NCBI RefSeq assembly: GCF_002208115.1
Contig: NZ_CP020946.1
Span: 1,922,001 to 1,986,000 of the forward strand
DNA length: 64,000 nt
Direction: 5' to 3'
Source of the DNA: Bdellovibrio bacteriovorus
GTDB lineage: Bacteria > Bdellovibrionota > Bdellovibrionia > Bdellovibrionales > Bdellovibrionaceae
Shown: in pieces, positions 1-64,000 of the stretch
Layout: each line of letters starts with the position of its first letter
Position numbering within the stretch: position 1 is the first letter of the stretch
The notes under the pieces: generated by a model
The model's database searches: none
The model's input: only the letters and a program-made list of their open reading frames with translations
What the model was told of the DNA's origin: nothing
Translations under genes and position numbers: made by a program

Positions 1-65
1 AAGCCTTCAGATTCCTCAGCGTGATTCATTTCTTCGTTGATCAAATCTTCTTTTTCTTCAGACAT
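1..65 (-). CDS. scpB: Segregation and condensation protein B, N-terminal fragment (runs off window start)
   Basis: Only the first 21 codons are visible: a very acidic start rich in Glu and Asp, reading off the left edge. The ATG lies 8 bases after the stop of scpA, and the AGAGGGGAC ribosome-binding sequence overlaps that stop, so the two are translationally linked. The identity rests on position: scpB almost always follows scpA, and the two proteins join SMC in the condensin complex that compacts and segregates the chromosome. No ScpB-specific motif can be seen in this fragment. Confidence 0.6.
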   Translation of the reverse strand, partial: MSEEKEDLINEEMNHAEESEG

Positions 66-73
66 GGTCCCCT

Positions 74-1072
74 CTACACTTCCGTCACGTCATCTTTAAA
101 CAATTCGCTCTCAGCAGCCAAGATTTCGTCGTCCGTGGCGATATCATCCACATTTGTGTCAACAAATGCGATGTCGTCTGTGAGACCAGCACCCAAGTCC
201 ATTTGCAGCTGGTTGTTTTCTTCTTCAGTTTCCTCAACATCCGCCAAAAGATCTTCGTCAGCGTCGATCTTTTTGGTTTCTTCCATCATTTTTGCCGCGA
301 CTTCATCAGCGCGCATGGAATCATATTCTTCAACCCGGCTCAAAACGTCGGTTTCGATCGGTTTTTTGGTATCAACCCAGATGTCAGAATAAGCTTCCGT
401 CTGATACAGACCTACAAAGCCCATCTTACCCAGTTCAAGCAAGGACAGGAACGTGATCAACGCCTGGCGCGCGCGATCTTCGGTCGCTGTCACCATCTCC
501 ATCATTGTGGTTCTTTGCCCCACAATCAGACGGTCCTTGATTTCAAGAATACGGCTGGAGATGGACTGGGCTTTCGCCGCCACCTGGTGAACTTTCTTTT
601 TAATAGCACGGGAGATACGACGGTAGCTGGCGATCAAAGAGAACAGAGCGTTGTCCTCAAGAATGATTTCCTCTTCTTTTTCATCCAGTTTTTCACGGGT
701 TCCACGCAACCACACATCACGACCCACCAGCGGGCGGTCATAAAGAAGCTTCGCTGCTTCCTGGTACTTCTGGTATTCAAGAAGCTTCTGAACCAGTTCC
801 TTGCGCGGATCTTCAACTTCAATGGCTTCGCCATTTTCGTCGTACTGAGGCAAAAGCATGCGGGATTTAATCTGGATCAGAGTCGCAGCCATAGCCACGA
901 ATTCCCCGGCAACTTCCAGATCCAGTTCTTTCATCAATTTGATATATTCAAGGTATTGTTTGGTGATCTCATGGACTTTGATGTCCATGATGTCCATTTC
1001 CTCTTTACGGATAAGGTAAAGAAGAAGTCCAAGAGGTCCTTCGAATTTAGGCAACTGTACTGTAATACTCAT
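74..1072 (-). CDS. scpA: Segregation and condensation protein A (kleisin of SMC-ScpAB)
   Basis: This is the kleisin subunit that bridges the SMC heads in bacterial condensin. The N-terminus (residues 1-75) has the typical ScpA pattern: FEGPLGLLLYLIRKEEMDI, then the AGEFVAMAATLIQIKSRMLL helix. The SMC-binding winged-helix segment lies around residues 195-240. At 332 residues it is longer than the usual 240-280 because of a strongly acidic C-terminal tail (about residues 265-332), an unusual extension that may be lineage specific. The ATG has a GAGGGGAC ribosome-binding site. It sits downstream of the M50 protease gene on the same strand and directly upstream of scpB. Confidence 0.93.
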   Translation of the reverse strand: MSITVQLPKFEGPLGLLLYLIRKEEMDIMDIKVHEITKQYLEYIKLMKELDLEVAGEFVAMAATLIQIKSRMLLPQYDENGEAIEVEDPRKELVQKLLEYQKYQEAAKLLYDRPLVGRDVWLRGTREKLDEKEEEIILEDNALFSLIASYRRISRAIKKKVHQVAAKAQSISSRILEIKDRLIVGQRTTMMEMVTATEDRARQALITFLSLLELGKMGFVGLYQTEAYSDIWVDTKKPIETDVLSRVEEYDSMRADEVAAKMMEETKKIDADEDLLADVEETEEENNQLQMDLGAGLTDDIAFVDTNVDDIATDDEILAAESELFKDDVTEV

Positions 1073-1218
1073 GAAAGATGGTCCCCTCTACCCTTTCACT
1101 AAAACCGGAACGCACATCGCAGTCCCCGTCCAAACGCCGAAGATTGAATCAAGCGGCTTTGGATTATTCAACAACTCTTTAAAGGCCCCACCCGACGCGT
1201 TTGCGCCGCGGCAAAGCC

Positions 1219-1881
1219 TTAAACTCCCACCCCACTCAACGCAAGGTTGATAAGGCGCTGAGAACTCCAGAAAACCGGCTCAGCCAGGAAGCGCAACATC
1301 CCCGTCAACACCAACACCATCAAAACCATGCTGGTGATGTGCTCATTCTGTTCAAGCTTATAATTCAAGCTGGCAGGCAGGAAGCGCGCCAGCACCTTGC
1401 CACCATCCAGCGGATGCATCGGCAAAAGATTGAAAACAGCCAGGAACATATTAGTCACAATAAAGGTCTGAAGAATCGCCACGGCCCCTTTGGCATACAC
1501 ACCGAAGGAGTAGTACTTCGCGACCAGGGCAATCGCAAAAGCCCCGACAAATGCCAGGAGGATATTGGACAACGGCCCCGCCAAGGCGATCCAGAACATA
1601 TCCACACGAGGGTTTTTAAGGTTGCGGGAATTCACCGGCACCGGCTTCGCCCAACCAAAAAAGATCGGCGAAGAAAACGCAATAGCCGCAATCGGAAGAA
1701 TCAACGTCCCGATCAAATCCATGTGCGCCACCGGGTTCAGGGTCAAACGACCCATTTGCTCCGCAGTGTTATCCCCACGTAGACGCGCCACCCAACCGTG
1801 CGCAAACTCGTGGAAGCAAAGTGCAAAAAGAAAAGGAATAAAGTAGACACCAATCTTGGCGCCGATTTCCATCATGTCCAT
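1219..1881 (-). CDS. Site-2 protease family (M50) membrane zinc metalloprotease
   Basis: An integral membrane protein of 220 residues with the zinc motif HEFAH at residues 24-28 in the first hydrophobic stretch. A second metal-ligand motif of the NLLPMHPLDGG type lies near residue 150, the hallmark of the short M50/FtsW-YwhC-like site-2 proteases. The family cleaves transmembrane segments; the substrate here is unknown. There is no PDZ domain, which separates it from RseP. It is followed at a distance of about 146 bases by scpA-scpB, a neighbourhood seen in other delta-type proteobacteria (from memory). Its upstream region shares the dyad-rich segment 1882-2245 with the divergent acyl-CoA dehydrogenase. 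Confidence 0.9.
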   Translation of the reverse strand: MDMMEIGAKIGVYFIPFLFALCFHEFAHGWVARLRGDNTAEQMGRLTLNPVAHMDLIGTLILPIAAIAFSSPIFFGWAKPVPVNSRNLKNPRVDMFWIALAGPLSNILLAFVGAFAIALVAKYYSFGVYAKGAVAILQTFIVTNMFLAVFNLLPMHPLDGGKVLARFLPASLNYKLEQNEHITSMVLMVLVLTGMLRFLAEPVFWSSQRLINLALSGVGV

Positions 1882-2245
1882 ACAACCTCACGCTAAAACA
1901 CACCTAGACTCATGTCTAGTGCGATAAAACACTTGCACATTTAAAGTGCAATTCAGCTTAACACAGCTTGTTAAGAGAAAAGCTCCCATCATTCCAAGGT
2001 CTTGAATAAATCTGCCAAAAACGTTACCGTGACCCCCGTTTTTACAAACAGTTTTAAAACAGATTTAAAACGGTTCTGAATACGTTTTAACAAGAACTGA
2101 AGCCCTGCCCTAGGGGCCTACACCTAGCCCTGCGCCAAGTTCCGCAGCAGCACATCCCAAAGGGATGGCGTCCGCGAGGACTGTCCGAAGGCGAAGGGTT
2201 AGGTGTAGGCCCCTAGGGCAGGGCTTCCGATCGAAGGGAAATAAG
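1882..2245. promoter_or_regulatory. Dyad-rich divergent control region between M50 protease and acyl-CoA dehydrogenase
   Basis: A 364-base gap with no gene. It holds three short perfect dyads in a row: CTAGAC-N4-GTCTAG (1904-1919), TTGCAC-N7-GTGCAA (1933-1951) and CTTAACA-N5-TGTTAAG (1957-1975). An AT-rich stretch follows with recurring TTTTAAAAC-like words (about 2050-2092), then the long inverted repeat described separately. Promoters for both divergent genes must lie here; I could not assign clear -35/-10 pairs. Confidence 0.6.
2100..2226. repeat. Long inverted repeat (27-bp perfect arms) in the leader of the acyl-CoA dehydrogenase gene
   Basis: Bases 2100-2126 are the exact reverse complement of 2200-2226 (core CCCTAGGGGCCTACACC). 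The enclosed 73 bases are themselves partly self-complementary and carry ATCCCAAAGGGAT (2153-2165) near the centre, so the whole 127 bases form one imperfect palindrome. It ends 19 bases before the start codon at 2246, just ahead of the ribosome-binding site. It resembles a REP- or MITE-like repeat element or a large mRNA hairpin; no target-site duplication is obvious. Confidence 0.9.
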
Positions 2246-3412
2246 ATGTCTGATACAACAAATGCGCGTCCGGCGCTGACTATGCTTTCTGAAGACGAAC
2301 TGGCATTCCGTGATGCTGTAAGATCTTTTGCAGAATCTGAAATCAAACCTCATGTGACTCACATGGACGAAGAAGCTCAGATGAAACCGGAGATCCTGAC
2401 GAAGCTTTTCGAAATGGGTTTGATGGGCATCGAAACTCCTGAAAAATGGGGCGGCGCTGGCTCCACATTCTTCATGGCCTGCCTGGCCGTTGAAGAAATC
2501 GGTCGTGTGGACGGTTCCGTTTCCGTTCTTGTTGACGTTCAAAACACCCTGACCACAAACGCGTTCCTTAAATGGGGCACGGAAGCTCAGAAAGAAAAAT
2601 ACCTAGGCATGATGGCTTCCAAATCCGTGGGCGCTTACGCTTTGTCTGAATCCTCTTCCGGTTCCGACGCTTTCGCATTGAAATTGAAAGCGGAAGACAA
2701 AGGCGACAAATGGGTTCTGAACGGCTCCAAACTTTGGATCACCAACGGTAACGAAGCAAACATCTTCATCGTATTTGCCAACATGGCTCCTGAAAAAGGC
2801 TACAAAGGCATCACGGCGTTCATCGTTGAACGCGGCTTCAAAGGCTTCACAGTTGGCAAAAAAGAAGACAAACTGGGCATCCGCGCTTCTTCCACTTGCG
2901 AACTGTTGTTCGAAAACTGCGAAGTTCCAAAAGAAAACGTTTTGGGCGAAGTCGGCAAAGGCTACAAAATCGCGATTGAAACACTGAATGAAGGCCGTAT
3001 CGGTATCGGCGCACAAATGATCGGTATCGCTCAGGGCGCTTACGAAGCGGCATTGGGTTACGTAAAAGGCCGTGAGCAGTTCGGCAAACCAATCGCTCAC
3101 TTCCAGGGTGTTCAGTTCCAGTTGGCAGAAATGCGCACTGAACTGGAAGCAGCTCGTTTGATGGTTTACAATGCTGCTCGTCTGAAAGACGCGGGCCAGG
3201 ACTTCATCGAGGCCGCTGCCATGGCGAAACTTTACTCTTCCCGCGCGGCAGAGAAAATCACTTCCAAAGCCATCGATCTGTTCGGCGGTAACGGATTCAC
3301 CAAAGAATATCCGGTTGAGAAGTTCTGGCGTGACGCGAAGATCGGTCAGATCTACGAAGGTACAACCAACATGCAATTACAAACGATTGCAAAAATGGAA
3401 TTGGACAAATAG
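2246..3412 (+). CDS. Acyl-CoA dehydrogenase
   Basis: A 388-residue flavoenzyme that oxidises acyl-CoA to trans-2-enoyl-CoA with FAD. It has the usual N-terminal helical, middle beta and C-terminal helical domains. Signature stretches are YALSESSSGSDAF and WITNGNEANIF in the middle domain, and the C-terminal IYEGTTNMQLQTIAK, whose Glu is the probable catalytic base. The pattern is closest to short/branched-chain acyl-CoA dehydrogenases (judgement from memory). The frame is open further upstream into the inverted repeat, but ATG 2246 follows a GAAGGGA ribosome-binding site and matches family length. It is monocistronic, ending in a terminator at 3437. Substrate chain length cannot be read from sequence. 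Confidence 0.93.
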   Translation: MSDTTNARPALTMLSEDELAFRDAVRSFAESEIKPHVTHMDEEAQMKPEILTKLFEMGLMGIETPEKWGGAGSTFFMACLAVEEIGRVDGSVSVLVDVQNTLTTNAFLKWGTEAQKEKYLGMMASKSVGAYALSESSSGSDAFALKLKAEDKGDKWVLNGSKLWITNGNEANIFIVFANMAPEKGYKGITAFIVERGFKGFTVGKKEDKLGIRASSTCELLFENCEVPKENVLGEVGKGYKIAIETLNEGRIGIGAQMIGIAQGAYEAALGYVKGREQFGKPIAHFQGVQFQLAEMRTELEAARLMVYNAARLKDAGQDFIEAAAMAKLYSSRAAEKITSKAIDLFGGNGFTKEYPVEKFWRDAKIGQIYEGTTNMQLQTIAKMELDK

Positions 3413-3436
3413 TTCTTTCCTTAAGTTGAACTTGGA

Positions 3437-3466
3437 AAACGGCAGGCATCCCCTGCCGTTTTTTTA
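3437..3466 (+). terminator. Rho-independent terminator after acyl-CoA dehydrogenase
   Basis: Ten-base-pair stem AAACGGCAGG/CCTGCCGTTT with a 5-base loop, followed by a run of T (3459-3465). Confidence 0.92.
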
Positions 3467-3527
3467 TGGTTTTGCCCGGTAATTTTCGTGCTTCAATTCA
3501 TCCCGCCCTTAAGCTAACCTTAAAGGC

Positions 3528-4991
3528 ATGAAAATCATCCTTGCACTTCTTCTGGCTTTTCCTGCGCTTTCTTTCGCCAACACCAAGGCGTTTCGTCTGC
3601 ATCTTTCCAACGAACCGGGAAGCCTTGACCCGAACAGGCAAAAGACCTCGGCCTCCAGTTACCTGCTGGGAAATCTGTATCGCAATATCTTCACCTTTGA
3701 TGATCAAAAGGGCCTGGTTCCGGATCTGGGCAGCGGCTGCACCCGTGACAAGAAAAAGAACCTGACCTGCCGCCTGAAAAAGGACCTGCGCTGGAGCGAC
3801 GGCACCCCGCTGACGTCCGAAGATTTCCTGCGCACCTATAAAAAGATTCTGGATCCCAAATCCGCAGCCCCGCGCGCGGATTTGCTTTTCAAAATCAAAA
3901 AGGCTCAAGACTATTATGCTGGCAAAGCCAAAATCACCGAGCTGGGAATTTCTGCTCCGGATGCCCAGACTTTGCGTTTTGAGTTTCAGGAACCGGACCC
4001 TGATTTTGAATACAATCTTACAAGTTTTTTGCTGGCCCCCACCAAAGCAGATCTGGGCGCCTTTTCAGGTCCCTACAAACTGGCTGAATGGAAAAAGGGC
4101 CAAAAGATCATCCTGACAACAAATTCGAACTATCAAGGCGGACACCCCGGGCGCCCGAACGTGGAGTTTTTGTTCATTGAGGAAGACACCGTGGCTTTGC
4201 AGCTTTATGAAAAGAACGAGCTGCAATTCCTGCGCAGACTTCCAACTTTGTTCATTCCCAGCCATAAAAAACGCCCGGACTTTCACTGGATTGCAGTCAC
4301 CCGCCTGGACTATCTGGGGTTTGGACCTGAGCTTGCCGACAAGGAAGACCTGAGAAAGGCCTTCACGTACTCTTTAAACTACGTGGAGCTGCAAAAGATC
4401 TTTTCTTCGGAAGGTCGCCCCGGCTGCATGGGTGTTCCGGATTCCTGGTTTCCGGAAAAAGCGCCCTGTTACGACTTTGACTTAAAGAAAGTTCCCAAGG
4501 TTCAGAACACTTCAACCTTTACTTTGATGTTCTCAAGCCTTGGGGGTGAAGATCACAAGCGCGCCACCGAGTGGATGCAAAACCAGTGGTTAAAAAATGC
4601 GGGCCTGAAAACCCATCTGGAGTCCCGTGAAAACAAAGTCTATCTGCAGATCCTGCAGCAGAATCCTCCGGCCTTGTTCCGTAAAGGCGTGGCTCCGGAT
4701 CGTCCCACCTGCCTTGCGGCTTTGGAGACCTTTGCGCCGTTAAGCCCGGAAAACTACATCCGCCTGAAGTCGACAGAGTATGAAAGCATTTTGTCCTCAC
4801 TGGCGAAGGCCGAAAAGCCTCAAGATCAGAAGAAATGGTGTCAGGCCGGCATGGATTTCCTGATGAAAAAGCATCTGCTGATCCCGCTGGGCGCCATCCA
4901 TTTCTCGATGTTGGCCAAACCCGAATTTACGGGATGGAAACTGAATCAAATGAATCAGCTGGACTTGTCCAACCTGCACCAAAGACCTTAG
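3528..4991 (+). CDS. Oligopeptide ABC transporter substrate-binding protein (SBP family 5)
   Basis: A 487-residue periplasmic solute-binding protein. A signal peptide spans residues 1 to about 17 (MKIILALLLAFPALSFA). The mature start 'LSNEPGSLDPN' and the segment 'LRWSDGTPLTSEDFLRTYKKI' are the standard landmarks of the OppA/DppA family, which captures peptides for an ABC importer. No permease or ATPase gene is adjacent, so it either feeds a transporter encoded elsewhere or acts alone. Only 12 bases separate it from the CNB-EAL gene, suggesting co-transcription. In a predator it would fit uptake of peptides from digested prey (inference). Ligand specificity is unknown. Confidence 0.88.
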   Translation: MKIILALLLAFPALSFANTKAFRLHLSNEPGSLDPNRQKTSASSYLLGNLYRNIFTFDDQKGLVPDLGSGCTRDKKKNLTCRLKKDLRWSDGTPLTSEDFLRTYKKILDPKSAAPRADLLFKIKKAQDYYAGKAKITELGISAPDAQTLRFEFQEPDPDFEYNLTSFLLAPTKADLGAFSGPYKLAEWKKGQKIILTTNSNYQGGHPGRPNVEFLFIEEDTVALQLYEKNELQFLRRLPTLFIPSHKKRPDFHWIAVTRLDYLGFGPELADKEDLRKAFTYSLNYVELQKIFSSEGRPGCMGVPDSWFPEKAPCYDFDLKKVPKVQNTSTFTLMFSSLGGEDHKRATEWMQNQWLKNAGLKTHLESRENKVYLQILQQNPPALFRKGVAPDRPTCLAALETFAPLSPENYIRLKSTEYESILSSLAKAEKPQDQKKWCQAGMDFLMKKHLLIPLGAIHFSMLAKPEFTGWKLNQMNQLDLSNLHQRP

Positions 4992-5003
4992 AATAAAACT
5001 CAT

Positions 5004-6206
5004 ATGAATGCAGCAGCTCAGTCCGTCGACATCCACAAAGATCAGATCATTTTCAGCGAAGGCGATGCAGGTGACTGCGCCTATATCATCGAAAAAGGAC
5101 GAGTGCTGATTTATCTCACCAAAGACAAAGAGGAGATTCCCCTAACCATCCTGGGGGAAGGCGAAATCTTTGGCGAAATGGCCCTGATCGACAACCAAAA
5201 CCGTTCTGCCAGTGTGCGCGCATTGGAAGACGTCCGTTTAGCCATCGTCACCAAGCAACAGGTTCTGGAGCGTGTTTCCACTGCCGACAAAGTCGTTCAG
5301 CTTTTGATGCGTGTTTTGTTAAAACGCCTGCGTCGCAAAAACATCGGCGGCCCCGGCGGGTCCCGCATCTCGGAAGTGGAGTTCGACAATTCCGGCGCCG
5401 GTGATGACGGCACCCAAAGCGCGCTGGATCAGATCAAACTTGAAAATCAGATTTTCCAGGCCTTCCAGAACAAGGAATTTGAACTGTTCTATCAGCCGAT
5501 CGTGAACCTGAAAAACAAAACCATCACGGGCTGCGAAGCTCTGCTGCGCTGGAACTCCCCGCAGCATGGATTGGTTTCCCCGAATCTTTTCATCGATATC
5601 ATTGAAAATTCATCCATGGTGATTCCGATTGGTCACTGGATTATCAATCAGGCCTTAAAAGATCTTCGCACCATTCAGGATCAGCTGCGTCTGAATAAAA
5701 AAGAGCGCATGGCTGATGATTTCATGATGAGCATCAATATCTCCGGCCGTCAGTTCACGCATTCTGATTTCGTGAACAACCTGGAAGACCTGCGTGAAAA
5801 GCATGATCTGCACACCCAGAACATCAAGCTTGAGATGACCGAAAGAATCATGATGGATGGCGCGATCGCCATTGATGCTCTGAACCAGTGCCGCAGTCTG
5901 GGTTATGCGATTTCCATTGATGATTTCGGAACGGGTTTCTCGGGTTTGCAATACCTGACTCAGATGCCAATCAGCTTCCTGAAAATCGATCGTTCCTTCG
6001 TGATGAAAATCCTGAGCGATCCAAAATCCAAAGCGGTGGTCAGTTCGATCATCCACTTGGCGCACGCCATGGATATCGAAGTCATCGCTGAAGGCATCGA
6101 ACACCATGAAGAGGCGCTGGTTCTTGAAACGCTGGGCGCTCGTTTTGGTCAGGGTTATTTATTCTCTAAACCCGTCGATCTGGGACGCTTCTTAAAACTG
6201 ATCTAA
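5004..6206 (+). CDS. Cyclic-nucleotide-binding / EAL-domain c-di-GMP phosphodiesterase
   Basis: A 400-residue soluble two-domain protein. Residues 10-115 form a CRP-like cyclic-nucleotide-binding domain with a phosphate-binding cassette (FGEMALI at 56-62, R67-S68-A69). A short linker follows, then the EAL domain at about 145-400. The EAL catalytic set looks complete: E178 of EALLRW, N245, E277, DDFGTG 306-311, K327, D329, E363 and Q383, so it should hydrolyse c-di-GMP to pGpG. The architecture matches B. bacteriovorus Bd1971, a phosphodiesterase stimulated by cAMP (from memory). It follows the peptide-binding protein gene by 12 bases; its own ribosome-binding site is weak. Confidence 0.94.
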   Translation: MNAAAQSVDIHKDQIIFSEGDAGDCAYIIEKGRVLIYLTKDKEEIPLTILGEGEIFGEMALIDNQNRSASVRALEDVRLAIVTKQQVLERVSTADKVVQLLMRVLLKRLRRKNIGGPGGSRISEVEFDNSGAGDDGTQSALDQIKLENQIFQAFQNKEFELFYQPIVNLKNKTITGCEALLRWNSPQHGLVSPNLFIDIIENSSMVIPIGHWIINQALKDLRTIQDQLRLNKKERMADDFMMSINISGRQFTHSDFVNNLEDLREKHDLHTQNIKLEMTERIMMDGAIAIDALNQCRSLGYAISIDDFGTGFSGLQYLTQMPISFLKIDRSFVMKILSDPKSKAVVSSIIHLAHAMDIEVIAEGIEHHEEALVLETLGARFGQGYLFSKPVDLGRFLKLI

Positions 6207-6258
6207 CTATTAGGCTTCACTCCAGAGGCCTAATTCATTCGTAAAATCGCCAATACGT

Positions 6259-6273
6259 GTCTCAACTTGAGAC
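6259..6273. promoter_or_regulatory. Perfect 15-base palindrome, candidate operator (copy 1)
   Basis: GTCTCAACTTGAGAC, 7-base arms around a single base, 23 bases upstream of the sigma-28-type -35 element at 6296. An identical word occurs at 50751-50765. A further CTTGAGA half-site lies at 6281. Confidence 0.55.
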
Positions 6274-6295
6274 TTCTAAACTTGAGAAGATTTCC

Positions 6296-6322
6296 TAAAG
6301 TCCGCCCGACCAACGCCGATAA
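6296..6322 (+). promoter_or_regulatory. Sigma-28 (FliA)-type promoter
   Basis: TAAAGTCC (6296-6303), an 11-base spacer, then GCCGATAA (6315-6322). This compares with the FliA consensus TAAAGTTT-N11-GCCGATAA: 6 of 8 in the -35, 8 of 8 in the -10, exact spacing. The predicted start is near 6329, at a 12-base palindrome TGTCTTAAGACA (6329-6340), giving a leader of about 49 bases for the gene at 6378. Confidence 0.8.
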
Positions 6323-6377
6323 GTCTTATGTCTTAAGACAATCAACCAGCTTAAGATTTCATCTGGAGGTCACACGT

Positions 6378-6599
6378 ATGGCTGACAAAAAATTTGATAA
6401 ACAGATCCCGAACAATGTAGTTTCCCTTGAATCTGCTCGCTGCTGCGGCGAAGGCTGCAAAAAGAAATCCGATAAAGCAGGTTTCTGCGCAGAGCACTTT
6501 GACTGGTTTAAAGCCGGCCTGATCACTAAAGAAGGCATGAATGCGCCGGACTTCGACAAGAAGTTCTATCACTATACGGCAGCCAAAAAAGTGGCTTAA
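6378..6599 (+). CDS. Small Cys-cluster protein, probable zinc-binding, behind FliA-type promoter
   Basis: A 73-residue cytoplasmic protein of unknown function. Residues 22-40 hold Cys-Cys-x3-Cys-x9-Cys-x2-His (CCGEGCKKKSDKAGFCAEH), a likely metal-binding knuckle, followed by a basic/aromatic tail. ATG 6378 is chosen because it has a TGGAGGT ribosome-binding site 8 bases upstream; the longer frame from 6267 would start inside the promoter. The near-consensus sigma-28 promoter suggests expression together with flagellar or attack-phase genes, and the abutting palindromes suggest extra control. A terminator follows at 6629. Confidence 0.85.
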   Translation: MADKKFDKQIPNNVVSLESARCCGEGCKKKSDKAGFCAEHFDWFKAGLITKEGMNAPDFDKKFYHYTAAKKVA

Positions 6600-6628
6600 C
6601 GCCGTTCCTATTTCGAATTCATCCGTTG

Positions 6629-6656
6629 AAAGCCGGGCTCCCACCCGGCTTTTTTT
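6629..6656 (+). terminator. Rho-independent terminator
   Basis: Stem AGCCGGG/CCCGGCT (6631-6637 with 6644-6650) followed by seven T. Confidence 0.92.
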
Positions 6657-6691
6657 ATGCCGGCACTCCAGCCTCCTCGGCGTGGCCGGGG

Positions 6692-6829
6692 TTAAAAATG
6701 GCTGAAAAAGGCCCCGAAGATCAAAAGACCGACAAAGAAGAACTTTATTCCGATAGACGTCGCTTCGCGCATGGACATAACTTCTCTTCGGCCCCCTCTT
6801 TTGCTACCATAAGTCCAGTTCAAATCCAT
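6692..6829 (-). CDS. Candidate 45-residue membrane peptide
   Basis: A short frame from ATG 6829 with a basic N-terminal half (KRGGRRE) and one strong hydrophobic helix (GIKFFFVGLLIFGAFF). This is the look of a real single-pass small membrane protein with positive-inside topology. The ribosome-binding site (GAAGTG) is poor and there is no homologue I recognise. It fills the gap 6657-6872, which otherwise has no gene. Confidence 0.35.
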   Translation of the reverse strand: MDLNWTYGSKRGGRREVMSMREATSIGIKFFFVGLLIFGAFFSHF

Positions 6830-6872
6830 TAGCACTTCGACTTCGTCGGAGTGGGGTATCCGGGGGTCCAAC

Positions 6873-7619
6873 TTGAAAAAAGCCGTCCTTATCACTGGCG
6901 CCAGCAGTGGCATCGGTGCCGCCACCGCAATCGAATTTTCCAAAAACGGATACTTTGTCTATCTTATGGGTCGCAACAAAGAGCGCCTGCAGGACGTGGC
7001 TTTGAAATGCCGAAGTGGCGCCTCCATTGTTTCCTGTGACCTGTCTGATGAAGCAGCTTTGAACAAGCGCCTGGACGAGGTTATGGGGGCTAAAATCCAC
7101 CGCGTGGAATGCGTGGTGAACAATGCCGGCATCTATGAAAGCAACACCACTGAATCCGGAACGGATGAACTGTGGAGCCGTCAGTTTGAAGTTAACATGC
7201 TGGGACCATTGCGCATTGTTCGCGCTTTCTTCCCGTACTTCAAAGAACAAGGTGGCGGCAGCATCGTGAATATCTCCTCGACACTGGGGCTGCGCCCCCA
7301 AGGCCCGACGTCTGCTTATTCGGCGGTGAAGGCCGCTTTGGTGAACTGGACAGAAAGCCTGGCCCTGGAAGGTGGACCGCTGAATATCCGCGCCAACTGC
7401 GTGTGCCCCGGCCTGGTCGACACCCCGATTCATCAGTTCCATGCTTTACCGGAAGATCAGAAAAAAGCGACCCTCGAAAAAATGGGCGGATTGCAGCCGC
7501 TGGGCCGCATTGGCAAACCGGAAGACATTGCCCGTGCGGTTTACTTCCTGGGCTCGGATCTTTCCTCCTGGACCACCGGAGCGGTGCTGTCCGTGGACGG
7601 CGGGATTAATCTGACATGA
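6873..7619 (+). CDS. Short-chain dehydrogenase/reductase, possibly sepiapterin-reductase-like
   Basis: A 248-residue classical SDR. The NAD(P)-binding motif TGASSGIG is at 8-15, NNAG at 83-86, the catalytic Ser at 135/136, and Tyr149-x3-Lys153 (YSAVK). The start is TTG at 6873, the only initiation codon that preserves the N-terminal beta strand. A hairpin (6833-6853) lies just upstream. Its stop overlaps the ATG of the next gene, a pterin synthase (ATGA). This tight coupling raises the possibility that it is a pterin-side-chain (sepiapterin-type) reductase; that is inference from context, since SDR substrate cannot be read from motifs. Confidence 0.9.
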   Translation: MKKAVLITGASSGIGAATAIEFSKNGYFVYLMGRNKERLQDVALKCRSGASIVSCDLSDEAALNKRLDEVMGAKIHRVECVVNNAGIYESNTTESGTDELWSRQFEVNMLGPLRIVRAFFPYFKEQGGGSIVNISSTLGLRPQGPTSAYSAVKAALVNWTESLALEGGPLNIRANCVCPGLVDTPIHQFHALPEDQKKATLEKMGGLQPLGRIGKPEDIARAVYFLGSDLSSWTTGAVLSVDGGINLT

Positions 7620-8005
7620 TTATCACCCTGAAAAGCCCTTTCAGCGCCGCGCACTTTTATGCTCAACCCGCATGGGACGAGCAAAAGAACCGCGAAACCT
7701 TTGCCCGCTGCTACACGCAGTACGGACATGGGCACAACTATGTGCTGGAAGCAGGCTTTCATTGTCAGAACAGCAACTGGCAACAACAGCAGCAGCATTA
7801 TCAGTCTGTTCTAAACAAACTGACCTCTGTTCTGGATCACGAGCATTTAAATTTTGTGATTCCGGAATTTAAAACAAACATCCCGACGACAGAAAACATC
7901 TGTCTGTATTTTCTGGATAAACTAAAAAGTCAGGTGAAGTCCGAAGAGATTTCTTATCTGCGCCTTTACGAGATGGACAACATCTGGACGGAGATCCGCC
8001 TATGA
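7616..8005 (+). CDS. 6-pyruvoyl-tetrahydropterin synthase / QueD family, PTPS-II-type motif
   Basis: A 129-residue T-fold enzyme acting on 7,8-dihydroneopterin triphosphate. Zinc ligands are His13, His38 and His40. The catalytic Cys32 precedes HGH by five residues (CYTQYGHGH); this spacing is the pattern of true pyruvoyl-tetrahydropterin synthases, whereas QueD proteins usually have three. Asp74-His75 and Glu93 (PTTEN) complete the site. It overlaps the SDR upstream by 4 bases and the pseudouridine synthase downstream by 4 bases (ATGA). The product could be a biopterin precursor or, if the spacing misleads, the queuosine precursor. No GTP cyclohydrolase or que genes are in the window. Confidence 0.85.
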
Positions 8006-8739
8006 GCGAAGACAATAAAGTACGCCTTTCCAAACTGATGGCTGAAAAAGGCATCTGTTCCCGCCGCGAGGCGGATGACTATATTTCCCGGGGACTGGTC
8101 ATGGTCAATGGTGAGGTTGTCAGCCAATTGGGAACCAAAGTCAGTCCGGATGTTAAAATCACCCTGGAAGCTCAGGCGCTGAAACAGCAAAAACGTCTGG
8201 CGACGATCTTGCTGAATAAACCCGTGGGTTATGTTTCCGCCCAGCCGGAACCACCGTATCAGCCCGCAATCAAACTGATCACCCCGCAGAATCAGTTCGG
8301 GACTTCCAAAACCCGCCTAAAAGAAGAACACTTTAAAGGCCTGGCCGTCGCCGGTCGCCTGGATATTGACTCACAAGGGCTGCTGCTGTTCACCCAGGAC
8401 GGACGCATCGCCAAAAAGATCATCGGCGAAGAATCCAAGGTCGAAAAAGAATACATCGTGCGGGTGCAGGGTCAACTGCCGCCGGATAAACTGAAGCTTT
8501 TGAATTTCGGTCTGTCCTTGGATGGGAAAAAGCTAAAACCTGCGAAAGTGGAATGGCTGAATGAAGATCAGCTGCGCTTTGTTTTGCAGGAAGGAAAAAA
8601 GCGTCAGATCCGCCGCATGTGCGAGCTGGTCGGTTTGAAAGTCACAGGTCTAAAGCGTGTGCGCATCGGAAAAATCCGTCTGGGTCAGTTGCCCGAAGGC
8701 CAATGGCGCTTCCTGGAAGAGGACGAGAGTCTTGATTAA
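8002..8739 (+). CDS. Pseudouridine synthase, RsuA/RluB/RluE/RluF family
   Basis: A 245-residue enzyme that isomerises a uridine in rRNA. An S4 RNA-binding domain occupies residues 8-55 ([20 protein letters not shown]). The catalytic domain has the motif [12 protein letters not shown] with nucleophile Asp121, and a late KKRQIRRMC segment typical of the RsuA/RluB branch. Which rRNA position it modifies cannot be told. It overlaps both neighbours, by 4 bases upstream and 8 bases downstream, within the SDR-PTPS-lpxR operon. Confidence 0.93.
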
Positions 8740-9757
8740 AACGTTGCTGCTGGCAGCATTTGTTTTTGCAGGACTCAACCCGCTGGCTGGCGCCGCCAGT
8801 CGCGGGGAATCCTACAGCGCAACAATCGAAAACGACACGCGCCGGATGGGCGGACCGAACTCGGATGACGATTACTCCAGCGGTTTTCGCTTTGCTTACA
8901 TCTATGCCGAAGACACCATTCCATCATGGGCGCCGACCTTGACGGACTGGTCCAAATCACTAAAAAAAGAACTGACGGAATCCACCACGAATTTTGGGAT
9001 CTCGCTCAATCAGAAAATCTACACACCGGAAAACACCGACATTAAAGAGCCCATCCTGGATGACCGTCCCTATGCGGCCTGGCTGTATCTGGGGTTCACT
9101 GCAAACTACAAGACAGAGACCCACAGTCACAGCCTGGAACTGGATATAGGAATCGTCGGACCTCCTGCCATGGGGGAACAGGTTCAAAATGGGTTCCACC
9201 ACATTGTCGATGTGCCCGAAGCGCAAGGCTGGGACAATCAACTCGACACCGAGCCCATCGTGCAAGTCTCTTATTTTCAGAAGGTGCGTTTTGTAGATGT
9301 CCTGGATAAAACCACAGGACGCATGTTTGATGTGATTCCCTATGCCGGAGCGTCCCTGGGGAATGCCCTGATTGCCGCACACACCGGCGTGATTGGGCGG
9401 CTGGGAGTGAATATCCCCAACGATTTTGGTCCCACCCGACCCTCTGCATCTGATGGCGACATGATCAAGGACCCGCGCGAAAGCAACGGCGACCTTCCAT
9501 GGCGGGCTTATGTTTACGGAGCCGCTCGCGGAAATCTGGTGGGTCATAATATCTTTATCGACGGAAGCATATTCCACAATGGTCCGCACGTGACCCGCAA
9601 GCCCTTTGTAGCCGAAACCGAGTTTGGCTACGGTGTTCAATACATGAACTTCAGCTTTATCTGGAGATTTGTGACGGTGTCACCGGAATTTGAGGAGCGC
9701 GACAACTTCCACAGCTTCGCCTCCATGACCCTGTCATATTATCACGATTTGGATTAG
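8732..9757 (+). CDS. lpxR: Outer-membrane lipid A deacylase, LpxR family
   Basis: A 341-residue protein with a signal peptide (about residues 1-22) and the LpxR/DUF2219 barrel pattern. It has an N-terminal ENDT motif (catalytic Asn-Asp), then [21 protein letters not shown] and [16 protein letters not shown] with the active-site His. The family removes the 3'-acyloxyacyl chain of lipid A in the outer membrane. TTG 8732 is chosen because GGAAGAGGA lies just upstream and the residue after it begins the signal peptide; the frame is open further upstream inside the previous gene. In a predator it might act on its own or on prey LPS (inference). The last four bases overlap the convergent gene. Confidence 0.87.
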
Positions 9758-10545
9758 TTCTTTTTGTCCTTGTTCATGAAATCAAGGCGCAGGTTTTCAA
9801 AGTACTGAATCTCTTCATCCGTAAAGCCGGCTTTGGAACGCAATACGCGATTCACCGGCTCAATACGTTTTGGCAGGCGCAGGCGCAAATCCGCCATGCG
9901 CGTGAAGAAATCCTCGCCTGCCTCCATCTTTTTCTGACGGCAGATTTCGCGGTACCATTCTGATCCAAAATTCACATGCCCGATTTCATCGTGATTGATC
10001 TGTTTTACGATTTTTTGGACAGGACCATTGGACCCCAGTCCTTCCAGTCGGCGGATCAAAGTGTCCCCCGCATCCAGACCGCTGCCTTCAAGGTACCGGT
10101 GCACAATCAGAATACGGTCCAACAATGAGTCTTCAGCACTCACGGCACGCCAAAGCGCGGAATGCACCGGCCAGTCCCCCCATTTGAATCCCAGGGACTC
10201 GATACCCTCCAGACACATGCGCAGATGCTCGGATTCGTTCAAAGTGATGGCCACCAGTTCTTCTTTGAAGCCCTGCGGAGCATCCGGGAACTCCGTCAGG
10301 GTTCTTACCCCCAGCTCCATGGCCTGAAGCTCAATATTGGCCAGATCGTGCAGCATGCGCGCCTGCCCTTCGGCTGAAGAAAAGCCCTTTTTAGGGGGGT
10401 GAAGCTTCGGGTGCAGCAAAAGGACGTCCCGTGCCGGATCTTCAGGCATCTGTGTCCAGGGCTGAGTGAGTTTAAAGGCCTCCTCACAGGACTTTTCAAT
10501 ATTGTCTATTTTTTCCCACACATCCGGGACCAAAAAACTGAACAT
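9754..10545 (-). CDS. DUF455 ferritin-like protein
   Basis: A 263-residue cytoplasmic protein of the DUF455 group, which has a ferritin-like four-helix fold. Candidate metal ligands are seen in HDLANIELQAMEL (about 86-98), LNESEHLRM and INHDEIGHV. These Glu/His pairs resemble the di-iron sites of MiaE-like hydroxylases; the actual reaction is unknown. It is divergent from yebC across 82 bases and converges with lpxR, overlapping its end by four bases. Confidence 0.85.
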   Translation of the reverse strand: MFSFLVPDVWEKIDNIEKSCEEAFKLTQPWTQMPEDPARDVLLLHPKLHPPKKGFSSAEGQARMLHDLANIELQAMELGVRTLTEFPDAPQGFKEELVAITLNESEHLRMCLEGIESLGFKWGDWPVHSALWRAVSAEDSLLDRILIVHRYLEGSGLDAGDTLIRRLEGLGSNGPVQKIVKQINHDEIGHVNFGSEWYREICRQKKMEAGEDFFTRMADLRLRLPKRIEPVNRVLRSKAGFTDEEIQYFENLRLDFMNKDKKN

Positions 10546-10627
10546 AGCCCCTTTTACATCCCGCTCCCTTTGTTGCCAAATATTTCCTGATTTGGTGCAA
10601 TATGTCCCAAGCCTAAGAAGGAGATAT

Positions 10628-11326
10628 ATGGGTAAATCATGGAAAAACGCCGGAAAAGTTGAGAAGGCTCAACAAAAAGGCCAAATATTCACCAAACTTG
10701 CGCGCGAGATTGCCGTTGCTGCGAAAGCTGGTGGCCCTGATCCCAATGCCAATGCTCGTCTTCGTATGGCGATCGATGCTGCCAAGAAAGTTTCCTGTCC
10801 GAATGACACTATCGAACGCGCGATCAAAAAAGGCGCGGGCCTTTTGGATGACGGCAAGGTGATCGAAGAGCTGACTTATGAAGGCTACGGTCCTCATGGC
10901 GTGGGTGTGATCGTGGAATGCCAAACCGACAACAAGCACAGAACCGCACCAGACATGCGTCACGCCTTTAAATCCCATGAAGGAAACATGGGTGAGACTG
11001 GTTCCGTAGCGTGGATGTTTGATCGCGTGGGTCTGATTGAAGGCACCAAAGACGGTTCTTTTGATCCGGACGAAGAAGCCATTGAAGCTGGCGCCAATGA
11101 AGTTTTCGCAGACGAAGGCACTTATGAGTTCTTCACCGCTGCAGACGATTTGGATGCCGTTCGTGAGGCACTAACCTCCCGCGGCTGGAAAATCACCAAA
11201 GGGGAATTGTCTTACAAAGCCAAGAACATCACCGAACTTTCCGACGAGCAAAGAAAAGACGTCGAAGAGTTCCTGAACTATCTTGACGATATGGATGACA
11301 CTCACCGCGTTCACGCGACGATCTAA
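10628..11326 (+). CDS. yebC: YebC/PmpR/TACO1 family protein
   Basis: A 232-residue member of the universal YebC family, described both as a transcriptional regulator and as a factor that helps ribosomes through difficult stretches. Landmarks are GKSWKNAGKVEKAQQKGQIF (slightly variant start), IFTKLAREI, 'NARLRMAIDAAKK' and 'YEGYGPHGVGVIVECQTDN'. ATG 10628 has an ideal AAGGAG ribosome-binding site six bases upstream; the frame is open further upstream but without support. It is followed by a terminator at 11334. Confidence 0.95.
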   Translation: MGKSWKNAGKVEKAQQKGQIFTKLAREIAVAAKAGGPDPNANARLRMAIDAAKKVSCPNDTIERAIKKGAGLLDDGKVIEELTYEGYGPHGVGVIVECQTDNKHRTAPDMRHAFKSHEGNMGETGSVAWMFDRVGLIEGTKDGSFDPDEEAIEAGANEVFADEGTYEFFTAADDLDAVREALTSRGWKITKGELSYKAKNITELSDEQRKDVEEFLNYLDDMDDTHRVHATI

Positions 11327-11333
11327 AAGTTCC

Positions 11334-11365
11334 AAAGGGAGGTCTCAAACCTCCCTTTTTTTTTT
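11334..11365 (+). terminator. Rho-independent terminator after yebC
   Basis: Stem AAAGGGAGG/CCTCCCTTT with a 7-base loop, then ten T. Confidence 0.92.
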
Positions 11366-11490
11366 GCCCGACTTAAGGCGATCAAAATTCCTGTCTTTTA
11401 ACAATCACAATCCTCGCAGCCCACCTCTTGCACTTGAGAAATACCAGCCTGCAAACTTGAGTTATAATGAAAGATGCAAAGGAGGTCGTT

Positions 11491-11808
11491 ATGAAATTTG
11501 CCCTGTGGTTAACGGCTCTTCTGATGATCGTTCCTCAATTTGTCAAAGGGGCTCCTGAACGCATGACTTCTGATCAAAACGCGTCCAGCGCCACAGTGAC
11601 AAATGAGGAACTGAAACGAAAACCAGCCAACACTCAGAAGGAATCCCCTCTTCTGCCCTGTGCAGGGGAAGCACATCGGGACAAACTGGGTGATATGGCC
11701 CGACTTGAAAGCACGACCCGCGACTGCCCTGCTGAAGGAGCTATTAAAGCTCAACCGATCAGACCCGCGGATCCTGCTGAACCAGGCCGTCCTCTGAGAT
11801 ATCAGTAG
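11491..11808 (+). CDS. Small secreted protein of unknown function
   Basis: A 105-residue protein with a clear signal peptide (KFALWLTALLMIVPQFVKGA) and a hydrophilic, probably disordered mature part with two Cys (PLLPCAGEAH and TRDCPAEG) that could form a disulfide. It has a very strong ribosome-binding site, AAAGGAGG, 7 bases before ATG 11491. A TATAAT -10 lies at 11463-11468, preceded by two CTTGAG words (11433 and 11456) like those around the shared palindrome at 6259 and 50751. No family is recognised. A bidirectional terminator follows. Confidence 0.75.
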   Translation: MKFALWLTALLMIVPQFVKGAPERMTSDQNASSATVTNEELKRKPANTQKESPLLPCAGEAHRDKLGDMARLESTTRDCPAEGAIKAQPIRPADPAEPGRPLRYQ

Positions 11809-11824
11809 CGGCCCTGAAAAAACA

Positions 11825-11861
11825 AAAAACCCACAACTCGGAGGAAGCTGTGGGTTTTTCG
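11825..11861. terminator. Bidirectional terminator
   Basis: Stem AAAAACCCACA/TGTGGGTTTTT with flanking A and T runs on both sides, shared by the convergent genes 11491-11808 and 11883-12752. Confidence 0.9.
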
Positions 11862-11882
11862 TTGTTAAATCTTTAAAAAAAA

Positions 11883-12752
11883 TTACTGCTTCAAGGCCTG
11901 AGAGATGAAAGAAATGTTTGTCACATCTTCACCACGGCAGCCTTCGTCCGTGCAACGATTGCTGACTGTGCACTGATTTACGCGGTCATAGGCGAAGTCC
12001 TGTGCGCCACGAACAAGGATTCCCACGATTTCATTTGTGCGGGCATTAAACACAGCAGAACCGGAGTTCCCACCATAGGTGTCCAGATTAGTGACGAAGT
12101 AGCCGTTCTTTTGAGAACGAACTTTCGCACCATCGGCAATCTTGGTTGGCAGACCGGATGGGTGACCCACCACATAGATATCATCGCCCGGCTGTACCGG
12201 AGTCGACTGGATCGTCAGAACGCGGTGACCACGAACCGGTCTGTCCAGGCGAACCAGGGCATAATCCTGAGCGGAAGTGTATTCGCGCGCCACGATCTCT
12301 TTGCAAGTGTAGACATCGTCAGCCGCGATTGTTTGCGGAGCTGTTTTCGCATCCAGCATACGGAAGCCGAAAACAAAACTGTAAGTGGCGCAGTCTTTGG
12401 TGCTGATACAGTGACCAGCAGTTGCGATCAGATCCTCACCCACCAGAGAGCCTGAACAGTTCGCGGCTGTCGGCTGATCAAAGAACGGCTCAGATTTACA
12501 CAGATCCAATTCATGACCATAGGTTGTTGTGTTGATTTTGAAGTTGCCTTGAGCATCACGCACCACAGAGCGCGAAGGAATCAACGCCACGGTAGAGTCC
12601 GCGATTTCACGAATGTCAGCGCGCTGGACTTGGTACACGTCCACACGGTTGTCTTCGCCATAAATAACTTTTGGAGTGATATTAACAAAACCGACTGAGA
12701 ACGTTGCTGCAACCGCGACACTGATGGACGCGACCAATGAATTCCTTTTCAC
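11883..12752 (-). CDS. Secreted trypsin-like serine protease (S1B / glutamyl-endopeptidase type)
   Basis: A 289-residue exported protease. A signal sequence spans about residues 1-22. The catalytic triad is His114 (TAGHC), Asp163 (QDYALVRL) and Ser230 in YGGNSGS. The GNSGS form, rather than GDSGG, points to the S1B/V8-like branch. A pro-region of some 30-50 residues is likely between signal and mature domain. Several Cys (e.g. 85, 99, 115, 121, 150) could form disulfides. A secreted protease fits degradation of prey or surface proteins, but the target is unknown. It is monocistronic. Confidence 0.92.
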   Translation of the reverse strand: MKRNSLVASISVAVAATFSVGFVNITPKVIYGEDNRVDVYQVQRADIREIADSTVALIPSRSVVRDAQGNFKINTTTYGHELDLCKSEPFFDQPTAANCSGSLVGEDLIATAGHCISTKDCATYSFVFGFRMLDAKTAPQTIAADDVYTCKEIVAREYTSAQDYALVRLDRPVRGHRVLTIQSTPVQPGDDIYVVGHPSGLPTKIADGAKVRSQKNGYFVTNLDTYGGNSGSAVFNARTNEIVGILVRGAQDFAYDRVNQCTVSNRCTDEGCRGEDVTNISFISQALKQ

Positions 12753-12823
12753 TTTGTCCCCTCTGGACGCTCATCATGAACATCCACCATTACAAGTTTG
12801 TGTAATGTGACAGGGAAAGACAA

Positions 12824-13258
12824 CTATTTTTTTGTTTTTAACAAATAATCGAAGGCCGTTGCATAAAGCTTAATTTGCTTCAGCATCGAGTGAAGACCGT
12901 TGGCGCGACTGGGAGACAAATTTCCTTCAAACCCCAAAGCTTTCAAAAATTCTGGCGGCGTCGCTAAAATCTCTGACGGAGTGGAGCCGGAGTAAACATT
13001 CAAAAGCAAACCCACCAGACCCTTCACGATCAAAGCATCACTGTCACCCTGAAGCAGAACCTGCCCCTGATCATTCAAGGACGCTGACAACCAGACCTGG
13101 GACTGGCAGCCTTTAACCACGTTCTGCTCAGTCTTCAAAGACTCGGGCATTTCCGGCAAAGCCTTCCCCATGTCGATGATCTTCTTGTAGCGGTCTTCCC
13201 ATTGCGCAAGGGCTGAGAAATCCTGGATAACCTTGTTTTGTTTTTCTTGAATAGTCAT
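12824..13258 (-). CDS. sufE: SufE-type sulfur acceptor protein
   Basis: A 144-residue SufE family protein that accepts persulfide sulfur from a SufS-type cysteine desulfurase and passes it to Fe-S cluster assembly. The active Cys is residue 51 in VKGCQSQVWL, the same position as in E. coli SufE. Length and the C-terminal 'SRANGLHSMLKQIK' helix agree with the family. No sufS or sufBCD is nearby; the cysteine desulfurase of this window, at 36.4-37.6 kb, is linked to mnmA. It lies 14 bases after the Cys-rich gene and belongs to a three-gene minus-strand operon. Confidence 0.92.
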   Translation of the reverse strand: MTIQEKQNKVIQDFSALAQWEDRYKKIIDMGKALPEMPESLKTEQNVVKGCQSQVWLSASLNDQGQVLLQGDSDALIVKGLVGLLLNVYSGSTPSEILATPPEFLKALGFEGNLSPSRANGLHSMLKQIKLYATAFDYLLKTKK

Positions 13259-13272
13259 ATATCTAACCCTGC

Positions 13273-14085
13273 TTATTCACTTTTCAGTTTGGGAAGTATG
13301 GTGAATAGCTCTTCTTCCAGAGACTGTCCCTGCTCACCGATCAATTCATGGAAGGCACTTTTATCCAAATTAGCCACAATCTCAAAGCTCTTTTTATAAA
13401 AGCCCTCTTGATCATCATAATACCCGTTCCACAGCTCGCGAGAGAGCTTTTCCGGGATCACCCAGGACTTTTTTTCGGCCGCTGTGCCGTCAAATCGATT
13501 GTGATAGTCCAACAAAGTCATCACCTGGCGCGGGGAAAAATCCAGCATCGCCAGGGCCTCTTCCAACAGGGCCAGTTCCACATACCAGAGATAATTACTG
13601 AACTTTTCCCAGAATTTCAGACCCGTCTTCCCGTAAGAGCTTTTGCAGAAGAACGTCGTGCAGACAACCCCACGGTTGCGCCACACATTGCAGTTCTGGC
13701 TTTCCTTGTTGTAATACGGGCACAACCAGTCTTCCCGCTGACCGAAGTCACCTTCTTCACGGTTGTTGAACTGGACCTGGTATTTTACCGGCGCCACCAA
13801 ACCAATCGGAAGTGCGTATTCACGGCGCTCAATCTTGTCGCGGAAGATGCGGTGAGCTTCGGTGGCGCTGCTGTCCAGGAAGGTCGCCCCGACCATATAG
13901 TTCGCCAAAAAAGGATGGAAGGTGCAGCACTTCAGATCCGCGCGATAATGAATCTTGGCCTTGTTCTGCGGGCGCGACATGGCGCAGGCATCACAGGTGG
14001 CCTTTTTTTCTTCCGGCGCGAAATTCAGAATCTCGCGCGGCAGTATGTTTTCATAAATGCGGGGAAGCTGGTACTTTAAAAGCAT
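13273..14085 (-). CDS. YkgJ-like CxxC/CC cysteine-cluster protein
   Basis: A 270-residue cytoplasmic protein with eight Cys in the first 150 residues: C31-x2-C34, C53-C54, C122, C132, C142 and C147. The block CPYYNKESQNCNVW...RGVVC follows the pattern of the YkgJ family of putative zinc- or iron-chelating proteins (C-P...C-x-[VI]-[YW]-x2-R-x3-C). The remaining 120 residues are helical with no motif. It lies between an App1-like phosphatase gene (8 bases upstream) and sufE (14 bases downstream). Association with SufE suggests an Fe-S or metal-bound protein, which is inference. Confidence 0.7.
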   Translation of the reverse strand: MLLKYQLPRIYENILPREILNFAPEEKKATCDACAMSRPQNKAKIHYRADLKCCTFHPFLANYMVGATFLDSSATEAHRIFRDKIERREYALPIGLVAPVKYQVQFNNREEGDFGQREDWLCPYYNKESQNCNVWRNRGVVCTTFFCKSSYGKTGLKFWEKFSNYLWYVELALLEEALAMLDFSPRQVMTLLDYHNRFDGTAAEKKSWVIPEKLSRELWNGYYDDQEGFYKKSFEIVANLDKSAFHELIGEQGQSLEEELFTILPKLKSE

Positions 14086-14093
14086 GGATCCTC

Positions 14094-14900
14094 TTACGGG
14101 CGAAGCTTGCAGCGGCTGACAATACGGTCTTTAACGCTTTTCACGCCATCAAAACGGGTGATCGCATCATCCCACTTCCACACCATATCACGGCAGTTCA
14201 CAAAATACGGGAACGCGACTTCGCCTTCGGCGGTGTAGTTGGGCTGTTCAAGAATTTTAGGCAAAACGGCCTTGATCAGAGTCTGAACCGAGGACGCCTT
14301 CAGCACGCCGGCTTTTTCCAGATCCAGGGCCACTTCGACGGGAGTCACAAAACCAGTCTGCCCCTCCTGCATCATCTGCGGGGTCATCAGCAAAATACTG
14401 GCCTTCGGGTACACGATACGAATGAACTGATGAAACTCCACATTGCGGGCCGCGAATTCCTCTGAGATCTGTTTGTAGATTTCGGGATCCTGCTCGCCAT
14501 TGTCGCCGACAAAGATGACTTTATCCGGGCGGACTTTTGCCATGACCTCTCTGAGGGTGTAGAGCTTGTGCACGTCAGAATCATAATTGGTGCGATTGAT
14601 ATACTCCCCGTCCGGATAGTTTCCATTGGCCAGGAATTTACGGTGAGTGCGCCCCATAAACCAATCCGGGGCACGGGACAGATACACAATTTCAAGATCG
14701 GGCTGATCCTGGGCGATCAGATGATACAGCTCACTCATACCGGCAAAACGGCTTTGGGAGTCAAACGCGTATCTGGCGGCTTCCGACAGATCCTTTACGT
14801 GGGCCAGTTTGATCGTGTCATCGACATCACTGACCAAAAGAGTGCGCGCCTGGGCTGACAGCCCCACAAACAGCACAATAAAAGCAATCCATGTTTTCAT
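14094..14900 (-). CDS. Secreted App1-like (DUF2183) phosphatase domain protein
   Basis: A 268-residue protein with a signal peptide (residues 1-18, ending SAQA). A HAD-type phosphatase domain matches the DUF2183/App1 family: DVDDT at 25-29 with Asp25 and Asp27 as catalytic pair, 'YLSRAP' as second motif and 'VIFVGDNGEQDPEIY' as the acidic third motif. Yeast App1 is a phosphatidate phosphatase. A periplasmic form here might act on phospholipids, but the substrate is not proven. It is first gene of the operon with the YkgJ-like gene and sufE. Confidence 0.82.
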   Translation of the reverse strand: MKTWIAFIVLFVGLSAQARTLLVSDVDDTIKLAHVKDLSEAARYAFDSQSRFAGMSELYHLIAQDQPDLEIVYLSRAPDWFMGRTHRKFLANGNYPDGEYINRTNYDSDVHKLYTLREVMAKVRPDKVIFVGDNGEQDPEIYKQISEEFAARNVEFHQFIRIVYPKASILLMTPQMMQEGQTGFVTPVEVALDLEKAGVLKASSVQTLIKAVLPKILEQPNYTAEGEVAFPYFVNCRDMVWKWDDAITRFDGVKSVKDRIVSRCKLRP

Positions 14901-14936
14901 TGGTTAAACCTCCGATTAGCGAAGGTTCTATAACAG

Positions 14937-14965
14937 AAAAGGCCCTCACTCAAAGGGCCTTTTTC
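14937..14965. terminator. Terminator, probably for the gene ending at 14999
   Basis: Stem AAAAGGCCCT/AGGGCCTTTT with T tracts on both strands. It lies between the start of the App1-like gene (14900) and the end of the upstream minus-strand gene (14999). Confidence 0.88.
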
Positions 14966-14998
14966 GGGGACAAAGTAATTACAGGAAATGGTGCGAAA

Positions 14999-15469
14999 CT
15001 AAACGCCGTTGGCGTTAAATTTCATCACAAATCGCTCTGGTGTGGCCTCAATCAGGAACAGGCCGTCGCCGTCACGGAAGGAGAAGCGATTGTCCTGGGT
15101 GTGGAACTGCTCAAACAGGGCGCGAGCCTCAGCCCCGCGGGCCTCGAAATGCGCCATTCCCGGACCAATGCGCGCCAAAGGTGACTGATGGATGTAAATG
15201 GCACAATGATAGTTGTTTTCACCTTTGCGGGCACAGATGAAATTAAGCACTTTCTGAGGAGCTTCCAGCACCTTTCCGCGTCCCACCATGGAGTCCTGCT
15301 CTGGCCTGTTCATGGCCTCAAAAAGCACATGCGGAGAGCTGTCATTGGAGCCATCATACATGACCGAGGCGATATTCACGATCAACTGCATTCCCAGAAA
15401 CTGACCACGGGTTCCGGCTTGAGAAGTCGTCGCCGTCAGAAGCAAAAGCGCAAAAAGAAAAACTCTCAT
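14999..15469 (-). CDS. Secreted protein of unknown function
   Basis: A 156-residue protein with a signal peptide (MRVFLFALLLLTATTSQA). The mature part has mixed alpha/beta character with two Cys (FICARKG and YHCAIYIHQ) that may pair. ATG 15469 is chosen because AAGGACG lies 7 bases upstream and the signal peptide begins there; an earlier ATG at 15496 would add nine residues with no ribosome-binding site. No family recognised. It is monocistronic, with a terminator at 14937. Confidence 0.72.
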   Translation of the reverse strand: MRVFLFALLLLTATTSQAGTRGQFLGMQLIVNIASVMYDGSNDSSPHVLFEAMNRPEQDSMVGRGKVLEAPQKVLNFICARKGENNYHCAIYIHQSPLARIGPGMAHFEARGAEARALFEQFHTQDNRFSFRDGDGLFLIEATPERFVMKFNANGV

Positions 15470-15662
15470 AGAAACGTCCTTGTTGGTTTTTATCAAAGCT
15501 TAGCAGTGTCCAAAAGTTTATCAACCGCATTCCCTAACATGTCACCTGTCGACTTCCTACATACCCCTTTGAGACGCCTCACTATGAGATGAAATACATT
15601 AGTTATTTCGATATGTTATAAGGCATTTTTATGGCATGCGGGCCGATTCTCTGGCGCACCCC

Positions 15663-15691
15663 TTGCTCTATGTAAAAGCAAGAACATTAAT
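15663..15691 (+). promoter_or_regulatory. Candidate promoter with CCCCTTGCT -35 region
   Basis: TTGCTC (15663-15668), a 17-base spacer, ATTAAT (15686-15691), 19 bases before ATG 15710. The -35 is part of CCCCTTGCT, a word also found before the genes at 16058 and 41520 at a similar distance. The gap 15497-15709 holds nothing else I can support. Confidence 0.5.
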
Positions 15692-15709
15692 CCTGATCAA
15701 GGGGGACTT

Positions 15710-15973
15710 ATGAAAACATTCATCACCATCGCAATCCTGGCTTTCTCTTGCACTTCTTTCGCATGGAGCAGCCGTGATGCCGCCTCTAAAGAATACACGT
15801 TTAAATACAATCTTTCCGGCCAGACTCTGGAACTTAAAAAATCCGCGGGCAGCTATGAAGAAGCCTATGAACAAGCAGCCCAACAGTGCTTCAGCTTCTA
15901 CAAAGGTGCTGGCAAAGTTTCCGAAGACCGTGGTCTGGACATCATCGACGTTTGCGCCAACCCACGCTCCTAA
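15710..15973 (+). CDS. Small secreted protein of unknown function
   Basis: An 87-residue protein with a signal peptide (residues 1-18, ending SFA) and a short mature domain containing two Cys (QQCFSFY and DVCANP), consistent with a disulfide. The ribosome-binding site AAGGGGGA is strong. No family recognised. It probably has its own promoter at 15663; the next gene begins 84 bases downstream after a separate CCCCTTGCT element. Confidence 0.72.
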   Translation: MKTFITIAILAFSCTSFAWSSRDAASKEYTFKYNLSGQTLELKKSAGSYEEAYEQAAQQCFSFYKGAGKVSEDRGLDIIDVCANPRS

Positions 15974-16057
15974 GACGCGCCGCACTCATGAACCTTGCTA
16001 TCTTGCTCGAGCCCCCTTGCTCGCTTATATTGGGATAGCAATCGAATGAGGTTATAA

Positions 16058-16252
16058 ATGGGTATTCTGAAGTCCATCGGTCAATTTTTGGTAGGTAAAG
16101 ATCCAGACATCTTTGATGAAAAGGGTCAGGTCTCTCACAAACTTCCTAAGAAAAAATGGGAAGCTTGGCACAACCGCACCAAAACAGATCCAGAATATAA
16201 CTGGAGAAACCACACCGGCATCACTGGTGCGGCAAAAAAGAAAAACAACTAG
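16058..16252 (+). CDS. Small basic protein of unknown function
   Basis: A 64-residue cytoplasmic protein, Lys-rich at the C-terminus (GAAKKKNN) with four Trp/aromatic positions (KKWEAWHNR, YNWRNH). A GAGG ribosome-binding site sits before ATG 16058. Upstream are three copies of CTTGCT (15994, 16002 and 16016). Codon use and a clean terminator at 16268 support a real gene. Function unknown. Confidence 0.7.
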   Translation: MGILKSIGQFLVGKDPDIFDEKGQVSHKLPKKKWEAWHNRTKTDPEYNWRNHTGITGAAKKKNN

Positions 16253-16267
16253 TTTGTTGTTGAAATG

Positions 16268-16294
16268 AAAAGAGCCCTCGCAGGGCTCTTTTTG
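16268..16294. terminator. Bidirectional terminator
   Basis: Stem AAAAGAGCCCT/AGGGCTCTTTT with a 3-base loop and T runs. It serves the small gene ending at 16252 and the convergent glnD ending at 16309. Confidence 0.9.
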
Positions 16295-16308
16295 TTTTTA
16301 GGGATGTC

Positions 16309-18618
16309 CTAAGAACCCAATCGCTCCGACAAAGTCTTCACCAGCTCCTGCGCGTCGCCTGATGGCTTCACCACAAAGATATCATCCACCTGACGACCCC
16401 ACGTGTGCACACGCGCGGACCTGATACTCATACCGGCATCACTCAAAGCCTTGGCTGCAGAGGCCAGCAGACCCGGCTGATCGGCCCCTTTAAAACTCAC
16501 AACCCATTCCTTGTCATCTGCGCTGACAATCTGAATCGTATCAAACTTCACGGCCGGCACGGGTTTGCTTTGCACGGAGGCGTTTTCAATCATTTTTGCC
16601 AGCGCCGCAAGATTGCGGGAACTCGTCACCTGGAACCAGTCATAGACACCCACCTTCGGCAGCGTATGAATGGAGGCGTGGCGGATTCCCAGACCCAATG
16701 AATACAACTGGCCCACGTAATCACTTAAAAGACCGCGACGGTCTTTTTTGTCGTGGAAGCGGATCCACAGCTCCCCCTTGCGGGTTTTTAGCATGCGTGG
16801 TTTTAACGACACTTCGCTGGTTTCGGCTTTCTTCAAGTCATCCACCAGATCCGTTAAAGAAACACTTTCAAGCAACTGAAGGCCCAGTTCCTCCACCACT
16901 TCAGCACTGAGGTTCAACTTCTTGCGTTTCTTTAACGACTCGAAATCAAAATAGTTCTGCGCACGTTTGGATTGAAGATTTAAGACCAAGTCCTTTAAAA
17001 GTTTCGCCTTCCAGTCATTCCACGCTTCGGGATTGGTGGCGCGAATGTCGATCGCGGTGAACAGCGCCAAGCGTAGAAGGCGGGCTTCAGAAATGCCTTT
17101 TTCACGCAGCTCCTGCCAGACCTTGGGGTCTTTCGGATTTTTGCGGAAGGCCGCTTGTGAAAGCTCCAGATGGTTTTGCACCATCCACTTCACTTCGTCC
17201 GTGAAAGCTTTTGAAAATCCGTAGCTTCGGAAATCTCGCTCAACAATCATCACGCCCAAGTCTGAATGGTGCTCGGCACTTTCAAGACCCTTGGCAAGAT
17301 CGTGATACAAGCAGGACCAGGTCAGAATCTTCCAGTCTTCCTTGGTCAAATCCTTGCTGATAAATTTCAGCGGCCCCAGCTCTGAAGGTTTTTTATAGAT
17401 ACGTTTTACTTCACGACATGCCTGCATGATGTGGGAATCTGCGGTGAATCTGTGATATTGATCGTGCTGAACATAGCCCACCAGACGGCGGACCTCTGGC
17501 ACCAGCTTGTCGATCAGGCGTGAACGAAACACGCTGACCAGGAACTCGTCGGATTCCTTTACGTCCAGGACTTCATCCAAAGCTTTACCGCGGCGTTTGG
17601 CCATGGTTTTCACCAGCTTATCAGGGATGAGTGAATCCAGATTCTCGCGGACTTTCTTTTGCACCAGAACGCGCGAACTCTTATGTAACGCAGCTAAAAA
17701 ATCCTCGAACTTTTTAAAAGTGCCACTTTCAATTTTGCGCAGATCTTTTTCCGAGGCCTCAGCAACCTCGACGATCCAGTCTGAATAGAAGCTCACACGG
17801 GAAAGGCCTCTTTGCAGGCTGCGCATGAAATCCTTGTGCGACTTAAAGCCCATCCATTTCCCCAGATCAAACTGCACCGCGCTTGAAAGGATGTCGCTAT
17901 GACCATCCAGATGAAGCTTCTGGCGCAAGCTTAGGAAGTAACTGCGATAGTACTGCAGCACATTCAGGGCGTGACCGGGGTTGTTGAATTTCTCGGCGAA
18001 CAGCTCATAGATCTGCAGGCCCTGCTCCAGATCCCTCAGCCCCCCGGGGCCGAATTTAATATTGGGCTCCAGATAGTTGGTGATGGAGTCAAAACGCTTC
18101 TCGCGATTCTTGCGTTCGTCTTTGACAGCTTTCAGCAGAATGCGACGGAAGTGCTTTTTACGGGCCCAGATGTTCTTTTGCTGTTCAAACAGCTTACGGG
18201 CCCCTTCGGCGGTCAGTGGTTTAGCTTTTAAAAGCGCCAGAATGTCGAAGGCTTCAACCCCTTCGGTCCAGTCTTCCATGTTCAGGGGCATGCGATAGCG
18301 AAGCTTTAAACCGCGCTCATGCAAATGATCAGTGAAGGCTTTGACTTGCGCTTCATCGCCACAAAAAAGGATGTCGATATCGGATTTGGGACTCAATTCA
18401 CCGCGGGCCCAGGACCCCAGCATGATGGGATGAGTGTCGCGCCACTGTGGATTTTCTTTCAGGATTTCTTCTAATTTGGTGCCCAGCCAGTGGGAAAGAC
18501 TTTCCGAGGAAAAACAAAACACCTGGCGCACATCCCCGTCCGGTGTCATCAGAGGGGGAGTCAGGATTTCCTGCGCCTGTTGAAACTGCTCGGCTGTCAA
18601 AAACGTCTTGTGGGCCAT
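16309..18618 (-). CDS. glnD: GlnD-type PII uridylyltransferase/uridylyl-removing enzyme
   Basis: A 769-residue nitrogen-status sensor, expected to add UMP to PII at low glutamine and remove it at high glutamine. The order is N-terminal nucleotidyltransferase (GSWARGE at 68-74, catalytic Asp80 and Asp82), a central helical region, an HD domain (YHDLAKGLESAEHHSDLG, near 440), and two C-terminal ACT domains (the second beginning VVSFKGADQPGLLASAAKAL). It is shorter than the 890-residue E. coli enzyme. It starts 49 bases after the mutS stop and is likely co-transcribed. No PII gene or glutamine synthetase lies in the window. Confidence 0.88.
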   Translation of the reverse strand: MAHKTFLTAEQFQQAQEILTPPLMTPDGDVRQVFCFSSESLSHWLGTKLEEILKENPQWRDTHPIMLGSWARGELSPKSDIDILFCGDEAQVKAFTDHLHERGLKLRYRMPLNMEDWTEGVEAFDILALLKAKPLTAEGARKLFEQQKNIWARKKHFRRILLKAVKDERKNREKRFDSITNYLEPNIKFGPGGLRDLEQGLQIYELFAEKFNNPGHALNVLQYYRSYFLSLRQKLHLDGHSDILSSAVQFDLGKWMGFKSHKDFMRSLQRGLSRVSFYSDWIVEVAEASEKDLRKIESGTFKKFEDFLAALHKSSRVLVQKKVRENLDSLIPDKLVKTMAKRRGKALDEVLDVKESDEFLVSVFRSRLIDKLVPEVRRLVGYVQHDQYHRFTADSHIMQACREVKRIYKKPSELGPLKFISKDLTKEDWKILTWSCLYHDLAKGLESAEHHSDLGVMIVERDFRSYGFSKAFTDEVKWMVQNHLELSQAAFRKNPKDPKVWQELREKGISEARLLRLALFTAIDIRATNPEAWNDWKAKLLKDLVLNLQSKRAQNYFDFESLKKRKKLNLSAEVVEELGLQLLESVSLTDLVDDLKKAETSEVSLKPRMLKTRKGELWIRFHDKKDRRGLLSDYVGQLYSLGLGIRHASIHTLPKVGVYDWFQVTSSRNLAALAKMIENASVQSKPVPAVKFDTIQIVSADDKEWVVSFKGADQPGLLASAAKALSDAGMSIRSARVHTWGRQVDDIFVVKPSGDAQELVKTLSERLGS

Positions 18619-18667
18619 AAAGTCCTCTGACTTTAAAGGATCACCGAATTTGCCAGCCGACTCAAGT

Positions 18668-21190
18668 CTAAACGCGCTCGACGATCTCTTTCCATTTAGC
18701 GACCTGATTCATAACATCCAAAGGACTTGTCTGCATCAGTGGGAACTTTTGCAGCTCTTCCATCAGGGACTTCATGGTCTCACCACGGCGGGCTGTTTCC
18801 GGATCGACAGCCTCAACCGCCTCGATGTAGGGCTCTTCAGCAGTCAAAGAATCCAGAAGCGACAACTGGCTGCTGGCTTGAACACGTTTGGATTCGATAT
18901 CACGCAGAAGGCTTTTTGCACGCTTGGTGACGGTTGCTGGCAAGCCCGCAAGCTCGGCCACCTGAACCCCGTAGGATTTCAAAGCCGGGCCTTTTACAAG
19001 GGTATGAAGGAAGCGGATTTCGCCGTTTCTTTCCGCCACTGTCATGTGGGCGTTGGTGATCTGACCGAAGCTCTGATCCAAGGACGTCAGTTCGTGGTAG
19101 TGAGTGGCAAAGAAGGTCAAAGCCTTCACATCACTCAACAGATGCTCAAGGATGGATTGTGCCAGGCACATGCCGTCAAAGGTGCTGGTCCCGCGACCCA
19201 CTTCATCCAGAATCACCAAAGAATCTTTGGTGGCATTTTTCAGCATCGCGGAGGTTTCAGTCATCTCGACCATGAATGTGGAAAGACCTTCAGACAACTG
19301 ATCACTTGCCCCGATACGGGTGAAGATCGCATCAAAGATCGGCATTTCAGCCTCATCACACGGAACGAAAGAACCCATCTGCGCAAGAATGGCATTCAAA
19401 GCCACCTGACGCATCAATGTGGATTTACCGGCCATGTTGGGACCTGTCAGCAACAGGCAGGAATGCTGGCGAAGCTCCAGGTCGTTGGCAACGAAGTTCT
19501 TTTTCACGGTTTGTTCAACCACCGGGTGGCGGCTGGCTTTCATTTTCAAAGAACCGTCTGCAGAGAATTTCGGACGGACGTATTTTTCCTCAAGGCTCAG
19601 CCATGCAAGGCTTGCCACCACGTCGACTTCACTGCACTCGTGCGCCAGCGCCAAAAGACCCGGACACTGAGCCAGGATTTCTTTACGAAGAGCTTCAAAG
19701 AATTCAAATTCCAGATCCGCACGCTTAGTGTTGGCGCTAAGAACTTTTCTTTCAAGTTCGATCAGTTCATCTGTGCAATAGCGTTCTGCATTGGTCAAAG
19801 TCTGCTTGCGCTGATAGTGCGCCGGTGCTTTGTCCTTATGGGAATTGGTAATTTCGATGTAATAGCCAAAGACGTTGTTATAACGGATCTTCAGACTGGA
19901 AATACCGGTCTTTTCTTTTTCCTCAGCTTCCATGCGAGACACCATGGCCTGCGCATTGGTGGAAAGCTCAATCAGCTCATCCAGTTCCGGAGACACACCA
20001 TTACGGATCAAATAACCCTGCTTGGTCGCCAAAGGTGGATCTTCAACCAGGGTGCGCTCGATTTTATAAGCCAGCTCGCGCAGGCCCTCAAAGTTCGCTT
20101 TGCCACCGGTGGCGTGAACCAGGACTTCCAAAGCACTGATTCCGGCGTGCACGCTGCCCGCCAAAGCCAGCAGATCACGACCATTACACTGAGGCTGGGA
20201 AATCTTACCCAGACGTCTTTCGATATCGCCCATCTGACCCAGGATCTGACGAACACGTTTAAGCTCCAGAACATGATTTCGCCAGAAATCAACAGAGCTC
20301 AGACGCTGCTCGATTGCGTTCAGGTCACGCAATGGGAAGCTCAACCACTGACGCAGCAAACGGCTGCCCGCAGAGGTCTGCGTGCGGTTGATGGCGTGGA
20401 ACAAGCTGCCCAGACCTTCACCTTTGTAGGTCGAGAAAACTTCCAGGTGACGAAGTGTCGTGCTGGAGATTTCCAGACGGTGCTCAAGATCACGCATCAC
20501 AAACGGAGAAATGGTCGCCAGGGATTCTTCGCCAGACATATTGCCGACATAAGAAACCAAACGAGCTGCCGACATCGGCGCCTCGTTTTTAAGAAGCGGA
20601 TGCAGCAGATCTGCGATGTCTTCGTGATGACTGATCAGCACACCATCCACACCCGTCAGCAGGGATTCATCTTCTTTAGCGATCACAATCTCTGCCACCG
20701 GCAGAATCTGCAGGAAGCGCAAGAGCTCTGTGGTCTTTTTAGAGCGGAAGAAGAACGCCTCGCCCGTTGTTGTATCCAGGAAGCTTAAAGATTCGGAATC
20801 AAGGCTGACCAGATAGTGCGGTTTTGTGCCGTCCAGAGTGTCGGAATCATAAACCATCCCCGGCGTCAGAACGCGGGTCACACCACGCTTCACGATACCT
20901 TTGGCAAGTTTCGGATCTTCCAACTGATCACAGATGGCGATCTTGAATCCCGCAGCCAGAAGTTTATTGATCGGCCCTGCGATAGAGTGATGAGGCACTC
21001 CGCACATCGGCGTTTCGTCCTGGGATTTTTTATTTCTTTGAGTCAGTGCAATTCCCAGCACCGGAGCTGCTTTCACAGCATCATCAAAGAACATCTCAAA
21101 GAAGTCCCCCATACGGAAAAGAAGGATTTTATCTTGATGGACAGATTTGATGTCCCAGAACTGTTTCATGAGCGGCGTAAGATTCGACAT
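18668..21190 (-). CDS. mutS: DNA mismatch repair protein MutS
   Basis: An 840-residue MutS1 that recognises mismatches and small loops and recruits MutL. The N-terminal mismatch-binding domain carries the Phe-x-Glu motif in LLFRMGDFFEMFFDDA, with connector, core and clamp domains following. The C-terminal ATPase has Walker A GPNMAGKST and Walker B 'LVILDEVGRGTSTFDG', followed by the FATHYHEL motif. Length is normal. It is transcribed with glnD. Its start lies 71 bases from the left inverted repeat of the RAYT element. Confidence 0.97.
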   Translation of the reverse strand: MSNLTPLMKQFWDIKSVHQDKILLFRMGDFFEMFFDDAVKAAPVLGIALTQRNKKSQDETPMCGVPHHSIAGPINKLLAAGFKIAICDQLEDPKLAKGIVKRGVTRVLTPGMVYDSDTLDGTKPHYLVSLDSESLSFLDTTTGEAFFFRSKKTTELLRFLQILPVAEIVIAKEDESLLTGVDGVLISHHEDIADLLHPLLKNEAPMSAARLVSYVGNMSGEESLATISPFVMRDLEHRLEISSTTLRHLEVFSTYKGEGLGSLFHAINRTQTSAGSRLLRQWLSFPLRDLNAIEQRLSSVDFWRNHVLELKRVRQILGQMGDIERRLGKISQPQCNGRDLLALAGSVHAGISALEVLVHATGGKANFEGLRELAYKIERTLVEDPPLATKQGYLIRNGVSPELDELIELSTNAQAMVSRMEAEEKEKTGISSLKIRYNNVFGYYIEITNSHKDKAPAHYQRKQTLTNAERYCTDELIELERKVLSANTKRADLEFEFFEALRKEILAQCPGLLALAHECSEVDVVASLAWLSLEEKYVRPKFSADGSLKMKASRHPVVEQTVKKNFVANDLELRQHSCLLLTGPNMAGKSTLMRQVALNAILAQMGSFVPCDEAEMPIFDAIFTRIGASDQLSEGLSTFMVEMTETSAMLKNATKDSLVILDEVGRGTSTFDGMCLAQSILEHLLSDVKALTFFATHYHELTSLDQSFGQITNAHMTVAERNGEIRFLHTLVKGPALKSYGVQVAELAGLPATVTKRAKSLLRDIESKRVQASSQLSLLDSLTAEEPYIEAVEAVDPETARRGETMKSLMEELQKFPLMQTSPLDVMNQVAKWKEIVERV

Positions 21191-21260
21191 AGGCCAAAAA
21201 AACTAACGAAACCCAGCCCCACTTTCACCCAAAAAACCCAAATAACGCACCGCGCCCCTC

Positions 21261-21284
21261 AAAAGGTACCTGGTTACTTTTGCA
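21261..21284 (+). repeat. Left inverted repeat of the RAYT module
   Basis: A 24-base word with core GGTACCTG that matches the reverse complement of 22047-22070 at 23 of 24 positions. Weaker match extends inward for about 14 more bases (21285-21298 against 22033-22046). Internally it is itself an imperfect palindrome (AAAAG...CTTTT), as REP sequences are. Confidence 0.9.
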
Positions 21285-21377
21285 GAAGCGTTGCGCCGAA
21301 ATCCAGACACTCCGCCGCTCCATAAATTGCCTATTTTGCCGTCAGATTTAGCCTCTTTTTTGCAAAACAAACTTGCC

Positions 21378-22016
21378 ATGCCTAGAAAGATAGTTCCGGC
21401 CTCGGCCGATCACCCATATCACATTGTTGCTCGCGCCCGAAACCGCGAGTGGTTTCCAATTGCACGTTCAGAGGTTTGGGCCATCATGGAGGACTATCTG
21501 TTCTTTATATCCCATGCGTATGGAATTGAAATTCTATCGTTTGTTCTCATGGACAACCACTTTCACATGATAGCCCGTGATCCAAAGCAGAGCCTCGGCG
21601 AAGCAATGAACTATTTCATGAAAGAGACCAGCCGGCATATCAGTTTCAGAGCAGGAATGATCAATCAGATCTATGGAGGCAGATATCACAAGACCTTGAT
21701 CAACAGTCCTCTCTACTATCTGCATGCCTACAAATACGTTTATAGAAATCCCGTCGAGGCAGGGCTATGCAATCAAGTTCAGGACTACCCACATTCAACA
21801 CTGGCTCTCTCGCTGGGTATGCACCGACTGGGTTTTCCGATATATCCAGACAACACTCTTTTTGAATCAACAGACTCAATTTTGTCCTGGCTAAACTCAG
21901 CCCCAGATCCCCAAGACAAGGAGATAGTGCAAAAGGCTCTTCGAAAATCAGAGTTTAAAATTCCTACAACAAGAAAGAATCAGCGACCGCATCGGCTCAC
22001 CTCTCTACCTTACTAA
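21378..22016 (+). CDS. REP-associated tyrosine transposase (RAYT, Y1 family)
   Basis: A 212-residue single-domain Y1 transposase of the IS200/RAYT group. The HUH metal site is DNHFHMIA, and the catalytic Tyr is within 'HAYKYVYRNPVEAGL'. The N-terminal PRKIVPASADHPYHIVARAR is the classic RAYT opening. RAYTs are usually single-copy, domesticated genes that bind and move REP hairpins rather than transposing themselves. ATG 21378 is chosen over an upstream frame start because it gives the conserved N-terminus. The gene appears intact and sits between inverted repeats at 21261 and 22047, in the gap between mutS and mpl. Confidence 0.9.
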   Translation: MPRKIVPASADHPYHIVARARNREWFPIARSEVWAIMEDYLFFISHAYGIEILSFVLMDNHFHMIARDPKQSLGEAMNYFMKETSRHISFRAGMINQIYGGRYHKTLINSPLYYLHAYKYVYRNPVEAGLCNQVQDYPHSTLALSLGMHRLGFPIYPDNTLFESTDSILSWLNSAPDPQDKEIVQKALRKSEFKIPTTRKNQRPHRLTSLPY

Positions 22017-22046
22017 GATCAGGAAAGAAGACCGACGCGGCGTTTA

Positions 22047-22070
22047 TGCAAAAGTAAGCAGGTACCTTTT
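22047..22070 (-). repeat. Right inverted repeat of the RAYT module
   Basis: Reverse-complement copy (23 of 24) of 21261-21284. Its outer end overlaps the stop codon of the minus-strand mpl gene (TAA at 22069-22071). Confidence 0.9.
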
Positions 22071-23478
22071 ATTCGAGGGCTTTTAGGAGTTTGGTGTAGA
22101 TGCCGTCGAAGCCGCCGTTGCTCATGATCAGGATGACGTCGCCTTTGTGGGCTTTGGATTTCAGGGCTGCGACGATGTCGTCGGCTGTGTCGAAGTCCGC
22201 TGCGGTCACTTGGGATTTCTTGAGGTCATCGACCAATTCATGCGTGGAGAAACGGTTTTCTTCGTCGATCTTGGTTTGATCGAAAGCTTTTGCCAGAAGA
22301 ACTTCGTGAGAGCCTTTGAAGGCCTCCACATAGTCTTTCTGGAAGACTTTACGACGGGATGTTGCACTTCGTGGCTCAAACACCGAGAACACCTTGCGGC
22401 CCGGATATTTCTTCTGAATGCCTTTCACCGTTTCACGCACCGCTGTTGGGTGGTGGGCGAAATCTTCAATCACCAAAATACCGTTCGGCTCACCCAGAAT
22501 CTCCTGACGGCGCTTCACACCTTCGAAAGACTCCAGCGCAATCTGGATGCGGTTTTCAGAGAAGCCCAGCATTTTGGACATCGCCACCACCGCCGTCGCA
22601 TTCAGAACGTTGTATTCACCGGTGATCTGCATGGCATAAGGGCCCAGAATCTCACCGCGGTGATGAACCTCAAAGCCCAGACCATTGGCATTTTGGAACA
22701 TGATCTTCGCGCGGAAATCCGCCTCCGCCCCAAAGCCGTAAGTGAAAGAGTTCTTGCACTTGGCAAGCTTGCGAAGTTCCATGACATTGGCGTCTTCCGC
22801 ACAAGCCAGCAAAGTTCCATTTTCAGGAATCAGCTCCATCAGGCGCGCGAAAGATTTCTTCACGTCGTCAAGGTCCTTGTAAATATCCGCGTGGTCAAAT
22901 TCCACAGAAGTCAGAACCACGTGTTTTGGACGGTAGTGAATGAATTTTGGAACTTTATCGAAGAAAGCCGTGTCGTACTCATCACCCTCGATGATGAAGT
23001 AATTGCCTTCCGGATTTTTGAAACTTTGAGAGAAGTTCTTCGGAATCCCCCCGATCAGGAAACCCGGTTTTACTCCGGCATTTTCCGCCACCCAGGCCAT
23101 CATGGAAGTGGTCGTGGTTTTTCCGTGAGTCCCGGAGATCACAACGCTTTCACGATTTTCAATGATGAACTCTCCCATTGCTTTTGGCAGGGAGGTGTAC
23201 GGAATCCCCAGCTTCATCAGCTCTTGGGCTTCTTCGTTGTTCGCGGAAATCACGTTCCCCACGATCACGAAGTCTGGCTTCGGATGCAGGTTTTCGGCTT
23301 TGTAGCCTTTCATGATATTGATGCCCAGATTTTCCAACTGGGTCGACATCGGAGGATAAGGATTGGAATCGCTGCCGGTGATTTTAAAGCCGCGGTCTTT
23401 CAAAAGACCTGCCATGGAGGCCATCGCCGTCCCGCAAATACCCATCAAGTGAATGTGACTGCCTGGTTTGATATTCAT
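22069..23478 (-). CDS. mpl: UDP-N-acetylmuramate:L-alanyl-gamma-D-glutamyl-meso-DAP ligase
   Basis: A 469-residue Mur-ligase family enzyme. It attaches recycled murein tripeptide to UDP-MurNAc, bypassing MurC, MurD and MurE. The N-terminal Rossmann segment is HIHLMGICGTAMASMAGLLK. The ATP loop is SGTHGKTTTTSM. The Mpl-specific region includes 'EFDHADIYKDLD' and the late 'EPRSATSRRKVFQ'. ATG 23478 gives the family N-terminus; an upstream in-frame ATG would add 22 unrelated residues inside the preceding gene. It is last in the operon with ldcA and a serine hydrolase, which together suit peptidoglycan-peptide salvage. Confidence 0.93.
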   Translation of the reverse strand: MNIKPGSHIHLMGICGTAMASMAGLLKDRGFKITGSDSNPYPPMSTQLENLGINIMKGYKAENLHPKPDFVIVGNVISANNEEAQELMKLGIPYTSLPKAMGEFIIENRESVVISGTHGKTTTTSMMAWVAENAGVKPGFLIGGIPKNFSQSFKNPEGNYFIIEGDEYDTAFFDKVPKFIHYRPKHVVLTSVEFDHADIYKDLDDVKKSFARLMELIPENGTLLACAEDANVMELRKLAKCKNSFTYGFGAEADFRAKIMFQNANGLGFEVHHRGEILGPYAMQITGEYNVLNATAVVAMSKMLGFSENRIQIALESFEGVKRRQEILGEPNGILVIEDFAHHPTAVRETVKGIQKKYPGRKVFSVFEPRSATSRRKVFQKDYVEAFKGSHEVLLAKAFDQTKIDEENRFSTHELVDDLKKSQVTAADFDTADDIVAALKSKAHKGDVILIMSNGGFDGIYTKLLKALE

Positions 23479-23479
23479 C

Positions 23480-24541
23480 TTAAAGTCCACTTCTTCTGTA
23501 GTTTTCAACAATCCAATTATGAATTTCCGGACGCAATTTGCCAAAGGCTTTGTTATCAGATCCGTACAAGACCCGGTTGGACAGAATGATCACACTCAAA
23601 TCCATCTTGGGATCATACCAAACGGAAGTTCCCGTAAAGCCCGTGTGCCCAATGGAATCCAAAGAGAAATATGTCCCGCAGCTTGCAGAACCCGGAGTCG
23701 GCATCATGTAACCCATGGCCCAGTCACCCTTGCCTTCCGGCAAAGCTCTTTTGGCAAACAACTGGGCTGTCTTCTGACGGATGGAATAACGGGCAATTCC
23801 CATCAAGTGCGAACGCAGATGCAAAGAGAACCAGCCGGCATCGTCAATGCTGCCAAACAGGCCCGCATGGGTGGAAACCCCGCCCAAAGACCACGCATTC
23901 AAATCATGCACTTCGCCCTGAACCAGTTTGCGGCGAACCGGACATTCCTCGGTCGGCGCATACAAAGAGGTTTTGTGAACAGGCTTGTTATCCGGATGGA
24001 ACTCCAAGGTCGTGCCCAGATAGAATTTGTTTTTGATGTCCGTCCAGACATCATCCAAAGACTTGTCGTAAAGTTTTTCAATGACGAACCCCAAAAACAG
24101 GAAGCCCACGTCAGAATATACCGCCGTGTCTTGCTTCTCAATTTTCAGATTCTGCAGCATGCCCTGCAACTGTTCACGGCGTTTATCGCGCGGCAAAGTC
24201 GTGTTGATCTCCTGATACAGCGGCAACCACCACGCCAGCCCTGAACTGTGAGTCAGAAGCTCGGTGATGCGGGTTTCTTTGTGCGCAAACCAAGGCAAAA
24301 GATCCGCCACTTTGGTTTCAAAGTTCCACTTACCAGCCTCAAAGGCCTGAATCATGGCTTGAGTCGTGAAAATAACTTTCGTCAAACTAGCCAGATCGTA
24401 ATAGGCATACGTGTTACCCACGGCCACATCACAGATGATTCGCCCGCCCTGATAAGCACGCACCATCACACCCGGAGTGGTGTCACGAATACGGTCTTCA
24501 AGTTGAGTGATCAGATTTTTTTCCAGTACAGAAAATTTCAT
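23480..24541 (-). CDS. Serine hydrolase of the beta-lactamase / class C penicillin-binding fold
   Basis: A 353-residue protein with the three active-site motifs of the class C family: S-x2-K in LASLTKVIF, Y-S-D in AVYSDVGFLF, and HTG in IGHTGFTGTS. No signal peptide is visible, so it is probably cytoplasmic or exported by another route. Family members include esterases, D-amino-acid peptidases and peptidoglycan hydrolases; true beta-lactamase activity is not implied. It overlaps ldcA by one base (TAATG) and is one base from the mpl start, so a role in trimming muropeptides is likely (inference). Confidence 0.85.
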   Translation of the reverse strand: MKFSVLEKNLITQLEDRIRDTTPGVMVRAYQGGRIICDVAVGNTYAYYDLASLTKVIFTTQAMIQAFEAGKWNFETKVADLLPWFAHKETRITELLTHSSGLAWWLPLYQEINTTLPRDKRREQLQGMLQNLKIEKQDTAVYSDVGFLFLGFVIEKLYDKSLDDVWTDIKNKFYLGTTLEFHPDNKPVHKTSLYAPTEECPVRRKLVQGEVHDLNAWSLGGVSTHAGLFGSIDDAGWFSLHLRSHLMGIARYSIRQKTAQLFAKRALPEGKGDWAMGYMMPTPGSASCGTYFSLDSIGHTGFTGTSVWYDPKMDLSVIILSNRVLYGSDNKAFGKLRPEIHNWIVENYRRSGL

Positions 24542-25470
24542 TATGGACGTCCTCCGGTATCGATTGTCAGAACGGTGCGGTTGTTTGCCACCACCAGTTC
24601 ACAGGGAGTATTAAAGGGCACAGGTCGTTGCACCGGCGCATGTCCGGCTTCAAGACCCTTAAAGAGCGGAATTTCCAAATCCGCAGCCCAGCGTTTAAAG
24701 ACCAATTGAGTTTTATCTTCGGTGCCATTGGGTTCGTTGCCACCAATGAAATCACCCAGCACAATGCCGTGGCATTTTTTCAGAATGCCGGCCTGACGAA
24801 ACTGTTCAAACATGCGATCAATGCGATAGCCGCGTTCGCCGATATCCTCAACAAACAGCAGTCTGCGATCCGCATCAACCTGCCAAGGCGTTCCCAGCGT
24901 GGACTGCAAAACCGTCAGATTGCCTCCCACGATTTTCGATTTCAGGCTTTTCACCTGGCGAGCGACTTCGTTCATAGGTTTCAATTTCTTGAATTCAACC
25001 TGGCGGGTTTTTCCAAACAAAATGTCATGAATTTCTTTTTCATGTTTGGCAGAAACCAGATTGCGTCCCAAACGATCCAACAGAGGCGCATGCAGGCTGG
25101 ACCAGCCCCATTCCTGATTCACAAAAGTGTGCAAAGAGGAAATGTCACTGATACCGATCAGCAGTTTCGGTTCTTTGGGCTTTTTCATTTTCGCCAAGAA
25201 CGGGATCAGACGATTGCTGCCGTAACCACCGCGCAGACACCAGATCACGCGGGAATCCTTGGACTCGATAGCAGCCTTCATAAACTGCCAGCGCGCCTCA
25301 TCTTCATGAGCATGCAAAAAGTGCGGCTTGATGATGCCCTTGGGGATGCGCGGCTGCAGATTCCACTTTTCCAGGAATGCACGCGCCCCTTCCACCTCTT
25401 CGGGTTTGGACGGATAGCCCGGAGCCACCACATCAATCACATCATTTTCTTTCAAAAACTTCCAGGTCAT
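24541..25470 (-). CDS. ldcA: L,D-carboxypeptidase (S66 family, LdcA-type)
   Basis: A 309-residue S66 peptidase that removes the terminal D-Ala from murein tetrapeptides, producing the tripeptide that Mpl uses. Landmarks are VVAPGYPS near the N-terminus, RGGYGSNRL, the nucleophile Ser in LIGISDISSLHTF, Glu in 'FVEDIGERGYRIDRM', and His in LEAGHAPVQRP. No signal peptide, as expected for a cytoplasmic recycling enzyme. It is 3 bases from purB and overlaps the hydrolase gene. The ldcA-hydrolase-mpl order strongly suggests one pathway. Confidence 0.92.
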   Translation of the reverse strand: MTWKFLKENDVIDVVAPGYPSKPEEVEGARAFLEKWNLQPRIPKGIIKPHFLHAHEDEARWQFMKAAIESKDSRVIWCLRGGYGSNRLIPFLAKMKKPKEPKLLIGISDISSLHTFVNQEWGWSSLHAPLLDRLGRNLVSAKHEKEIHDILFGKTRQVEFKKLKPMNEVARQVKSLKSKIVGGNLTVLQSTLGTPWQVDADRRLLFVEDIGERGYRIDRMFEQFRQAGILKKCHGIVLGDFIGGNEPNGTEDKTQLVFKRWAADLEIPLFKGLEAGHAPVQRPVPFNTPCELVVANNRTVLTIDTGGRP

Positions 25471-25473
25471 TGT

Positions 25474-26757
25474 CTACACTCTCTTGATGATGTCTTTGAT
25501 GGCTTTTTTGTGTTTCTTGCCGGTGAAGATCTCGTCGATCTCTTTGGGTTTCAAAAGTTTCTGGATCTGCTCATCCACCAGAAGTTTGTCTTTCAAATGC
25601 TCCCCGTAAGACAGGGAATGACACAGACGCTGCACCAATGCGTAGGCATCCTCACGGATCATTCCTTTTTGAATCAGGGCCAGCAGCACGTGGGAGCTGA
25701 AAATCTGCCCCTGGGAGCTTTCGATATTGTCCATCATGCGTTTCTTGTTCACATCCAGACCATCCAACAAAATGCTCATGCGGTTGCAGGCATAGTCCGC
25801 CACAATAAAGGCATCCGGGAACACCACGCGTTCAACCGAAGAATGGCTGATATCACGCTCGTGCCACAATGCCACGTTCTCAAATCCGGCAATGGCATAA
25901 CCACGCAACAAACGGGAAAGGCCGGTGATATTTTCCGCACTGATGGGGTTTTTCTTGTGCGGCATCGCCGAAGAGCCTTTTTGCCCCTTGGTGAAACCTT
26001 CAGTCACCTCACCCACATCACTGCGCTGAAGATGACGAAGTTCCACTGCCAGACGCTCAAGACCCGTTCCAAACAAAGCCAAGGCCGAAAGCATTTCCGC
26101 ATGACGGTCACGCGGGATCACCTGGGTGGCGATGGTTTCAGTTTTAAGTTTTAGTTTCTTTGCCACCAAAGATTCAATCTTCGGAGCTTGCGATGAATAA
26201 GTCCCCACCGCACCGCTCAGCTTGCAGATCATCATGTTATCAAGAGCGGCTTTCACCCGTTTTTTATTGCGTTGGGTTTCAGCAAGGAAGCCGGCCATTT
26301 TGAATCCGAACGTGGTCGGCTCTGCGAACATCCCGTGAGTGCGCCCCGCGCACAGCGTTTCAGCGTGCTTGGTCACCAAAGACTTCAGGGACTTTTCCAG
26401 GGCATCGATGGATTTCATAAGAACCACACCCGCCTCGCGCACTTGCAGACTGAAGGCCGTATCCAGCACATCCGAAGAAGTCATGCCGTAATGAATGAAC
26501 TTGCCCTGGGGGCCGACGTTTTCAGCCAGATTGGAAACAAACGCGATCACATCGTGTTTGGTTTCGCGTTCGATTTCAGAAATTCTTTTCACATTGAAGC
26601 GAGCTTTTTGAGCGATGACCTTGGCTGCGTTCTTGGGAATGATACCGAGCTGGGATTGAACCTGCGCCACGGCAATTTCAACTTCCATCATTTTTCCGAA
26701 CTTGTGGTCGGCGTCCCAAAGAAGGCCCATTTCCGGGCGGGTGTATCTCTCAATCAC
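25474..26757 (-). CDS. purB: Adenylosuccinate lyase
   Basis: A 427-residue fumarase-superfamily enzyme that releases fumarate from SAICAR and from adenylosuccinate in purine synthesis. Landmarks are the N-terminal VIERYTRPEMG, 'HYGMTSSDVLDTA', 'GRTHGMFAEPTTFG' and the signature loop KGSSAMPHKKNPI. GTG 26757 is chosen: it gives the B. subtilis-like start IERYTRPEM and overlaps the upstream stop as GTGA. An in-frame ATG at 26814 lies inside the previous gene. It is sandwiched between an oxidoreductase-like gene and ldcA in a minus-strand operon. Confidence 0.95.
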   Translation of the reverse strand: MIERYTRPEMGLLWDADHKFGKMMEVEIAVAQVQSQLGIIPKNAAKVIAQKARFNVKRISEIERETKHDVIAFVSNLAENVGPQGKFIHYGMTSSDVLDTAFSLQVREAGVVLMKSIDALEKSLKSLVTKHAETLCAGRTHGMFAEPTTFGFKMAGFLAETQRNKKRVKAALDNMMICKLSGAVGTYSSQAPKIESLVAKKLKLKTETIATQVIPRDRHAEMLSALALFGTGLERLAVELRHLQRSDVGEVTEGFTKGQKGSSAMPHKKNPISAENITGLSRLLRGYAIAGFENVALWHERDISHSSVERVVFPDAFIVADYACNRMSILLDGLDVNKKRMMDNIESSQGQIFSSHVLLALIQKGMIREDAYALVQRLCHSLSYGEHLKDKLLVDEQIQKLLKPKEIDEIFTGKKHKKAIKDIIKRV

Positions 26758-28058
26758 GGATTTTGTTCCTTTCGCTTCTTCTCTTTTTGCTCTTTCAGAA
26801 GTTTTTCTTTCCACCAGTTCACAATTTGCAACTGGATGCGCTCATGATTGTCAAAGTAAGCGCCCCAACTGTAATGCGGCCATACTTCAGGCCCATCCAG
26901 ATGAAGATTGCCAAAACCCGCGCGACCACGACGGGAGGTCTGTTTTTCCCCGAACACCGGGAAGCGTGAAGCTCCCAGTTGCGCATAAGTGTAGTAATAC
27001 TCCTGCGGGAAACTGAGAATCTGCGGATCCGACAACGACATGCGCGCCATCAGCAGATTCTTCATGCGGTCACTGCGCACAGTCAGGTATTCTTTATTGA
27101 ATCGCTGGACTGTCGGGATTCGCATCCACACGTCAAACTGATCTGCCAGTGAAGTTCTTTGCAGAACCATCATGTTTTCATGAGTCCATGGTGACGACAG
27201 ATCATCAACCACCAGCATATGCAGCGGCAGACGATCGCGCTCAAAGCATTGCTGCAATCCCACCCGGTAACGAACCCAGCACCATTCAGGCTCCAGCGCC
27301 CCTTCCGGGAAGAAGTATTTCCCCAGACGCTCATTCAGGAAATACGTCTCTTCACTGGAAAGCATCCAGACGATCTGCTCCAAACGGAACAATCCCTGTT
27401 TTTCACCGGAAAGTTCAAGCCCGGTGATGGATTTGCCACCACCAAAGGACACGTCCATGATCTGATGCGGGCGCATGACTTCAACACCTTTGCTGGCAAG
27501 CCAGGTCAGGGATTTTTCAAGGCCATTGCGAGTCGCCTGACGAACCAGGAAAGAAGAAGACAGCGGTGCCGCCGCCCCGACGCAGGCTCCGCGGGCATTG
27601 GGAGCATAGGTGGTTCCAGACCACTGATGCGCCAGATGCAAAATCCAGCTCTGATCAAAACTCAAGGCCTCAAGATGCTTGTGCAGATTCTTAGCGGTTT
27701 TATCAGGACTGCTGCCGGCGATGAGTTCTTTGACTGGGGTTGCCAGTGAAGACTGATCCAGCTTGTACTTGCTGACCGGACCTTTAAATTCAAAAGGACC
27801 TTCCTTCAGCCACAAAGTAAAGCCGTTGGAAACTTCATCGTAAGGATCATCGGAATACAAACGCTCAAGCTGGGACTCGGAAATGCGTTCGTTGCGCAAA
27901 AATCCAAAAGGACCTTCAACGTCTTCCGAGGGCCACACACCCAGTTTCGAAGACACATCAACAAGAGTTGTTTTGATACCTTCTTTCGCCAAGGCCGCCG
28001 CCAGCCAGTGACCGCGACCAAATGCTGAAATCAAGATAACGGGACTGCCCAGTTCCAT
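26754..28058 (-). CDS. Putative FAD/NAD-binding oxidoreductase-like protein, unknown function
   Basis: A 434-residue protein. Residues 5-42 look like a Rossmann beta-alpha-beta with a degenerate Gly motif (VILISAFGRGHWLAAALAKE) ending in the acidic-type strand TTLVDVSS, as in flavin amine oxidase-like proteins. The rest has no motif I recognise. The variant loop (GRGHW instead of GxGxxG) makes cofactor binding uncertain. The C-terminus is very Lys/Glu-rich. It overlaps purB as GTGA and is first gene in the purB-ldcA-mpl operon; why it is there is unclear. Confidence 0.6.
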   Translation of the reverse strand: MELGSPVILISAFGRGHWLAAALAKEGIKTTLVDVSSKLGVWPSEDVEGPFGFLRNERISESQLERLYSDDPYDEVSNGFTLWLKEGPFEFKGPVSKYKLDQSSLATPVKELIAGSSPDKTAKNLHKHLEALSFDQSWILHLAHQWSGTTYAPNARGACVGAAAPLSSSFLVRQATRNGLEKSLTWLASKGVEVMRPHQIMDVSFGGGKSITGLELSGEKQGLFRLEQIVWMLSSEETYFLNERLGKYFFPEGALEPEWCWVRYRVGLQQCFERDRLPLHMLVVDDLSSPWTHENMMVLQRTSLADQFDVWMRIPTVQRFNKEYLTVRSDRMKNLLMARMSLSDPQILSFPQEYYYTYAQLGASRFPVFGEKQTSRRGRAGFGNLHLDGPEVWPHYSWGAYFDNHERIQLQIVNWWKEKLLKEQKEKKRKEQNP

Positions 28059-28182
28059 CGCCGAGATAATCTCCTGTTTTTGAAGTGAATTAGAATCCTA
28101 AAGGCTCTTAATGATTAGAAAATCACGAATTGATAAAGTCAAAGGTGCGCACTGCATCCAAAGGGTTTCCCAGGGCTTTTTC

Positions 28183-28211
28183 TTGTGAATTGCCCCCGCC
28201 CCCTCTAGAAT
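28183..28211 (+). promoter_or_regulatory. Sigma-70-type promoter for the glutathione peroxidase gene
   Basis: TTGTGA (28183-28188), 17-base spacer, TAGAAT (28206-28211). The predicted start is near 28218, just ahead of the AAGGGGA ribosome-binding site at 28221. Confidence 0.65.
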
Positions 28212-28231
28212 ACGAGCATCAAGGGGACACC

Positions 28232-28786
28232 ATGCGTATTTTTACTCTTATCGCCCTCATTTTGTGCACTTCCTTTGCCTGGGCCAAGGACACACCCGCG
28301 AGCTTCTTTGATCTTTCCGCCAACTCGCTTTCCGGCAAAAAGGTCAACTTCTCCACATACCGCGGAAAGGTCGTTCTGGTGGTCAACACGGCTTCCCAAT
28401 GCGGCTTCACACCCCAGTTAAAAGAGCTGGAAGAAATGTACAAAAAATACGCAGACCGCGGCTTTGTCGTTCTGGGCTTCCCATCCAACGACTTCAAACA
28501 GGAAAAAGGCACGAACGAAGAAGTTCAGACTTTTGCCACCAAGGAATTTGGCGTGACCTTCCCGTTGTTTGATAAGGCTCCGGTCAGCGGGAAGGACATT
28601 CAGCCGGTTTATCAATTCCTGACGACACAAAAGCCCGGTTTGATCTTCAAAGATGTGGCGTGGAATTTTGAAAAGTTCCTAATCAATCGCAAAGGACAGG
28701 TGGTTGAACGCTGGAGTTCGATCACCAAACCCTCCTCGGACTCCATCACCAAATCCGTGGAAAAAGCCCTGAACGAACCTCTCTAA
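28232..28786 (+). CDS. Exported glutathione-peroxidase family thiol peroxidase
   Basis: A 184-residue GPx with a signal peptide (residues 1-18, ending FAWA), so it acts in the periplasm, which is unusual for bacterial GPx proteins. Peroxidatic Cys57 lies in NTASQCGFT. The second motif, normally FPCNQF, reads FPSNDFKQE at 83-91: the usual resolving Cys and the tetrad Gln are replaced. The WNFEKFLI tetrad motif is kept. ATG 28232 is chosen for its ribosome-binding site and signal peptide. Electron donor unknown. It is divergent from the oxidoreductase-like gene. Confidence 0.9.
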   Translation: MRIFTLIALILCTSFAWAKDTPASFFDLSANSLSGKKVNFSTYRGKVVLVVNTASQCGFTPQLKELEEMYKKYADRGFVVLGFPSNDFKQEKGTNEEVQTFATKEFGVTFPLFDKAPVSGKDIQPVYQFLTTQKPGLIFKDVAWNFEKFLINRKGQVVERWSSITKPSSDSITKSVEKALNEPL

Positions 28787-28849
28787 AAAGTCCGGTGTCC
28801 CAAAGCGAGACAAATCGAAGATTTCTGGACTCCGTTTTGATACTTTGCT

Positions 28850-28879
28850 TTGAAGTTTTACCCCTTTTGATTCGATAAT
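28850..28879 (+). promoter_or_regulatory. Candidate sigma-70 promoter for the outer-membrane barrel gene
   Basis: TTGAAG (28850-28855), 18-base spacer, GATAAT (28874-28879), upstream of AGGAGGGGG and the GTG start at 28897. Confidence 0.5.
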
Positions 28880-28896
28880 ATCAGGAGGGGGACCTT

Positions 28897-29667
28897 GTGA
28901 AAACCACAGCTCGATCACTTACATACAGCCTTCTGATTTTACTTGCTTTGGGGCTTAGCCTACCCTCGAAATCCCTGGCCCAGTCTGATCACAAATCCTA
29001 TCTGATTTCCCAAGTTGACGCGGACGAAGCTTACGACCCATTCACTGATTATTCTGAATTTGAAGAGGAATCCGACGAAGAGGCTGACATCAACTTCTTC
29101 CGCAATGGCCGCTTCTTCACGATTGGCTTGGCCGGCGGTATGCGCGGCTTTACCGGCAACTTTGCTGATGCCTATTCCTCGGCTCCGACTTTTGGTATTT
29201 TCCTGACTTACTTCTTTGACCTGCGCCTGGCGATGAGCCTGGGTTTCCAAACGGGCGACCACGCGGTGAAATTCACCGTTAACAACCAATCCAAAACTTA
29301 CGAAGGGAACGTGTCTATCACGGCCGTGAACTTTGACTTGAAGTACTACATGAACACCCAGAACGTGACCCGCGGGCTTGCGGATCTGAATCCGTACATC
29401 CTGGGCGGCTTGGGGCAATTCTATCGCACTTACACGATTGCGGGACTTGATGGCTTCAGCCGTGACTCGACAATGGGTTTTGATATCGGTGCGGGTTTAG
29501 AGATCCCTTTGATGCGCAAAAAAGCCTACCTGGGCCTGCAAGGGACTTATCACTATGTGAACTTCAGCGACGAGAATAAGTCCTACGTGGACGGAACTGA
29601 AAAGCTGGATAAGAATCTGACCGGTGACTTCTATAACTTCCTGGTGATCCTGGGGATGAACTTCTAA
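28897..29667 (+). CDS. Predicted outer-membrane beta-barrel protein
   Basis: A 256-residue protein that starts with GTG behind an AGGAGGGGG ribosome-binding site. A signal peptide (about residues 1-29, ending SLA) is followed by an acidic linker (residues 45-63, many Glu/Asp) and then repeated amphipathic strands rich in Gly and aromatics (FFTIGLAGGMRGFTGNF, 'YILGGLGQFYRTYTI'). It ends in Phe (LVILGMNF), as outer-membrane barrels do. The strand count suggests an eight-stranded OmpA/OmpW-like barrel. Function unknown. Confidence 0.78.
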   Translation: MKTTARSLTYSLLILLALGLSLPSKSLAQSDHKSYLISQVDADEAYDPFTDYSEFEEESDEEADINFFRNGRFFTIGLAGGMRGFTGNFADAYSSAPTFGIFLTYFFDLRLAMSLGFQTGDHAVKFTVNNQSKTYEGNVSITAVNFDLKYYMNTQNVTRGLADLNPYILGGLGQFYRTYTIAGLDGFSRDSTMGFDIGAGLEIPLMRKKAYLGLQGTYHYVNFSDENKSYVDGTEKLDKNLTGDFYNFLVILGMNF

Positions 29668-29677
29668 TCATCCCCGT

Positions 29678-31045
29678 CTAACTGACAAAGACCCCAATGA
29701 CTTGCAGCAAAAGGCCCACGATAATCACCACCGGCCCTGCCCACTTCAGAACAAACATCCAATGCGGATACATGGAATAGCTGACGAACTTGTCCTTATC
29801 GACAAAACCCAGCTCTTTTTCCTTGTCCGAAACCCCGCGATTAAAGGCGATCAAAATACCCAGCGCCACCAGCGGTAGCAGCCAGTTGATCAGCAATGAA
29901 TCCAGATTTTCGATCAACGAACGGCCCCCTACACGGATGTCCTTAAAGATCGAACTGGAAAGTGCCGGCAGAACCGTCAGCATCAAGGCAATCGCGCCGG
30001 AATACCAGGTCGCTTTGCCACGCTCCATTTCTTTTTTAGCATCCACCCAGTTGGACACGACAACTTCCAGCAGACCGATACTGGCATTCAGCGCCGCCAT
30101 ATAAAGACACGCAAAGAACGCCAGACCAAACAGCGTGCCCCCGCGAATTCCCAACAGGTATTTCGGCAGGACCTCAAACATCAACGCCGGATCCGTCAAC
30201 GGCACGTTGGACGCCTGGAAAGCCACCGGGAAGATCATCACCACGGCCACCAGTGAAATCACCGTGTCCACGATCGTCACACGGAAGCCTGCCGTCGGAA
30301 CGTGGTCCTCTTCACGCATGTAAGAACCAAAGGTCACCATCGTGCCAAAGCCCACTGAAAGCGTGAAGAACACATGCCCTAGTGCGTGGTTGATGGAATC
30401 CCAGCTCAGCTTTGAAAAGTCCGGATAAAACAGGAAGCGCAGAACTTCGGGAGTTGAAGGAAGTGAAAAAGAACGCATGACCAGAATAATCACCAGCACC
30501 GCAAACAACGGCATGGTGTACCCGATCCAGCGTTCCAACCCCTGCTGCACCCCTTTGACGACCACCACAACCGTGATCAGAATGTGCGCACTGGCCAACA
30601 TCAACTGCAGCCAGCCGTTGGACATCAGCGCTGCCAGATTGGTTTTGTCAGTCAGTTGTTCGGGACTGGAAAATAACGACACCAGGAACTGGGTCAGGAA
30701 ATGCAAAACCCAGCCGCTGATCACCGAATAATAAGACAGAACAACAATACTGACCATCACCGCCAGGCGCCCGACCCAGCGGAAATTCACACCGGTCTTG
30801 GCACTCATCTGCTGAGTGGCGACGATCACCGAACGGCGTGTCCCCTTACCCAGCATCAGTTCAGCAATCAGCAGCGGAGCCCCGATCGCCAAAGCCAGCA
30901 GACCATAAAGCAAAATGAAGGCACCGCCCCCGTTTTCGCCCACGACATAGGGAAAACGCCACAGATTCCCCAGACCACAGGCAGAGCCGATGGCCAGAAG
31001 ATAGAATCCGTAGCGTGTTTTCCACGAGCCGCGTTTACTAGCCAT
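29678..31045 (-). CDS. Sodium-dependent transporter, SNF/NSS family
   Basis: A 455-residue membrane protein of the LeuT-type neurotransmitter:sodium symporter family, with about 11-12 transmembrane helices. The first helix has the family signature GSACGLGNLWRFPYVVGENG, with the unwound Na+/substrate site. The likely cargo is an amino acid driven by Na+. ATG 31045 (MASKRG) is chosen; it overlaps the end of der by 8 bases, so translation is probably coupled. In a predator, uptake of prey-derived amino acids is a reasonable role (inference). Confidence 0.92.
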   Translation of the reverse strand: MASKRGSWKTRYGFYLLAIGSACGLGNLWRFPYVVGENGGGAFILLYGLLALAIGAPLLIAELMLGKGTRRSVIVATQQMSAKTGVNFRWVGRLAVMVSIVVLSYYSVISGWVLHFLTQFLVSLFSSPEQLTDKTNLAALMSNGWLQLMLASAHILITVVVVVKGVQQGLERWIGYTMPLFAVLVIILVMRSFSLPSTPEVLRFLFYPDFSKLSWDSINHALGHVFFTLSVGFGTMVTFGSYMREEDHVPTAGFRVTIVDTVISLVAVVMIFPVAFQASNVPLTDPALMFEVLPKYLLGIRGGTLFGLAFFACLYMAALNASIGLLEVVVSNWVDAKKEMERGKATWYSGAIALMLTVLPALSSSIFKDIRVGGRSLIENLDSLLINWLLPLVALGILIAFNRGVSDKEKELGFVDKDKFVSYSMYPHWMFVLKWAGPVVIIVGLLLQVIGVFVS

Positions 31046-32387
31046 TATCCGGTCCACCACGACGTGACTTCATACAGAAGATACGAATCGGCATCCCATG
31101 AAGATCCCAGTTCGTCTTAATGTGCTTAATCAGGAAGCGGCGATAAGAGTTCGTCACTCCATCCGGATGGTTCGCAAACGCGATAAATGCCGGCGGCTGC
31201 TGATACGTTTGAGTCAGATAATAGAACTTCACGTTCGTCGTACCCCATACCGGAGCCGGAGCTTTACGGATGGTTTCGAAGAAGAAGTCATTCAGTTCTG
31301 CCGTAGGAACACGGAAGGTCATCTGATGAGCGACTTTTTCAATCATCTCAAACAGGTCTTCCAGACCATAACCGGTCTTGGCACTGGTGAAGACAATATG
31401 CACGTCCGTGAAGAAGTGGAACACACGTTCAACCTGTTCACGGAAGGTCTTGCGGTATTCAGGAACTTCCTTACCACCCAAGTCCGATTTGTTCGCCACG
31501 ACGATCACACCTTTGTGATCTTCCAGAATCGCCTGCATGATGCGCGCATCCTGATCTGTCGGACCCACAGTTCCATCCACCATCAACAGCACGATATCTG
31601 CGCGACGAATGGCCTCCTGGGATTTAAAGGCAGAGATGATTTCCAGATCCTCTTCACGTTTCGCAGAACGACGAAGACCGGCGGTATCAACCAAAGTGTA
31701 CTTTTTTTCGTTGTAAATGAAAGGTGAATCGACAGAGTCAATGGTTGTACCGGCAACATCAGAAACGATCATGCGGTTGTAACCCAGGATCGCATTGCAG
31801 ATAGAGCTCTTACCCACGTTCGGTTTACCGACGATGGCGATATTCATACCCTCTTTCACAGTTCCTGGATTTTCAGGGATCTGCGCCACAACCCACTCAA
31901 GGATTTCAGCCAGACCACGGCGCTGCTCGAAAGAGGCCGCAACCACGTCCACGCCGAACTCATAGAAGTCAGCCTTGGCCATGTCCTGATCCTGATCACT
32001 GTCGACCTTGTTGATCACCAGAAGGAACGGTTTACCGGTTTGTTTTGCGACGCGAATGATGTCACGGTCTTCAGGCACCAGGCCCACACGACCATCCATC
32101 ACCGCCACGATCAGATCCACTGAGTGCAGGAACTCAGTCACCTGTTCTTTGATCAGCTTGGAGAAAATGTCGCCAGCTTCCGTGATACCGCCCGTGTCGA
32201 TCAGGTCAAATTGTTTGCCCCAGATGTCGACCGGTTCGATCATGATGTCACGGGTAACCCCGGCCTGGTTTTTCACCACGGCTTTACGGGTTTCAGTGAT
32301 GATATTAAACAATGTTGATTTCCCGACGTTCGGGCGACCGATGATCGCCACCTTCGGGGCGAAATCAGTCTTTACTGTCGACGACAT
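31038..32387 (-). CDS. der: Ribosome biogenesis GTPase Der (EngA)
   Basis: A 449-residue double GTPase needed for 50S assembly. G1 motifs GRPNVGKS (first domain) and GKPNVGKS (second domain), DTGG and DTAG switch II motifs, NKVD and NKSD G4 motifs, and a C-terminal KH-like domain. ATG 32387 is preferred because AAGGAG lies 7 bases upstream; a TTG two codons earlier is too close. It overlaps era upstream (by 23 bases) and the transporter downstream (by 8 bases). Confidence 0.97.
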   Translation of the reverse strand: MSSTVKTDFAPKVAIIGRPNVGKSTLFNIITETRKAVVKNQAGVTRDIMIEPVDIWGKQFDLIDTGGITEAGDIFSKLIKEQVTEFLHSVDLIVAVMDGRVGLVPEDRDIIRVAKQTGKPFLLVINKVDSDQDQDMAKADFYEFGVDVVAASFEQRRGLAEILEWVVAQIPENPGTVKEGMNIAIVGKPNVGKSSICNAILGYNRMIVSDVAGTTIDSVDSPFIYNEKKYTLVDTAGLRRSAKREEDLEIISAFKSQEAIRRADIVLLMVDGTVGPTDQDARIMQAILEDHKGVIVVANKSDLGGKEVPEYRKTFREQVERVFHFFTDVHIVFTSAKTGYGLEDLFEMIEKVAHQMTFRVPTAELNDFFFETIRKAPAPVWGTTNVKFYYLTQTYQQPPAFIAFANHPDGVTNSYRRFLIKHIKTNWDLHGMPIRIFCMKSRRGGPDNG

Positions 32388-33276
32388 ATCCAAGCTCCTT
32401 CATCATGCGTTTATTGGAGAACCACTCGGGCTTGGCTGCCACGTTCAGGTCCAGGAAGATTTTCTCTCCCATCAGTTTTTCAATTTCCTTGCGGGCTTCC
32501 ATGCCGATTTGTTTGATCAGGCTGGCACCTTTACCAATAACGATCGCCTTGTGGCTGTCTTTGGACACCACGATCTCCGCATAGATCTTTGGCACGGGCT
32601 TGGCGTCTTCTTCAAATTTCACGATACGAACCGCAATGGAATACGGGATTTCATGATGAAGGGCCTCAAAGCACTGCTCACGGATGATTTCCGCCGCCAT
32701 CTCACGCACGTTTTCATTCGTAAACAGTTCCGTGTCATACAAAGGCGCCGGGGACTCTGGAAGCAGTTCCATAAACTCGATCAGAAGTGCTTCACGCTCT
32801 TCCTGATCGTTTTTGGAGTCCTTCACAGAAACCGAGAAGGCTTTTCCGCCCTTGTCCTCGACCATCTTGCGAAGAATCATCACACGGTGGGATTTTTCTT
32901 CGATATCCGTTTTGGTGATCACAGCCACCCAGGGTTTGCCGCTTTTGGAAACCAGGTCGATGACTTTTTCTGCGTTTTCCGGTTTTTCCTCGTCAACCGC
33001 AATGATCGCCAGCAAAGCGTCAGAGCTGTTGATAACGTCATGCGCTTCCTGAGCCAGGAAACCATTCAAGCCTTCATCGGCTTTGATCAAACCCGGGGCA
33101 TCAACAAAGATCACCTGACCTTTATCCGTGCTCCAGATGCCCAGAATGCGGCGGCGGGTTGTCTGAGGTTTTGAAGAGACGATAGAGACCTTTTCGTCCA
33201 CAAGGAAGTTCATCAGCGTGCTCTTCCCCGCGTTCGGCTGTCCGATCAGACCTAAAAATCCAGCTTTGTAACTCAT
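32365..33276 (-). CDS. era: GTPase Era
   Basis: A 303-residue GTPase that binds 16S rRNA near its 3' end. GQPNAGKST (G1), the SSKPQTTRRRILGI effector region, DAPGL (G3) and TKTD (G4) are followed by a KH domain containing GKGASLIKQIG. The start sits 1 base after the rnc stop, with GGAGACG as ribosome-binding site inside rnc. The rnc-era-der order couples rRNA processing and ribosome assembly genes. Confidence 0.97.
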   Translation of the reverse strand: MSYKAGFLGLIGQPNAGKSTLMNFLVDEKVSIVSSKPQTTRRRILGIWSTDKGQVIFVDAPGLIKADEGLNGFLAQEAHDVINSSDALLAIIAVDEEKPENAEKVIDLVSKSGKPWVAVITKTDIEEKSHRVMILRKMVEDKGGKAFSVSVKDSKNDQEEREALLIEFMELLPESPAPLYDTELFTNENVREMAAEIIREQCFEALHHEIPYSIAVRIVKFEEDAKPVPKIYAEIVVSKDSHKAIVIGKGASLIKQIGMEARKEIEKLMGEKIFLDLNVAAKPEWFSNKRMMKELGYVVDSKD

Positions 33277-33277
33277 C

Positions 33278-33982
33278 TTAATTCGTCTCCTTGTACTTCA
33301 TCTCAAGGGCATTCTTGGCCGCCATTTGTTCGGCGTTTTTCTTACTGCGGCCCCGCCCTTGAGCCCAGACATCTTCCTTTACTTTTACACAAACCAGGAA
33401 CTCGCGATCATGCGGAGGTCCCTCTTCCGCCAGCACTTCGTAGCGTGGCGTTTCTTTCGAGGACTTCTGCACCAGTTCCTGCAGACGGGTTTTATAATCC
33501 CGCTCAAAGTCCTCATGCCCGCACACCCGGTCCGCCAACGGAACAAATTCCTGGCGAATAAAGCCGCGAGCCACTTCAAAGCCGCCATCCAGGTACAAAG
33601 CCCCGACAATGGCTTCAAACGAAGAGGCTATCAGGCGCGGTTTCTGTGCGCCTCCAGTCAGGGCTTCACCCTTTCCCAGTTGCATGAGTTTATTTAAACC
33701 CATTTCCAGTGCCAGTTCGGACAGAACCTCTTCATTGACGATACTGGCGCGTTTCTTTGACAATCCACCTTCGGTGTCGGTCGGGAATTTTTCATACAAA
33801 AATTCACCCACGACCAGATCCAAAACAGCATCACCCAAAAATTCCAGCTTTTCATTGTGCTCAACGGTGTTTCTCAACTCGTTGGCAAAACTTTTGTGGG
33901 TCAGCGCTCTGTCCAGCAGTGCCGGATTTTTAAAGTGATACCCGACACGCTCTTCAAGACTCTTTCGGCCCTGTTCGCTCAT
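33278..33982 (-). CDS. rnc: Ribonuclease III
   Basis: A 234-residue double-strand-specific endoribonuclease. The signature HNEKLEFLGDAVL spans 42-54, with metal-binding Glu and Asp there and in 'FEAIVGALYLDGG'. A C-terminal double-stranded-RNA-binding domain covers about 160-230 (KTRLQELVQ...SKKNAEQMAAKNALE). It overlaps mtaB as ATGA and precedes era by one base. Confidence 0.97.
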   Translation of the reverse strand: MSEQGRKSLEERVGYHFKNPALLDRALTHKSFANELRNTVEHNEKLEFLGDAVLDLVVGEFLYEKFPTDTEGGLSKKRASIVNEEVLSELALEMGLNKLMQLGKGEALTGGAQKPRLIASSFEAIVGALYLDGGFEVARGFIRQEFVPLADRVCGHEDFERDYKTRLQELVQKSSKETPRYEVLAEEGPPHDREFLVCVKVKEDVWAQGRGRSKKNAEQMAAKNALEMKYKETN

Positions 33983-35310
33983 GACAGCACCTCGCCGATC
34001 AGATGACCTTCCATGTGTTGTTTGTTGGAATGATCATAGCCGGTGACTTTCACATCAACTTCCTGACCCGCCCAGTGGTCAAGGAAGCTTTCCGCCCCCG
34101 AGATATCCACGGGCCAGTAATCATGACTCAGCCCCTGTCCGCCTTTGGCGGCATTTTTCAGGACCAGAACACGTTTCATGCTGCCAATCTGAAGATTGGC
34201 CTGCTCGGTGTAGCGCTGGATGGAAAGTTCACGCAGTCTGGCTGCTCTTTCCGCGCGCACGTGAGGATATACAGAAACATCCATCGCCGCTGCACGCGTC
34301 CCCTGACGTTCGCTGTACGGAAATACGTGCAGCTTGGTCCATGGCAGATCTTTCAGGCAGTCGTAGGTGTCCTGGAATTGTTCTTCGGTTTCAGTCGGGA
34401 AGCCGGTGATCACGTCCATTCCGACAAAGCTGCCCGGAACACGATCCGCAATCGCGCGCAGAGATTTTTGCACGTCAGCTTGCGTGTATTTGCGCTTCAT
34501 ATGAAAAAGGACATCGGTGTTGGCACTTTGAATGCTCATATGGAAATGCGGACACAGACGGGAATCCTGATAAAGATCCAGCAGGCGCTCAGACACTTCC
34601 ACCGGCTCAAGGCTGGAAAGACGGAAGCGTGGCATTTTGGTTTTCGCCAAAAGATTTTCCAGCAGGTCTTCCATCACATACTTGCGATCCCCGATCTGGT
34701 CTTCGTAATCCCCGATATGCACACCCGTCAGCACCACTTCACGTGAACCTTCGGCATAAAGGTCATTAATACGATTCACCAGATCCGCCACAGGGATGGA
34801 GCGGCTCTTGCCGCGTGCGTAAGGAATAATGCAGTAAGTGCAGAAGCTGTTACAGCCGTCCTGAATTTTCAGGAAGGTGCGGGTGTGTTGTTTTTCAATA
34901 CCGCCACCGGCTTCCAAATCCTCTTTTTTGAAGATGTTGGATTTAAAGACTTTTTCAGTCAGTTCCCCACGGAAGTGTTTGTTCAAAAGATCCGGCAGGC
35001 TGCTTTTGTGGGAATTGGCCACAATAAGATCAGCCCCTGGAAGGCTTGAGAAAGACCCCGTATCAACTTGCGCCGCACACCCTGTCACCACGATCGTGCA
35101 GAATGGATCTTTCACTTTCAGGCGACGGATATAGCGAACCGCCTCTTTCGTGGCCTCCGCAGTTACAGCACAGGTGTTGAGCACGTGAATACGCGCGTCT
35201 TTCTGGCCGGACACCACCGGCATGAAGCCGCTGGCGTTCAGGTTCTTTTGAATCAGGCCGGCATCGTAAGTGTTCACCTTACAGCCGAAAGTGTGGACCT
35301 GATACTTCAT
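33979..35310 (-). CDS. mtaB: tRNA t6A37 methylthiotransferase MtaB
   Basis: A 443-residue radical-SAM enzyme that converts t6A37 to ms2t6A37 in tRNA. The UPF0004 domain has cluster ligands Cys10 (TFGCKVN), Cys47 and Cys78 (TGCAA). The radical-SAM CxxxCxxC is C153-x3-C157-x2-C160 (GCNSFCTYC). A C-terminal TRAM-like segment ends near [17 protein letters not shown] rather than GCQMN in the first motif separates MtaB from MiaB and RimO. ATG 35310 overlaps the mnmA stop as ATGA; four earlier residues belong to that gene's end. Confidence 0.95.
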
Positions 35311-36389
35311 AGAGTGATCCATCCGCCCCCCACGAGCTGTCTGTCACGATAGAACACAGCCGCCTGACCCGGAGTCACCGCACGCTGAGGCTCAGTAAAT
35401 TTCAATTTGAATCCGCTGGCTGTTTTAATCACCTGGGCCGGAGCCCCTTTGTGCTGATAGCGGATTTTCACATTCATGATTTCGCCGTCCTGGATTTCGT
35501 CCAGCAGTTTTGGATCGACCACGTCGACTTCATTGGCGAAAAGATGTTTTTCTTCACCCACCCAAACGGTGTTGTCAGCGGCATCGATTTTAATCACGAA
35601 CAGCTTTTCGTGGTAATCCATGCCCAGGCCTTTGGATTGACCGTAAGTATAGTTGTGAATACCTTCGTGAGAAGCCATCACCTGACCTTCCGGGAAGCGC
35701 TTGATCAGGCCTTTTTTGCTGGCCAGAATCTCGGACTTCACATGGTCTTTGATAAAGTTCTGATATCCTTGATTACCGACAAAGCAGATGCCTTGGGAAT
35801 CCTTCTTGCGCGCAGTTACGAGTCCACGACTTTCAGAGTACTCACGCACCTGCGGCTTTTTCATGTCCCCCACCGGGAACAAAAGCTTCGGCACAAGCTC
35901 CGGATCAATCGTGAACAGGAAGTAAGTCTGATCTTTCCAGTCATCCGTGGATGTGTGGATAGAGGCTTTGCCTTTTTCATCATAAACGATTTTGGCATAG
36001 TGGCCCGTGGCGATGTAATCGCACTCAAGCTCTCGCATTTTTTTAACCAGGTGGTCAAATTTCAGATACGTGTTGCAGTTCACACACGGAAGTGGTGTCT
36101 GCCCTTCAAGATAGGCTTTCAAGAAAGGATCAATAACCGCAGCCCGGAATTTGGCTTCGCAGTTGATCACATAAAATGGAATACCCAGACGGTCGGCCAC
36201 GGCCCGAGCATCATCCACGTCGATACTGGAACAGCAGGTGCCGTTGCCTTCTTCGATATCGCAGGTGGAATAATCCCAGACCTGCATCGTGGCTCCAATA
36301 ACTTCATAACCCTGTTCGACCAAGAGCGCAGCCGCGGCGGAACTGTCCACGCCTCCGCTCATAGCAACAAGGACTCTCCCTTTAGACAT
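35307..36389 (-). CDS. mnmA: tRNA-specific 2-thiouridylase MnmA
   Basis: A 360-residue enzyme that thiolates U34 of Lys, Glu and Gln tRNAs. The PP-loop is [10 protein letters not shown] (9-18). The catalytic Cys pair is probably Cys105 (CVNCN) and the later Cys in QGICFVG. It overlaps the cysteine desulfurase gene upstream by 8 bases and mtaB downstream by 4 bases, giving a sulfur-to-tRNA cassette. An insertion carrying [11 protein letters not shown] (43-53) is seen in many non-enterobacterial MnmA proteins. Confidence 0.96.
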
Positions 36390-37587
36390 GACAAGTCTCT
36401 CCTTTGTCGTCGTTCAAGGATCGCAAGCGATCCACTACTGTTTTCAATGTATCTACAAACGCATCCACCTGTTCCAGAGTGCTGTCCCACCCCAGACTGA
36501 CACGCAGACTGTTCTGCGCTTCTGCGCGGGTCAGCCCCATGGCAAGAAGCACCGGACTTGGCTCCGGATTCCCCGAAGAACAAGCAGCCCCGGTTGAAAC
36601 CGCATAACCCTTGATATCCAAAGACATCAGCATGGTTTCCCCGTCCGCGCCTTTCAGCACCAGTGAGCTTGTATTCGGCAGACGCGGACTTTCACCGGCC
36701 GTCACCGTCACTTCAGAAATTTCAGACAAAATGCGGGCTTCCATGTGATCGCGAAGTGCCGCCAGTGCTTCGGCCTTTTCCGCAATCATCGGCGCACGCT
36801 TGGCAACCACACCCAAAGCGCCAATACCCAGTGTGTTTTCCGTCCCACCACGGCGGTGTCTTTCCTGCGCCCCACCGTGAATCAAAGGTGTGACGTTGTT
36901 GCCTTTCTTCGCATACAAAACTCCAGTTCCTTTGACGGAATAGAATTTGTGACCAGAAAAAGAAGCGAAGTCGACATTCAGCGCTTTCAGATCCACCGGA
37001 ACTTTACCGAAGGCCTGAACCGCGTCCGTGTGGAAGAGCGCGCCTTTTTTATGCGCCATCTCGGCCATCTCTTTGATCGGGAACAATGTGCCGGTTTCAT
37101 TATTGGCAAACATCACAGACACCAGGGCGGTTTCTTCACTCAGATGTTCTTCATAGAACTTCATGTCGATCTGTCCCTGGCGATTCACCGGAATAAAGTC
37201 CACGCGCGCGCCCATGTCTTTCAGGTGCTGCATGGTTTTCATCACACTTGGATGCTCCACTTCAGAGCTCATTAAGTGAGTGCGTTTGCGCTGTTCCGGG
37301 GTCAGGAACTGGGCAGTCTGGTAGTATTCCAGCAGACCTTTCAGAACAGTGTTGTTGGCTTCACTGCCACCGGAAGTGAAAATGATTTCCAAAGGACTTG
37401 CGTTCACCATTTCAGCCACCGCTTTGCGCGCATCACGCAGAATGTTCTTCGGCTGACGCCCCCCCCAATGGATGGAGCTTGGGTTCCCCCAAGCTTGTGC
37501 GAACTCAGGCAGAGATTGCAAAACCTCTTTGCACACCGGAGTCGTGGCGTTGTGATCGAAATAATGAAGGACCTTGGTCTGTATCAT
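36382..37587 (-). CDS. Cysteine desulfurase (NifS/IscS class)
   Basis: A 401-residue PLP enzyme that takes sulfur from cysteine as a persulfide. PLP Lys214 lies in [10 protein letters not shown], with TSGGSEANN at 71-79 and EHPSV at 111-115. Catalytic Cys336 is in [13 protein letters not shown], the IscS/NifS (class I) loop. Eight-base overlap with mnmA indicates that its main partner is tRNA thiolation; supply for Fe-S clusters is also possible. It is divergent from the Pro-rich protein gene across a 209-base gap. Confidence 0.94.
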
Positions 37588-37761
37588 AAGCTGCCGGAAC
37601 CTATCACAGTTCTTAAGTATTGAGAACCTCTAAGATAATCTGCCCTTTTAGGGTGTCCACTGCGTTAACAGATCAGGAAATTTCTACACCCCGATTCTGC
37701 CTGTTTTCCGGGCCGACCGAGGATTTTTCGGGGCTTAACTGGACTAGACCTCAGTTTTCAC

Positions 37762-37788
37762 TCAGGTTTTTAACAGGAATTCCGATAA
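37762..37788 (+). promoter_or_regulatory. Weak candidate sigma-28-type promoter
   Basis: TCAGGTTT (37762-37769), 11-base spacer, TCCGATAA (37781-37788): 6 of 8 and 7 of 8 to the FliA consensus. The predicted start would fall almost at ATG 37797, implying a nearly leaderless message, which weakens the call. The rest of the 37588-37796 gap shows no gene. Confidence 0.3.
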
Positions 37789-37796
37789 ACACAGGG

Positions 37797-39251
37797 ATGA
37801 GTCATCATTTATGGTTTGAACATTTTAAAGAGCAACTTCAAGGACTTACCGAAGCCTTTGAACAAAGCGCTACGCCTCTGAGCCTCTTGGCTTACGCTAT
37901 CAAGGAGCAACGCCTGAGCTCTGAGGACTATCTTCGTTGGGCGATGACTCACCATAAACTGCCTTTGCTTCAGTCACGATTTTTTACAGAAACTCCCGTG
38001 TCCCAGGAAATGTTCGCGAAGTGGGCGACCCATTATCCGTGGTCTGCGGAGTGTCTGCCTGTGGCGGAGTGGGATGGATCCCTCATCGTAGCATGTCTTC
38101 AGCCGCCGCAGGATTTTCCTTCCATGCCTTCCAGTATTCTGGTTCTGGCGACCTATGAAAATCTGGAAGCCACCTGGAATCTGCTGCACCCGGAAAGACA
38201 ACAAGCCCCTGCGGCGACCCAGGTTTCCGAAGAAGCGCCGGAGGGTATCGATCTTTCCGTTGTTACCACGACCAAACAAGCTTCCGACAGTTTCTCTTTC
38301 GAGGATCTGGGCGTAAAAACCGACTCCAAAGCAGCTCCGGAATTCCAGCCTCTAAGTGAGGATGAGCTTCAATTGGGCGAAACCGGTGACGAAAAACTCG
38401 ATGGTCTGTTTGACGGTCCGACGGTGATTCGTCTTGAGGCTTTGAGTCCATCCACGGAAGTGCCTGCGCAAGCTGCTCCGGCTCTTGAGCCGGTGGCCGT
38501 TTCCTCTGAAACTCCCGAGACTGACCTTAAAACTGTGATTTCTCCTCTGTCACCGCTGACTCCGCTTACGCCGGCACCAGCTGCGACAGTACCAACGGAA
38601 TCAGCGCCCGTCACGGCGGCGACCGCCGTGGAAAGCTCTGCACCAAAACGTGCCACGCCTCCACCGCCTCCGCCTAAAGCTGAAACGCCTCCTCCATTTG
38701 AAGACAGCTTCAGCAACAAGCCTATCGCGATCACCCCGCGTCCGGCAGGCGTGGCGAAGCCGACCATCAATCCGGTGGCCAGCGGTCATTTTGCTTTGGA
38801 AAAAATCAAAAAGAAAAATGCCGCTTTGCTGAATGAGAAAATCAAAACAATCCTGAGCCAGATGAAAGTGCACTTTGAAAAGTCCATGATTCTGACTTTG
38901 GACGAGCAGGAAACACAGATGACCGCTTTTGCCTGGGACGAGAATTTCCAGGGCATGAAAGACACATCCATGCGCTTCCCGCTTCAGACTCCAAGCATCT
39001 TCAACATCGTGGCTACGACGCAAAAACCATATCACGGTTATATCTCTTTGAATGCGATCAACGAGAAGTTCTTTGATGGCTGGAACCAGGGCCGTATCCC
39101 TGATCACGTGACAGTCACCCCGATCATCATCAATGAAAAACTGGTGGGTATGCTGATGGGCTTTGCCGAAAAAGCGGCTTACAACAAGGTTTCTTTGACC
39201 TTGGCTGAAAAGCTTTCCGGCGAGTTCACAAAAGGTCTGCAGGCGGCATAA
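37797..39251 (+). CDS. Pro-rich multidomain protein of unknown function, MshEN-like N-terminus
   Basis: A 484-residue cytoplasmic protein. Residues 1-140 resemble the N-terminal domain of type II/IV pilus assembly ATPases (MshEN-like: a two-part fold with 'SLLAYAIKEQRLSSEDYLRWA'). A long disordered linker (about 180-325) is rich in Pro, Ala, Thr and acidic residues and includes a run of six Pro. The C-terminal 140 residues form a mixed alpha/beta domain of GAF-like appearance. There is no ATPase motif. The ATG has only CAGGG directly before it. The gene ends 2 bases before the PAD-like gene, so the two are co-transcribed. Function unknown. Confidence 0.65.
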   Translation: MSHHLWFEHFKEQLQGLTEAFEQSATPLSLLAYAIKEQRLSSEDYLRWAMTHHKLPLLQSRFFTETPVSQEMFAKWATHYPWSAECLPVAEWDGSLIVACLQPPQDFPSMPSSILVLATYENLEATWNLLHPERQQAPAATQVSEEAPEGIDLSVVTTTKQASDSFSFEDLGVKTDSKAAPEFQPLSEDELQLGETGDEKLDGLFDGPTVIRLEALSPSTEVPAQAAPALEPVAVSSETPETDLKTVISPLSPLTPLTPAPAATVPTESAPVTAATAVESSAPKRATPPPPPPKAETPPPFEDSFSNKPIAITPRPAGVAKPTINPVASGHFALEKIKKKNAALLNEKIKTILSQMKVHFEKSMILTLDEQETQMTAFAWDENFQGMKDTSMRFPLQTPSIFNIVATTQKPYHGYISLNAINEKFFDGWNQGRIPDHVTVTPIIINEKLVGMLMGFAEKAAYNKVSLTLAEKLSGEFTKGLQAA

Positions 39252-39253
39252 TC

Positions 39254-40933
39254 ATGACCATTTTCCTGCAGATCGTCCTGAGTTTTTTTCTGACTGAGGC
39301 TTCTGCAAATTCCTGCTCCCAGCACAATCCCATGGCTGAGGATGTTCCACTTTGTCCTTCCGGCGGCAGCAAACTGCTTTCTGAAAATTACCCGATTATG
39401 GCCGCCACTGTTTCTGATGACATGGGCGGACCCGGTTACGTCAAAGAATACGTCACAAAAGTTTTAAAAGCTCAGTCGCAAAAACCACCGCAGTTCTTCC
39501 TGGCCGTGACTGATGAAACCTGGGATGAAGTCGTCCGGGAAATCAAAAAACAAGCCCCGGATCAGGCGACCGCCCAACAATGGATTTCAGGCTTGAGCCG
39601 TGTGAAAACCAACAGTCGCTGGAACTGGCAACAGGACTATTTTGAAAGCTTCTTTGATGCAAAAACAGGAAAACCCGTCCTGCGCGAAGTGCAGGGTTAT
39701 GGCCGCCATGGAAGCGCTTTCACTGATTTGATGCAACAATCCGGAAAGGATTGCTCTTTCAAACAGGGTCCACAACTGACGAACAACCCTTACAAGTCCG
39801 GACACAGCGGCGGTAACATTGAAGCCGTCAATGGACTGTGCCTGATCGGGTCCGACCACTTCAAAGGCAATGAGTGGGACAAATACGCCAAAGTCACTTG
39901 TGAAAACCCAGCCATGGCCGTAAAAACACCGTCAGATTTTTTAAGCGTGGGCCACACCGATGAGTTTTTCAAAACCCTGAAAGATCCAAACCAAAAAGCC
40001 CCTTGCGATTTCAGCCTGGCCTTTGCAAGTCCGAAAAAAGCACTGGACCTGCTGAAGAAAAACCCCCAGGGCCGGGCCTTTGATTTTTCCCACCTGACGC
40101 CGGATGAGGCTTTGGCCCGAATGAGTCAGACCCCTTACACCTATGTCTGTCGGGAATATTCCTACAGCAAATCCCTGAAAAACAACGGCGGCAATCCGGA
40201 CAAATCCCGCGAAAAACGTTCGCGCGGAGTCAGTCAATTCCTGTTTGAAATCATCCTGCCACCCGTTTCTGCCGGGGCGACGGTTCAGCCATTAAAAGAT
40301 GCTGAATCCAAACGCATACGGGAATATCTGGAAAGAATTTCTGAAGGTGGTATTGACGACCCGGCCCTTGAGCGCAGTCGTCGTGAGGAAAAGTATGCCC
40401 GCTTAAACCGGCGTCGTGCGCTGATGAGGCAATCCGGCATGATCAAGGATTCCACGAGCATCCAAAACGCCATGGACTGTTACAACATGACGAACAAGGA
40501 TCTGGCCGACCTGATCGAAGAGGATTTTGAGCTTAAAGAATTCAATGCTTCGATCGAGGCTGCGACCCAGAAATTCAAAAAAGAACTGCTGGAAAAAGTT
40601 AAGAAGTCCTATCCGCAATGCAATCCAAAGACCGTGGAACTTCCCGATCTTTTCATGGGGGAAATGGACTATGACAGCAATTCTCCGACGTACGTGACGG
40701 GGTCCGCGGACTCGATTTTCCCCAATCCCACCAATGGCGATATCGTTCAAGACACATTTATTTTGCCTGAACCGGTGAACCCGGCTTTTAAAGCTGACAT
40801 TGATTCTTCAATTAAGAATCTGGGTCTTAAAACTGACTACATCGACACACATTTTGCCCACTCCATGAATGGAAATCTGCACTGCTCCAGCCACACCATG
40901 CGCTATTGCCGCCCTCAAGGAGGCACCAAATGA
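39254..40933 (+). CDS. Secreted protein-arginine deiminase (PAD) family enzyme
   Basis: A 559-residue exported protein with a signal peptide (residues 1 to about 18) and a catalytic domain of the eukaryote-type PAD fold, which converts peptidyl-arginine to citrulline. Residues aligning with the PAD4 active site (from memory) are Asp128 in WNWQQDYFE, His234 and Asp236 in LSVGHTDEF, and Cys544 in GNLHCSSHTMR. Gln127, Glu131 and Glu190 (GGNIE) align with calcium ligands of PAD4. The flanking 'SLAFASPKKALDLL' also matches. The N-terminal immunoglobulin-like PAD domains are absent. A charged helical insertion occupies about 345-460. It is overlapped by the next secreted gene (ATGA). Activity and calcium dependence are inferred, not shown. 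Confidence 0.82.
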   Translation: MTIFLQIVLSFFLTEASANSCSQHNPMAEDVPLCPSGGSKLLSENYPIMAATVSDDMGGPGYVKEYVTKVLKAQSQKPPQFFLAVTDETWDEVVREIKKQAPDQATAQQWISGLSRVKTNSRWNWQQDYFESFFDAKTGKPVLREVQGYGRHGSAFTDLMQQSGKDCSFKQGPQLTNNPYKSGHSGGNIEAVNGLCLIGSDHFKGNEWDKYAKVTCENPAMAVKTPSDFLSVGHTDEFFKTLKDPNQKAPCDFSLAFASPKKALDLLKKNPQGRAFDFSHLTPDEALARMSQTPYTYVCREYSYSKSLKNNGGNPDKSREKRSRGVSQFLFEIILPPVSAGATVQPLKDAESKRIREYLERISEGGIDDPALERSRREEKYARLNRRRALMRQSGMIKDSTSIQNAMDCYNMTNKDLADLIEEDFELKEFNASIEAATQKFKKELLEKVKKSYPQCNPKTVELPDLFMGEMDYDSNSPTYVTGSADSIFPNPTNGDIVQDTFILPEPVNPAFKADIDSSIKNLGLKTDYIDTHFAHSMNGNLHCSSHTMRYCRPQGGTK

Positions 40934-41430
40934 TCCGCCACATATTGATTTCTTCATTCGTTTTCGGATTCATTTTTTCAGCCCAAGCTCAAAGCAAAAA
41001 GACACTTTATTCCTGCCAACTGCAGGACGAGTGGCTGCAAGCCAAGAATCTTTCTGCCGGTATTAATATCGAAGACCTCGACCACGCGACGATCACGATC
41101 AAGTCTGAATCTGAAACCGTGGTCTGCCCGATGGCTGTGGAAACAGTTCAGGACGCCTCCCGCAGTCGCATCGCGCGCATTGTTTTCAGCATGACTCCGG
41201 CTGGATGCTCGCCTCAGGAAAAGCTTTTCCACCACAATCTGCGCCGTCGCGTGGAATTATTTGTGGATGCTCATCCCGATGCCAAAGGATCAGCCCAGCT
41301 ATCCTGGCGTCACCGTGGGGCTCGTTCAGAGTGCAAGGAAACCGTGAACAACCTGAAGGCCCACGGAATTGGAAATAAATTCCATCCCACCTCGGCAACT
41401 CCATCCAAGAATGCCTCAGGAACAAGATAA
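40930..41430 (+). CDS. Small secreted Cys-containing protein, unknown function
   Basis: A 166-residue protein with a signal peptide (MIRHILISSFVFGFIFSAQA). The mature part has four Cys (SCQLQ, VVCPMA, AGCSPQ, SECKET), suited to two disulfides. ATG 40930 overlaps the PAD-like stop as ATGA, so its translation depends on that of the PAD-like gene; it could be a partner, inhibitor or chaperone (inference from coupling only). An ATG eight codons earlier lacks signal-peptide logic. No family recognised. Confidence 0.75.
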   Translation: MIRHILISSFVFGFIFSAQAQSKKTLYSCQLQDEWLQAKNLSAGINIEDLDHATITIKSESETVVCPMAVETVQDASRSRIARIVFSMTPAGCSPQEKLFHHNLRRRVELFVDAHPDAKGSAQLSWRHRGARSECKETVNNLKAHGIGNKFHPTSATPSKNASGTR

Positions 41431-41519
41431 GACCGCCTCACAAAATAGGCCGGGAAATTAATACGTTATCCCCTTGCTGCTATTGAGTTTTCACCGCAAA
41501 GCCGTTAATTTTCAGGGCC

Positions 41520-42167
41520 ATGAAAAACCTTTCCGTTCTTTTCATTGTCCTGCTTCTTCCTTCTTTTCTTTGGGCGCAAGGCGCTCGCATCAAAGTTCTG
41601 AGCGTGCATGATGGCGACACTCTGACGGCGGTGGATGTTTCAAACAACACCCGTGTTAAAGTGCGCTTGATGGGGGTGGACACTCCGGAAGTGGACTTTA
41701 TGAAAGAAACCCAAGGCGATGTGGCATTGGCAGCGCGTGATTTCCTGCGATCCTTGATTCCGGAAGACGGCATTATCACCTTAAGTGAAGACAGCCAGAT
41801 CGACAAACACGGGCGCATCCTGGGTCGCTTGCTAAATGGAAAAACCGATATCAATCTTGAAATGCTGAAAAATGGCTGGGGTATGATTTACTTTATCTAT
41901 CCCTTTGAAAAGCGTGTGGCGAGTGACTACAGCAAGGCATCCAAAGAAGCTTACGACAACCGGCTGGGTGTTTTCTCAAACGACTATCGCGACACCCAAG
42001 AGCCATACCAGTTCCGCATGCGCGTGCAAAAGCAAGTGGGCAGAAATCCGGTCGGCGATCTGGAACTAAAGAAGGTCGTCCCACCAGAAGAGATCACCAA
42101 GATCCCCGTGTGGAAACGAGTCTTCTTCCCGAACTACGAAATGGCCTATCAAAACGGCTACAATTAA
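41520..42167 (+). CDS. Secreted staphylococcal-nuclease-type endonuclease
   Basis: A 215-residue exported nuclease. The signal peptide covers residues 1-19. The SNase domain follows: DGDT at 31-34, Arg49 in VRLMGVDTPE, Asp54, Glu57 and Arg99 in DKHGRI. These correspond to Asp21, Arg35, Asp40, Glu43 and Arg87 of staphylococcal nuclease, so the calcium-dependent site is intact. Secreted DNA/RNA degradation fits nucleotide supply from prey. It is preceded by CCCCTTGCT (41470-41478) 42 bases before the ATG and ends at a terminator (42172). Confidence 0.93.
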   Translation: MKNLSVLFIVLLLPSFLWAQGARIKVLSVHDGDTLTAVDVSNNTRVKVRLMGVDTPEVDFMKETQGDVALAARDFLRSLIPEDGIITLSEDSQIDKHGRILGRLLNGKTDINLEMLKNGWGMIYFIYPFEKRVASDYSKASKEAYDNRLGVFSNDYRDTQEPYQFRMRVQKQVGRNPVGDLELKKVVPPEEITKIPVWKRVFFPNYEMAYQNGYN

Positions 42168-42171
42168 AAAG

Positions 42172-42197
42172 AAAAGGCACCTCAGGGTGCCTTTTTT
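42172..42197. terminator. Bidirectional terminator
   Basis: Stem AAAAGGCAC/GTGCCTTTT with T runs, between the nuclease gene (ends 42167) and convergent tsaE (ends 42196). Confidence 0.9.
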
Positions 42198-42642
42198 ATA
42201 TCAATCTTGTGGTGATTTTTCTTTCGGTGTCGCTGAGTTTTTCAAAGCGCACTTCGATGCGCTGCCAGTTGAGTGGCAGATAATCGAAATCCAGGCGGTT
42301 CGCCCATTCAATAATGATCAGTGAATTTTTCTGGGCAAACAGGTCCCAGAAACCGGAACTTTCCAGATCATCGTCATCTTTCAGACGATACAGGTCCAGA
42401 TGATCCATGGCTTTACCCTCGGCGTTTTCATAGCGCAGATGAATGGCAAAGCTTGGTGACTGCACATCCCGCATCCCCAGCTCCCCCGCAATCATCTGCA
42501 CCGAGGTCGTCTTGCCGGCACCGACATCCCCGCTCATCAGCAAAATGCAGCGGTCATTCAGGTGGGGCAAAAATTCCTGCCAGAAGCTTTTCAACTCCTG
42601 GAGGTTTTTGACGATGTGTTGGGAATTCAGGATGGTAGGCAT
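42196..42642 (-). CDS. tsaE: tRNA t6A biosynthesis ATPase TsaE
   Basis: A 148-residue P-loop protein that works with TsaB, TsaC and TsaD in making t6A37 of tRNA. Walker A GDVGAGKTT spans 38-46; 'SPSFAIHLRYE' and the 'HLDLYRLKD' motif are typical. It starts 1 base after pdxJ. t6A is the substrate of the MtaB encoded elsewhere in this window. Confidence 0.94.
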   Translation of the reverse strand: MPTILNSQHIVKNLQELKSFWQEFLPHLNDRCILLMSGDVGAGKTTSVQMIAGELGMRDVQSPSFAIHLRYENAEGKAMDHLDLYRLKDDDDLESSGFWDLFAQKNSLIIIEWANRLDFDYLPLNWQRIEVRFEKLSDTERKITTRLI

Positions 42643-42643
42643 T

Positions 42644-43369
42644 TTACTTCAGGATTTTTCTCATCTTGCGAACGGAGTCTTCCATGCCATGCTCTAGCGC
42701 ATAACACACCAGAGAATGTCCAATATTCACTTCCTGAAGATACGGCAACTTATTGATAAGCTTGGAGTGCTCGTAATCAAGCCCGTGACCTGCGTGAACA
42801 TTCAGCCCCAGATAGTGCGCCCATTCAGCCGCCTCACAAAGACGCTTCCATTCAGCCGCCTTGCGCGCGCCTTTTAACATAACCCATTTACCCGTGTGGA
42901 ATTCAACCGCATCCGCACCGATTTCATAGGACGCTTCAACCTGCTCAATGGAAGGCTCAATAAACATCGAGATCTCAATACCGATGCGCTGAAGCTTTTC
43001 AACCATCGGGAACATTTTCTTAAAGCCTTTCTTTACGTCCAGACCGCCTTCAGTTGTCAGCTCGGCACGCTTTTCCGGAACGAAGCACACCCAGTCAGGA
43101 CGATACTTTTTGGCGTAAGTCACCATCTGAGAGGTCGCCGCCATCTCCAGATTCAGCGGCACGGAGCAATGCTTGGAAAGCACTTTAAGATCTTCCAATT
43201 GAATATGACGGCGGTCTTCACGAAGATGAATCGTGATTTGTTCTGCGCCACCTTTGACGGACTTTTTCACCATATCCAGCAGATTAGGATAAGCCGTTGT
43301 CCCGCCACGCACCTGACGAAGTGTCGCCACGTGGTCCACATTTACACCCAAACGAATTTTATGTTTCAT
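42644..43369 (-). CDS. pdxJ: Pyridoxine 5'-phosphate synthase
   Basis: A 241-residue TIM-barrel enzyme that condenses 3-amino-2-oxopropyl phosphate with deoxyxylulose 5-phosphate to form pyridoxine 5'-phosphate. Landmarks are LGVNVDHVATLRQVRGG at the N-terminus, ITIHLREDRRHIQ, and LNVHAGHGLDYEH. It sits between glmM (36-base gap) and tsaE (1 base). PLP feeds, among others, the cysteine desulfurase of this window. Confidence 0.96.
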   Translation of the reverse strand: MKHKIRLGVNVDHVATLRQVRGGTTAYPNLLDMVKKSVKGGAEQITIHLREDRRHIQLEDLKVLSKHCSVPLNLEMAATSQMVTYAKKYRPDWVCFVPEKRAELTTEGGLDVKKGFKKMFPMVEKLQRIGIEISMFIEPSIEQVEASYEIGADAVEFHTGKWVMLKGARKAAEWKRLCEAAEWAHYLGLNVHAGHGLDYEHSKLINKLPYLQEVNIGHSLVCYALEHGMEDSVRKMRKILK

Positions 43370-43405
43370 AGATTTTAGGACGACAGAATGTCGCCCCCCT
43401 TTTAA

Positions 43406-44803
43406 TTAAGACAGTTCTTTTTCCAGGAAAGAGGCGATCTCTTCGGCAAACTGAGTGATCTGAGCTTTCTCAGTCCCCTCAACCAGCACACGAATCACCG
43501 GCTCCGTACCAGAGAAACGAACAAAGACACGGCCATTGCCAGCCAGTTTCTTTTCAATACTGCGAATCATCTCATTGTATCCTGGAAGCTCAGAAAGCTC
43601 GGCACGGCGTTTTACGCGGCAGTTGATCAGGATCTGCGGCACGTCCTCAAATACATGGTTCAGATCGCTCATTTTCTTGCCGGTTTGTTTCATCACCGCC
43701 AGCACACTCAAAGCCGCGATACAGCCATCACCCGTTGTGGTGTGATCCAGGAAGATGATGTGGCCGGACTGTTCGCCGCCGAGGTTGTAACCGTTTTTAC
43801 GCATCTCTTCGACAACGTACTTGTCGCCGACGCCGGTTTTAACAAGCTTGATGCCTGCTTCATTCATGCGCTTTTCAAGACCGAAGTTCGACATCTGAGT
43901 TGCCACCAGAGTGTCACCCTTCAACAAGCCACGCTCTTTCATGTGCAGCGCACAGATCGCCAAAATGCGGTCTCCGTTTACGATCTCGCCTTTTTCATCA
44001 ACCATGATCACACGGTCCGCATCTCCATCCAGACTGATACCCACATCCGCACGATAGTGCAAAACGGATTCAGCCAGTTTCTGTGGATACAAAGCGCCGA
44101 CCTTGTCATTGATGTTTGTGCCGTTGGGATCATCACCCAACTGAATAACTTCCGCACCCAGCTCCTGGAAGATGGACGGAGCAACCTTATAAGACGCCCC
44201 GTTCGCTGTATCCAGAACGATACGCATGCCATCCAGAGTGTATTCCAGCGGGAAAGTGCCTTTCACGTAAACGATGTAACGACCTTGGGAGTCCTCGATA
44301 CGACGGGTGCGACCGATTTCTTTGCTTGGCGGAAGAAGTGGCGTCAGGTCTTCTTCAAGCACCAGACGCTCGATTTCACGCTCCATCTCTTCCGAGATTT
44401 TGAAACCATCAGAACCAAACACTTTGATCCCGTTGTCATGGAAGGGATTATGGGAAGCGGAGATCACGATACCGGCCGCAGCACGCATGGTGCGAGTCAG
44501 GTAACCAATCCCCGGCGTTGGCAGTGGTCCCACCAACTGCACAAATACGCCCATGGAATTTAAGCCCGAAGCCAAAGCCTGCTCGATCATGTAACCGGAC
44601 AGACGCGTGTCTTTTCCGATAACCACTTTGCGCACGCTGGAGGATTTTTCTTCAGCTTCTTTGCGCAGAAGATAACCGATGGCCTGACCAATCTTTACCA
44701 CCATATCGGGAGTCATCGGATACTGATTCGCGGTCCCGCGAATACCATCAGTTCCAAACAGTCTTGTTTTCTTTTCCACTTTATCGGCTTTCTTGTTCGT
44801 CAC
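43406..44803 (-). CDS. glmM: Phosphoglucosamine mutase
   Basis: A 465-residue enzyme that converts glucosamine-6-phosphate to glucosamine-1-phosphate for UDP-GlcNAc, peptidoglycan and LPS. RLFGTDGIRGTAN at the N-terminus, catalytic Ser in 'GIVISASHNPFHDNG', metal loop DGDADR, and a late RFSGTEPVIRV phosphate loop. The start is GTG at 44803, overlapping cdaR by 23 bases. The cdaA-cdaR-glmM order is the conserved c-di-AMP locus, in which GlmM can restrain CdaA in other bacteria. Confidence 0.96.
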   Translation of the reverse strand: MTNKKADKVEKKTRLFGTDGIRGTANQYPMTPDMVVKIGQAIGYLLRKEAEEKSSSVRKVVIGKDTRLSGYMIEQALASGLNSMGVFVQLVGPLPTPGIGYLTRTMRAAAGIVISASHNPFHDNGIKVFGSDGFKISEEMEREIERLVLEEDLTPLLPPSKEIGRTRRIEDSQGRYIVYVKGTFPLEYTLDGMRIVLDTANGASYKVAPSIFQELGAEVIQLGDDPNGTNINDKVGALYPQKLAESVLHYRADVGISLDGDADRVIMVDEKGEIVNGDRILAICALHMKERGLLKGDTLVATQMSNFGLEKRMNEAGIKLVKTGVGDKYVVEEMRKNGYNLGGEQSGHIIFLDHTTTGDGCIAALSVLAVMKQTGKKMSDLNHVFEDVPQILINCRVKRRAELSELPGYNEMIRSIEKKLAGNGRVFVRFSGTEPVIRVLVEGTEKAQITQFAEEIASFLEKELS

Positions 44804-45203
44804 GGGGCTTTTCCTTTATCTGCAACACTTCAGCTTGAATTTGATTGGGGCGAACACCCAGAATTCGCACACCCAGCGGGACTTCAATCTTGCTGAGCGG
44901 GATGTCCACATTCACCACGCCCTCGCCTCTTTGCGAGATGTCCAGCGTGATACTTTGAGCCAGTGAGCTTTCCAGGAACTTCTTCAATGAAGAACGGGGA
45001 CCTGAAACCTTCACCTTGATATGATCCGTCGTCTGAGCCACCACATGGGTGCCCGGCGCCGTGATCAGCTCAATATCAATGTTTTTACTTAGAACAAAAT
45101 CGCGGCGACCCAAAATGGTCAGCCACAGAATCAACGAAATAAACAACGCCACCACTTTGTAGCTGAAGTTTTCGGTGATGACATTCGACCAACGACGTCT
45201 CAT
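44781..45203 (-). CDS. cdaR: CdaR/YbbR-like regulator with a single YbbR domain
   Basis: A 140-residue protein with one N-terminal membrane helix (about 15-33, VVALFISLILWLTIL) and a single extracytoplasmic YbbR domain. Firmicute CdaR proteins have three to four YbbR repeats, so this is a minimal version. The partner CdaA is encoded directly upstream with a one-base overlap (TAATG), and glmM overlaps downstream. Confidence 0.88.
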   Translation of the reverse strand: MRRRWSNVITENFSYKVVALFISLILWLTILGRRDFVLSKNIDIELITAPGTHVVAQTTDHIKVKVSGPRSSLKKFLESSLAQSITLDISQRGEGVVNVDIPLSKIEVPLGVRILGVRPNQIQAEVLQIKEKPRDEQESR

Positions 45204-46012
45204 TAGACCTCCCCTTGCTGGGAGAAGGCTTTGTACTTAAGACCGAAGGTTTCATAAAGAGCCTTGCGGATATCACCCAGTTCCACGTTAGGACTCAAGT
45301 GACCCCCTTGAACGATACCAATGGATTTATTTTCTTCCGAAACGACAAACACCAAAGCGTCAGTTTCTTCCGTCAAACCGATAGCGGCACGGTGACGCGT
45401 GCCCAGGTTCTTGTCCAGGGCCGGGTTTTTACTGAGCGGCAGGAAGCAGCCGGCAGAATGAATCTTGCCGTTACGGATCAACACCGCCCCGTCATGCATC
45501 GGGCTTTCCGGATGGAAGATGGAGGCCAGCAATTCCGCAGAGACTTTGGAATCCATCTCCGTTCCGAACTCAATGTGATAGTCGATGACGATTTCACGCT
45601 CCACCACCACCAAAGCGCCGAAGCCTTTTTGGGCGGTCAGAATAATACCCTTGGCGATTTCTTCAATCACCTGGGTTTCCTGGATTGTGGAGGCATCACT
45701 GAAGAACGGATTGCTGCCGATATGAGCCAGCGCGCGACGAATCTCGCCCTGGAACAGGACAACCACGATCACAAACAGATTGGAGAAGAACTTTTCAAGA
45801 ATCCAGTTAAAGGTGAAGAGCTCCAGCCAGATACTCAGGATGTACCCGATCGCCAGGACCCCGAGGCCGGAAAGCATTTGAATCGTCCCGGTTCGTTTGA
45901 TCAGAACCAGAATGCGATAAACAACCATCCAAACCAGGAGCATGTCGATAGCATCCTGCACCCGCAAGTGCTGGACGATAAACACGAGGTTGTCGACAAA
46001 CTGCTGCAACAT
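45203..46012 (-). CDS. cdaA: Diadenylate cyclase CdaA
   Basis: A 269-residue membrane-anchored enzyme that makes c-di-AMP from two ATP. Three N-terminal transmembrane helices (about 24-95) precede the DAC domain with DGA (174-176) and RHR (206-208) motifs, both intact. ATG 46012 is preferred over a TTG one codon upstream; AAAGG precedes it. It leads the cdaA-cdaR-glmM-pdxJ-tsaE run. c-di-AMP is uncommon in classical Proteobacteria but known in delta-type lineages. Confidence 0.95.
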   Translation of the reverse strand: MLQQFVDNLVFIVQHLRVQDAIDMLLVWMVVYRILVLIKRTGTIQMLSGLGVLAIGYILSIWLELFTFNWILEKFFSNLFVIVVVLFQGEIRRALAHIGSNPFFSDASTIQETQVIEEIAKGIILTAQKGFGALVVVEREIVIDYHIEFGTEMDSKVSAELLASIFHPESPMHDGAVLIRNGKIHSAGCFLPLSKNPALDKNLGTRHRAAIGLTEETDALVFVVSEENKSIGIVQGGHLSPNVELGDIRKALYETFGLKYKAFSQQGEV

Positions 46013-46039
46013 CAAGATGCCTTTGTAAAATTGTTGTCG

Positions 46040-46072
46040 TCAAAAAGGCTCTGCCGACGGAGTGTCGGCAGA
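46040..46072 (-). terminator. Terminator downstream of ftsH
   Basis: Nine-base perfect stem TCTGCCGAC/GTCGGCAGA with a 5-base loop (46050-46072), followed on the minus strand by GCCTTTTTG. Confidence 0.85.
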
Positions 46073-46088
46073 TAGGGTTTCAGAATTT

Positions 46089-48026
46089 TTAGATCGTCAC
46101 CGGGCCGGTGTTGCCCACCGGATCTCCAGATCCTTTCTTTTCCGCCGCATTCATGATCGCTGCGTTGGTGTCCTTCTTGGTGTTGCGGTATTTTTCAATC
46201 TCCGCAACTGCCGCGCCGTTCACCAGCATGTCGACTTCATGACCGTCGATGGTTTCGTATTCCAGCAACGCTTGAGTCAGACGCTCCAGAGCATCCTGAT
46301 GGTCACGAAGAATCTGGATGGAAACTTCGTAGCCGTGCTTGATGATCTTTTCGACTTCAGTGTCGATCTCTTGCGCTTTTGCATCAGAGTACTCTTTGGA
46401 CTTGTTGCCGTAGTTCATACCCATGAACACCGGATTATCGCGCGTTTCATAAGCCAAAGGACCCAGTTTGCTCATACCCCATTCACACACCATGCGGCGG
46501 GCGATTTCCGTCGCACGCTCGATGTCGTTACCGGCACCGGTGGTGATGTCTTTGAAGATCAGCTCTTCTGCTGCACGACCGCCAAACAGGAAGGCGATCA
46601 TGTTTTCAGCTTTGGATTTGGACAGGGACACGCTTTCTTTTTCCGGCAAAGTCTGAGTCACACCCAGCGCCATACCACGAGGGATGATGGTCACTTTGTG
46701 GATCGGATCCAGGCCGGAAAGCTTTTTACCCACCAGCGTATGGCCCGCTTCATGGTAAGCCGTGACTTTCTTGTCTTCATCAGAAATCACCATGGAGCGT
46801 CTTTCCGCACCCATTGTGACTTTGTCTTTTGCTTTTTCAAAATCGTCCATTTCCAGATACTTCTTGTCAGAACGAGCCGCCACCAGGGCTGCCTCATTCA
46901 CCAGGTTCTCCAGATCCGCACCGGAGAAGCCCGGTGTGCCACGCGCGATTTTGGAAGCATCCACATCAGGACCCAGTGGAGTCTTGCGCATGTGAACCGC
47001 AAGAATTTGCTCACGGCCTTTAAGGTCCGGTTTATTCACGATCACACGACGGTCGAAACGACCCGGGCGAAGCAACGCAGGATCCAGAACATCCGGACGG
47101 TTGGTGGCAGCGATCATGATGACACCTTCAGAGGATTCAAAACCATCCATCTCGACCAGCAACTGATTCAGGGTTTGTTCACGTTCATCGTGACCACCAC
47201 CCATACCCGCGCCACGATGGCGACCGACAGCATCGATCTCGTCAATAAAGATCAGACATGGAGCATTCTTTTTACCTTGTTCGAACAAATCACGAACACG
47301 GCTGGCACCGACACCGACGAACATCTCGACGAAGTCAGAACCGGAGATTGTGAAGAATGGAACGCCCGCTTCACCCGCAACAGCGCGAGCCAGCAACGTC
47401 TTACCAGTACCTGGAGAACCCACCAGCAAAACCCCTTTAGGGATACGGCCGCCAAGTTTGGTGTATTTCTTAGGGTCTTTCAGGAAGCTCACGATCTCTT
47501 GCAGATCTTCTTTGGCTTCATCCACACCAGCGACCTCTTTGAAGGTCACGCGGTTTTTATGCTCCGTCAAAAGACGCGCACGGGATTTACCGAAGGACAT
47601 GGCTTTACCGCCACCGACCTGGATCTGGCGCATGATGAACAGGAACATCGCCACAATCAGAATCAAAGGCAGCCAGTTCACAATCAAGGACTGGAAGAAG
47701 CCGCCATTGTCAGCACGCTCATAGTTTGGCGTGATGCCGTGTTGTTGCAGGAATTTATAGCCCTCATCCTGGGTGTTCCCAATGATGGCAAAGTGGGTGC
47801 CGTTGTATTTCTTTTCAAACTCCGGCTTCATTTCACCAACGACTTCGCTGGTGTCCTGACGGAAGGTGACAGTCGCCACCTCACCGGCCTTTACGGCTTC
47901 AGTGAATTTGGAGAAATTAAAGTCAGCAATCGCTTTTTGATGCTTGCTCTCATAGGCTTGAAATAGAAACACAGCCATGATGATCAGGAAGAACCATAGA
48001 GCCAGCGTTTTCTGGGTTGATCGCAT
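46089..48026 (-). CDS. ftsH: ATP-dependent zinc metalloprotease FtsH
   Basis: A 645-residue membrane AAA+ protease that degrades membrane and soluble regulators. Transmembrane helices at about 8-24 and 114-132 enclose a periplasmic domain. Walker A GSPGTGKT is at 203-210, the second region of homology '[19 protein letters not shown]' at 307-325, and zinc motif HEAGH at 425-429. The Ala-rich C-terminus is usual. tilS and ftsH are neighbours in many bacteria, here separated by 96 bases with a hairpin between. Confidence 0.97.
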
Positions 48027-48103
48027 TTCAGTTCCTTTCAGTCGAAGGTAATACCCCCAAAGGGTAGCATGAATGCCCTCTCAAAAAAAGAAACTTTAGA
48101 GTG

Positions 48104-48132
48104 AGAAACCAGTCCTCTCAAATCAGGACTGG
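48104..48132 (-). terminator. Hairpin terminator at the end of tilS
   Basis: Eight-base perfect stem CCAGTCCT/AGGACTGG (48109-48116 with 48125-48132), followed on the minus strand by TTTCTC. It overlaps the tilS stop codon; the short T tract makes it a weak terminator. Confidence 0.55.
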
Positions 48133-49073
48133 ACCTTGATTTGCTCTGCGTTAACTTCCCATTGGCACCCAGCGACTTTGAATGTGATCACTTTTTGCGA
48201 CTTGTCCAGGCGCTTTTGAATTTCTTCAAGGTGAGATTGCGAAAAATCTCGTTTCCCGAGAGAAAACAGGTACTGGGCCAACAATCTTTTTTGTTCAAAT
48301 GGACTCAATGTGAGGTAAAAAGACCGGCGCAGGCCCTGTGTCTTATAAGCCTCATTCTGCCCCAGAAGGTCTCCCCAGGGGCGATTTTCAATCTCCTGCG
48401 CAATGGTTTCCAGCGACCGGGCCAAGGCCGCAGTCGAGCCTCTGGAGCGCCTTTCAAGGGATTTTAGCCACTCTTCCCGCAGCCAATTGCGCAAAGGGTC
48501 CAGGCCCTTGTTTGTTGGGTCCTCGAAGCTTCGCAAGCGTTCTTCGCGCAGATATTTTTTAAGCTCTCTTTTGGAAATCTCTAAAAACGGCCGAAACAAA
48601 CCATCCCGCAAAATATGCATCGCCGCAAATCCCTGCGCTCCAGTGCCACGAATCAATCGGATCAATCTTGTCTCTAACAGGTCATCCCGATGGTGCCCCG
48701 TGGCCACTAGTTCGAACCCTTCTTCTTTCTTCAGACGGTCCAAGGCCTCATAACGCAGCTCGCGATATTCTGCCTCTGATTTAGCCATTTGCGAGGCGCG
48801 CAACGGATAAAAATCAATTTCAAGTTTCTTGCACAGCTTTTCGCAGAACTCCTGGGCTTCCTTGCGATACTCCTGGTTGGAGTCCTCCCCATGATGAAAA
48901 TAACAGGCCCCGAGCAGACTTTTTTTATGCACTTTCGTCAAACTGCGAAGCAGAGCCACCGAATCGGTTCCACCTGAAAGCGCCACCAGAATTTTTTTAT
49001 CCTGCAGTGAATGAAGTTTAATCAGCTTCCATACGTGGTGATCCAGATCCTGCTTGGCCTTTGACAGTTTCAC
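48123..49073 (-). CDS. tilS: tRNA(Ile)-lysidine synthetase
   Basis: A 316-residue PP-loop ATPase that converts C34 to lysidine in the AUA-reading tRNA-Ile. The ATP motif is ALSGGTDSVALL, and the second conserved region is 'ATGHHRDDLLETRLIRLIRGTG'. GTG 49073 is chosen because GGGGAG lies five bases upstream; a TTG at 49088 would overlap the preceding gene and lacks a ribosome-binding site. The length is like the short Aquifex form rather than the 430-residue E. coli enzyme. It starts 1 base after the aldehyde dehydrogenase stop. Confidence 0.93.
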   Translation of the reverse strand: MKLSKAKQDLDHHVWKLIKLHSLQDKKILVALSGGTDSVALLRSLTKVHKKSLLGACYFHHGEDSNQEYRKEAQEFCEKLCKKLEIDFYPLRASQMAKSEAEYRELRYEALDRLKKEEGFELVATGHHRDDLLETRLIRLIRGTGAQGFAAMHILRDGLFRPFLEISKRELKKYLREERLRSFEDPTNKGLDPLRNWLREEWLKSLERRSRGSTAALARSLETIAQEIENRPWGDLLGQNEAYKTQGLRRSFYLTLSPFEQKRLLAQYLFSLGKRDFSQSHLEEIQKRLDKSQKVITFKVAGCQWEVNAEQIKVQS

Positions 49074-49074
49074 T

Positions 49075-50424
49075 TTACTCCCCTGCAACCGCGACGGTCT
49101 TGATATTCACAAACTCCATGATTCCAAAATGGCCCAATTCACGACCATAGCCGGATTCTTTGATCCCTCCGAACGGGATTCTGGGGTCTGACTTCACATA
49201 ATCATTCACTACGACAAAACCGGCCTGCAACTCTTTTTCAATCAGCTCTTTGCCCTTTTTCACGTCCCGAGTAAAGACTCCACCACCCAAGCCGTACGGC
49301 GAAGAGTTCGCCACCGCCAGGGCCTCTTCGGTGCTTTTCACAATGAACACCGAGGCCACCGGACCAAATATTTCCTCTCGATGAACCTCGGGATGATCTT
49401 TTTCAAAGACCACCACCGTCGCCGGATAAAACGCCCCCGCCCCTTGCGGAGCCGAACCACCCAGGACCACTTTGCCGCCCCATTTTTTCAATTTTTCCAC
49501 CTGATCCACGATGGTTTTTTGAAACTTCACCGAAGCCAAAGGCGCCAACTCAGCCTCTTTCATTTCTTTGGTAAAGTGATGGATAAAGTCTTTGGCGACT
49601 TTTTCATTCACGATAAATCTTTTCCCCGCAACGCAGCTTTGCCCGCAGTTCACCAGACGCACCTTCGCGCACGCCTTGGCGGCGGCTTCCACGTCGGCAT
49701 CTTCCAAAACCAGATAAGCGTCACTGCCCCCAAGCTCCAGAACGATTTTCTTCAGGTTCTTGGCCGCTTCCGTTGCGACCGATCTGCCACCCTGACTGCT
49801 TCCGGTGAAGGTCACCCCGTGCACTGCGGGATGGGCAATCACCTGGGCTGCGACTTCGTGATTGACCTGAATGTTGCGTAAAAGTTTATAGTCCGAAGTC
49901 AGATCGTTAAAAATTTTCCCAATCAGCTCTGACGTGCCTGCTGTTAAATCTGCATGCTTGAGCAAAATCACGTTCCCCGCCATCAATGCCGGAGCCGCAA
50001 AGCGGATCACCTGCCACAGGGGGAAATTCCACGGCATCACGCTGAAGACGACACCCACCGGCTGAAAGCTGACTTCGGCATGTTTATACGGGGAAGAAGC
50101 GGCCACCTGATTTTTCAGCATGGTTTCAGCTTCCTTGGCGTAGTGCTCACACGTGACGGCGCATTTTTCAACTTCGGCTTTGCCTTCGGCGATAAGCTTA
50201 CCCATCTCCTGATTCATCATCTGCGCCAGTTCCGATTTATGCGTGCGCAGGGCCTGAGCAAGTTGCAGCAAAACTTCGGAGCGCTCCTTGAAAGATACTT
50301 TGCGCCAGATTTGAAAGTCCTTGGCGGCTTGTTCGATATTTTTTTCTGTATCGGACCAGGAAAGGTGATTGTAGGATTTAAGAACATCGCCGGTGGCGGG
50401 ATTCACGGTTTGAAAAGCACTCAT
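49075..50424 (-). CDS. NAD(P)-dependent aldehyde dehydrogenase (succinate-semialdehyde type)
   Basis: A 449-residue ALDH superfamily enzyme. Catalytic Cys lies in NCGQSCVAGKRFIV, general-base Glu in VLELGGSDAYLVLEDAD, and the cofactor loop in TGSSQGGRSVA. The sequence starts FQTVNPATGDVLKSY, as in the YneI/succinate-semialdehyde group. Substrate is not provable from sequence. It precedes tilS by one base, an arrangement that likely reflects shared transcription rather than function. Confidence 0.92.
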   Translation of the reverse strand: MSAFQTVNPATGDVLKSYNHLSWSDTEKNIEQAAKDFQIWRKVSFKERSEVLLQLAQALRTHKSELAQMMNQEMGKLIAEGKAEVEKCAVTCEHYAKEAETMLKNQVAASSPYKHAEVSFQPVGVVFSVMPWNFPLWQVIRFAAPALMAGNVILLKHADLTAGTSELIGKIFNDLTSDYKLLRNIQVNHEVAAQVIAHPAVHGVTFTGSSQGGRSVATEAAKNLKKIVLELGGSDAYLVLEDADVEAAAKACAKVRLVNCGQSCVAGKRFIVNEKVAKDFIHHFTKEMKEAELAPLASVKFQKTIVDQVEKLKKWGGKVVLGGSAPQGAGAFYPATVVVFEKDHPEVHREEIFGPVASVFIVKSTEEALAVANSSPYGLGGGVFTRDVKKGKELIEKELQAGFVVVNDYVKSDPRIPFGGIKESGYGRELGHFGIMEFVNIKTVAVAGE

Positions 50425-50496
50425 GACAACCTCCGAAAACTCAAGGCTGCCACAAGAATGAGGGATGCGCCTCTCTCAGCGCATCAAAGACACAAA

Positions 50497-50727
50497 CTAC
50501 AAAGTCAGAAAGACCTGCTGGAAGGACACCACAAGGCCCCCTAAGAAAGCCATGGTCATCGTGCCCCAGGCGACAGATTTGTAGAACTTGCCAAGTTGCA
50601 TAGCACCCCGGGCATAGGGCCTTTCTGATGCCAGCACAGGGATGGGCTTTACCATCGTGCGAATGAACTGGTGGCAGCACAGGCAGAATAAAACGACAGA
50701 GATCAGGCTTAGAATAAGTTGTTCCAT
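50497..50727 (-). CDS. Small two-helix membrane protein, unknown function
   Basis: A 76-residue protein with two predicted transmembrane helices (about 5-20 and 53-73) and a short basic loop between. ATG 50727 is preferred; an earlier start would add ten residues crossing the upstream palindrome region. Upstream lie GTCTCAACTTGAGAC (50751-50765) and AGACTTAAGTCT (50766-50777), the first identical to the word before the gene at 6378. It lies between the aldehyde dehydrogenase gene and the Lys-rich protein gene on the same strand. No family recognised. Confidence 0.7.
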   Translation of the reverse strand: MEQLILSLISVVLFCLCCHQFIRTMVKPIPVLASERPYARGAMQLGKFYKSVAWGTMTMAFLGGLVVSFQQVFLTL

Positions 50728-50750
50728 GCTGAACTCTTCGGCAGAAGTCC

Positions 50751-50777
50751 GTCTCAACTTGAGACAGACTTAAGTCT
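50751..50777. promoter_or_regulatory. Paired palindromes, candidate operator (copy 2)
   Basis: GTCTCAACTTGAGAC (50751-50765) abuts AGACTTAAGTCT (50766-50777), both perfect, 24 bases upstream of the start at 50727. The first is identical to 6259-6273; the second resembles TGTCTTAAGACA at 6329-6340. Confidence 0.55.
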
Positions 50778-50783
50778 TGTATT

Positions 50784-51161
50784 TTACGCTTTATCTTCGG
50801 ATTCGTCCTTGGATGAAGACGTATCCTTTTTGATGATGTCGATTTCCGCGGTGATTTTAAACTTGTGCGTTTCCGCGAACTTGGAGGCTTCCTTTACAAA
50901 GTCAATTTTCTGAATGATCCCGACGATCTCTTTGGTCACACGCTGCGTGACTTCGTCCTTGGATTTTTGTGCCCCTTGAATCAGCAGATTCAAAGCTTCT
51001 TTGGGAAGCTTTAATTCAGAGACGTAGGCACGCAGATTTTCTTCCGTCATAAACGCCGCACTGACGCCCGCGGTGAAAACCTTTTTTACCGTATCACCCA
51101 GAAGACCTTTCAGGTCCCCCGAGTTGTCCTTGTCGTCTTTTTTGCTTCCATCAGTTGCCAT
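50784..51161 (-). CDS. Lys/Asp-rich helical protein, unknown function
   Basis: A 125-residue cytoplasmic protein: a charged N-terminus (Lys/Asp/Ser), a central amphipathic helical segment (about 25-105) and an acidic Ser-rich tail. The helical core and charged ends give it a phasin-like look, but no motif proves this. It overlaps the START-domain gene upstream by 11 bases, so the two are translationally linked. Codon use is normal. Confidence 0.65.
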   Translation of the reverse strand: MATDGSKKDDKDNSGDLKGLLGDTVKKVFTAGVSAAFMTEENLRAYVSELKLPKEALNLLIQGAQKSKDEVTQRVTKEIVGIIQKIDFVKEASKFAETHKFKITAEIDIIKKDTSSSKDESEDKA

Positions 51162-51582
51162 AAAGTTGTTTCACTCGCTTGTGATAGCTGCTGATCATAT
51201 TCGGAAGATTCACACTGACCAGGGCATTGGCAATCGGACCCGGAACAAACATGCTGAAAGTGGCTTCAACAGTGTACGTCGCGCGGGTTTTGCCGGCTTC
51301 ATCTTCCAGCTTCCAGGAACCCACAGAGGTTTTAAACACATCGCCCGAGGCAAATTCCCAGGTAATGCTTTTCGGTGCGGACTCAGTCATCCACAAAGAG
51401 TACTTGAAACTTTTCACGACGGAAACATTGTATTCCACCAGTTTGCGATTGCCCTCGGTCTTAAGAACCGTGCACTTTTTCACTTCCGGCAGAAACTCAT
51501 GATACTTGTCGTAGTCAGAGATGATTTTGAAAAATTGTTCGACGCTGCAGTTGAAAACTTCTGTAGTGGATGCTTTTGCCAT
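51151..51582 (-). CDS. START-like (SRPBCC) protein, RatA/Coq10 type
   Basis: A 143-residue protein with the polyketide-cyclase/START fold. The opening 'FNCSVEQFFKIISDYDKYHEFLPEV' closely matches the RatA/COQ10 branch, whose members bind ubiquinone-like lipids or, in E. coli RatA, affect ribosome subunit joining. Which applies here is open. It overlaps the downstream helical protein gene by 11 bases. No signal peptide. Confidence 0.85.
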   Translation of the reverse strand: MAKASTTEVFNCSVEQFFKIISDYDKYHEFLPEVKKCTVLKTEGNRKLVEYNVSVVKSFKYSLWMTESAPKSITWEFASGDVFKTSVGSWKLEDEAGKTRATYTVEATFSMFVPGPIANALVSVNLPNMISSYHKRVKQLYGN

Positions 51583-51648
51583 AGGCCTTTAGTGTGTCGA
51601 TTTCAAAGCATCGAGTCAACAGCAGGCCTAGACCACAAAACGATTATG

Positions 51649-52134
51649 TTACATCACCCCTGTGCGTGCGTACCAATCTTCAACCCAGGAATGCCACTTG
51701 GACTCACCCTCGCCATCATCCACAATCAGTGAATCATGGCTGATCATTGTGCCGTTGGGCTTTTGCACCATGTGATAGTGCGCAATCCAGTCAATCTCGC
51801 CATCGACAGAGACACGGAACAACCATTGATCGATGGACCAGTTGCCGTCGGCATCAATCAGCCATTGCTCAGAAACACCCTCCAGATGCCCGGCGTGAAA
51901 ATTTCCATTTTCATCATAACCGCCCACGGCACTCAGATAATCCGCCTGACGAGCCCCTTCAGTCCCGATCGGCACGATACTGGACAAAGTCAGATAAATC
52001 CCAAACTGGGTTTCTGAAACCGTGCCGGTGTCTTTGATGATTTGATTTAGATTTTCCCACTGGGAGCCAGAGGCCAACGCCGCAGAACCCAACATCACTA
52101 TAGAAACGAAAATGGATGCGATCAGTTTTTTCAT
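51649..52134 (-). CDS. Secreted protein of unknown function
   Basis: A 161-residue protein with a signal peptide (residues 1-22, ending ALAS). The mature part is acidic with many Trp and Asp/Gly turns (DENGNFHAGH, DADGNWSIDQW, VDDGEGESKWHSW), suggesting a beta-rich domain. There are no Cys. It is monocistronic. No family recognised. Confidence 0.72.
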   Translation of the reverse strand: MKKLIASIFVSIVMLGSAALASGSQWENLNQIIKDTGTVSETQFGIYLTLSSIVPIGTEGARQADYLSAVGGYDENGNFHAGHLEGVSEQWLIDADGNWSIDQWLFRVSVDGEIDWIAHYHMVQKPNGTMISHDSLIVDDGEGESKWHSWVEDWYARTGVM

Positions 52135-52181
52135 GCTTTAAAGCATATCCAAAAACCAATCAGACTAAAGAACAAACACAG

Positions 52182-52220
52182 ATAACGCAGTGTGGGCCTA
52201 AAAAAGAACCGGGAACCTTT
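52182..52220. repeat. Possible degenerate relative of the RAYT-flanking repeat
   Basis: ATAACGCA (52182-52189) is followed 19 bases after its start by AAAAAGAACCGGGAACCTTTTT. The left RAYT repeat has ATAACGCA (21243-21250) 18 bases before AAAAGGTACCTGG. Similarity is short and could be chance. Confidence 0.3.
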
Positions 52221-54938
52221 TTAGTAGTTTTCGAAAAACTGTTTGCGGGGGGTGGTTCTGTCCATCTCCAAATTACAATCTCGCCCGATGCAATAAATCT
52301 TATTGGCCGAAGTGGTCACATACAAATTATCCCCGCCACTGATACTGACCGGCGTTCCCAGCATACCGGTTTTCAGAACAGCCACTGGAAGCGGGTTCAC
52401 ACTGTCTGAAAGACCCGCAGGTATATCACGACCCCAGCAGTAAATATTGATGGCCGAATCCAGAATCCCACAGGCAAAACGTTCAAATGATTTCACCATC
52501 AGTGGAGCCGCCGGCGCCAACAAGCCCCCGACAGAAACCGGCACCGGAGAATTAGACACCACTGCCGTGTTGTTTCCTAAATTACCGTAATACCCTTCAC
52601 CCCAGCAATGGGTGATATCATCCGTAGTGATCCCGCAGAAAGTTTCATCATCGCCGTGAATATCCTTGAATAAGGTCGATCCCACCATACCCGACTTATC
52701 CAAAGCCGCCGGCGTGTATACCGAAAACATACTGCTGTGACCCTGGCGACTGTAGACCGAGTTACCCCAGCAATAAACTTCCCCGTCGGTCATAAGACCA
52801 CAGGCATGATACTGACCGACTGAAATTTTTTTGAAAGTTTTGGCACCCGCAATGCCCGTGACAGTTATAGGATGGGGCTTGTAGCGCATCATTGCCGACC
52901 CGTTACCCATGACCGGGTTATAAAGTCCGGAAGCAAACGAGGCTCCACCCCAGCAGTACCCGACCCCGTCTGTCGCCACACCACAAGCAACTATTTCGCC
53001 CATTTCCACATCAGCAAAGGTGGTCGCACCCGTCATGGAACTTGTGTCGACAGCCTTCAGGGTGGCTTGCTCGACTATCGCGCCTCCCTGGCCCACGACG
53101 GCGCCCCATCCCATGCAATGCAAAATATCATCATTGTTGATTCCGCAAATCGCCCCGCGATTCAGGGTCAGCATTTTAAACTTAGTGCTGCCGCTCATCG
53201 TGGACGTATTCAAAAGTCTAGGAGCTAAATCCCCATTCTCTGTGCCCGGCGAACCTCTTCCCAAAGCATAGGCCGTCCCATCAGAAGAACGCAGCACCAA
53301 ACCACCCCCGCCGGAATACTGGGTGACGGCGGACCAATACTGTCCAGACGGCAGAACAGAGGTGTCAACCTCCACCGGCACAAAGGCCTCGGTGTCCCTG
53401 AAGAATGCCTCATTGTAAGGACTTCCCCAGCAGTATAATTCATCCCCGGTACTGCCAGCGCAAGTGCGACCCTCATGCATATAGACTTCGCGATAACGCT
53501 GCCCTGAAGGAAGCATGGATGAGTCCACAAGAGTCGGAACAAAAATCACTCCGGAACTGCCGTTCCCCGACAGGTAATGCCAGTTGGAACCAAAACAATA
53601 AATCTTACCTGCCGAAGACGTCACGCAAGTTCCCTCATAGCTGGCCGTCACGGCCTGAAACTTTTCTGATCCACTTAACATGGAGTTCACAACTAGCACC
53701 GGAGTGGCCCGATTATCATCAGTGCCATCCCCCAGTTGACCATAGGAATTGCTGCCCCAGCAGTAAACCAAACCCTCCACCGTCACGCCGCAAGTGTGGT
53801 TCTCCCCTGACGCCAGATGGATGAACTTGGGCTCACTGGGAAACGCACTCCAGTCAGGCAATACGGCCACTGCCGAATCAACAAAAGTGCCATCGCCGAG
53901 CTGCCCCTGATCATTAACACCCCAGCAAAAAATACGACCGTGTTCCGTCAGGCCGCAGGCAAAATCATATCCCACTGACACCTGAACAATCCGTGCAGCA
54001 GATTGCGCCAGACTTGTCCAATCAATCTTTGTCAGCAGGCCCGTGGTGGCAGACGAGACTTTGCCGGCACAATACAAATCCCCAGCAATGGAAATCGCAC
54101 ACAAGGATTCGTGCGCCAAGGCGAAATCAATAAATCGAGCCTCGCCCGTCACATTCGTCATCAACGCCGGAGTCGGCAAAAGAACTTCGATTATGCCAGG
54201 GCCGATCCCCAGCTCATCCTCATAGTTATCACCCCAGCAGTACAACTGGCCTTCTTTCGACAAAGCACAAGAACTATAACTTGCACCGGAGGCCTTCACA
54301 AATTCGCCAGAACCGGTAATAAGCGAGGTGTCCACCGTTCGCCCCGTATAGTACGATCCGGAACTGCTGTCACCGATACCCGTCTGACCGCCATAGTAGT
54401 ACCCTTGACATCGAATGGCTTTAGCCTGATCCACATAGCAAAGATGTTCTTCTCCGACAGCAACACGGGATTGCTTGGCCGCAAATGTACTGACAGACTC
54501 ATCAGAGCGAATACCAATGTTTGTCGTGCCATCTTGAAATTCAACAGCCCCTTCAGGCAACTCCAGCACCACCGTGCCTTCCTGGGAAGACACCGAGACA
54601 TATATATCAAATTCAAAAGGCAAGTCTGTGGGCTCCACCACGACCACCACTCCCAGAGCCGAACCACTGTGCACGAAGTCTTCTGCTCGGACCGACTCCG
54701 GTTTCAGAGGTTGCTGCGAAATCAGTTTGTATTTTTTTAAACTGTCCAGTGGTGAGGCAGAAAGAGCATTCACCTGCTCAACAATGCGAATATCCTGCGT
54801 GGAGGAAAAAATGCCTTCCTTCAGCAGCGAAGCGGATAACATGCATCCCAACTGAGAGTACGAAATCAAAAGAAGAAGAATGTGAGCTGAATACGTCCAA
54901 AATGTGCCCATACTCATATTTCGGCTTTTTGGGCACAA
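52221..54938 (-). CDS. Large RCC1-repeat surface protein, probable lipoprotein
   Basis: A 905-residue exported protein. The N-terminus has a basic start, a hydrophobic segment (about 16-30) and Cys32, a possible lipidation site with a weak lipobox. The rest is RCC1-type repeats with the recurring [IVL]-[YF]-C-W-G-x-N-x2-G-Q-L-G signature. I count about fourteen, which would build two seven-bladed beta-propellers; most blades carry the Cys. A short linker domain (about 55-150) precedes them. GTG 54938 is kept because it gives a Lys/Arg n-region; ATGs at 54917 and 54911 are alternatives. The partner is unknown; such propellers usually bind proteins. Confidence 0.85.
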   Translation of the reverse strand: MCPKSRNMSMGTFWTYSAHILLLLISYSQLGCMLSASLLKEGIFSSTQDIRIVEQVNALSASPLDSLKKYKLISQQPLKPESVRAEDFVHSGSALGVVVVVEPTDLPFEFDIYVSVSSQEGTVVLELPEGAVEFQDGTTNIGIRSDESVSTFAAKQSRVAVGEEHLCYVDQAKAIRCQGYYYGGQTGIGDSSSGSYYTGRTVDTSLITGSGEFVKASGASYSSCALSKEGQLYCWGDNYEDELGIGPGIIEVLLPTPALMTNVTGEARFIDFALAHESLCAISIAGDLYCAGKVSSATTGLLTKIDWTSLAQSAARIVQVSVGYDFACGLTEHGRIFCWGVNDQGQLGDGTFVDSAVAVLPDWSAFPSEPKFIHLASGENHTCGVTVEGLVYCWGSNSYGQLGDGTDDNRATPVLVVNSMLSGSEKFQAVTASYEGTCVTSSAGKIYCFGSNWHYLSGNGSSGVIFVPTLVDSSMLPSGQRYREVYMHEGRTCAGSTGDELYCWGSPYNEAFFRDTEAFVPVEVDTSVLPSGQYWSAVTQYSGGGGLVLRSSDGTAYALGRGSPGTENGDLAPRLLNTSTMSGSTKFKMLTLNRGAICGINNDDILHCMGWGAVVGQGGAIVEQATLKAVDTSSMTGATTFADVEMGEIVACGVATDGVGYCWGGASFASGLYNPVMGNGSAMMRYKPHPITVTGIAGAKTFKKISVGQYHACGLMTDGEVYCWGNSVYSRQGHSSMFSVYTPAALDKSGMVGSTLFKDIHGDDETFCGITTDDITHCWGEGYYGNLGNNTAVVSNSPVPVSVGGLLAPAAPLMVKSFERFACGILDSAINIYCWGRDIPAGLSDSVNPLPVAVLKTGMLGTPVSISGGDNLYVTTSANKIYCIGRDCNLEMDRTTPRKQFFENY

Positions 54939-55025
54939 AACTAGATGAATATTATGAGGACCAGCTCATCATTGCGGCTTCACAATCAAGCCACACTGCC
55001 GCCGTCTCAAAATGAACCACCTAGA

Positions 55026-55319
55026 TTACTTTTTCTTAAACAACGCTTCGGCTGCAGCTCTTAAGGCTGCTTTTTTATCTTCTGCGGAATTGGCCCCTTT
55101 GCGAGGCGTGAAGTAATCGCAGAAGTTGGCGCGGTCCTTTTCACGGACCACGTCAGCTTGAGTTTCGCGGCATTCGTTGTAGACCTTGGGATCATAGTGC
55201 TCACAGTTTTTGCAAACATGAACATCCGCGCGGCAGTGAGGACACTCATCGCGACGGCCGACATTCCCGGGGAATGTCAGCTCTTTATTGCAGCTAAAAC
55301 AGTGCAGCGATGTCGCCAT
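55026..55319 (-). CDS. Small zinc-ribbon protein
   Basis: A 97-residue protein with three CxxC knuckles in its first half: C7-x2-C10, C27-x2-C30 and C36-x2-C39, plus further Cys at NECRE and FCDYF. It ends in an Ala/Lys-rich helix. Two zinc ribbons are likely. It begins directly after the glpX stop and is probably co-translated. Function unknown. Confidence 0.75.
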   Translation of the reverse strand: MATSLHCFSCNKELTFPGNVGRRDECPHCRADVHVCKNCEHYDPKVYNECRETQADVVREKDRANFCDYFTPRKGANSAEDKKAALRAAAEALFKKK

Positions 55320-56282
55320 CTATTTGCTCGGCTTGCGGGAAAGGTCGTGGAAGGCTTCAATGGTGCGAATCGTCCCGGTCTGGGAACGCATCACTACGGA
55401 ATGACTTTTCGCTTTGCCATCCGGAAGGAAACGCACACCCTTCAGGAAAGGACCATCTGTCACACCCGTTGCAACAAACATCACAGACCCGGAAGCCAGT
55501 TCATCCACGGTGAATTTCTTGTCCAGATCCTTCAATCCCATGCGAGTGGCGCGAGCACGCTCTTCTTCGTTGCGGAATTTCAAACGTCCCTGGAAGTCAC
55601 CGCCAAGACACTGCATGGCTGCGGCAGAAATCACACCCTCTGGCGCGCCACCGACACCCATCAAAAGATCGATACCAGAATCCGGCCATGCCGCACCCAC
55701 TGCTGCGGAAACGTCACCGTCCCCGATCAGATGAATGCGTGCGCCGGTTCTGCGCACTTCCGCAATCAAAGCCTCGTGACGAGGGCGATTCAAAATAACA
55801 ACCGTCAGATCGTTCACCGCTTTATCCAAAGCTTTGGCCACGGCGTGAATGTTTTCAGTCGCGGATTTATCAATGTCGATCACACCTTTGGCCGCAGGAC
55901 CACAGGCTATTTTATCCATGTAGGTGTCCGGAGCGTGCAGGAATTTTCCTTTTTCAGCCACCGCAATCACAGAAATAGAACCCACACCACCCGTAGCACA
56001 GATCGTTGTTCCTTCCAGTGGATCCAAAGCAATGTCCAATGCCGGCGCATCACCTGAATTGGTGCCGACTTTTTCACCGATATAAAGCATCGGAGCTTCG
56101 TCGCGCTCACCTTCACCGATCACCACGGTGCCATCCATATTGATGATGTCGAAAGCTTTTCTCATGGCGTCCACAGCGGCAGCGTCTGCAGGTTTTTCTT
56201 CACCACGACCCACCCAGCGGGCGGAAGCCAGAGCAGCTGCTTCGGTCACACGTACGAATTCTAAAGCCAGGTTTCGATCCAT
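55320..56282 (-). CDS. glpX: Class II fructose-1,6-bisphosphatase
   Basis: A 320-residue GlpX-type gluconeogenic phosphatase. The first motif is 'AALASARWVGRGEEKPADAAAVDAM' (segments up to 20 residues shown in pieces), with the metal sites VIGEGERDEAPMLY and 'DPLEGTTICATGG'. Length and order agree with the family. It overlaps the thioesterase gene upstream by 22 bases and abuts the zinc-ribbon gene. Confidence 0.95.
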   Translation of the reverse strand: MDRNLALEFVRVTEAAALASARWVGRGEEKPADAAAVDAMRKAFDIINMDGTVVIGEGERDEAPMLYIGEKVGTNSGDAPALDIALDPLEGTTICATGGVGSISVIAVAEKGKFLHAPDTYMDKIACGPAAKGVIDIDKSATENIHAVAKALDKAVNDLTVVILNRPRHEALIAEVRRTGARIHLIGDGDVSAAVGAAWPDSGIDLLMGVGGAPEGVISAAAMQCLGGDFQGRLKFRNEEERARATRMGLKDLDKKFTVDELASGSVMFVATGVTDGPFLKGVRFLPDGKAKSHSVVMRSQTGTIRTIEAFHDLSRKPSK

Positions 56283-56683
56283 GGTTCTTTCTCCAATTCT
56301 TTATTCACAATGGCTTTCATATCTGCCGGAAATCTTAATAGTTTTAAATCCAACCCCAGGGGGACGTGAACAGTCTTTGCAACCGAACACACTTCGTTGT
56401 TGCGGCCATGCAGACGGTACTGGAACACCAGTCGGTTGCCTTCCGTGCGCGCCTGCACTTCGATTTCAAGATCGTCCCCAAAGAATGTGGGTTTCACATG
56501 TTTTACTTGAGTTTCATAGACTGCAAAATGACTCGCCGAACCCGGCTTTTGGTAATCCAGCAATCCATGAGCGTGCGCCCAGGCCACACGGGCTTCCTCG
56601 TAAAATCTCAGGTAATTGCTGTGGTGAACAATTCCCATAAGATCTGTTTCGTAAAACTGCACTTTGTGACGATGAATAAACAT
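56261..56683 (-). CDS. YbgC-type acyl-CoA thioesterase (4HBT fold)
   Basis: A 140-residue hot-dog-fold thioesterase. The signature YETDLMGIVHHSNYLRFYEE has catalytic Asp14 in the position of the 4-hydroxybenzoyl-CoA thioesterase/YbgC family. Substrate is likely a short-chain or aromatic acyl-CoA; not determined. It is the first gene of the run with glpX and the zinc-ribbon protein, and is divergent from pgsA. Confidence 0.9.
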   Translation of the reverse strand: MFIHRHKVQFYETDLMGIVHHSNYLRFYEEARVAWAHAHGLLDYQKPGSASHFAVYETQVKHVKPTFFGDDLEIEVQARTEGNRLVFQYRLHGRNNEVCSVAKTVHVPLGLDLKLLRFPADMKAIVNKELEKEPWIETWL

Positions 56684-56741
56684 TGATTCTTTCTAGTCTA
56701 AATTGCTACCTTTAGTCCAGCGCGAAGCGATTGGAGTGTTT

Positions 56742-57302
56742 GTGGCAGTTACAGAATTTCAGAAGAATCTTCCAACAAGAATCACCTTAAGCCGGGTGTT
56801 CTTTGTGCCTGTTATTGTGGCACTGATGTGGCCCAACACTCTGGGCTGGAATGTCGCTGCTGCCTGCTTTTTCATTCTGGCCTCCATCACTGATTACTAT
56901 GATGGCTACTATGCCCGCAAATACAACGCCGTCAGCAATTTCGGCAAATTCATGGATCCCATCGCCGACAAAATCCTGGTCACCAGCGTCCTAGCCATGC
57001 TGCTGGCCCAGGGCAAAATCGACGCCTGGATGGTGATCATTATCCTGGCCCGGGATAACTTTATCGGGGGCATTCGCTCCGTTGCTGCGGCAGATCAAAT
57101 CATTATCGCGGCCAAACCGGCCGGCAAATGGAAGACCGCCATGCAAATGGTGGCCATTCCTATTGTAATTATTGGAAATCTAGAGCCCCATATCCCTTAT
57201 TTGGACAAAATTGGGTACGGAGTCTTGTGGGTGAGCGTCATTTTAAGTATAACAAGCGGAGTTGAGTACTATTTAGGCTATCTAAAAAGTCGTAAAGACT
57301 AA
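56742..57302 (+). CDS. pgsA: CDP-diacylglycerol-glycerol-3-phosphate 3-phosphatidyltransferase
   Basis: A 186-residue membrane enzyme that makes phosphatidylglycerol phosphate. The CDP-alcohol phosphotransferase motif spans 51-76: D51-x2-D54-G-x2-A-R-x8-G-x3-D72-x3-D76, all Asp present. About five transmembrane helices. GTG 56742 is chosen: TTGGAG lies five bases upstream and MAVTEFQKNLPTRITLSR is the family-like start. Earlier TTG/GTG codons lack a ribosome-binding site. Confidence 0.92.
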   Translation: MAVTEFQKNLPTRITLSRVFFVPVIVALMWPNTLGWNVAAACFFILASITDYYDGYYARKYNAVSNFGKFMDPIADKILVTSVLAMLLAQGKIDAWMVIIILARDNFIGGIRSVAAADQIIIAAKPAGKWKTAMQMVAIPIVIIGNLEPHIPYLDKIGYGVLWVSVILSITSGVEYYLGYLKSRKD

Positions 57303-57311
57303 TGGACACAT

Positions 57312-57452
57312 ATGCTTTTGCAGCTAACCCCAAGTAATTGGTTCTTCATTTTCCTGGCTTTGCTTCTGTGCAGCTGGGTGAAGCTGTCTTCCGGTAAGCC
57401 GCAAAGTCCAATCCAATTTGCCAGCGCCACAATCATCTCGGCAATCAGATAA
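57312..57452 (+). CDS. Candidate 46-residue membrane peptide after pgsA
   Basis: ATG 57312 lies 9 bases after the pgsA stop. The frame encodes one hydrophobic helix (WFFIFLALLLCSWV) followed by a basic, polar tail ending at TAA 57450-57452, directly before a terminator. Position, hydrophobicity and stop/terminator spacing fit a real small protein; the ribosome-binding site is weak (GGACA). No homologue recognised. Confidence 0.4.
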   Translation: MLLQLTPSNWFFIFLALLLCSWVKLSSGKPQSPIQFASATIISAIR

Positions 57453-57483
57453 AAAAAAGCCCTCTTTCCTGAGGGCTTTTTTG
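57453..57483. terminator. Bidirectional terminator
   Basis: Stem AAAAGCCCTC/GAGGGCTTTT with a 6-base loop, flanked by A and T runs; between pgsA and the convergent MFS gene. Confidence 0.9.
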
Positions 57484-57484
57484 T

Positions 57485-59044
57485 TTAGTGCGCATCCACC
57501 ACCGTATTGGTTTTGTTTTTAAAGCGGATCAAGGCCAGCGGGATGAAGGCGGTTGCAAAGATAATCATCATCAGGAACATCAACTGGCGGAAGCTTAGCA
57601 TGAACACCTGATTCTGAATGCGCCCATAAAGACTTTTTAGCGCCGCCTCGTTCCCCGTCGCCATCCCCAGCCCCTCACTCATTTTAGAACCCAGCGTGTT
57701 GGCTGCTCCGTAATAAGCACTTTGAGTGTTGGCGTTCAAAAGAGACACCTTGGAAGTCAGATCCAAATAGTTTTGATGGCTGTTTTTGTTCAGCATCGTT
57801 CCGATCAAGGCAATCCCCACGCTGCCCCCGATTTGACGGGACAGGTTTAACAACCCCGACACTTGCCCCATCTCAACACCTTTAAACTGGCTTAAGATGC
57901 TTGAGTTGATCGGCACAAACAAAAAGGCCATACCGAACCCGCGAATAAAGAGCATGCGCAAAATCTCGCCTTCCGAAGAAAGCGGAGAAAGCAAGGTCAT
58001 CGTGTACAGACACACTTCCAGGGACAGAAGGCCCACAAAGATCAGTTTTCTTGGGTCCACCCCTTGCACCATGGCCCGGCCAATAAACGGCATCAATGCC
58101 GCTGTCAGAATCGAGCCCGGGATAAACAGCACCCCGATCTGGGTCGCATCATAGTGAAGAGTTCTGGAAACAAACACCGGAAGGATAAAGACCACACCAT
58201 AAAGGAAGAAGCCGATCATACCCATCAGGAACACGCCGTTACTGACTAACGGCTGCAGGAACAGACGGACGTTGATGATCGGATTCTTCACTCGCAGCTC
58301 CCACCATACAAACAGCGGCAATGCGACAGCCGCGATGATGGCATTGAACAAGATAATATTCGAAGCAAACCAGTCATCCGCCTCGCCGCGCTCTAAAACA
58401 TATTGAAGACATCCGATCCCCAGCACCAGGAACGTCAGTCCCCAGATGTCGAGTTCAGATTTCTGATTTTCTTTACCCGGTTCTTTTTCGCGATCAAAGA
58501 TAACCAGACTTCCGATAAACAGCGCCAGCAAGCCCAGGGGAAGATTGATGTTGAAGATGGATCTCCAGCCGAAAGTATCAGTCAGATAACCACCCAGCAC
58601 CGGACCCAACGCGGGTCCAATCATCACACTCATCCCGAAGATGGCTCCGGCAATGCCGGCCTTTTCTTTGGGGAACTGTTCATAGATCAAAGTTTGCGAC
58701 GTTGGTAGCAAGGCCCCGCCTGCAAGCCCCTGAAGAATGCGGAATACAGTCAGCGTTTCCAGATTGGGCGCCAGACCACAGGCCACCGACGTCAGAGTGA
58801 AAAGCGCGATACACCCCAGGAAATAAACGCGGCGACCGATACGTTCGCCCAGCCACGCCGATACAGGAAGGATGATGGCATTGGCGATGGCGTAACCGGT
58901 GATCACCATACTGATGTCCTCCAGGGTCGCCCCCAGATTTCCCATCATCGACGACAGCGCCACATTCACGATGGACGCATCGACAATTTCAAGCAGGGAA
59001 GCCATCACGGCCACCACGATAATCAGTACGGATTCTCTTTTCAT
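57485..59044 (-). CDS. MFS multidrug transporter, DHA2/EmrB type
   Basis: A 519-residue inner-membrane proton antiporter with about 14 transmembrane helices. Conserved pieces are 'LEIVDASIVNVALSSM' in helix 1, the WLGERIGRRVYFLG loop (motif A) and 'GPALGPVLGGYLTD' (motif C). With the HlyD-type adaptor and TolC-type channel upstream in the same operon it would form an EmrAB-TolC-like pump. Drug range unknown. A divergent MarR regulator lies at the other end of the operon. Confidence 0.94.
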   Translation of the reverse strand: MKRESVLIIVVAVMASLLEIVDASIVNVALSSMMGNLGATLEDISMVITGYAIANAIILPVSAWLGERIGRRVYFLGCIALFTLTSVACGLAPNLETLTVFRILQGLAGGALLPTSQTLIYEQFPKEKAGIAGAIFGMSVMIGPALGPVLGGYLTDTFGWRSIFNINLPLGLLALFIGSLVIFDREKEPGKENQKSELDIWGLTFLVLGIGCLQYVLERGEADDWFASNIILFNAIIAAVALPLFVWWELRVKNPIINVRLFLQPLVSNGVFLMGMIGFFLYGVVFILPVFVSRTLHYDATQIGVLFIPGSILTAALMPFIGRAMVQGVDPRKLIFVGLLSLEVCLYTMTLLSPLSSEGEILRMLFIRGFGMAFLFVPINSSILSQFKGVEMGQVSGLLNLSRQIGGSVGIALIGTMLNKNSHQNYLDLTSKVSLLNANTQSAYYGAANTLGSKMSEGLGMATGNEAALKSLYGRIQNQVFMLSFRQLMFLMMIIFATAFIPLALIRFKNKTNTVVDAH

Positions 59045-59065
59045 ACGGCCCTCGAGTGTGAGGAT

Positions 59066-59914
59066 TTAGTGCTTGTGCACTTTTACGAAAGCAGAAAGAC
59101 CCGCCTTCAGGGCTTCCACTTGCTCAGCAGTGACGTTTTCAAAACGGATTTTCACCGGCACACGCTGCACCACTTTGGTGAAGTTCCCAGTGGCATTGTC
59201 CGGAGGAAGCAACGTGAACGTCGCACCGGTTGCAGAACTGATGGACTCCACCACACCAACAAAACTGTGGCCGGAAATCGCATCCACATCGATATTCACT
59301 TTCTTACCCGGAACCACACCCTCGATTTCAGTTTCTTTGAAATTTGCCGTCACCCAGCGTTCACCCGCGTCGACAAAGCCGACCAAAGGAACACCCGGGG
59401 AAGCCAACTGCCCCACCTCGGCGGCACGTTTGGCAATAAAGCCGTCGGAAGGGGCAAGAATTTTAGTGTTCTGGAAATTCAGTTCTGCCTGGGCCACTTG
59501 GGCGCTGACCGCCTCATACTTGGCTTTCACTTCGGCCAAAGAGGTTGTCGTGCTGTCATACTGCTGCTGGGAAACCACGCCTTTAGAGAACAGTTCAGAA
59601 ATGCGGCGAAGATTCTTGTCGGCGTCTCTTTTCTTGGCCTCTAAAGAGGCCAGCTCGCCTTTGATCTGACGCAGGTGATTTTGATAGTCACGATCGTCGA
59701 TCTCGATCAGCACATCGCCTTTTTTAACTTTCATACCTTCAGTAATATGAACAGCGTTGATATAACCACCCACTTTGGCAGCGATCATCACCGAGTGCGC
59801 TTCGACCTGCGCGTTGTCAGTCGTAACGTACATCATGTGTTCATACAGAAAATATCCTGCAACCAGCACCGCCACAGTTCCGAAACCTGCCAATAACTTT
59901 TTCTTTTTATCCAT
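59066..59914 (-). CDS. HlyD/EmrA-type membrane fusion protein
   Basis: A 282-residue periplasmic adaptor with one N-terminal membrane helix (about 6-24), a split lipoyl domain (HSVMIAAKVGGYINAVHITE and 'ILAPSDGFIAKRAAEVGQL'), a coiled-coil hairpin (about 75-140) and a beta-barrel domain. It links the EmrB-like pump to the outer-membrane channel. Gene gaps are 11 bases from the TolC-like gene and 21 bases to the pump gene. Confidence 0.93.
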   Translation of the reverse strand: MDKKKKLLAGFGTVAVLVAGYFLYEHMMYVTTDNAQVEAHSVMIAAKVGGYINAVHITEGMKVKKGDVLIEIDDRDYQNHLRQIKGELASLEAKKRDADKNLRRISELFSKGVVSQQQYDSTTTSLAEVKAKYEAVSAQVAQAELNFQNTKILAPSDGFIAKRAAEVGQLASPGVPLVGFVDAGERWVTANFKETEIEGVVPGKKVNIDVDAISGHSFVGVVESISSATGATFTLLPPDNATGNFTKVVQRVPVKIRFENVTAEQVEALKAGLSAFVKVHKH

Positions 59915-59925
59915 TGTCCTGATCC

Positions 59926-61248
59926 TTAATTAAAATTAACCAATTGCTGACCGGTGCTAAGCTCCAGATTGACGATCGCTTCGATCGCCCCGACCTGGGC
60001 ATTCACCGCCCCCGCGCGAGCGCGGTAAAGTTCGGCCTCGGCATCCAACACGTCCGTATTGGTGCGGGCCCCGACCTTCTGACCTTCGCGGGCCAGACGA
60101 ACACTTTCCTCTGATTTGGAAATATCGTTCAAACGGGCTTCATAGACTTTGCAGTAATAAAGAAACTTCTTTTTCCACATGTCGAAGTCGCGCTGACTTT
60201 TCAGCTCGGCCTGACGCACGGTCTTTTCGGCCTGGTATTTCTGTTCAATGCTTTGCTTGGAACGGGAAATCGAGGTCATTCCGTCGAACAAATTCCAATT
60301 CAGCATCACACCAAACTGATACGCATCACGGAACTGATCAAAATCATCAAAGCGATCATTGCGATTGTTGTAATACTGATACTGACCAATCAGCGAAATG
60401 CGTGGCACCCAGTATTTTTCCGCAGAATCCTCCTGATGCTTAAAACCTTCAGCGCGCAAGCGCAAAGCCTGCAGATCCTTGCGATCTTCCAGGGTCGCAT
60501 TTTCCAGCTTTGCAACCACATCCGGACTCAATCGCGGCAAAATCCCATCAACTTCCGCCACATCCTGATCCATTCCCAGCGCCTCACTCAAACGCCCACG
60601 GGACAGCTCGACATTGTCCGTGGCATTTAAAAGTTCGGATTGGGCCTCGCTCATCTGCACCTCGACACGCAAAACATCGTAATTGGTCGAGGAGCCGACC
60701 TTTTTAAAAAGACGCACGTCTTTCAGGTGATCTTCCAGGGCCCGCACGTTTTGTTCAGCGACGGCCTTTAATTCTTTCGCCGCCAGAGCCTTATAAAACA
60801 GCACCGTCACTTCCCGCTGCACTTGAAAACGAGTCCAGTCGAAATCATTTTTCGCGGATTCACTGAAAGCATTAGCACTCAGATAACGATTCGTGCTGGC
60901 AAAGCCATCAAAGATGGACCACTGGGCCGTCAGATAGGCATTCGTGGTTGGGACCACCTGGGGTATTGCCAAAGGAACATTGTTAAGATTGACGTCGACC
61001 AGCGCATATTTCTTGTCAAAGAGGTAACTGGCCTGGGCCGACAGTGTAGGCAAGAAGCCCGAATAGGACTCTGTCTTTTTCCAGTCGGTTTCACGGTATT
61101 GGGATCCGGATTTTTGCACTTTTGGAGAGTTGTTCAGAGCTTCATTCACGGCGTCCTGCAGATGCAGACCCGCTGCCTGAGACTGGAGAGAAGACCCCAG
61201 CAACGCACCAACAACAAGAACTTTGCCGTAGTTTTTCATTGTGATCAT
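59926..61248 (-). CDS. TolC-family outer-membrane efflux channel
   Basis: A 440-residue outer-membrane factor with a signal peptide ending near SLQSQA, and two copies of the TolC helix-strand repeat ('LQDAVNEALNNSPKVQKSG' and the later 'KYQAEKTVRQAELKSQ'). ATG 61248 is chosen for its AGGTGG ribosome-binding site; ATG 61239 is also possible. It is first gene of the efflux operon, divergent from the MarR gene, with which it shares the control region 61249-61335. Confidence 0.92.
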   Translation of the reverse strand: MITMKNYGKVLVVGALLGSSLQSQAAGLHLQDAVNEALNNSPKVQKSGSQYRETDWKKTESYSGFLPTLSAQASYLFDKKYALVDVNLNNVPLAIPQVVPTTNAYLTAQWSIFDGFASTNRYLSANAFSESAKNDFDWTRFQVQREVTVLFYKALAAKELKAVAEQNVRALEDHLKDVRLFKKVGSSTNYDVLRVEVQMSEAQSELLNATDNVELSRGRLSEALGMDQDVAEVDGILPRLSPDVVAKLENATLEDRKDLQALRLRAEGFKHQEDSAEKYWVPRISLIGQYQYYNNRNDRFDDFDQFRDAYQFGVMLNWNLFDGMTSISRSKQSIEQKYQAEKTVRQAELKSQRDFDMWKKKFLYYCKVYEARLNDISKSEESVRLAREGQKVGARTNTDVLDAEAELYRARAGAVNAQVGAIEAIVNLELSTGQQLVNFN

Positions 61249-61284
61249 AAGCCACCTAATCTTTATTGGTTGTACGCCCAAATG

Positions 61285-61299
61285 GTTTGCGTTGCAAAC
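61285..61299. promoter_or_regulatory. Candidate MarR operator
   Basis: GTTTGC-GTT-GCAAAC, a perfect dyad in the divergent region between the efflux operon and marR. A related word GTTTGTGTTACAATC begins at 61301, 16 bases on. Its position fits autoregulation and control of efflux by the MarR protein; TACAAT (61309-61314) may be the -10 of marR. Confidence 0.55.
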
Positions 61300-61335
61300 G
61301 GTTTGTGTTACAATCTTTCAAACAGGAGGCTTACT

Positions 61336-61794
61336 TTGAAAAAATCATCACCCCCCACCAACTGCGATGCCACCTCGTTTAATCCCGTCCTGAAGGCCTA
61401 CTTCGGGTACTGTCTCAATAAGTGTGCACTTCGATACAAGGACATGATGGGACGCGCCCTGCTTCAACATAAGATTGTCGGTCCCCAACTGGGAATTATG
61501 AAGCTTCTTCAAGTTCAGGGCCCCAAGAGTCAAATCGCCCTAGGGCAGGAAATGTATATAGACAAAGCCTCGATGGTAAAATTCATCGATGGCCTGGAAA
61601 AACTGAAGTACGTGCGACGTGTTCCGGGCGAGCAAGACCGCCGCATCAAGGTCATCGAACTGACGCCGAAAGGCTTGAAAGACCTCGATGCCATCGCCAA
61701 AACTCAAAGGCAGGTGGAAGATGAATTCCTTTCACCGCTGACAAAGAAAGACAAAGACCTGCTGAAAGAAATCCTGCCGAAACTTCTTACATAA
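61336..61794 (+). CDS. MarR-family transcriptional regulator
   Basis: A 152-residue winged-helix repressor starting with TTG behind AGGAGG. The helix-turn-helix segment 'SQIALGQEMYIDKASMVKFID' and the wing 'VRRVPGEQDRRIKVIELTPKG' are typical of MarR, with Asp-Arg-Arg in the wing. Three N-terminal Cys (residues 10, 26 and 30) could make it oxidant-responsive (inference). It is divergent from the TolC-EmrA-EmrB operon and likely controls it. Confidence 0.93.
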   Translation: MKKSSPPTNCDATSFNPVLKAYFGYCLNKCALRYKDMMGRALLQHKIVGPQLGIMKLLQVQGPKSQIALGQEMYIDKASMVKFIDGLEKLKYVRRVPGEQDRRIKVIELTPKGLKDLDAIAKTQRQVEDEFLSPLTKKDKDLLKEILPKLLT

Positions 61795-61806
61795 AGAGGA
61801 GTCCTT

Positions 61807-62280
61807 ATGAACAGCGATCAAATCCGTTTTTTGGAAATGGCTATCAACCTTGCCGCTGAGAACCTGCAGGAACACCACGGCCGACCTTTTGGTGCGGTGC
61901 TGGTTAAAAATAACGAAGTCATCTCCACGGGTGTGAATCAGATTCTGCTAACGCAGGATCCAACTTCGCACGCAGAGCTTTCGGCCATCCGCGCAGCAAG
62001 CCAGGTGCTAGAAAGCCCCCGCTTGGATGGCTGCGTGATTTACGCCAGCGGACAACCCTGCCCCATGTGTCTGGCAGCGATGCACATGACCGGAATCAAA
62101 GAAGTATATTACGCGCTTTCAAACGATGATGGTGAGGCCGTGGGACTTTCCACCGCACGCATTTACGAACAGATGCAAAAACCCCTCGCCGAACAATCCA
62201 TTAAAATCACCCACACCCCCCTGGTTGGAGCCAGCGACCGTCTGTACGAAGGATGGAAGCGCCTTCAGCAAAAAACTTAA
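61807..62280 (+). CDS. Nucleoside/guanine deaminase-like zinc enzyme
   Basis: A 157-residue CDA-fold deaminase. Zinc and catalytic motif HAELSAIRAAS supplies His and Glu; the PCPMCLAAM motif supplies two Cys. Length and the C-terminal 'EQMQKPLAEQSIKITH' are closer to B. subtilis GuaD (guanine deaminase) than to TadA (from memory). It follows marR by 12 bases with an AGGAG ribosome-binding site. Link to efflux unclear. Confidence 0.85.
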   Translation: MNSDQIRFLEMAINLAAENLQEHHGRPFGAVLVKNNEVISTGVNQILLTQDPTSHAELSAIRAASQVLESPRLDGCVIYASGQPCPMCLAAMHMTGIKEVYYALSNDDGEAVGLSTARIYEQMQKPLAEQSIKITHTPLVGASDRLYEGWKRLQQKT

Positions 62281-62624
62281 GGCGCATAGGCTTCCGGAGG
62301 AAGCTCACGGGCACTTTTGCCTGAGCCTGGAAGTTTATCAGCGATCACATCAATCTGCTCGATGCGTGGTTCTGCAGCAAATAAATCCGGCGACTGAGCA
62401 AAAAGAGCTTCGGCCACTTTCCCGGCCAAATGAGCTTTGCGACCGGATTCATCCGGGAAGGCATCAAAGATCCCAAATTCATGCGAATTCAGCCTTAAAG
62501 CGAACCACGCGGTGGTTTCAGGCTCGTCCTCCACCAGTGCAAGGCCGTTCTTCAAAAATCTTTCCACTTCTGCTTCTTTGCCGGGCTTGGCCTCAAAGCG
62601 AACCAACAATGCACATTGAACCAT
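62277..62624 (-). CDS. Antibiotic-biosynthesis-monooxygenase (ABM)-like dimeric alpha/beta barrel protein
   Basis: A 115-residue protein of the ferredoxin-like ABM superfamily: 'LLVRFEAKPGKEAEVERFL' is the usual opening, and 'FGIFDAFPDESGRKAHLAG' the second half. The family includes cofactor-free oxygenases and YgiN-like quinol enzymes; function here is unknown. ATG 62624 is chosen for AGAGAGG upstream and family fit. It converges with the deaminase gene, overlapping four bases. Confidence 0.8.
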   Translation of the reverse strand: MVQCALLVRFEAKPGKEAEVERFLKNGLALVEDEPETTAWFALRLNSHEFGIFDAFPDESGRKAHLAGKVAEALFAQSPDLFAAEPRIEQIDVIADKLPGSGKSARELPPEAYAP

Positions 62625-62806
62625 AAAAGACCTCTCTTGTTGCCCTTGAGTACATGCTATTTTTCTGCGAACACCAAGGGGCAAGAAGAACCTCTGTCAC
62701 CTCTCACGCCAACAACATGGCCGAACTCAAACTTTGGACCTGTGATCTTCGCAAAAATACAAATTGGAACTTGTTAATTGGTTGGCAATGAAAGCAAACT
62801 AAGAAC

Positions 62807-63178
62807 ATGAAAACACTTATCATGATTGCCGCCCTGATTCTTGTTGCGGGCTGTTCAAGTCAGCCTAAATCAAATTCCACCCCAGAGGCCGAGCTGCCAA
62901 AAGCCTCACCACCTCCCGGAGGCGGAACGCGCATGTATGAGGGGGCCGCTCCGACAGCGATTGAAGCTTCTCCGTCGAAGTCCATTCCCGTGGTCACAGA
63001 AAAAAGAAGCTGCGACACTCCGCTGGGAACAATTCCAGACGGTGGCAAAGCCACGGGCTGGCTGAAACCAACCGTGCCCCCTGATGAGATCTGCATTTCA
63101 GACACGTTGACTTGCAAAGACGGAACCTGGTCCGGTCAGGCGATCTATCCGACCTGCAAAAAAGAAAAAGCCAAATAG
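62807..63178 (+). CDS. Lipoprotein of unknown function
   Basis: A 123-residue lipoprotein: signal peptide with lipobox LVAGC (Cys16), a Pro/Ser-rich linker (about 20-50), and a C-terminal domain with four Cys (SCDTP, EICISD, LTCKDG, PTCKK) suggestive of two disulfides. The DGTWSG segment is recurrent in small Cys-rich lipoproteins. No family name. The gap before it (62625-62806) holds only a possible 24-codon frame at 62718. Confidence 0.8.
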   Translation: MKTLIMIAALILVAGCSSQPKSNSTPEAELPKASPPPGGGTRMYEGAAPTAIEASPSKSIPVVTEKRSCDTPLGTIPDGGKATGWLKPTVPPDEICISDTLTCKDGTWSGQAIYPTCKKEKAK

Positions 63179-63186
63179 TTCACTTT

Positions 63187-64000
63187 TCAGGCGCGGCGTC
63201 TGTGCAGCGCCTGATACACCAAAAGCACAAAGATCACGATCCCAAAGCCCACGTAATACACCTGTTCTTCAAAATGAAATAAAAAGAACAAAGCAATTCC
63301 CGCCGCCAACAGAGGCAGCACAGGCCATCCCGCGATGGCCCCCGGAACCCGAAAAGGTCTTTTTCGCGCCGGATCCTTGCGCCGCAGATAAACCACCGCC
63401 GCGTTCACGATAATAAAAACCACTATCGTCACAAACGAAGAAACACTGGCAATAATCTCGATTTTCTTAAGAGGCAAAAACAACAAGGTCAGTGCAAAAA
63501 CCAAAAGCGACGCCAACCACGGGCTTTGTCGCTTGGGTAAAATCGCCGAAAACATTTTCGGCAGATCCCTGCCCCGGGCCATCCCCAGGCAGATCCGACT
63601 GGCAGCCAACAAAGCAATCATCACAGTGTTGGCCGTGGCAAACAAGGCAATGCCCCCCAGAGCCCTCGCCGCCTCCGGCGAATGCCTCATCAGGGCGTCA
63701 CTTAACACAGCATCTGACTTTTCCAAATCATCTGGACTCATCATTGCCAAGGCCGCCAGACCGACAGTCACATACACCACCGTGGTCAGCGCAAGACTGA
63801 TCAATATGGCGCGGGGGATGTTCTTCTCTGGCTCTTTGGCCTCTTCGGCCAGGTTCACCATACTTTCAAATCCCAGGTAGGCAAAAAAGATCAATGAGGC
63901 CCCGTTGACAATCCCCCAGCTTAAAGGCGCCGAGAGGGCTTTGCCGAAATCAGGCTGCTTTAAACCAGCATAAATGAAAATCAACAAACCTGAAAGCTCG
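63187..64000 (-). CDS. Amino-acid permease of the APC superfamily, C-terminal part (runs off window end)
   Basis: The visible 271 codons continue open to base 64000, so the N-terminus lies outside. Several transmembrane helices, with 'FFAYLGFESMVNLAEEAKEP' and EKNIPRAI, the conserved loop of cationic/branched amino-acid transporters of the APC family. Uptake or exchange of amino acids is likely; substrate unknown. It converges with the lipoprotein gene, 8 bases apart. Confidence 0.9.
   Translation of the reverse strand, partial: ELSGLLIFIYAGLKQPDFGKALSAPLSWGIVNGASLIFFAYLGFESMVNLAEEAKEPEKNIPRAILISLALTTVVYVTVGLAALAMMSPDDLEKSDAVLSDALMRHSPEAARALGGIALFATANTVMIALLAASRICLGMARGRDLPKMFSAILPKRQSPWLASLLVFALTLLFLPLKKIEIIASVSSFVTIVVFIIVNAAVVYLRRKDPARKRPFRVPGAIAGWPVLPLLAAGIALFFLFHFEEQVYYVGFGIVIFVLLVYQALHRRRA

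Follow-up and report, generated by a model that had tools for sequence, protein, structure and literature searches.

A predicted operator, GTCTCA-N3-TGAGAC, beside sigma28 promoters in the Bdellovibrio lineage

Operators that serve a regulon are a known kind of system, and several described ones resemble the palindrome reported here. Activators of the CRP kind use symmetric sites (class I and class II) that lie upstream of promoters at a variable and possibly helically phased distance. Our sites are like these in symmetry and in upstream position, but the half-site sequence and the spacing differ, and the partner here appears to be sigma28 polymerase. The Bdellovibrio LexA box, TTAC-N3-GTAA, is also an inverted repeat with an N3 centre and comes from the same lineage; its half-site letters are different, and the targets that we see are not a DNA-repair set. 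With Lrp/AsnC-type 5-3-5 palindromes and with the NorR site, GTCA-N3-TGAC, the likeness is in the 5-3-5 geometry or the TCA-N3-TGA core, an analogy of shape only.

From the same group of organisms come the sigma28 (FliA) attack-phase promoters of Bdellovibrio bacteriovorus HD100. In the parts of Karunker et al. (2013) available to us, these have the form TTAAG-N16-CCGATA; two thirds of the attack-phase promoters carry FliA boxes, and the others yielded no strong motif (PMC3627812). We find the same promoters, TTAAG or TAAAG-N15-16-CCGATA, beside many of our sites. The published survey looked at the 50 bases before each start, and those parts of it report no palindromic companion (PMC3627812); our sites usually lie further upstream, so a survey of that reach would miss most of them. 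A literature search for exact strings of the motif found none. We consider the operator with its regulon to be a known kind of system and this particular motif to be new.

A palindrome with a fixed spacer

The window, meaning the whole stretch of DNA analysed, is 64,000 bases long and covers positions 1,922,001-1,986,000 of a single-contig B. bacteriovorus genome of 3,769,537 bases. An earlier note on this DNA had pointed to an identical 15-mer near two small genes, and both copies are there: GTCTCAACTTGAGAC, a 15-base palindrome with no mismatch, occurs at 6259-6273 and at 50751-50765. The note's argument that such a recurrence is beyond chance stands in part. There are eight perfect 7-1-7 palindromes in the window and the probability that two of them are identical is about 4e-4, but 29 15-mers recur in the window, so that some 15-mer recurs is not rare in itself.

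The case for a real motif comes from the whole genome, where GTCTCAACTTGAGAC is one member of a family of the form (Y)G-TCTCA-N3-TGAGA-C(R). Allowing one mismatch, TCTCAA-N-TTGAGA occurs in 38 places, compared with 5 for the reversed control. The exact core TCTCA-N3-TGAGA occurs at 45 sites in the 3.77 Mb, compared with 2 for the control. When the gap was left open from 0 to 14 bases we found 68 matches in total, 45 of them at N3 and 23 shared among the 14 other spacings (about 1.6 each), which puts the Poisson probability of the 45 at about 1e-47. The three letters at the centre are free, while those next to the core are fixed (G in 66% of our genome's intergenic sites; for four other genomes the share is 84% of sites), so the flanking G/C stretches the motif to 15 bp.

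The sites are also placed in a particular way. Of the 45 exact sites, 35 are intergenic according to a simple gene caller, compared with about 14% of the sequence of the sampled loci (P about 3e-21). Most of these intergenic sites have a gene start within 350 bp, and often two divergent starts. The earlier note's own counter-case, in which the word would be scattered through coding sequence with no promoter bias, is not what the genome-wide scan found.

These counts bear on the idea that the palindrome is an RNA hairpin, a terminator or a chance repeat, to which we give almost no credence. One site (L030) does read as a terminator-like hairpin followed by T. Hairpins with a T run at gene ends are isolated cases of this sort, and most sites precede starts. 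The specificity for one spacing excludes chance, and together with the intergenic placement it refutes this explanation for the bulk of the sites.

The sites are numerous and spread evenly around the chromosome (KS p=0.82 against uniform), as could be expected of a chromosome-organising or nucleoid site of the parS, Noc or MatP kind. We nevertheless hold this reading to be very improbable, as the sites keep a fixed relation to promoter direction, to -10 boxes and to particular genes across genomes. We think it likely that a single dimeric transcription factor of the Bdellovibrio lineage has GTCTCA-N3-TGAGAC as its operator, and that it would do much of its work beside sigma28 promoters.

In the genus, the motif is enriched in all 20 of the members examined, with 24-58 sites compared with 1-9 for the reversed control. 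Among the 118 genomes of the order it is enriched in many other families as well, and in several genomes (such as G003, G035, G038 and most small ones) it is missing or no commoner than the control. Between our genome and its close relative G028, 260 of 264 core letters, 50 of 66 centre letters and 2337 of 2596 flank letters are kept, a comparison biased by the fact that only motif-bearing G028 loci were fetched (33 of 54 sites) and that sites of our genome lacking a fetched counterpart drop out.

Further afield, genomes of Ignavibacteriae and Wallbacteria carry several tandem TCTCA-N3-TGAGA pairs that span 33-34 bp (L163, L178, L188, L206, L210, L221, L234; L175, L195, L201, L209), which may or may not be related to our motif. 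Among the matches listed by a scan of the whole collection for tandem sites, none bears a Bdellovibrio title. Double sites also occur upstream of one secreted-protein family in two genera, 61 bp apart in one case (L119, 1501 and 1562) and 74 bp apart in the other (L060, 1502 and 1576).

Sites upstream of and across sigma28 promoters

The sites have a direction with respect to sigma28 promoters. In loci L001-L128, counting boxes no more than 130 bp from an exact site, we find a downstream CCGATAA directed away from the site in 20 cases, and even the shorter CCGATA, with which we counted the opposite orientation, points toward the site in 2 (binomial P 1e-4). In 66 genomes of the family a site followed by CCGATAA was matched 92 times at 5-35 bp and 125 times at 36-66 bp, 217 in all, compared with 1 and 1 for a reversed control that is lenient in that the reversed palindrome is itself rare.

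Measured from the site centre to CCGATAA, the distances fall into a fixed class at 16 bp, in which the TCAAG letters of the -35 lie within the palindrome, and a second class at 25 bp or more, with almost no sites between 20 and 27. Most sigma28-linked sites are 28-73 bp upstream of the -10. A 10-bp periodicity of the distances is visible and weak (jitter-null p=0.03 in the non-genus genomes, after dropping one of two orthologous rows, G136/G080, and four values below 25), and as a sign of activation we take it as suggestive only.

Not every site belongs to such a promoter. In the loci of our own genome CCGATA is not enriched upstream of site-bearing starts (10 of 50, compared with 13 of 89 other starts), so operators also occur away from sigma28 promoters, and some sigma28 promoters lack one. 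The majority of sites have no recognisable sigma28 promoter beside them.

Site 1 of the window is an example of the upstream layout. Operator 1 (6259-6273) is a perfect GTCTCA-N3-TGAGAC whose core is kept in orthologous promoters. It is directly adjoined by a weaker, degenerate copy that the earlier note missed, TTCTAAACTTGAGAA at 6274-6288, which has 9 of the 12 core letters and is also present in G028 and G014. Downstream on the plus strand come a -35, TAAAG (6296-6300), and a -10, CCGATAA (6316-6322), which together give a predicted sigma28 promoter, TAAAG-N15-CCGATA, close to the consensus TTAAG-N16-CCGATA as it appears in the available parts of the survey (PMC3627812). The centre of operator 1 is 50 bp upstream of this -10. 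Transcription would start about 7 nt after the -10, giving a predicted leader at 6329-6377 on the plus strand, and the gene follows at 6378-6599. It encodes a 73-aa protein that is found in 49 of the 66 family genomes and has no match in Pfam or NCBIfam. Since the site lies upstream of the promoter, it would not be in this transcript, which also speaks against an RNA hairpin.

For 30 of the 49 matches we had loci, and in each we scored the 260 bp upstream against the 12 core letters. The best match had at least 10 letters in 21 of the 30, 9 letters in six, and fewer than 9 in three (G076, G136 and G080, all outside the genus); 0.8% of shuffled sequences reached at least 10. CCGATA is upstream of 27 of the 30, including all 24 genus members.

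These 24 genus orthologs differ in how far the site is from the -10. The distance is about 40 in one, 50-51 in six, 62-64 in eight and 74-75 in six, with 55, 59 and 145 once each; the spacing test used 23 of them, leaving out G110, whose best match is the one 145 bp away. An upstream activator could accommodate steps of about one helical turn, which is suggestive, but shared ancestry means that there are few independent spacing events among these genes.

The leader is conserved for its own reasons. It is outside the operator, and it holds a palindrome (6329-6340), a second CTTAAG copy and a ribosome-binding site. Positions 6323-6377 hardly vary within the genus; they include two CTTAAGA copies, about 18 bp from each other, that are both changed in G072, and this stretch may be a DNA element or an RNA element. 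When the leader was examined as an RNA structure, its fold had a z-score of -1.55 and the pairs that were tested showed almost no variation; the predicted hairpin has a 5' arm that is variable and probably not transcribed.

Site 2 is an example of the fixed class. Operator 2, again GTCTCAACTTGAGAC (50751-50765), overlaps the -35 of a minus-strand promoter. Read on that strand the palindrome is TCTCAAGTTGAGA, which contains TCAAG, so that the -35-like TCAAG (50758-50762) is embedded in the operator, as it also is in six orthologous promoters. A -10-like CCGAAGA (50735-50741) stands N16 from the -35, giving TCAAG-N16-CCGAAG, and the ATG is 7 bp past it. The gene (50497-50727, minus strand) encodes a small membrane protein of 76 aa for which a search of Pfam and NCBIfam gave no match. 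Six orthologs (L309, L312, L314, L317, L319, L322) have the canonical CCGATAA 9-10 bp after the same palindrome, a layout that recurs among loci fetched for carrying the pattern and so gives no rate of conservation. Their start codons are 5-9 nt after CCGATAA, and because of this the mRNA of the 50727 gene is probably leaderless.

A family of 68-aa Cys-rich proteins has the same overlap with the -35 in eight fetched genomes (L310, L311, L313, L315, L316, L318, L320, L321) and in G028 (L116), and in our own genome with one changed letter (L049). The family is conserved and zinc-ribbon-like, and its member in our genome is the minus-strand gene beside position 1501 of L049.

The earlier note had also paired each 15-mer with a TTAA-centred palindrome of 12 bases. 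Both are present and perfect, TGTCTTAAGACA at 6329-6340 and AGACTTAAGTCT at 50766-50777, but we rejected them as parts of the operator. AGACTTAAGTCT is absent in the close relative G028 and we judge it coincidental, and TGTCTTAAGACA comes after the sigma28 -10 and lies close to the predicted +1. The window has 17 perfect 12-bp palindromes with about 15.6 expected, so finding one near a given point is weak evidence. The CTTGAG half-sites that the note had seen before the small secreted gene at 11491 are likewise where it put them (11433 and 11456), but they are background, as CTTGAG occurs 41 times in the 64 kb on both strands. What held up was the reading of the palindrome as an operator. It recurs as an inverted repeat with one spacing, it is concentrated in promoter regions with a preferred direction, and it is conserved upstream of orthologs, in 21 of 30 for the 73-aa gene and, among loci selected for the pattern, in the six for the 50727 gene.

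The two layouts point to two actions. An activator beside polymerase would suit the placement upstream of the -35, and a repressor would suit the fixed class that covers the -35. At most sigma28-linked sites a dimer centred 28-73 bp upstream of the -10 would contact sigma28 polymerase and raise transcription. In the families of 76-77-aa membrane proteins and 68-aa Cys-rich proteins, a protein bound over the -35 should block polymerase and so repress. We infer that one protein would do both, with attack-phase timing.

That the protein is purely a repressor we think unlikely. Such a protein would silence attack-phase promoters during growth in prey, acting from the -35 or, at upstream sites, by looping, bending or excluding another factor, and the overlap with the -35 in two small-gene families is what it would predict. 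In G028 there is a site upstream of a Flp-type pilin gene (L091), which from its sequence and position we take to be flp1 (bd0119). The flp1 (bd0119) promoter of HD100 is FliA-responsive in E. coli without any Bdellovibrio factor, in the part of that study available to us (PMC5430801). This favors the pure repressor. Provided that the site was part of the cloned fragment, it also suggests that any activating effect would strengthen transcription without being essential. Against the pure repressor, most sigma28-linked sites are upstream of the -35 and not over or downstream of the promoter, and hardly any occupy the positions immediately before the -35, as one expects of proteins that have to fit beside polymerase.

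Targets, candidate regulators and meaning

The site-associated genes are more varied than the "small-protein genes" that had been proposed as targets, a description that we found too narrow. Three families of small genes do have recurring sites (73 aa, 76-77 aa and 68 aa), but most site-associated genes are of ordinary size. The Pfam scan took 44 of the 45 listed reference proteins, leaving out the wrongly bounded L003:1-1173, and its matches include subtilase, papain-like and M14 peptidases, two YkuD L,D-transpeptidases, DsbA/thioredoxin, glutathione peroxidase, an HD-domain protein, PilZ and Fic. Many of the proteins have exported or lipoprotein-like N-termini. With a crude predictor, enrichment of signal peptides among the targets was not significant (22 of 45 compared with 51 of 149, p=0.08).

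We looked at two candidates for the protein that reads the motif. An XRE-like protein (P0001; gene L013:1562-2371) has a site and a sigma28 promoter of its own upstream, divergent from a small secreted-looking protein. It has no Pfam match and was recognized as XRE-like from its N-terminus. As it is patchily distributed and present in only 12 of the 118 genomes, we rejected it as the general regulator.

The other candidate would replace the single protein by several paralogous regulators, for example the lineage-expanded DUF4423/TIGR02147 family, which would share the recognition sequence and serve few sites each. DUF4423 is present in 108 of the 118 order genomes, with 13 matches in our own, and the 10 genomes without it have 0-5 sites. 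Those 10 are all small, however; a genome with one or two copies can have 13-24 sites (G066, G050 and G110 are examples), and G104 has 18 copies and 5 sites. At the DUF4423/TIGR02147 match loci of our own genome the exact site is present in 0 of 20, and a 10-of-12 match in two. DUF4423 is weakened as the reader of the motif by these counts, and we believe that a set of paralogs is improbable.

Returning to a single regulator, the wider picture that we can draw from it is a tentative one, with somewhat less than an even chance of being right. One ancient regulator, conserved across the order, would make up with sigma28 a second arm of the hunting-to-growth switch, as an activator at phased sites upstream and as a repressor where the site covers the -35; the growth in question is that inside prey. 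The two layouts are a ready test of activation and repression. With a defined 15-bp bait and dozens of predicted targets, the search for the regulator becomes a standard pull-down. The motif bears on how Bdellovibrio moves between attack and growth, beyond the part played by FliA.

Follow-up and report, generated by a model that had tools for sequence, protein, structure and literature searches.

A single-domain PAD-family deiminase of Bdellovibrio bacteriovorus and its conserved partner gene

The locus described here raises two questions: whether its long open reading frame (ORF) encodes a genuine protein-arginine deiminase (PAD), and what role is played by the small gene that overlaps its end. 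Both lie in a 64,000-nucleotide stretch of Bdellovibrio bacteriovorus DNA (NZ_CP020946.1, positions 1,922,001 to 1,986,000), the whole of which we refer to as the window (Table 1). An initial annotation of this DNA had read the ORF as a secreted, eukaryote-type PAD, but had missed the partner gene, which is the new element here. Neither the literature on Bdellovibrio combined with citrulline or deiminase nor a review of its secreted enzymes, scanned by keyword, yielded a description of this PAD.

Table 1. Features of the PAD-partner locus, numbered from the first letter of the window
Feature	Position	Strand	Basis or remark
PAD-family deiminase, 559 aa, single catalytic domain	39254..40933	+	ATG start; Pfam, family profile, predicted fold
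Signal-peptide-like N-terminus, MTIFLQIVLSFFLTEASAN	39254..39310	+	inspection; end approximate
Gln126-Asp128: Gln127 = PAD4 Gln349 (Ca1 ligand), Asp128 = PAD4 Asp350 (catalytic)	39629..39637	+	alignment
Glu131 = PAD4 Glu353, Ca1 ligand	39644..39646	+	alignment
GNIE, Gly187-Glu190; Glu190 = PAD4 Glu411, Ca1 ligand	39812..39823	+	hhalign
His234, Asp236 = PAD4 His471, Asp473	39953..39961	+	phmmer, profile, hhalign
Helical insert absent from PAD4, about residues 285-412, partly low-confidence	40106..40489	+	hhalign, model
Cys544, predicted nucleophile = PAD4 Cys645	40883..40885	+	phmmer, profile, hhalign
AAGGAGG ribosome-binding site of the partner gene	40917..40923	+	perfect match
Partner gene, 166-aa small putatively exported all-beta protein	40930..41430	+	ATG overlaps PAD stop by 4 nt

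An ORF of the PAD family

The ORF matches the Pfam PAD family (PF03068) with 46.5 bits, where the cut-off is 25 (E 3.4e-12), and, used as a single sequence in phmmer, it finds human PAD4 at 1e-4. When a family profile was built from 25 relatives (alignment A1), its only matches among PDB sequences at E<=0.01 were PADs, with PAD4 the best at 3.2e-27, and hhalign paired the same 25-member family with PAD4 at 99.5% probability; the PAD4 stretch used in that alignment is identical to the PDB chains except for the first ~30 residues. The AlphaFold2 model (mean pLDDT 85, pTM 0.84) has the pentein catalytic fold of PAD, and superposes onto PAD4 296-660 with a Z of 33.7 and 2.7 Å over 327 residues. 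An hmmscan carried to E<=1 returned PAD and a chance IPPT match only, and the arginine deiminase, agmatine deiminase and Porphyromonas PPAD families of Pfam and NCBIfam gave no match at that threshold. Thus, by sequence and predicted fold, the ORF is a genuine PAD relative, lying where the initial annotation had placed it and carrying the motifs that it had named, WNWQQD (Asp128), LSVGHTDEF (His234 and Asp236) and GNLHCSSHTMR (Cys544). The label "eukaryote-type" nevertheless misleads: a bacterial origin is assumed for PADs, and PAD_C homologues were already known from 69 proteobacterial species (Cummings et al. 2021; PMC8826395).

Profile alignment and hhalign equate Asp128, His234, Asp236 and Cys544 with PAD4 Asp350, His471, Asp473 and Cys645, the roles of which have been described (PMC13023937). 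This Asp/His/Asp/Cys quartet is complete in 40 of 41 relatives. Judging by its sequence, a PAD relative of genome G121 (L056, 847-2358, minus strand), which has M, N and S at the positions of the catalytic His, second Asp and Cys, is likely inactive. The alignment of Gln127, Glu131 and Glu190 with calcium ligands of PAD4, also proposed in the initial annotation, stands for calcium site 1, whose ligands these are and which is retained, but sites 2 to 5 are not kept. The Ca2 ligand PAD4 Glu351 is replaced by Tyr129, an acidic residue being present there in none of the 25 relatives, and sites 3-5 are lost together with the middle PAD domain. Outside the animal/cyanobacterial PAD clade, Glu351 is not a defining residue (PMC8826395).

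On inspection, the N-terminus of the enzyme resembles a signal peptide, as do those of most PAD relatives, which agrees with the export that had been proposed; residues 1-20 have low confidence in the model. The catalytic domain extends from about residue 39 (of 559), some 20 residues past the signal-peptide-like segment, so that neither PAD_N nor PAD_M is present and the immunoglobulin-like domains are indeed missing. Nearly all of the 11 cysteines are well conserved among the closer relatives, in keeping with export and disulphide bonds. An extra insertion that is absent from PAD4 also exists, albeit with limits at about 285-412 rather than the 345-460 assigned to a charged insertion by the initial annotation. 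The suggestion that such proteins define a separate PAD group is borne out: its members are single-domain and cysteine-rich and, for the most part, linked to a partner gene.

The three-domain PADs of animals and cyanobacteria (PADI1-4 and cyanoPADI) share with the window enzyme the PAD_C fold, the Asp/His/Asp/Cys site and the Ca1 ligands. Unlike them, and at about 20% identity, the window PAD has no PAD_N, PAD_M or calcium sites 2-5, whereas it is putatively exported and cysteine-rich, with a large helical insert and a partner gene. The two-domain PADs of fungi, actinobacteria and other proteobacteria likewise have a PAD_C that falls outside the animal/cyanobacterial clade (PMC8826395); in contrast to these, the window PAD leaves no room for PAD_M, and a partner gene is undescribed for the two-domain forms. 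Porphyromonas PPAD is an exported bacterial citrullinating pentein enzyme (PMC8826395 and general knowledge), as is predicted for the window PAD, and belongs, as the initial annotation held, to a different branch.

The partner gene and its linkage to PAD

The start codon of the partner gene sits within the PAD stop codon (ATGA), and the N-terminus of the encoded protein is signal-peptide-like. Its model is all-beta and confident in the core, with fold matches at background level (Foldseek, best E 0.048; VIA, Z no higher than 7.8); at that level, a staphostatin- or lipocalin-like inhibitor fold is conceivable. Searches of Pfam, NCBIfam and PHROGs gave isolated chance matches only, and none of the PDB sequences was matched. 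The only residues invariant in the family are four cysteines, Cys29, Cys66, Cys93 and Cys135. We also considered the partner as a PAD_M domain supplied in trans; this idea gained no support, as the fold matches of the partner included no PAD domain.

Linkage of the two genes was assessed in a comparison set of 41 distinct PAD relatives. A partner lies immediately downstream of 26 of these PADs, at -4 to +32 bases, and overlaps the PAD gene by 4 or 1 base in 17 of the 26 cases; the other 15 PADs have no downstream partner. Among the named relatives, nearly every long-type PAD is followed by an ORF of partner-like size. In a leave-out homology test, in which sequences more than 35% identical and signal peptides were removed, 22 of 25 partners were recovered at E<=1e-5, two more scored 0.006 and 0.03, and one was missed. 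On this sequence evidence, the partner ORFs form one homologous family. The partner-linked PADs occupy one part of the maximum-likelihood tree, where the distribution of the partner requires three changes, a number as low as which was reached in 0 of 500 shuffles; the three changes are readable as one gain of the partner and two losses. In two lineages (L147 and L148) the order is swapped, the partner preceding PAD while remaining adjacent to it. A whole-genome search for the partner found 30 strong copies, 28 of them beside a PAD, a count that is partly circular because the partner profile was built from PAD neighbours; we place the weight of the linkage evidence on the leave-out test and the swapped-order lineages, not on this count.

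Several individual loci depart from the common arrangement. In two genomes, a partner is present but no PAD was detected (L145, 1086-1589, and L146, 5057-5488), and the L146 copy starts at the extreme end of a large gene resembling an RNA-binding (S1-type) protein. A single genome carries tandem PAD-partner pairs (L062, 5304-7501 and 7731-10102). The only PADs within the partner clade that have no partner, L010 (genome G067) and L018 (genome G089), show degraded Ca1 ligands, K/Q/G and Q/V/D, respectively, versus Q/E/E. Close orthologues of the window PAD and of its partner are both present in another genome.

Distribution and genomic site

PAD relatives are encoded by 82 of 369 Bdellovibrionota genomes, representing 56 of 182 genera, and occur in Bdellovibrionaceae, Bacteriovoracaceae and Bacteriovorax, among others. 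Thus, the rarity in bacteria that the initial annotation ascribed to such enzymes does not hold within this group. A genome-wide pattern scan with a narrow alignment gave 21 loci, nearly all of them labelled Bdellovibrionota (the exceptions are one MAG labelled only as Proteobacteria and one entry labelled only as "bacterium"); such a scan favours close relatives, and the 21 loci do not imply absence from other groups. Plasmid searches with two PADs produced no match. Within the genus Bdellovibrio, a PAD is present in 7 of 24 genomes. One Bdellovibrio PAD (genome G005; L030, 874-2304, minus strand) is shorter and distant in sequence, occupies another chromosomal site, has no partner and has lost the Ca1 ligands.

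The gene upstream of PAD is core, being found in 24 of 24 Bdellovibrio genomes. In congeners without PAD, what comes after this core gene varies: either further genes, one of them isochorismatase-like (by inspection), or, with nothing in between, the SNase-family nuclease gene or tsaE; the PAD site is a variable slot. The copy of the core gene in the window (37620-39251) ends 2 bases 5' of the PAD start and encodes a product that has a linker rich in Pro and Ala and whose only match, to GAF, falls below threshold. On the other side of the gene pair, 41520-42167 encodes an SNase-family nuclease (Pfam SNase, 1.5e-16) with a signal-peptide-like start. A recent foreign origin of the PAD locus finds no support in its base composition, which agrees with that of its neighbours. 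Promoter and terminator scans at the locus gave results near chance.

Proposed function and its alternatives

We propose, with roughly even confidence, that the two genes form a module comprising an exported single-domain PAD and a binding partner, most likely one that is inhibitory before release. The first gene would yield an exported, disulphide-rich enzyme that deiminates arginine of proteins or peptides via its animal-type Asp/His/Asp/Cys site, with a single calcium ion at site 1 probably assisting. The second, translationally coupled and served by a strong ribosome-binding site, would yield a small exported protein, beta-barrel-like in shape, which binds PAD and most likely inhibits it inside the predator's own periplasm. 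Citrullination would then await release of the enzyme, into prey for instance. The initial annotation envisaged citrullination of prey proteins or of the predator's own envelope, a possible role in favour of which speaks the wide occurrence of PAD genes in a largely predatory phylum; that 17 of the 24 Bdellovibrio species genomes lack any PAD speaks against a need for it in predation.

Assignment of the partner as an inhibitor or self-protection protein, its most likely role by analogy, rests on gene arrangement and on precedent, because no fold match rises above background. Inhibition is favoured because an exported enzyme could modify the periplasm of the cell that makes it, because the partner is coupled and apparently also exported, and because B. 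bacteriovorus offers a precedent in Bd3459/Bd3460, where an exported enzyme is followed by its periplasmic protector (PMC4686830). The two loci would be alike in placing an exported predation enzyme before a small exported protein in one operon, although Bd3459/Bd3460 are a DD-endopeptidase and an ankyrin protector, whereas the window pairs a PAD with an all-beta, four-cysteine candidate protector. Staphostatin-like inhibitors, too, are co-transcribed with exported cysteine proteases, from a position either up- or downstream (PMC3462683), and in both the staphostatin/staphopain and the Bacteroides C10 protease/inhibitor pairs a small, mainly beta protein adjoins an exported enzyme with a cysteine nucleophile, as is predicted here. 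Staphostatins are cytoplasmic, however, whereas the window partner appears to be exported, and no sequence relation between them is known.

Nearly as likely as inhibition is that the partner activates the enzyme or helps it to fold; taken with a targeting subunit, such a helper of the same exported PAD is possible, if less probable than the module as proposed. Tight coupling suits any obligate complex, and staphostatins, too, have been suggested to act in folding (PMC3462683). It further fits a helper that PADs outside the partner clade, as well as two within it, do without the partner, and that those two, L010 and L018, are also degraded at Ca1, as if both events were linked. Yet the partnerless PADs outside the clade still conserve the catalytic site, and the strong ribosome-binding site and the position after the enzyme suit a protector as well. 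A quite different role, that of a dedicated PAD substrate, a small exported protein citrullinated to alter its charge, would accord with co-production with PAD and with the basic character of the partner in every sampled member. We consider it very unlikely, since no arginine is conserved among the partners, some of which hold just 2 to 4, and invariance is confined to the four cysteines.

The enzyme itself could have another purpose: instead of modifying proteins, it would deiminate agmatine or arginine, the latter free or at a peptide terminus, and so serve nitrogen or pH control. Such enzymes also belong to the pentein fold (PMC8826395), bacteria of this group commonly export digestive enzymes, and the substrate-backbone residues (PAD4 Arg374 region) are unmapped in the window PAD. 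A nutritional deiminase nonetheless seems improbable, given that the 25-member profile matches PADs alone in the PDB at E<=0.01 and that arginine deiminase, agmatine deiminase and PPAD are missing from the Pfam and NCBIfam matches at E<=1. Returning to an inhibitory partner, we can only tentatively go further and suggest that it is a dedicated natural PAD inhibitor that evolved once in Bdellovibrionota and serves in self-protection, which would make citrullination a predation tool with its own antidote.

The window enzyme extends the known PAD family, to which the conserved, uncharacterised partner adds a new element. Together they suggest that proteins are citrullinated beyond the animals, in a phylum noted for its bacterial predators, and the minimal, one-domain, putatively exported form of the enzyme shows what PADs can dispense with. 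The partner offers an immediate case for studying how another protein may restrain a PAD. A natural protein inhibitor of PAD, if that is what the partner proves to be, would be of practical use, given the standing of PADs as drug targets in inflammatory disease.
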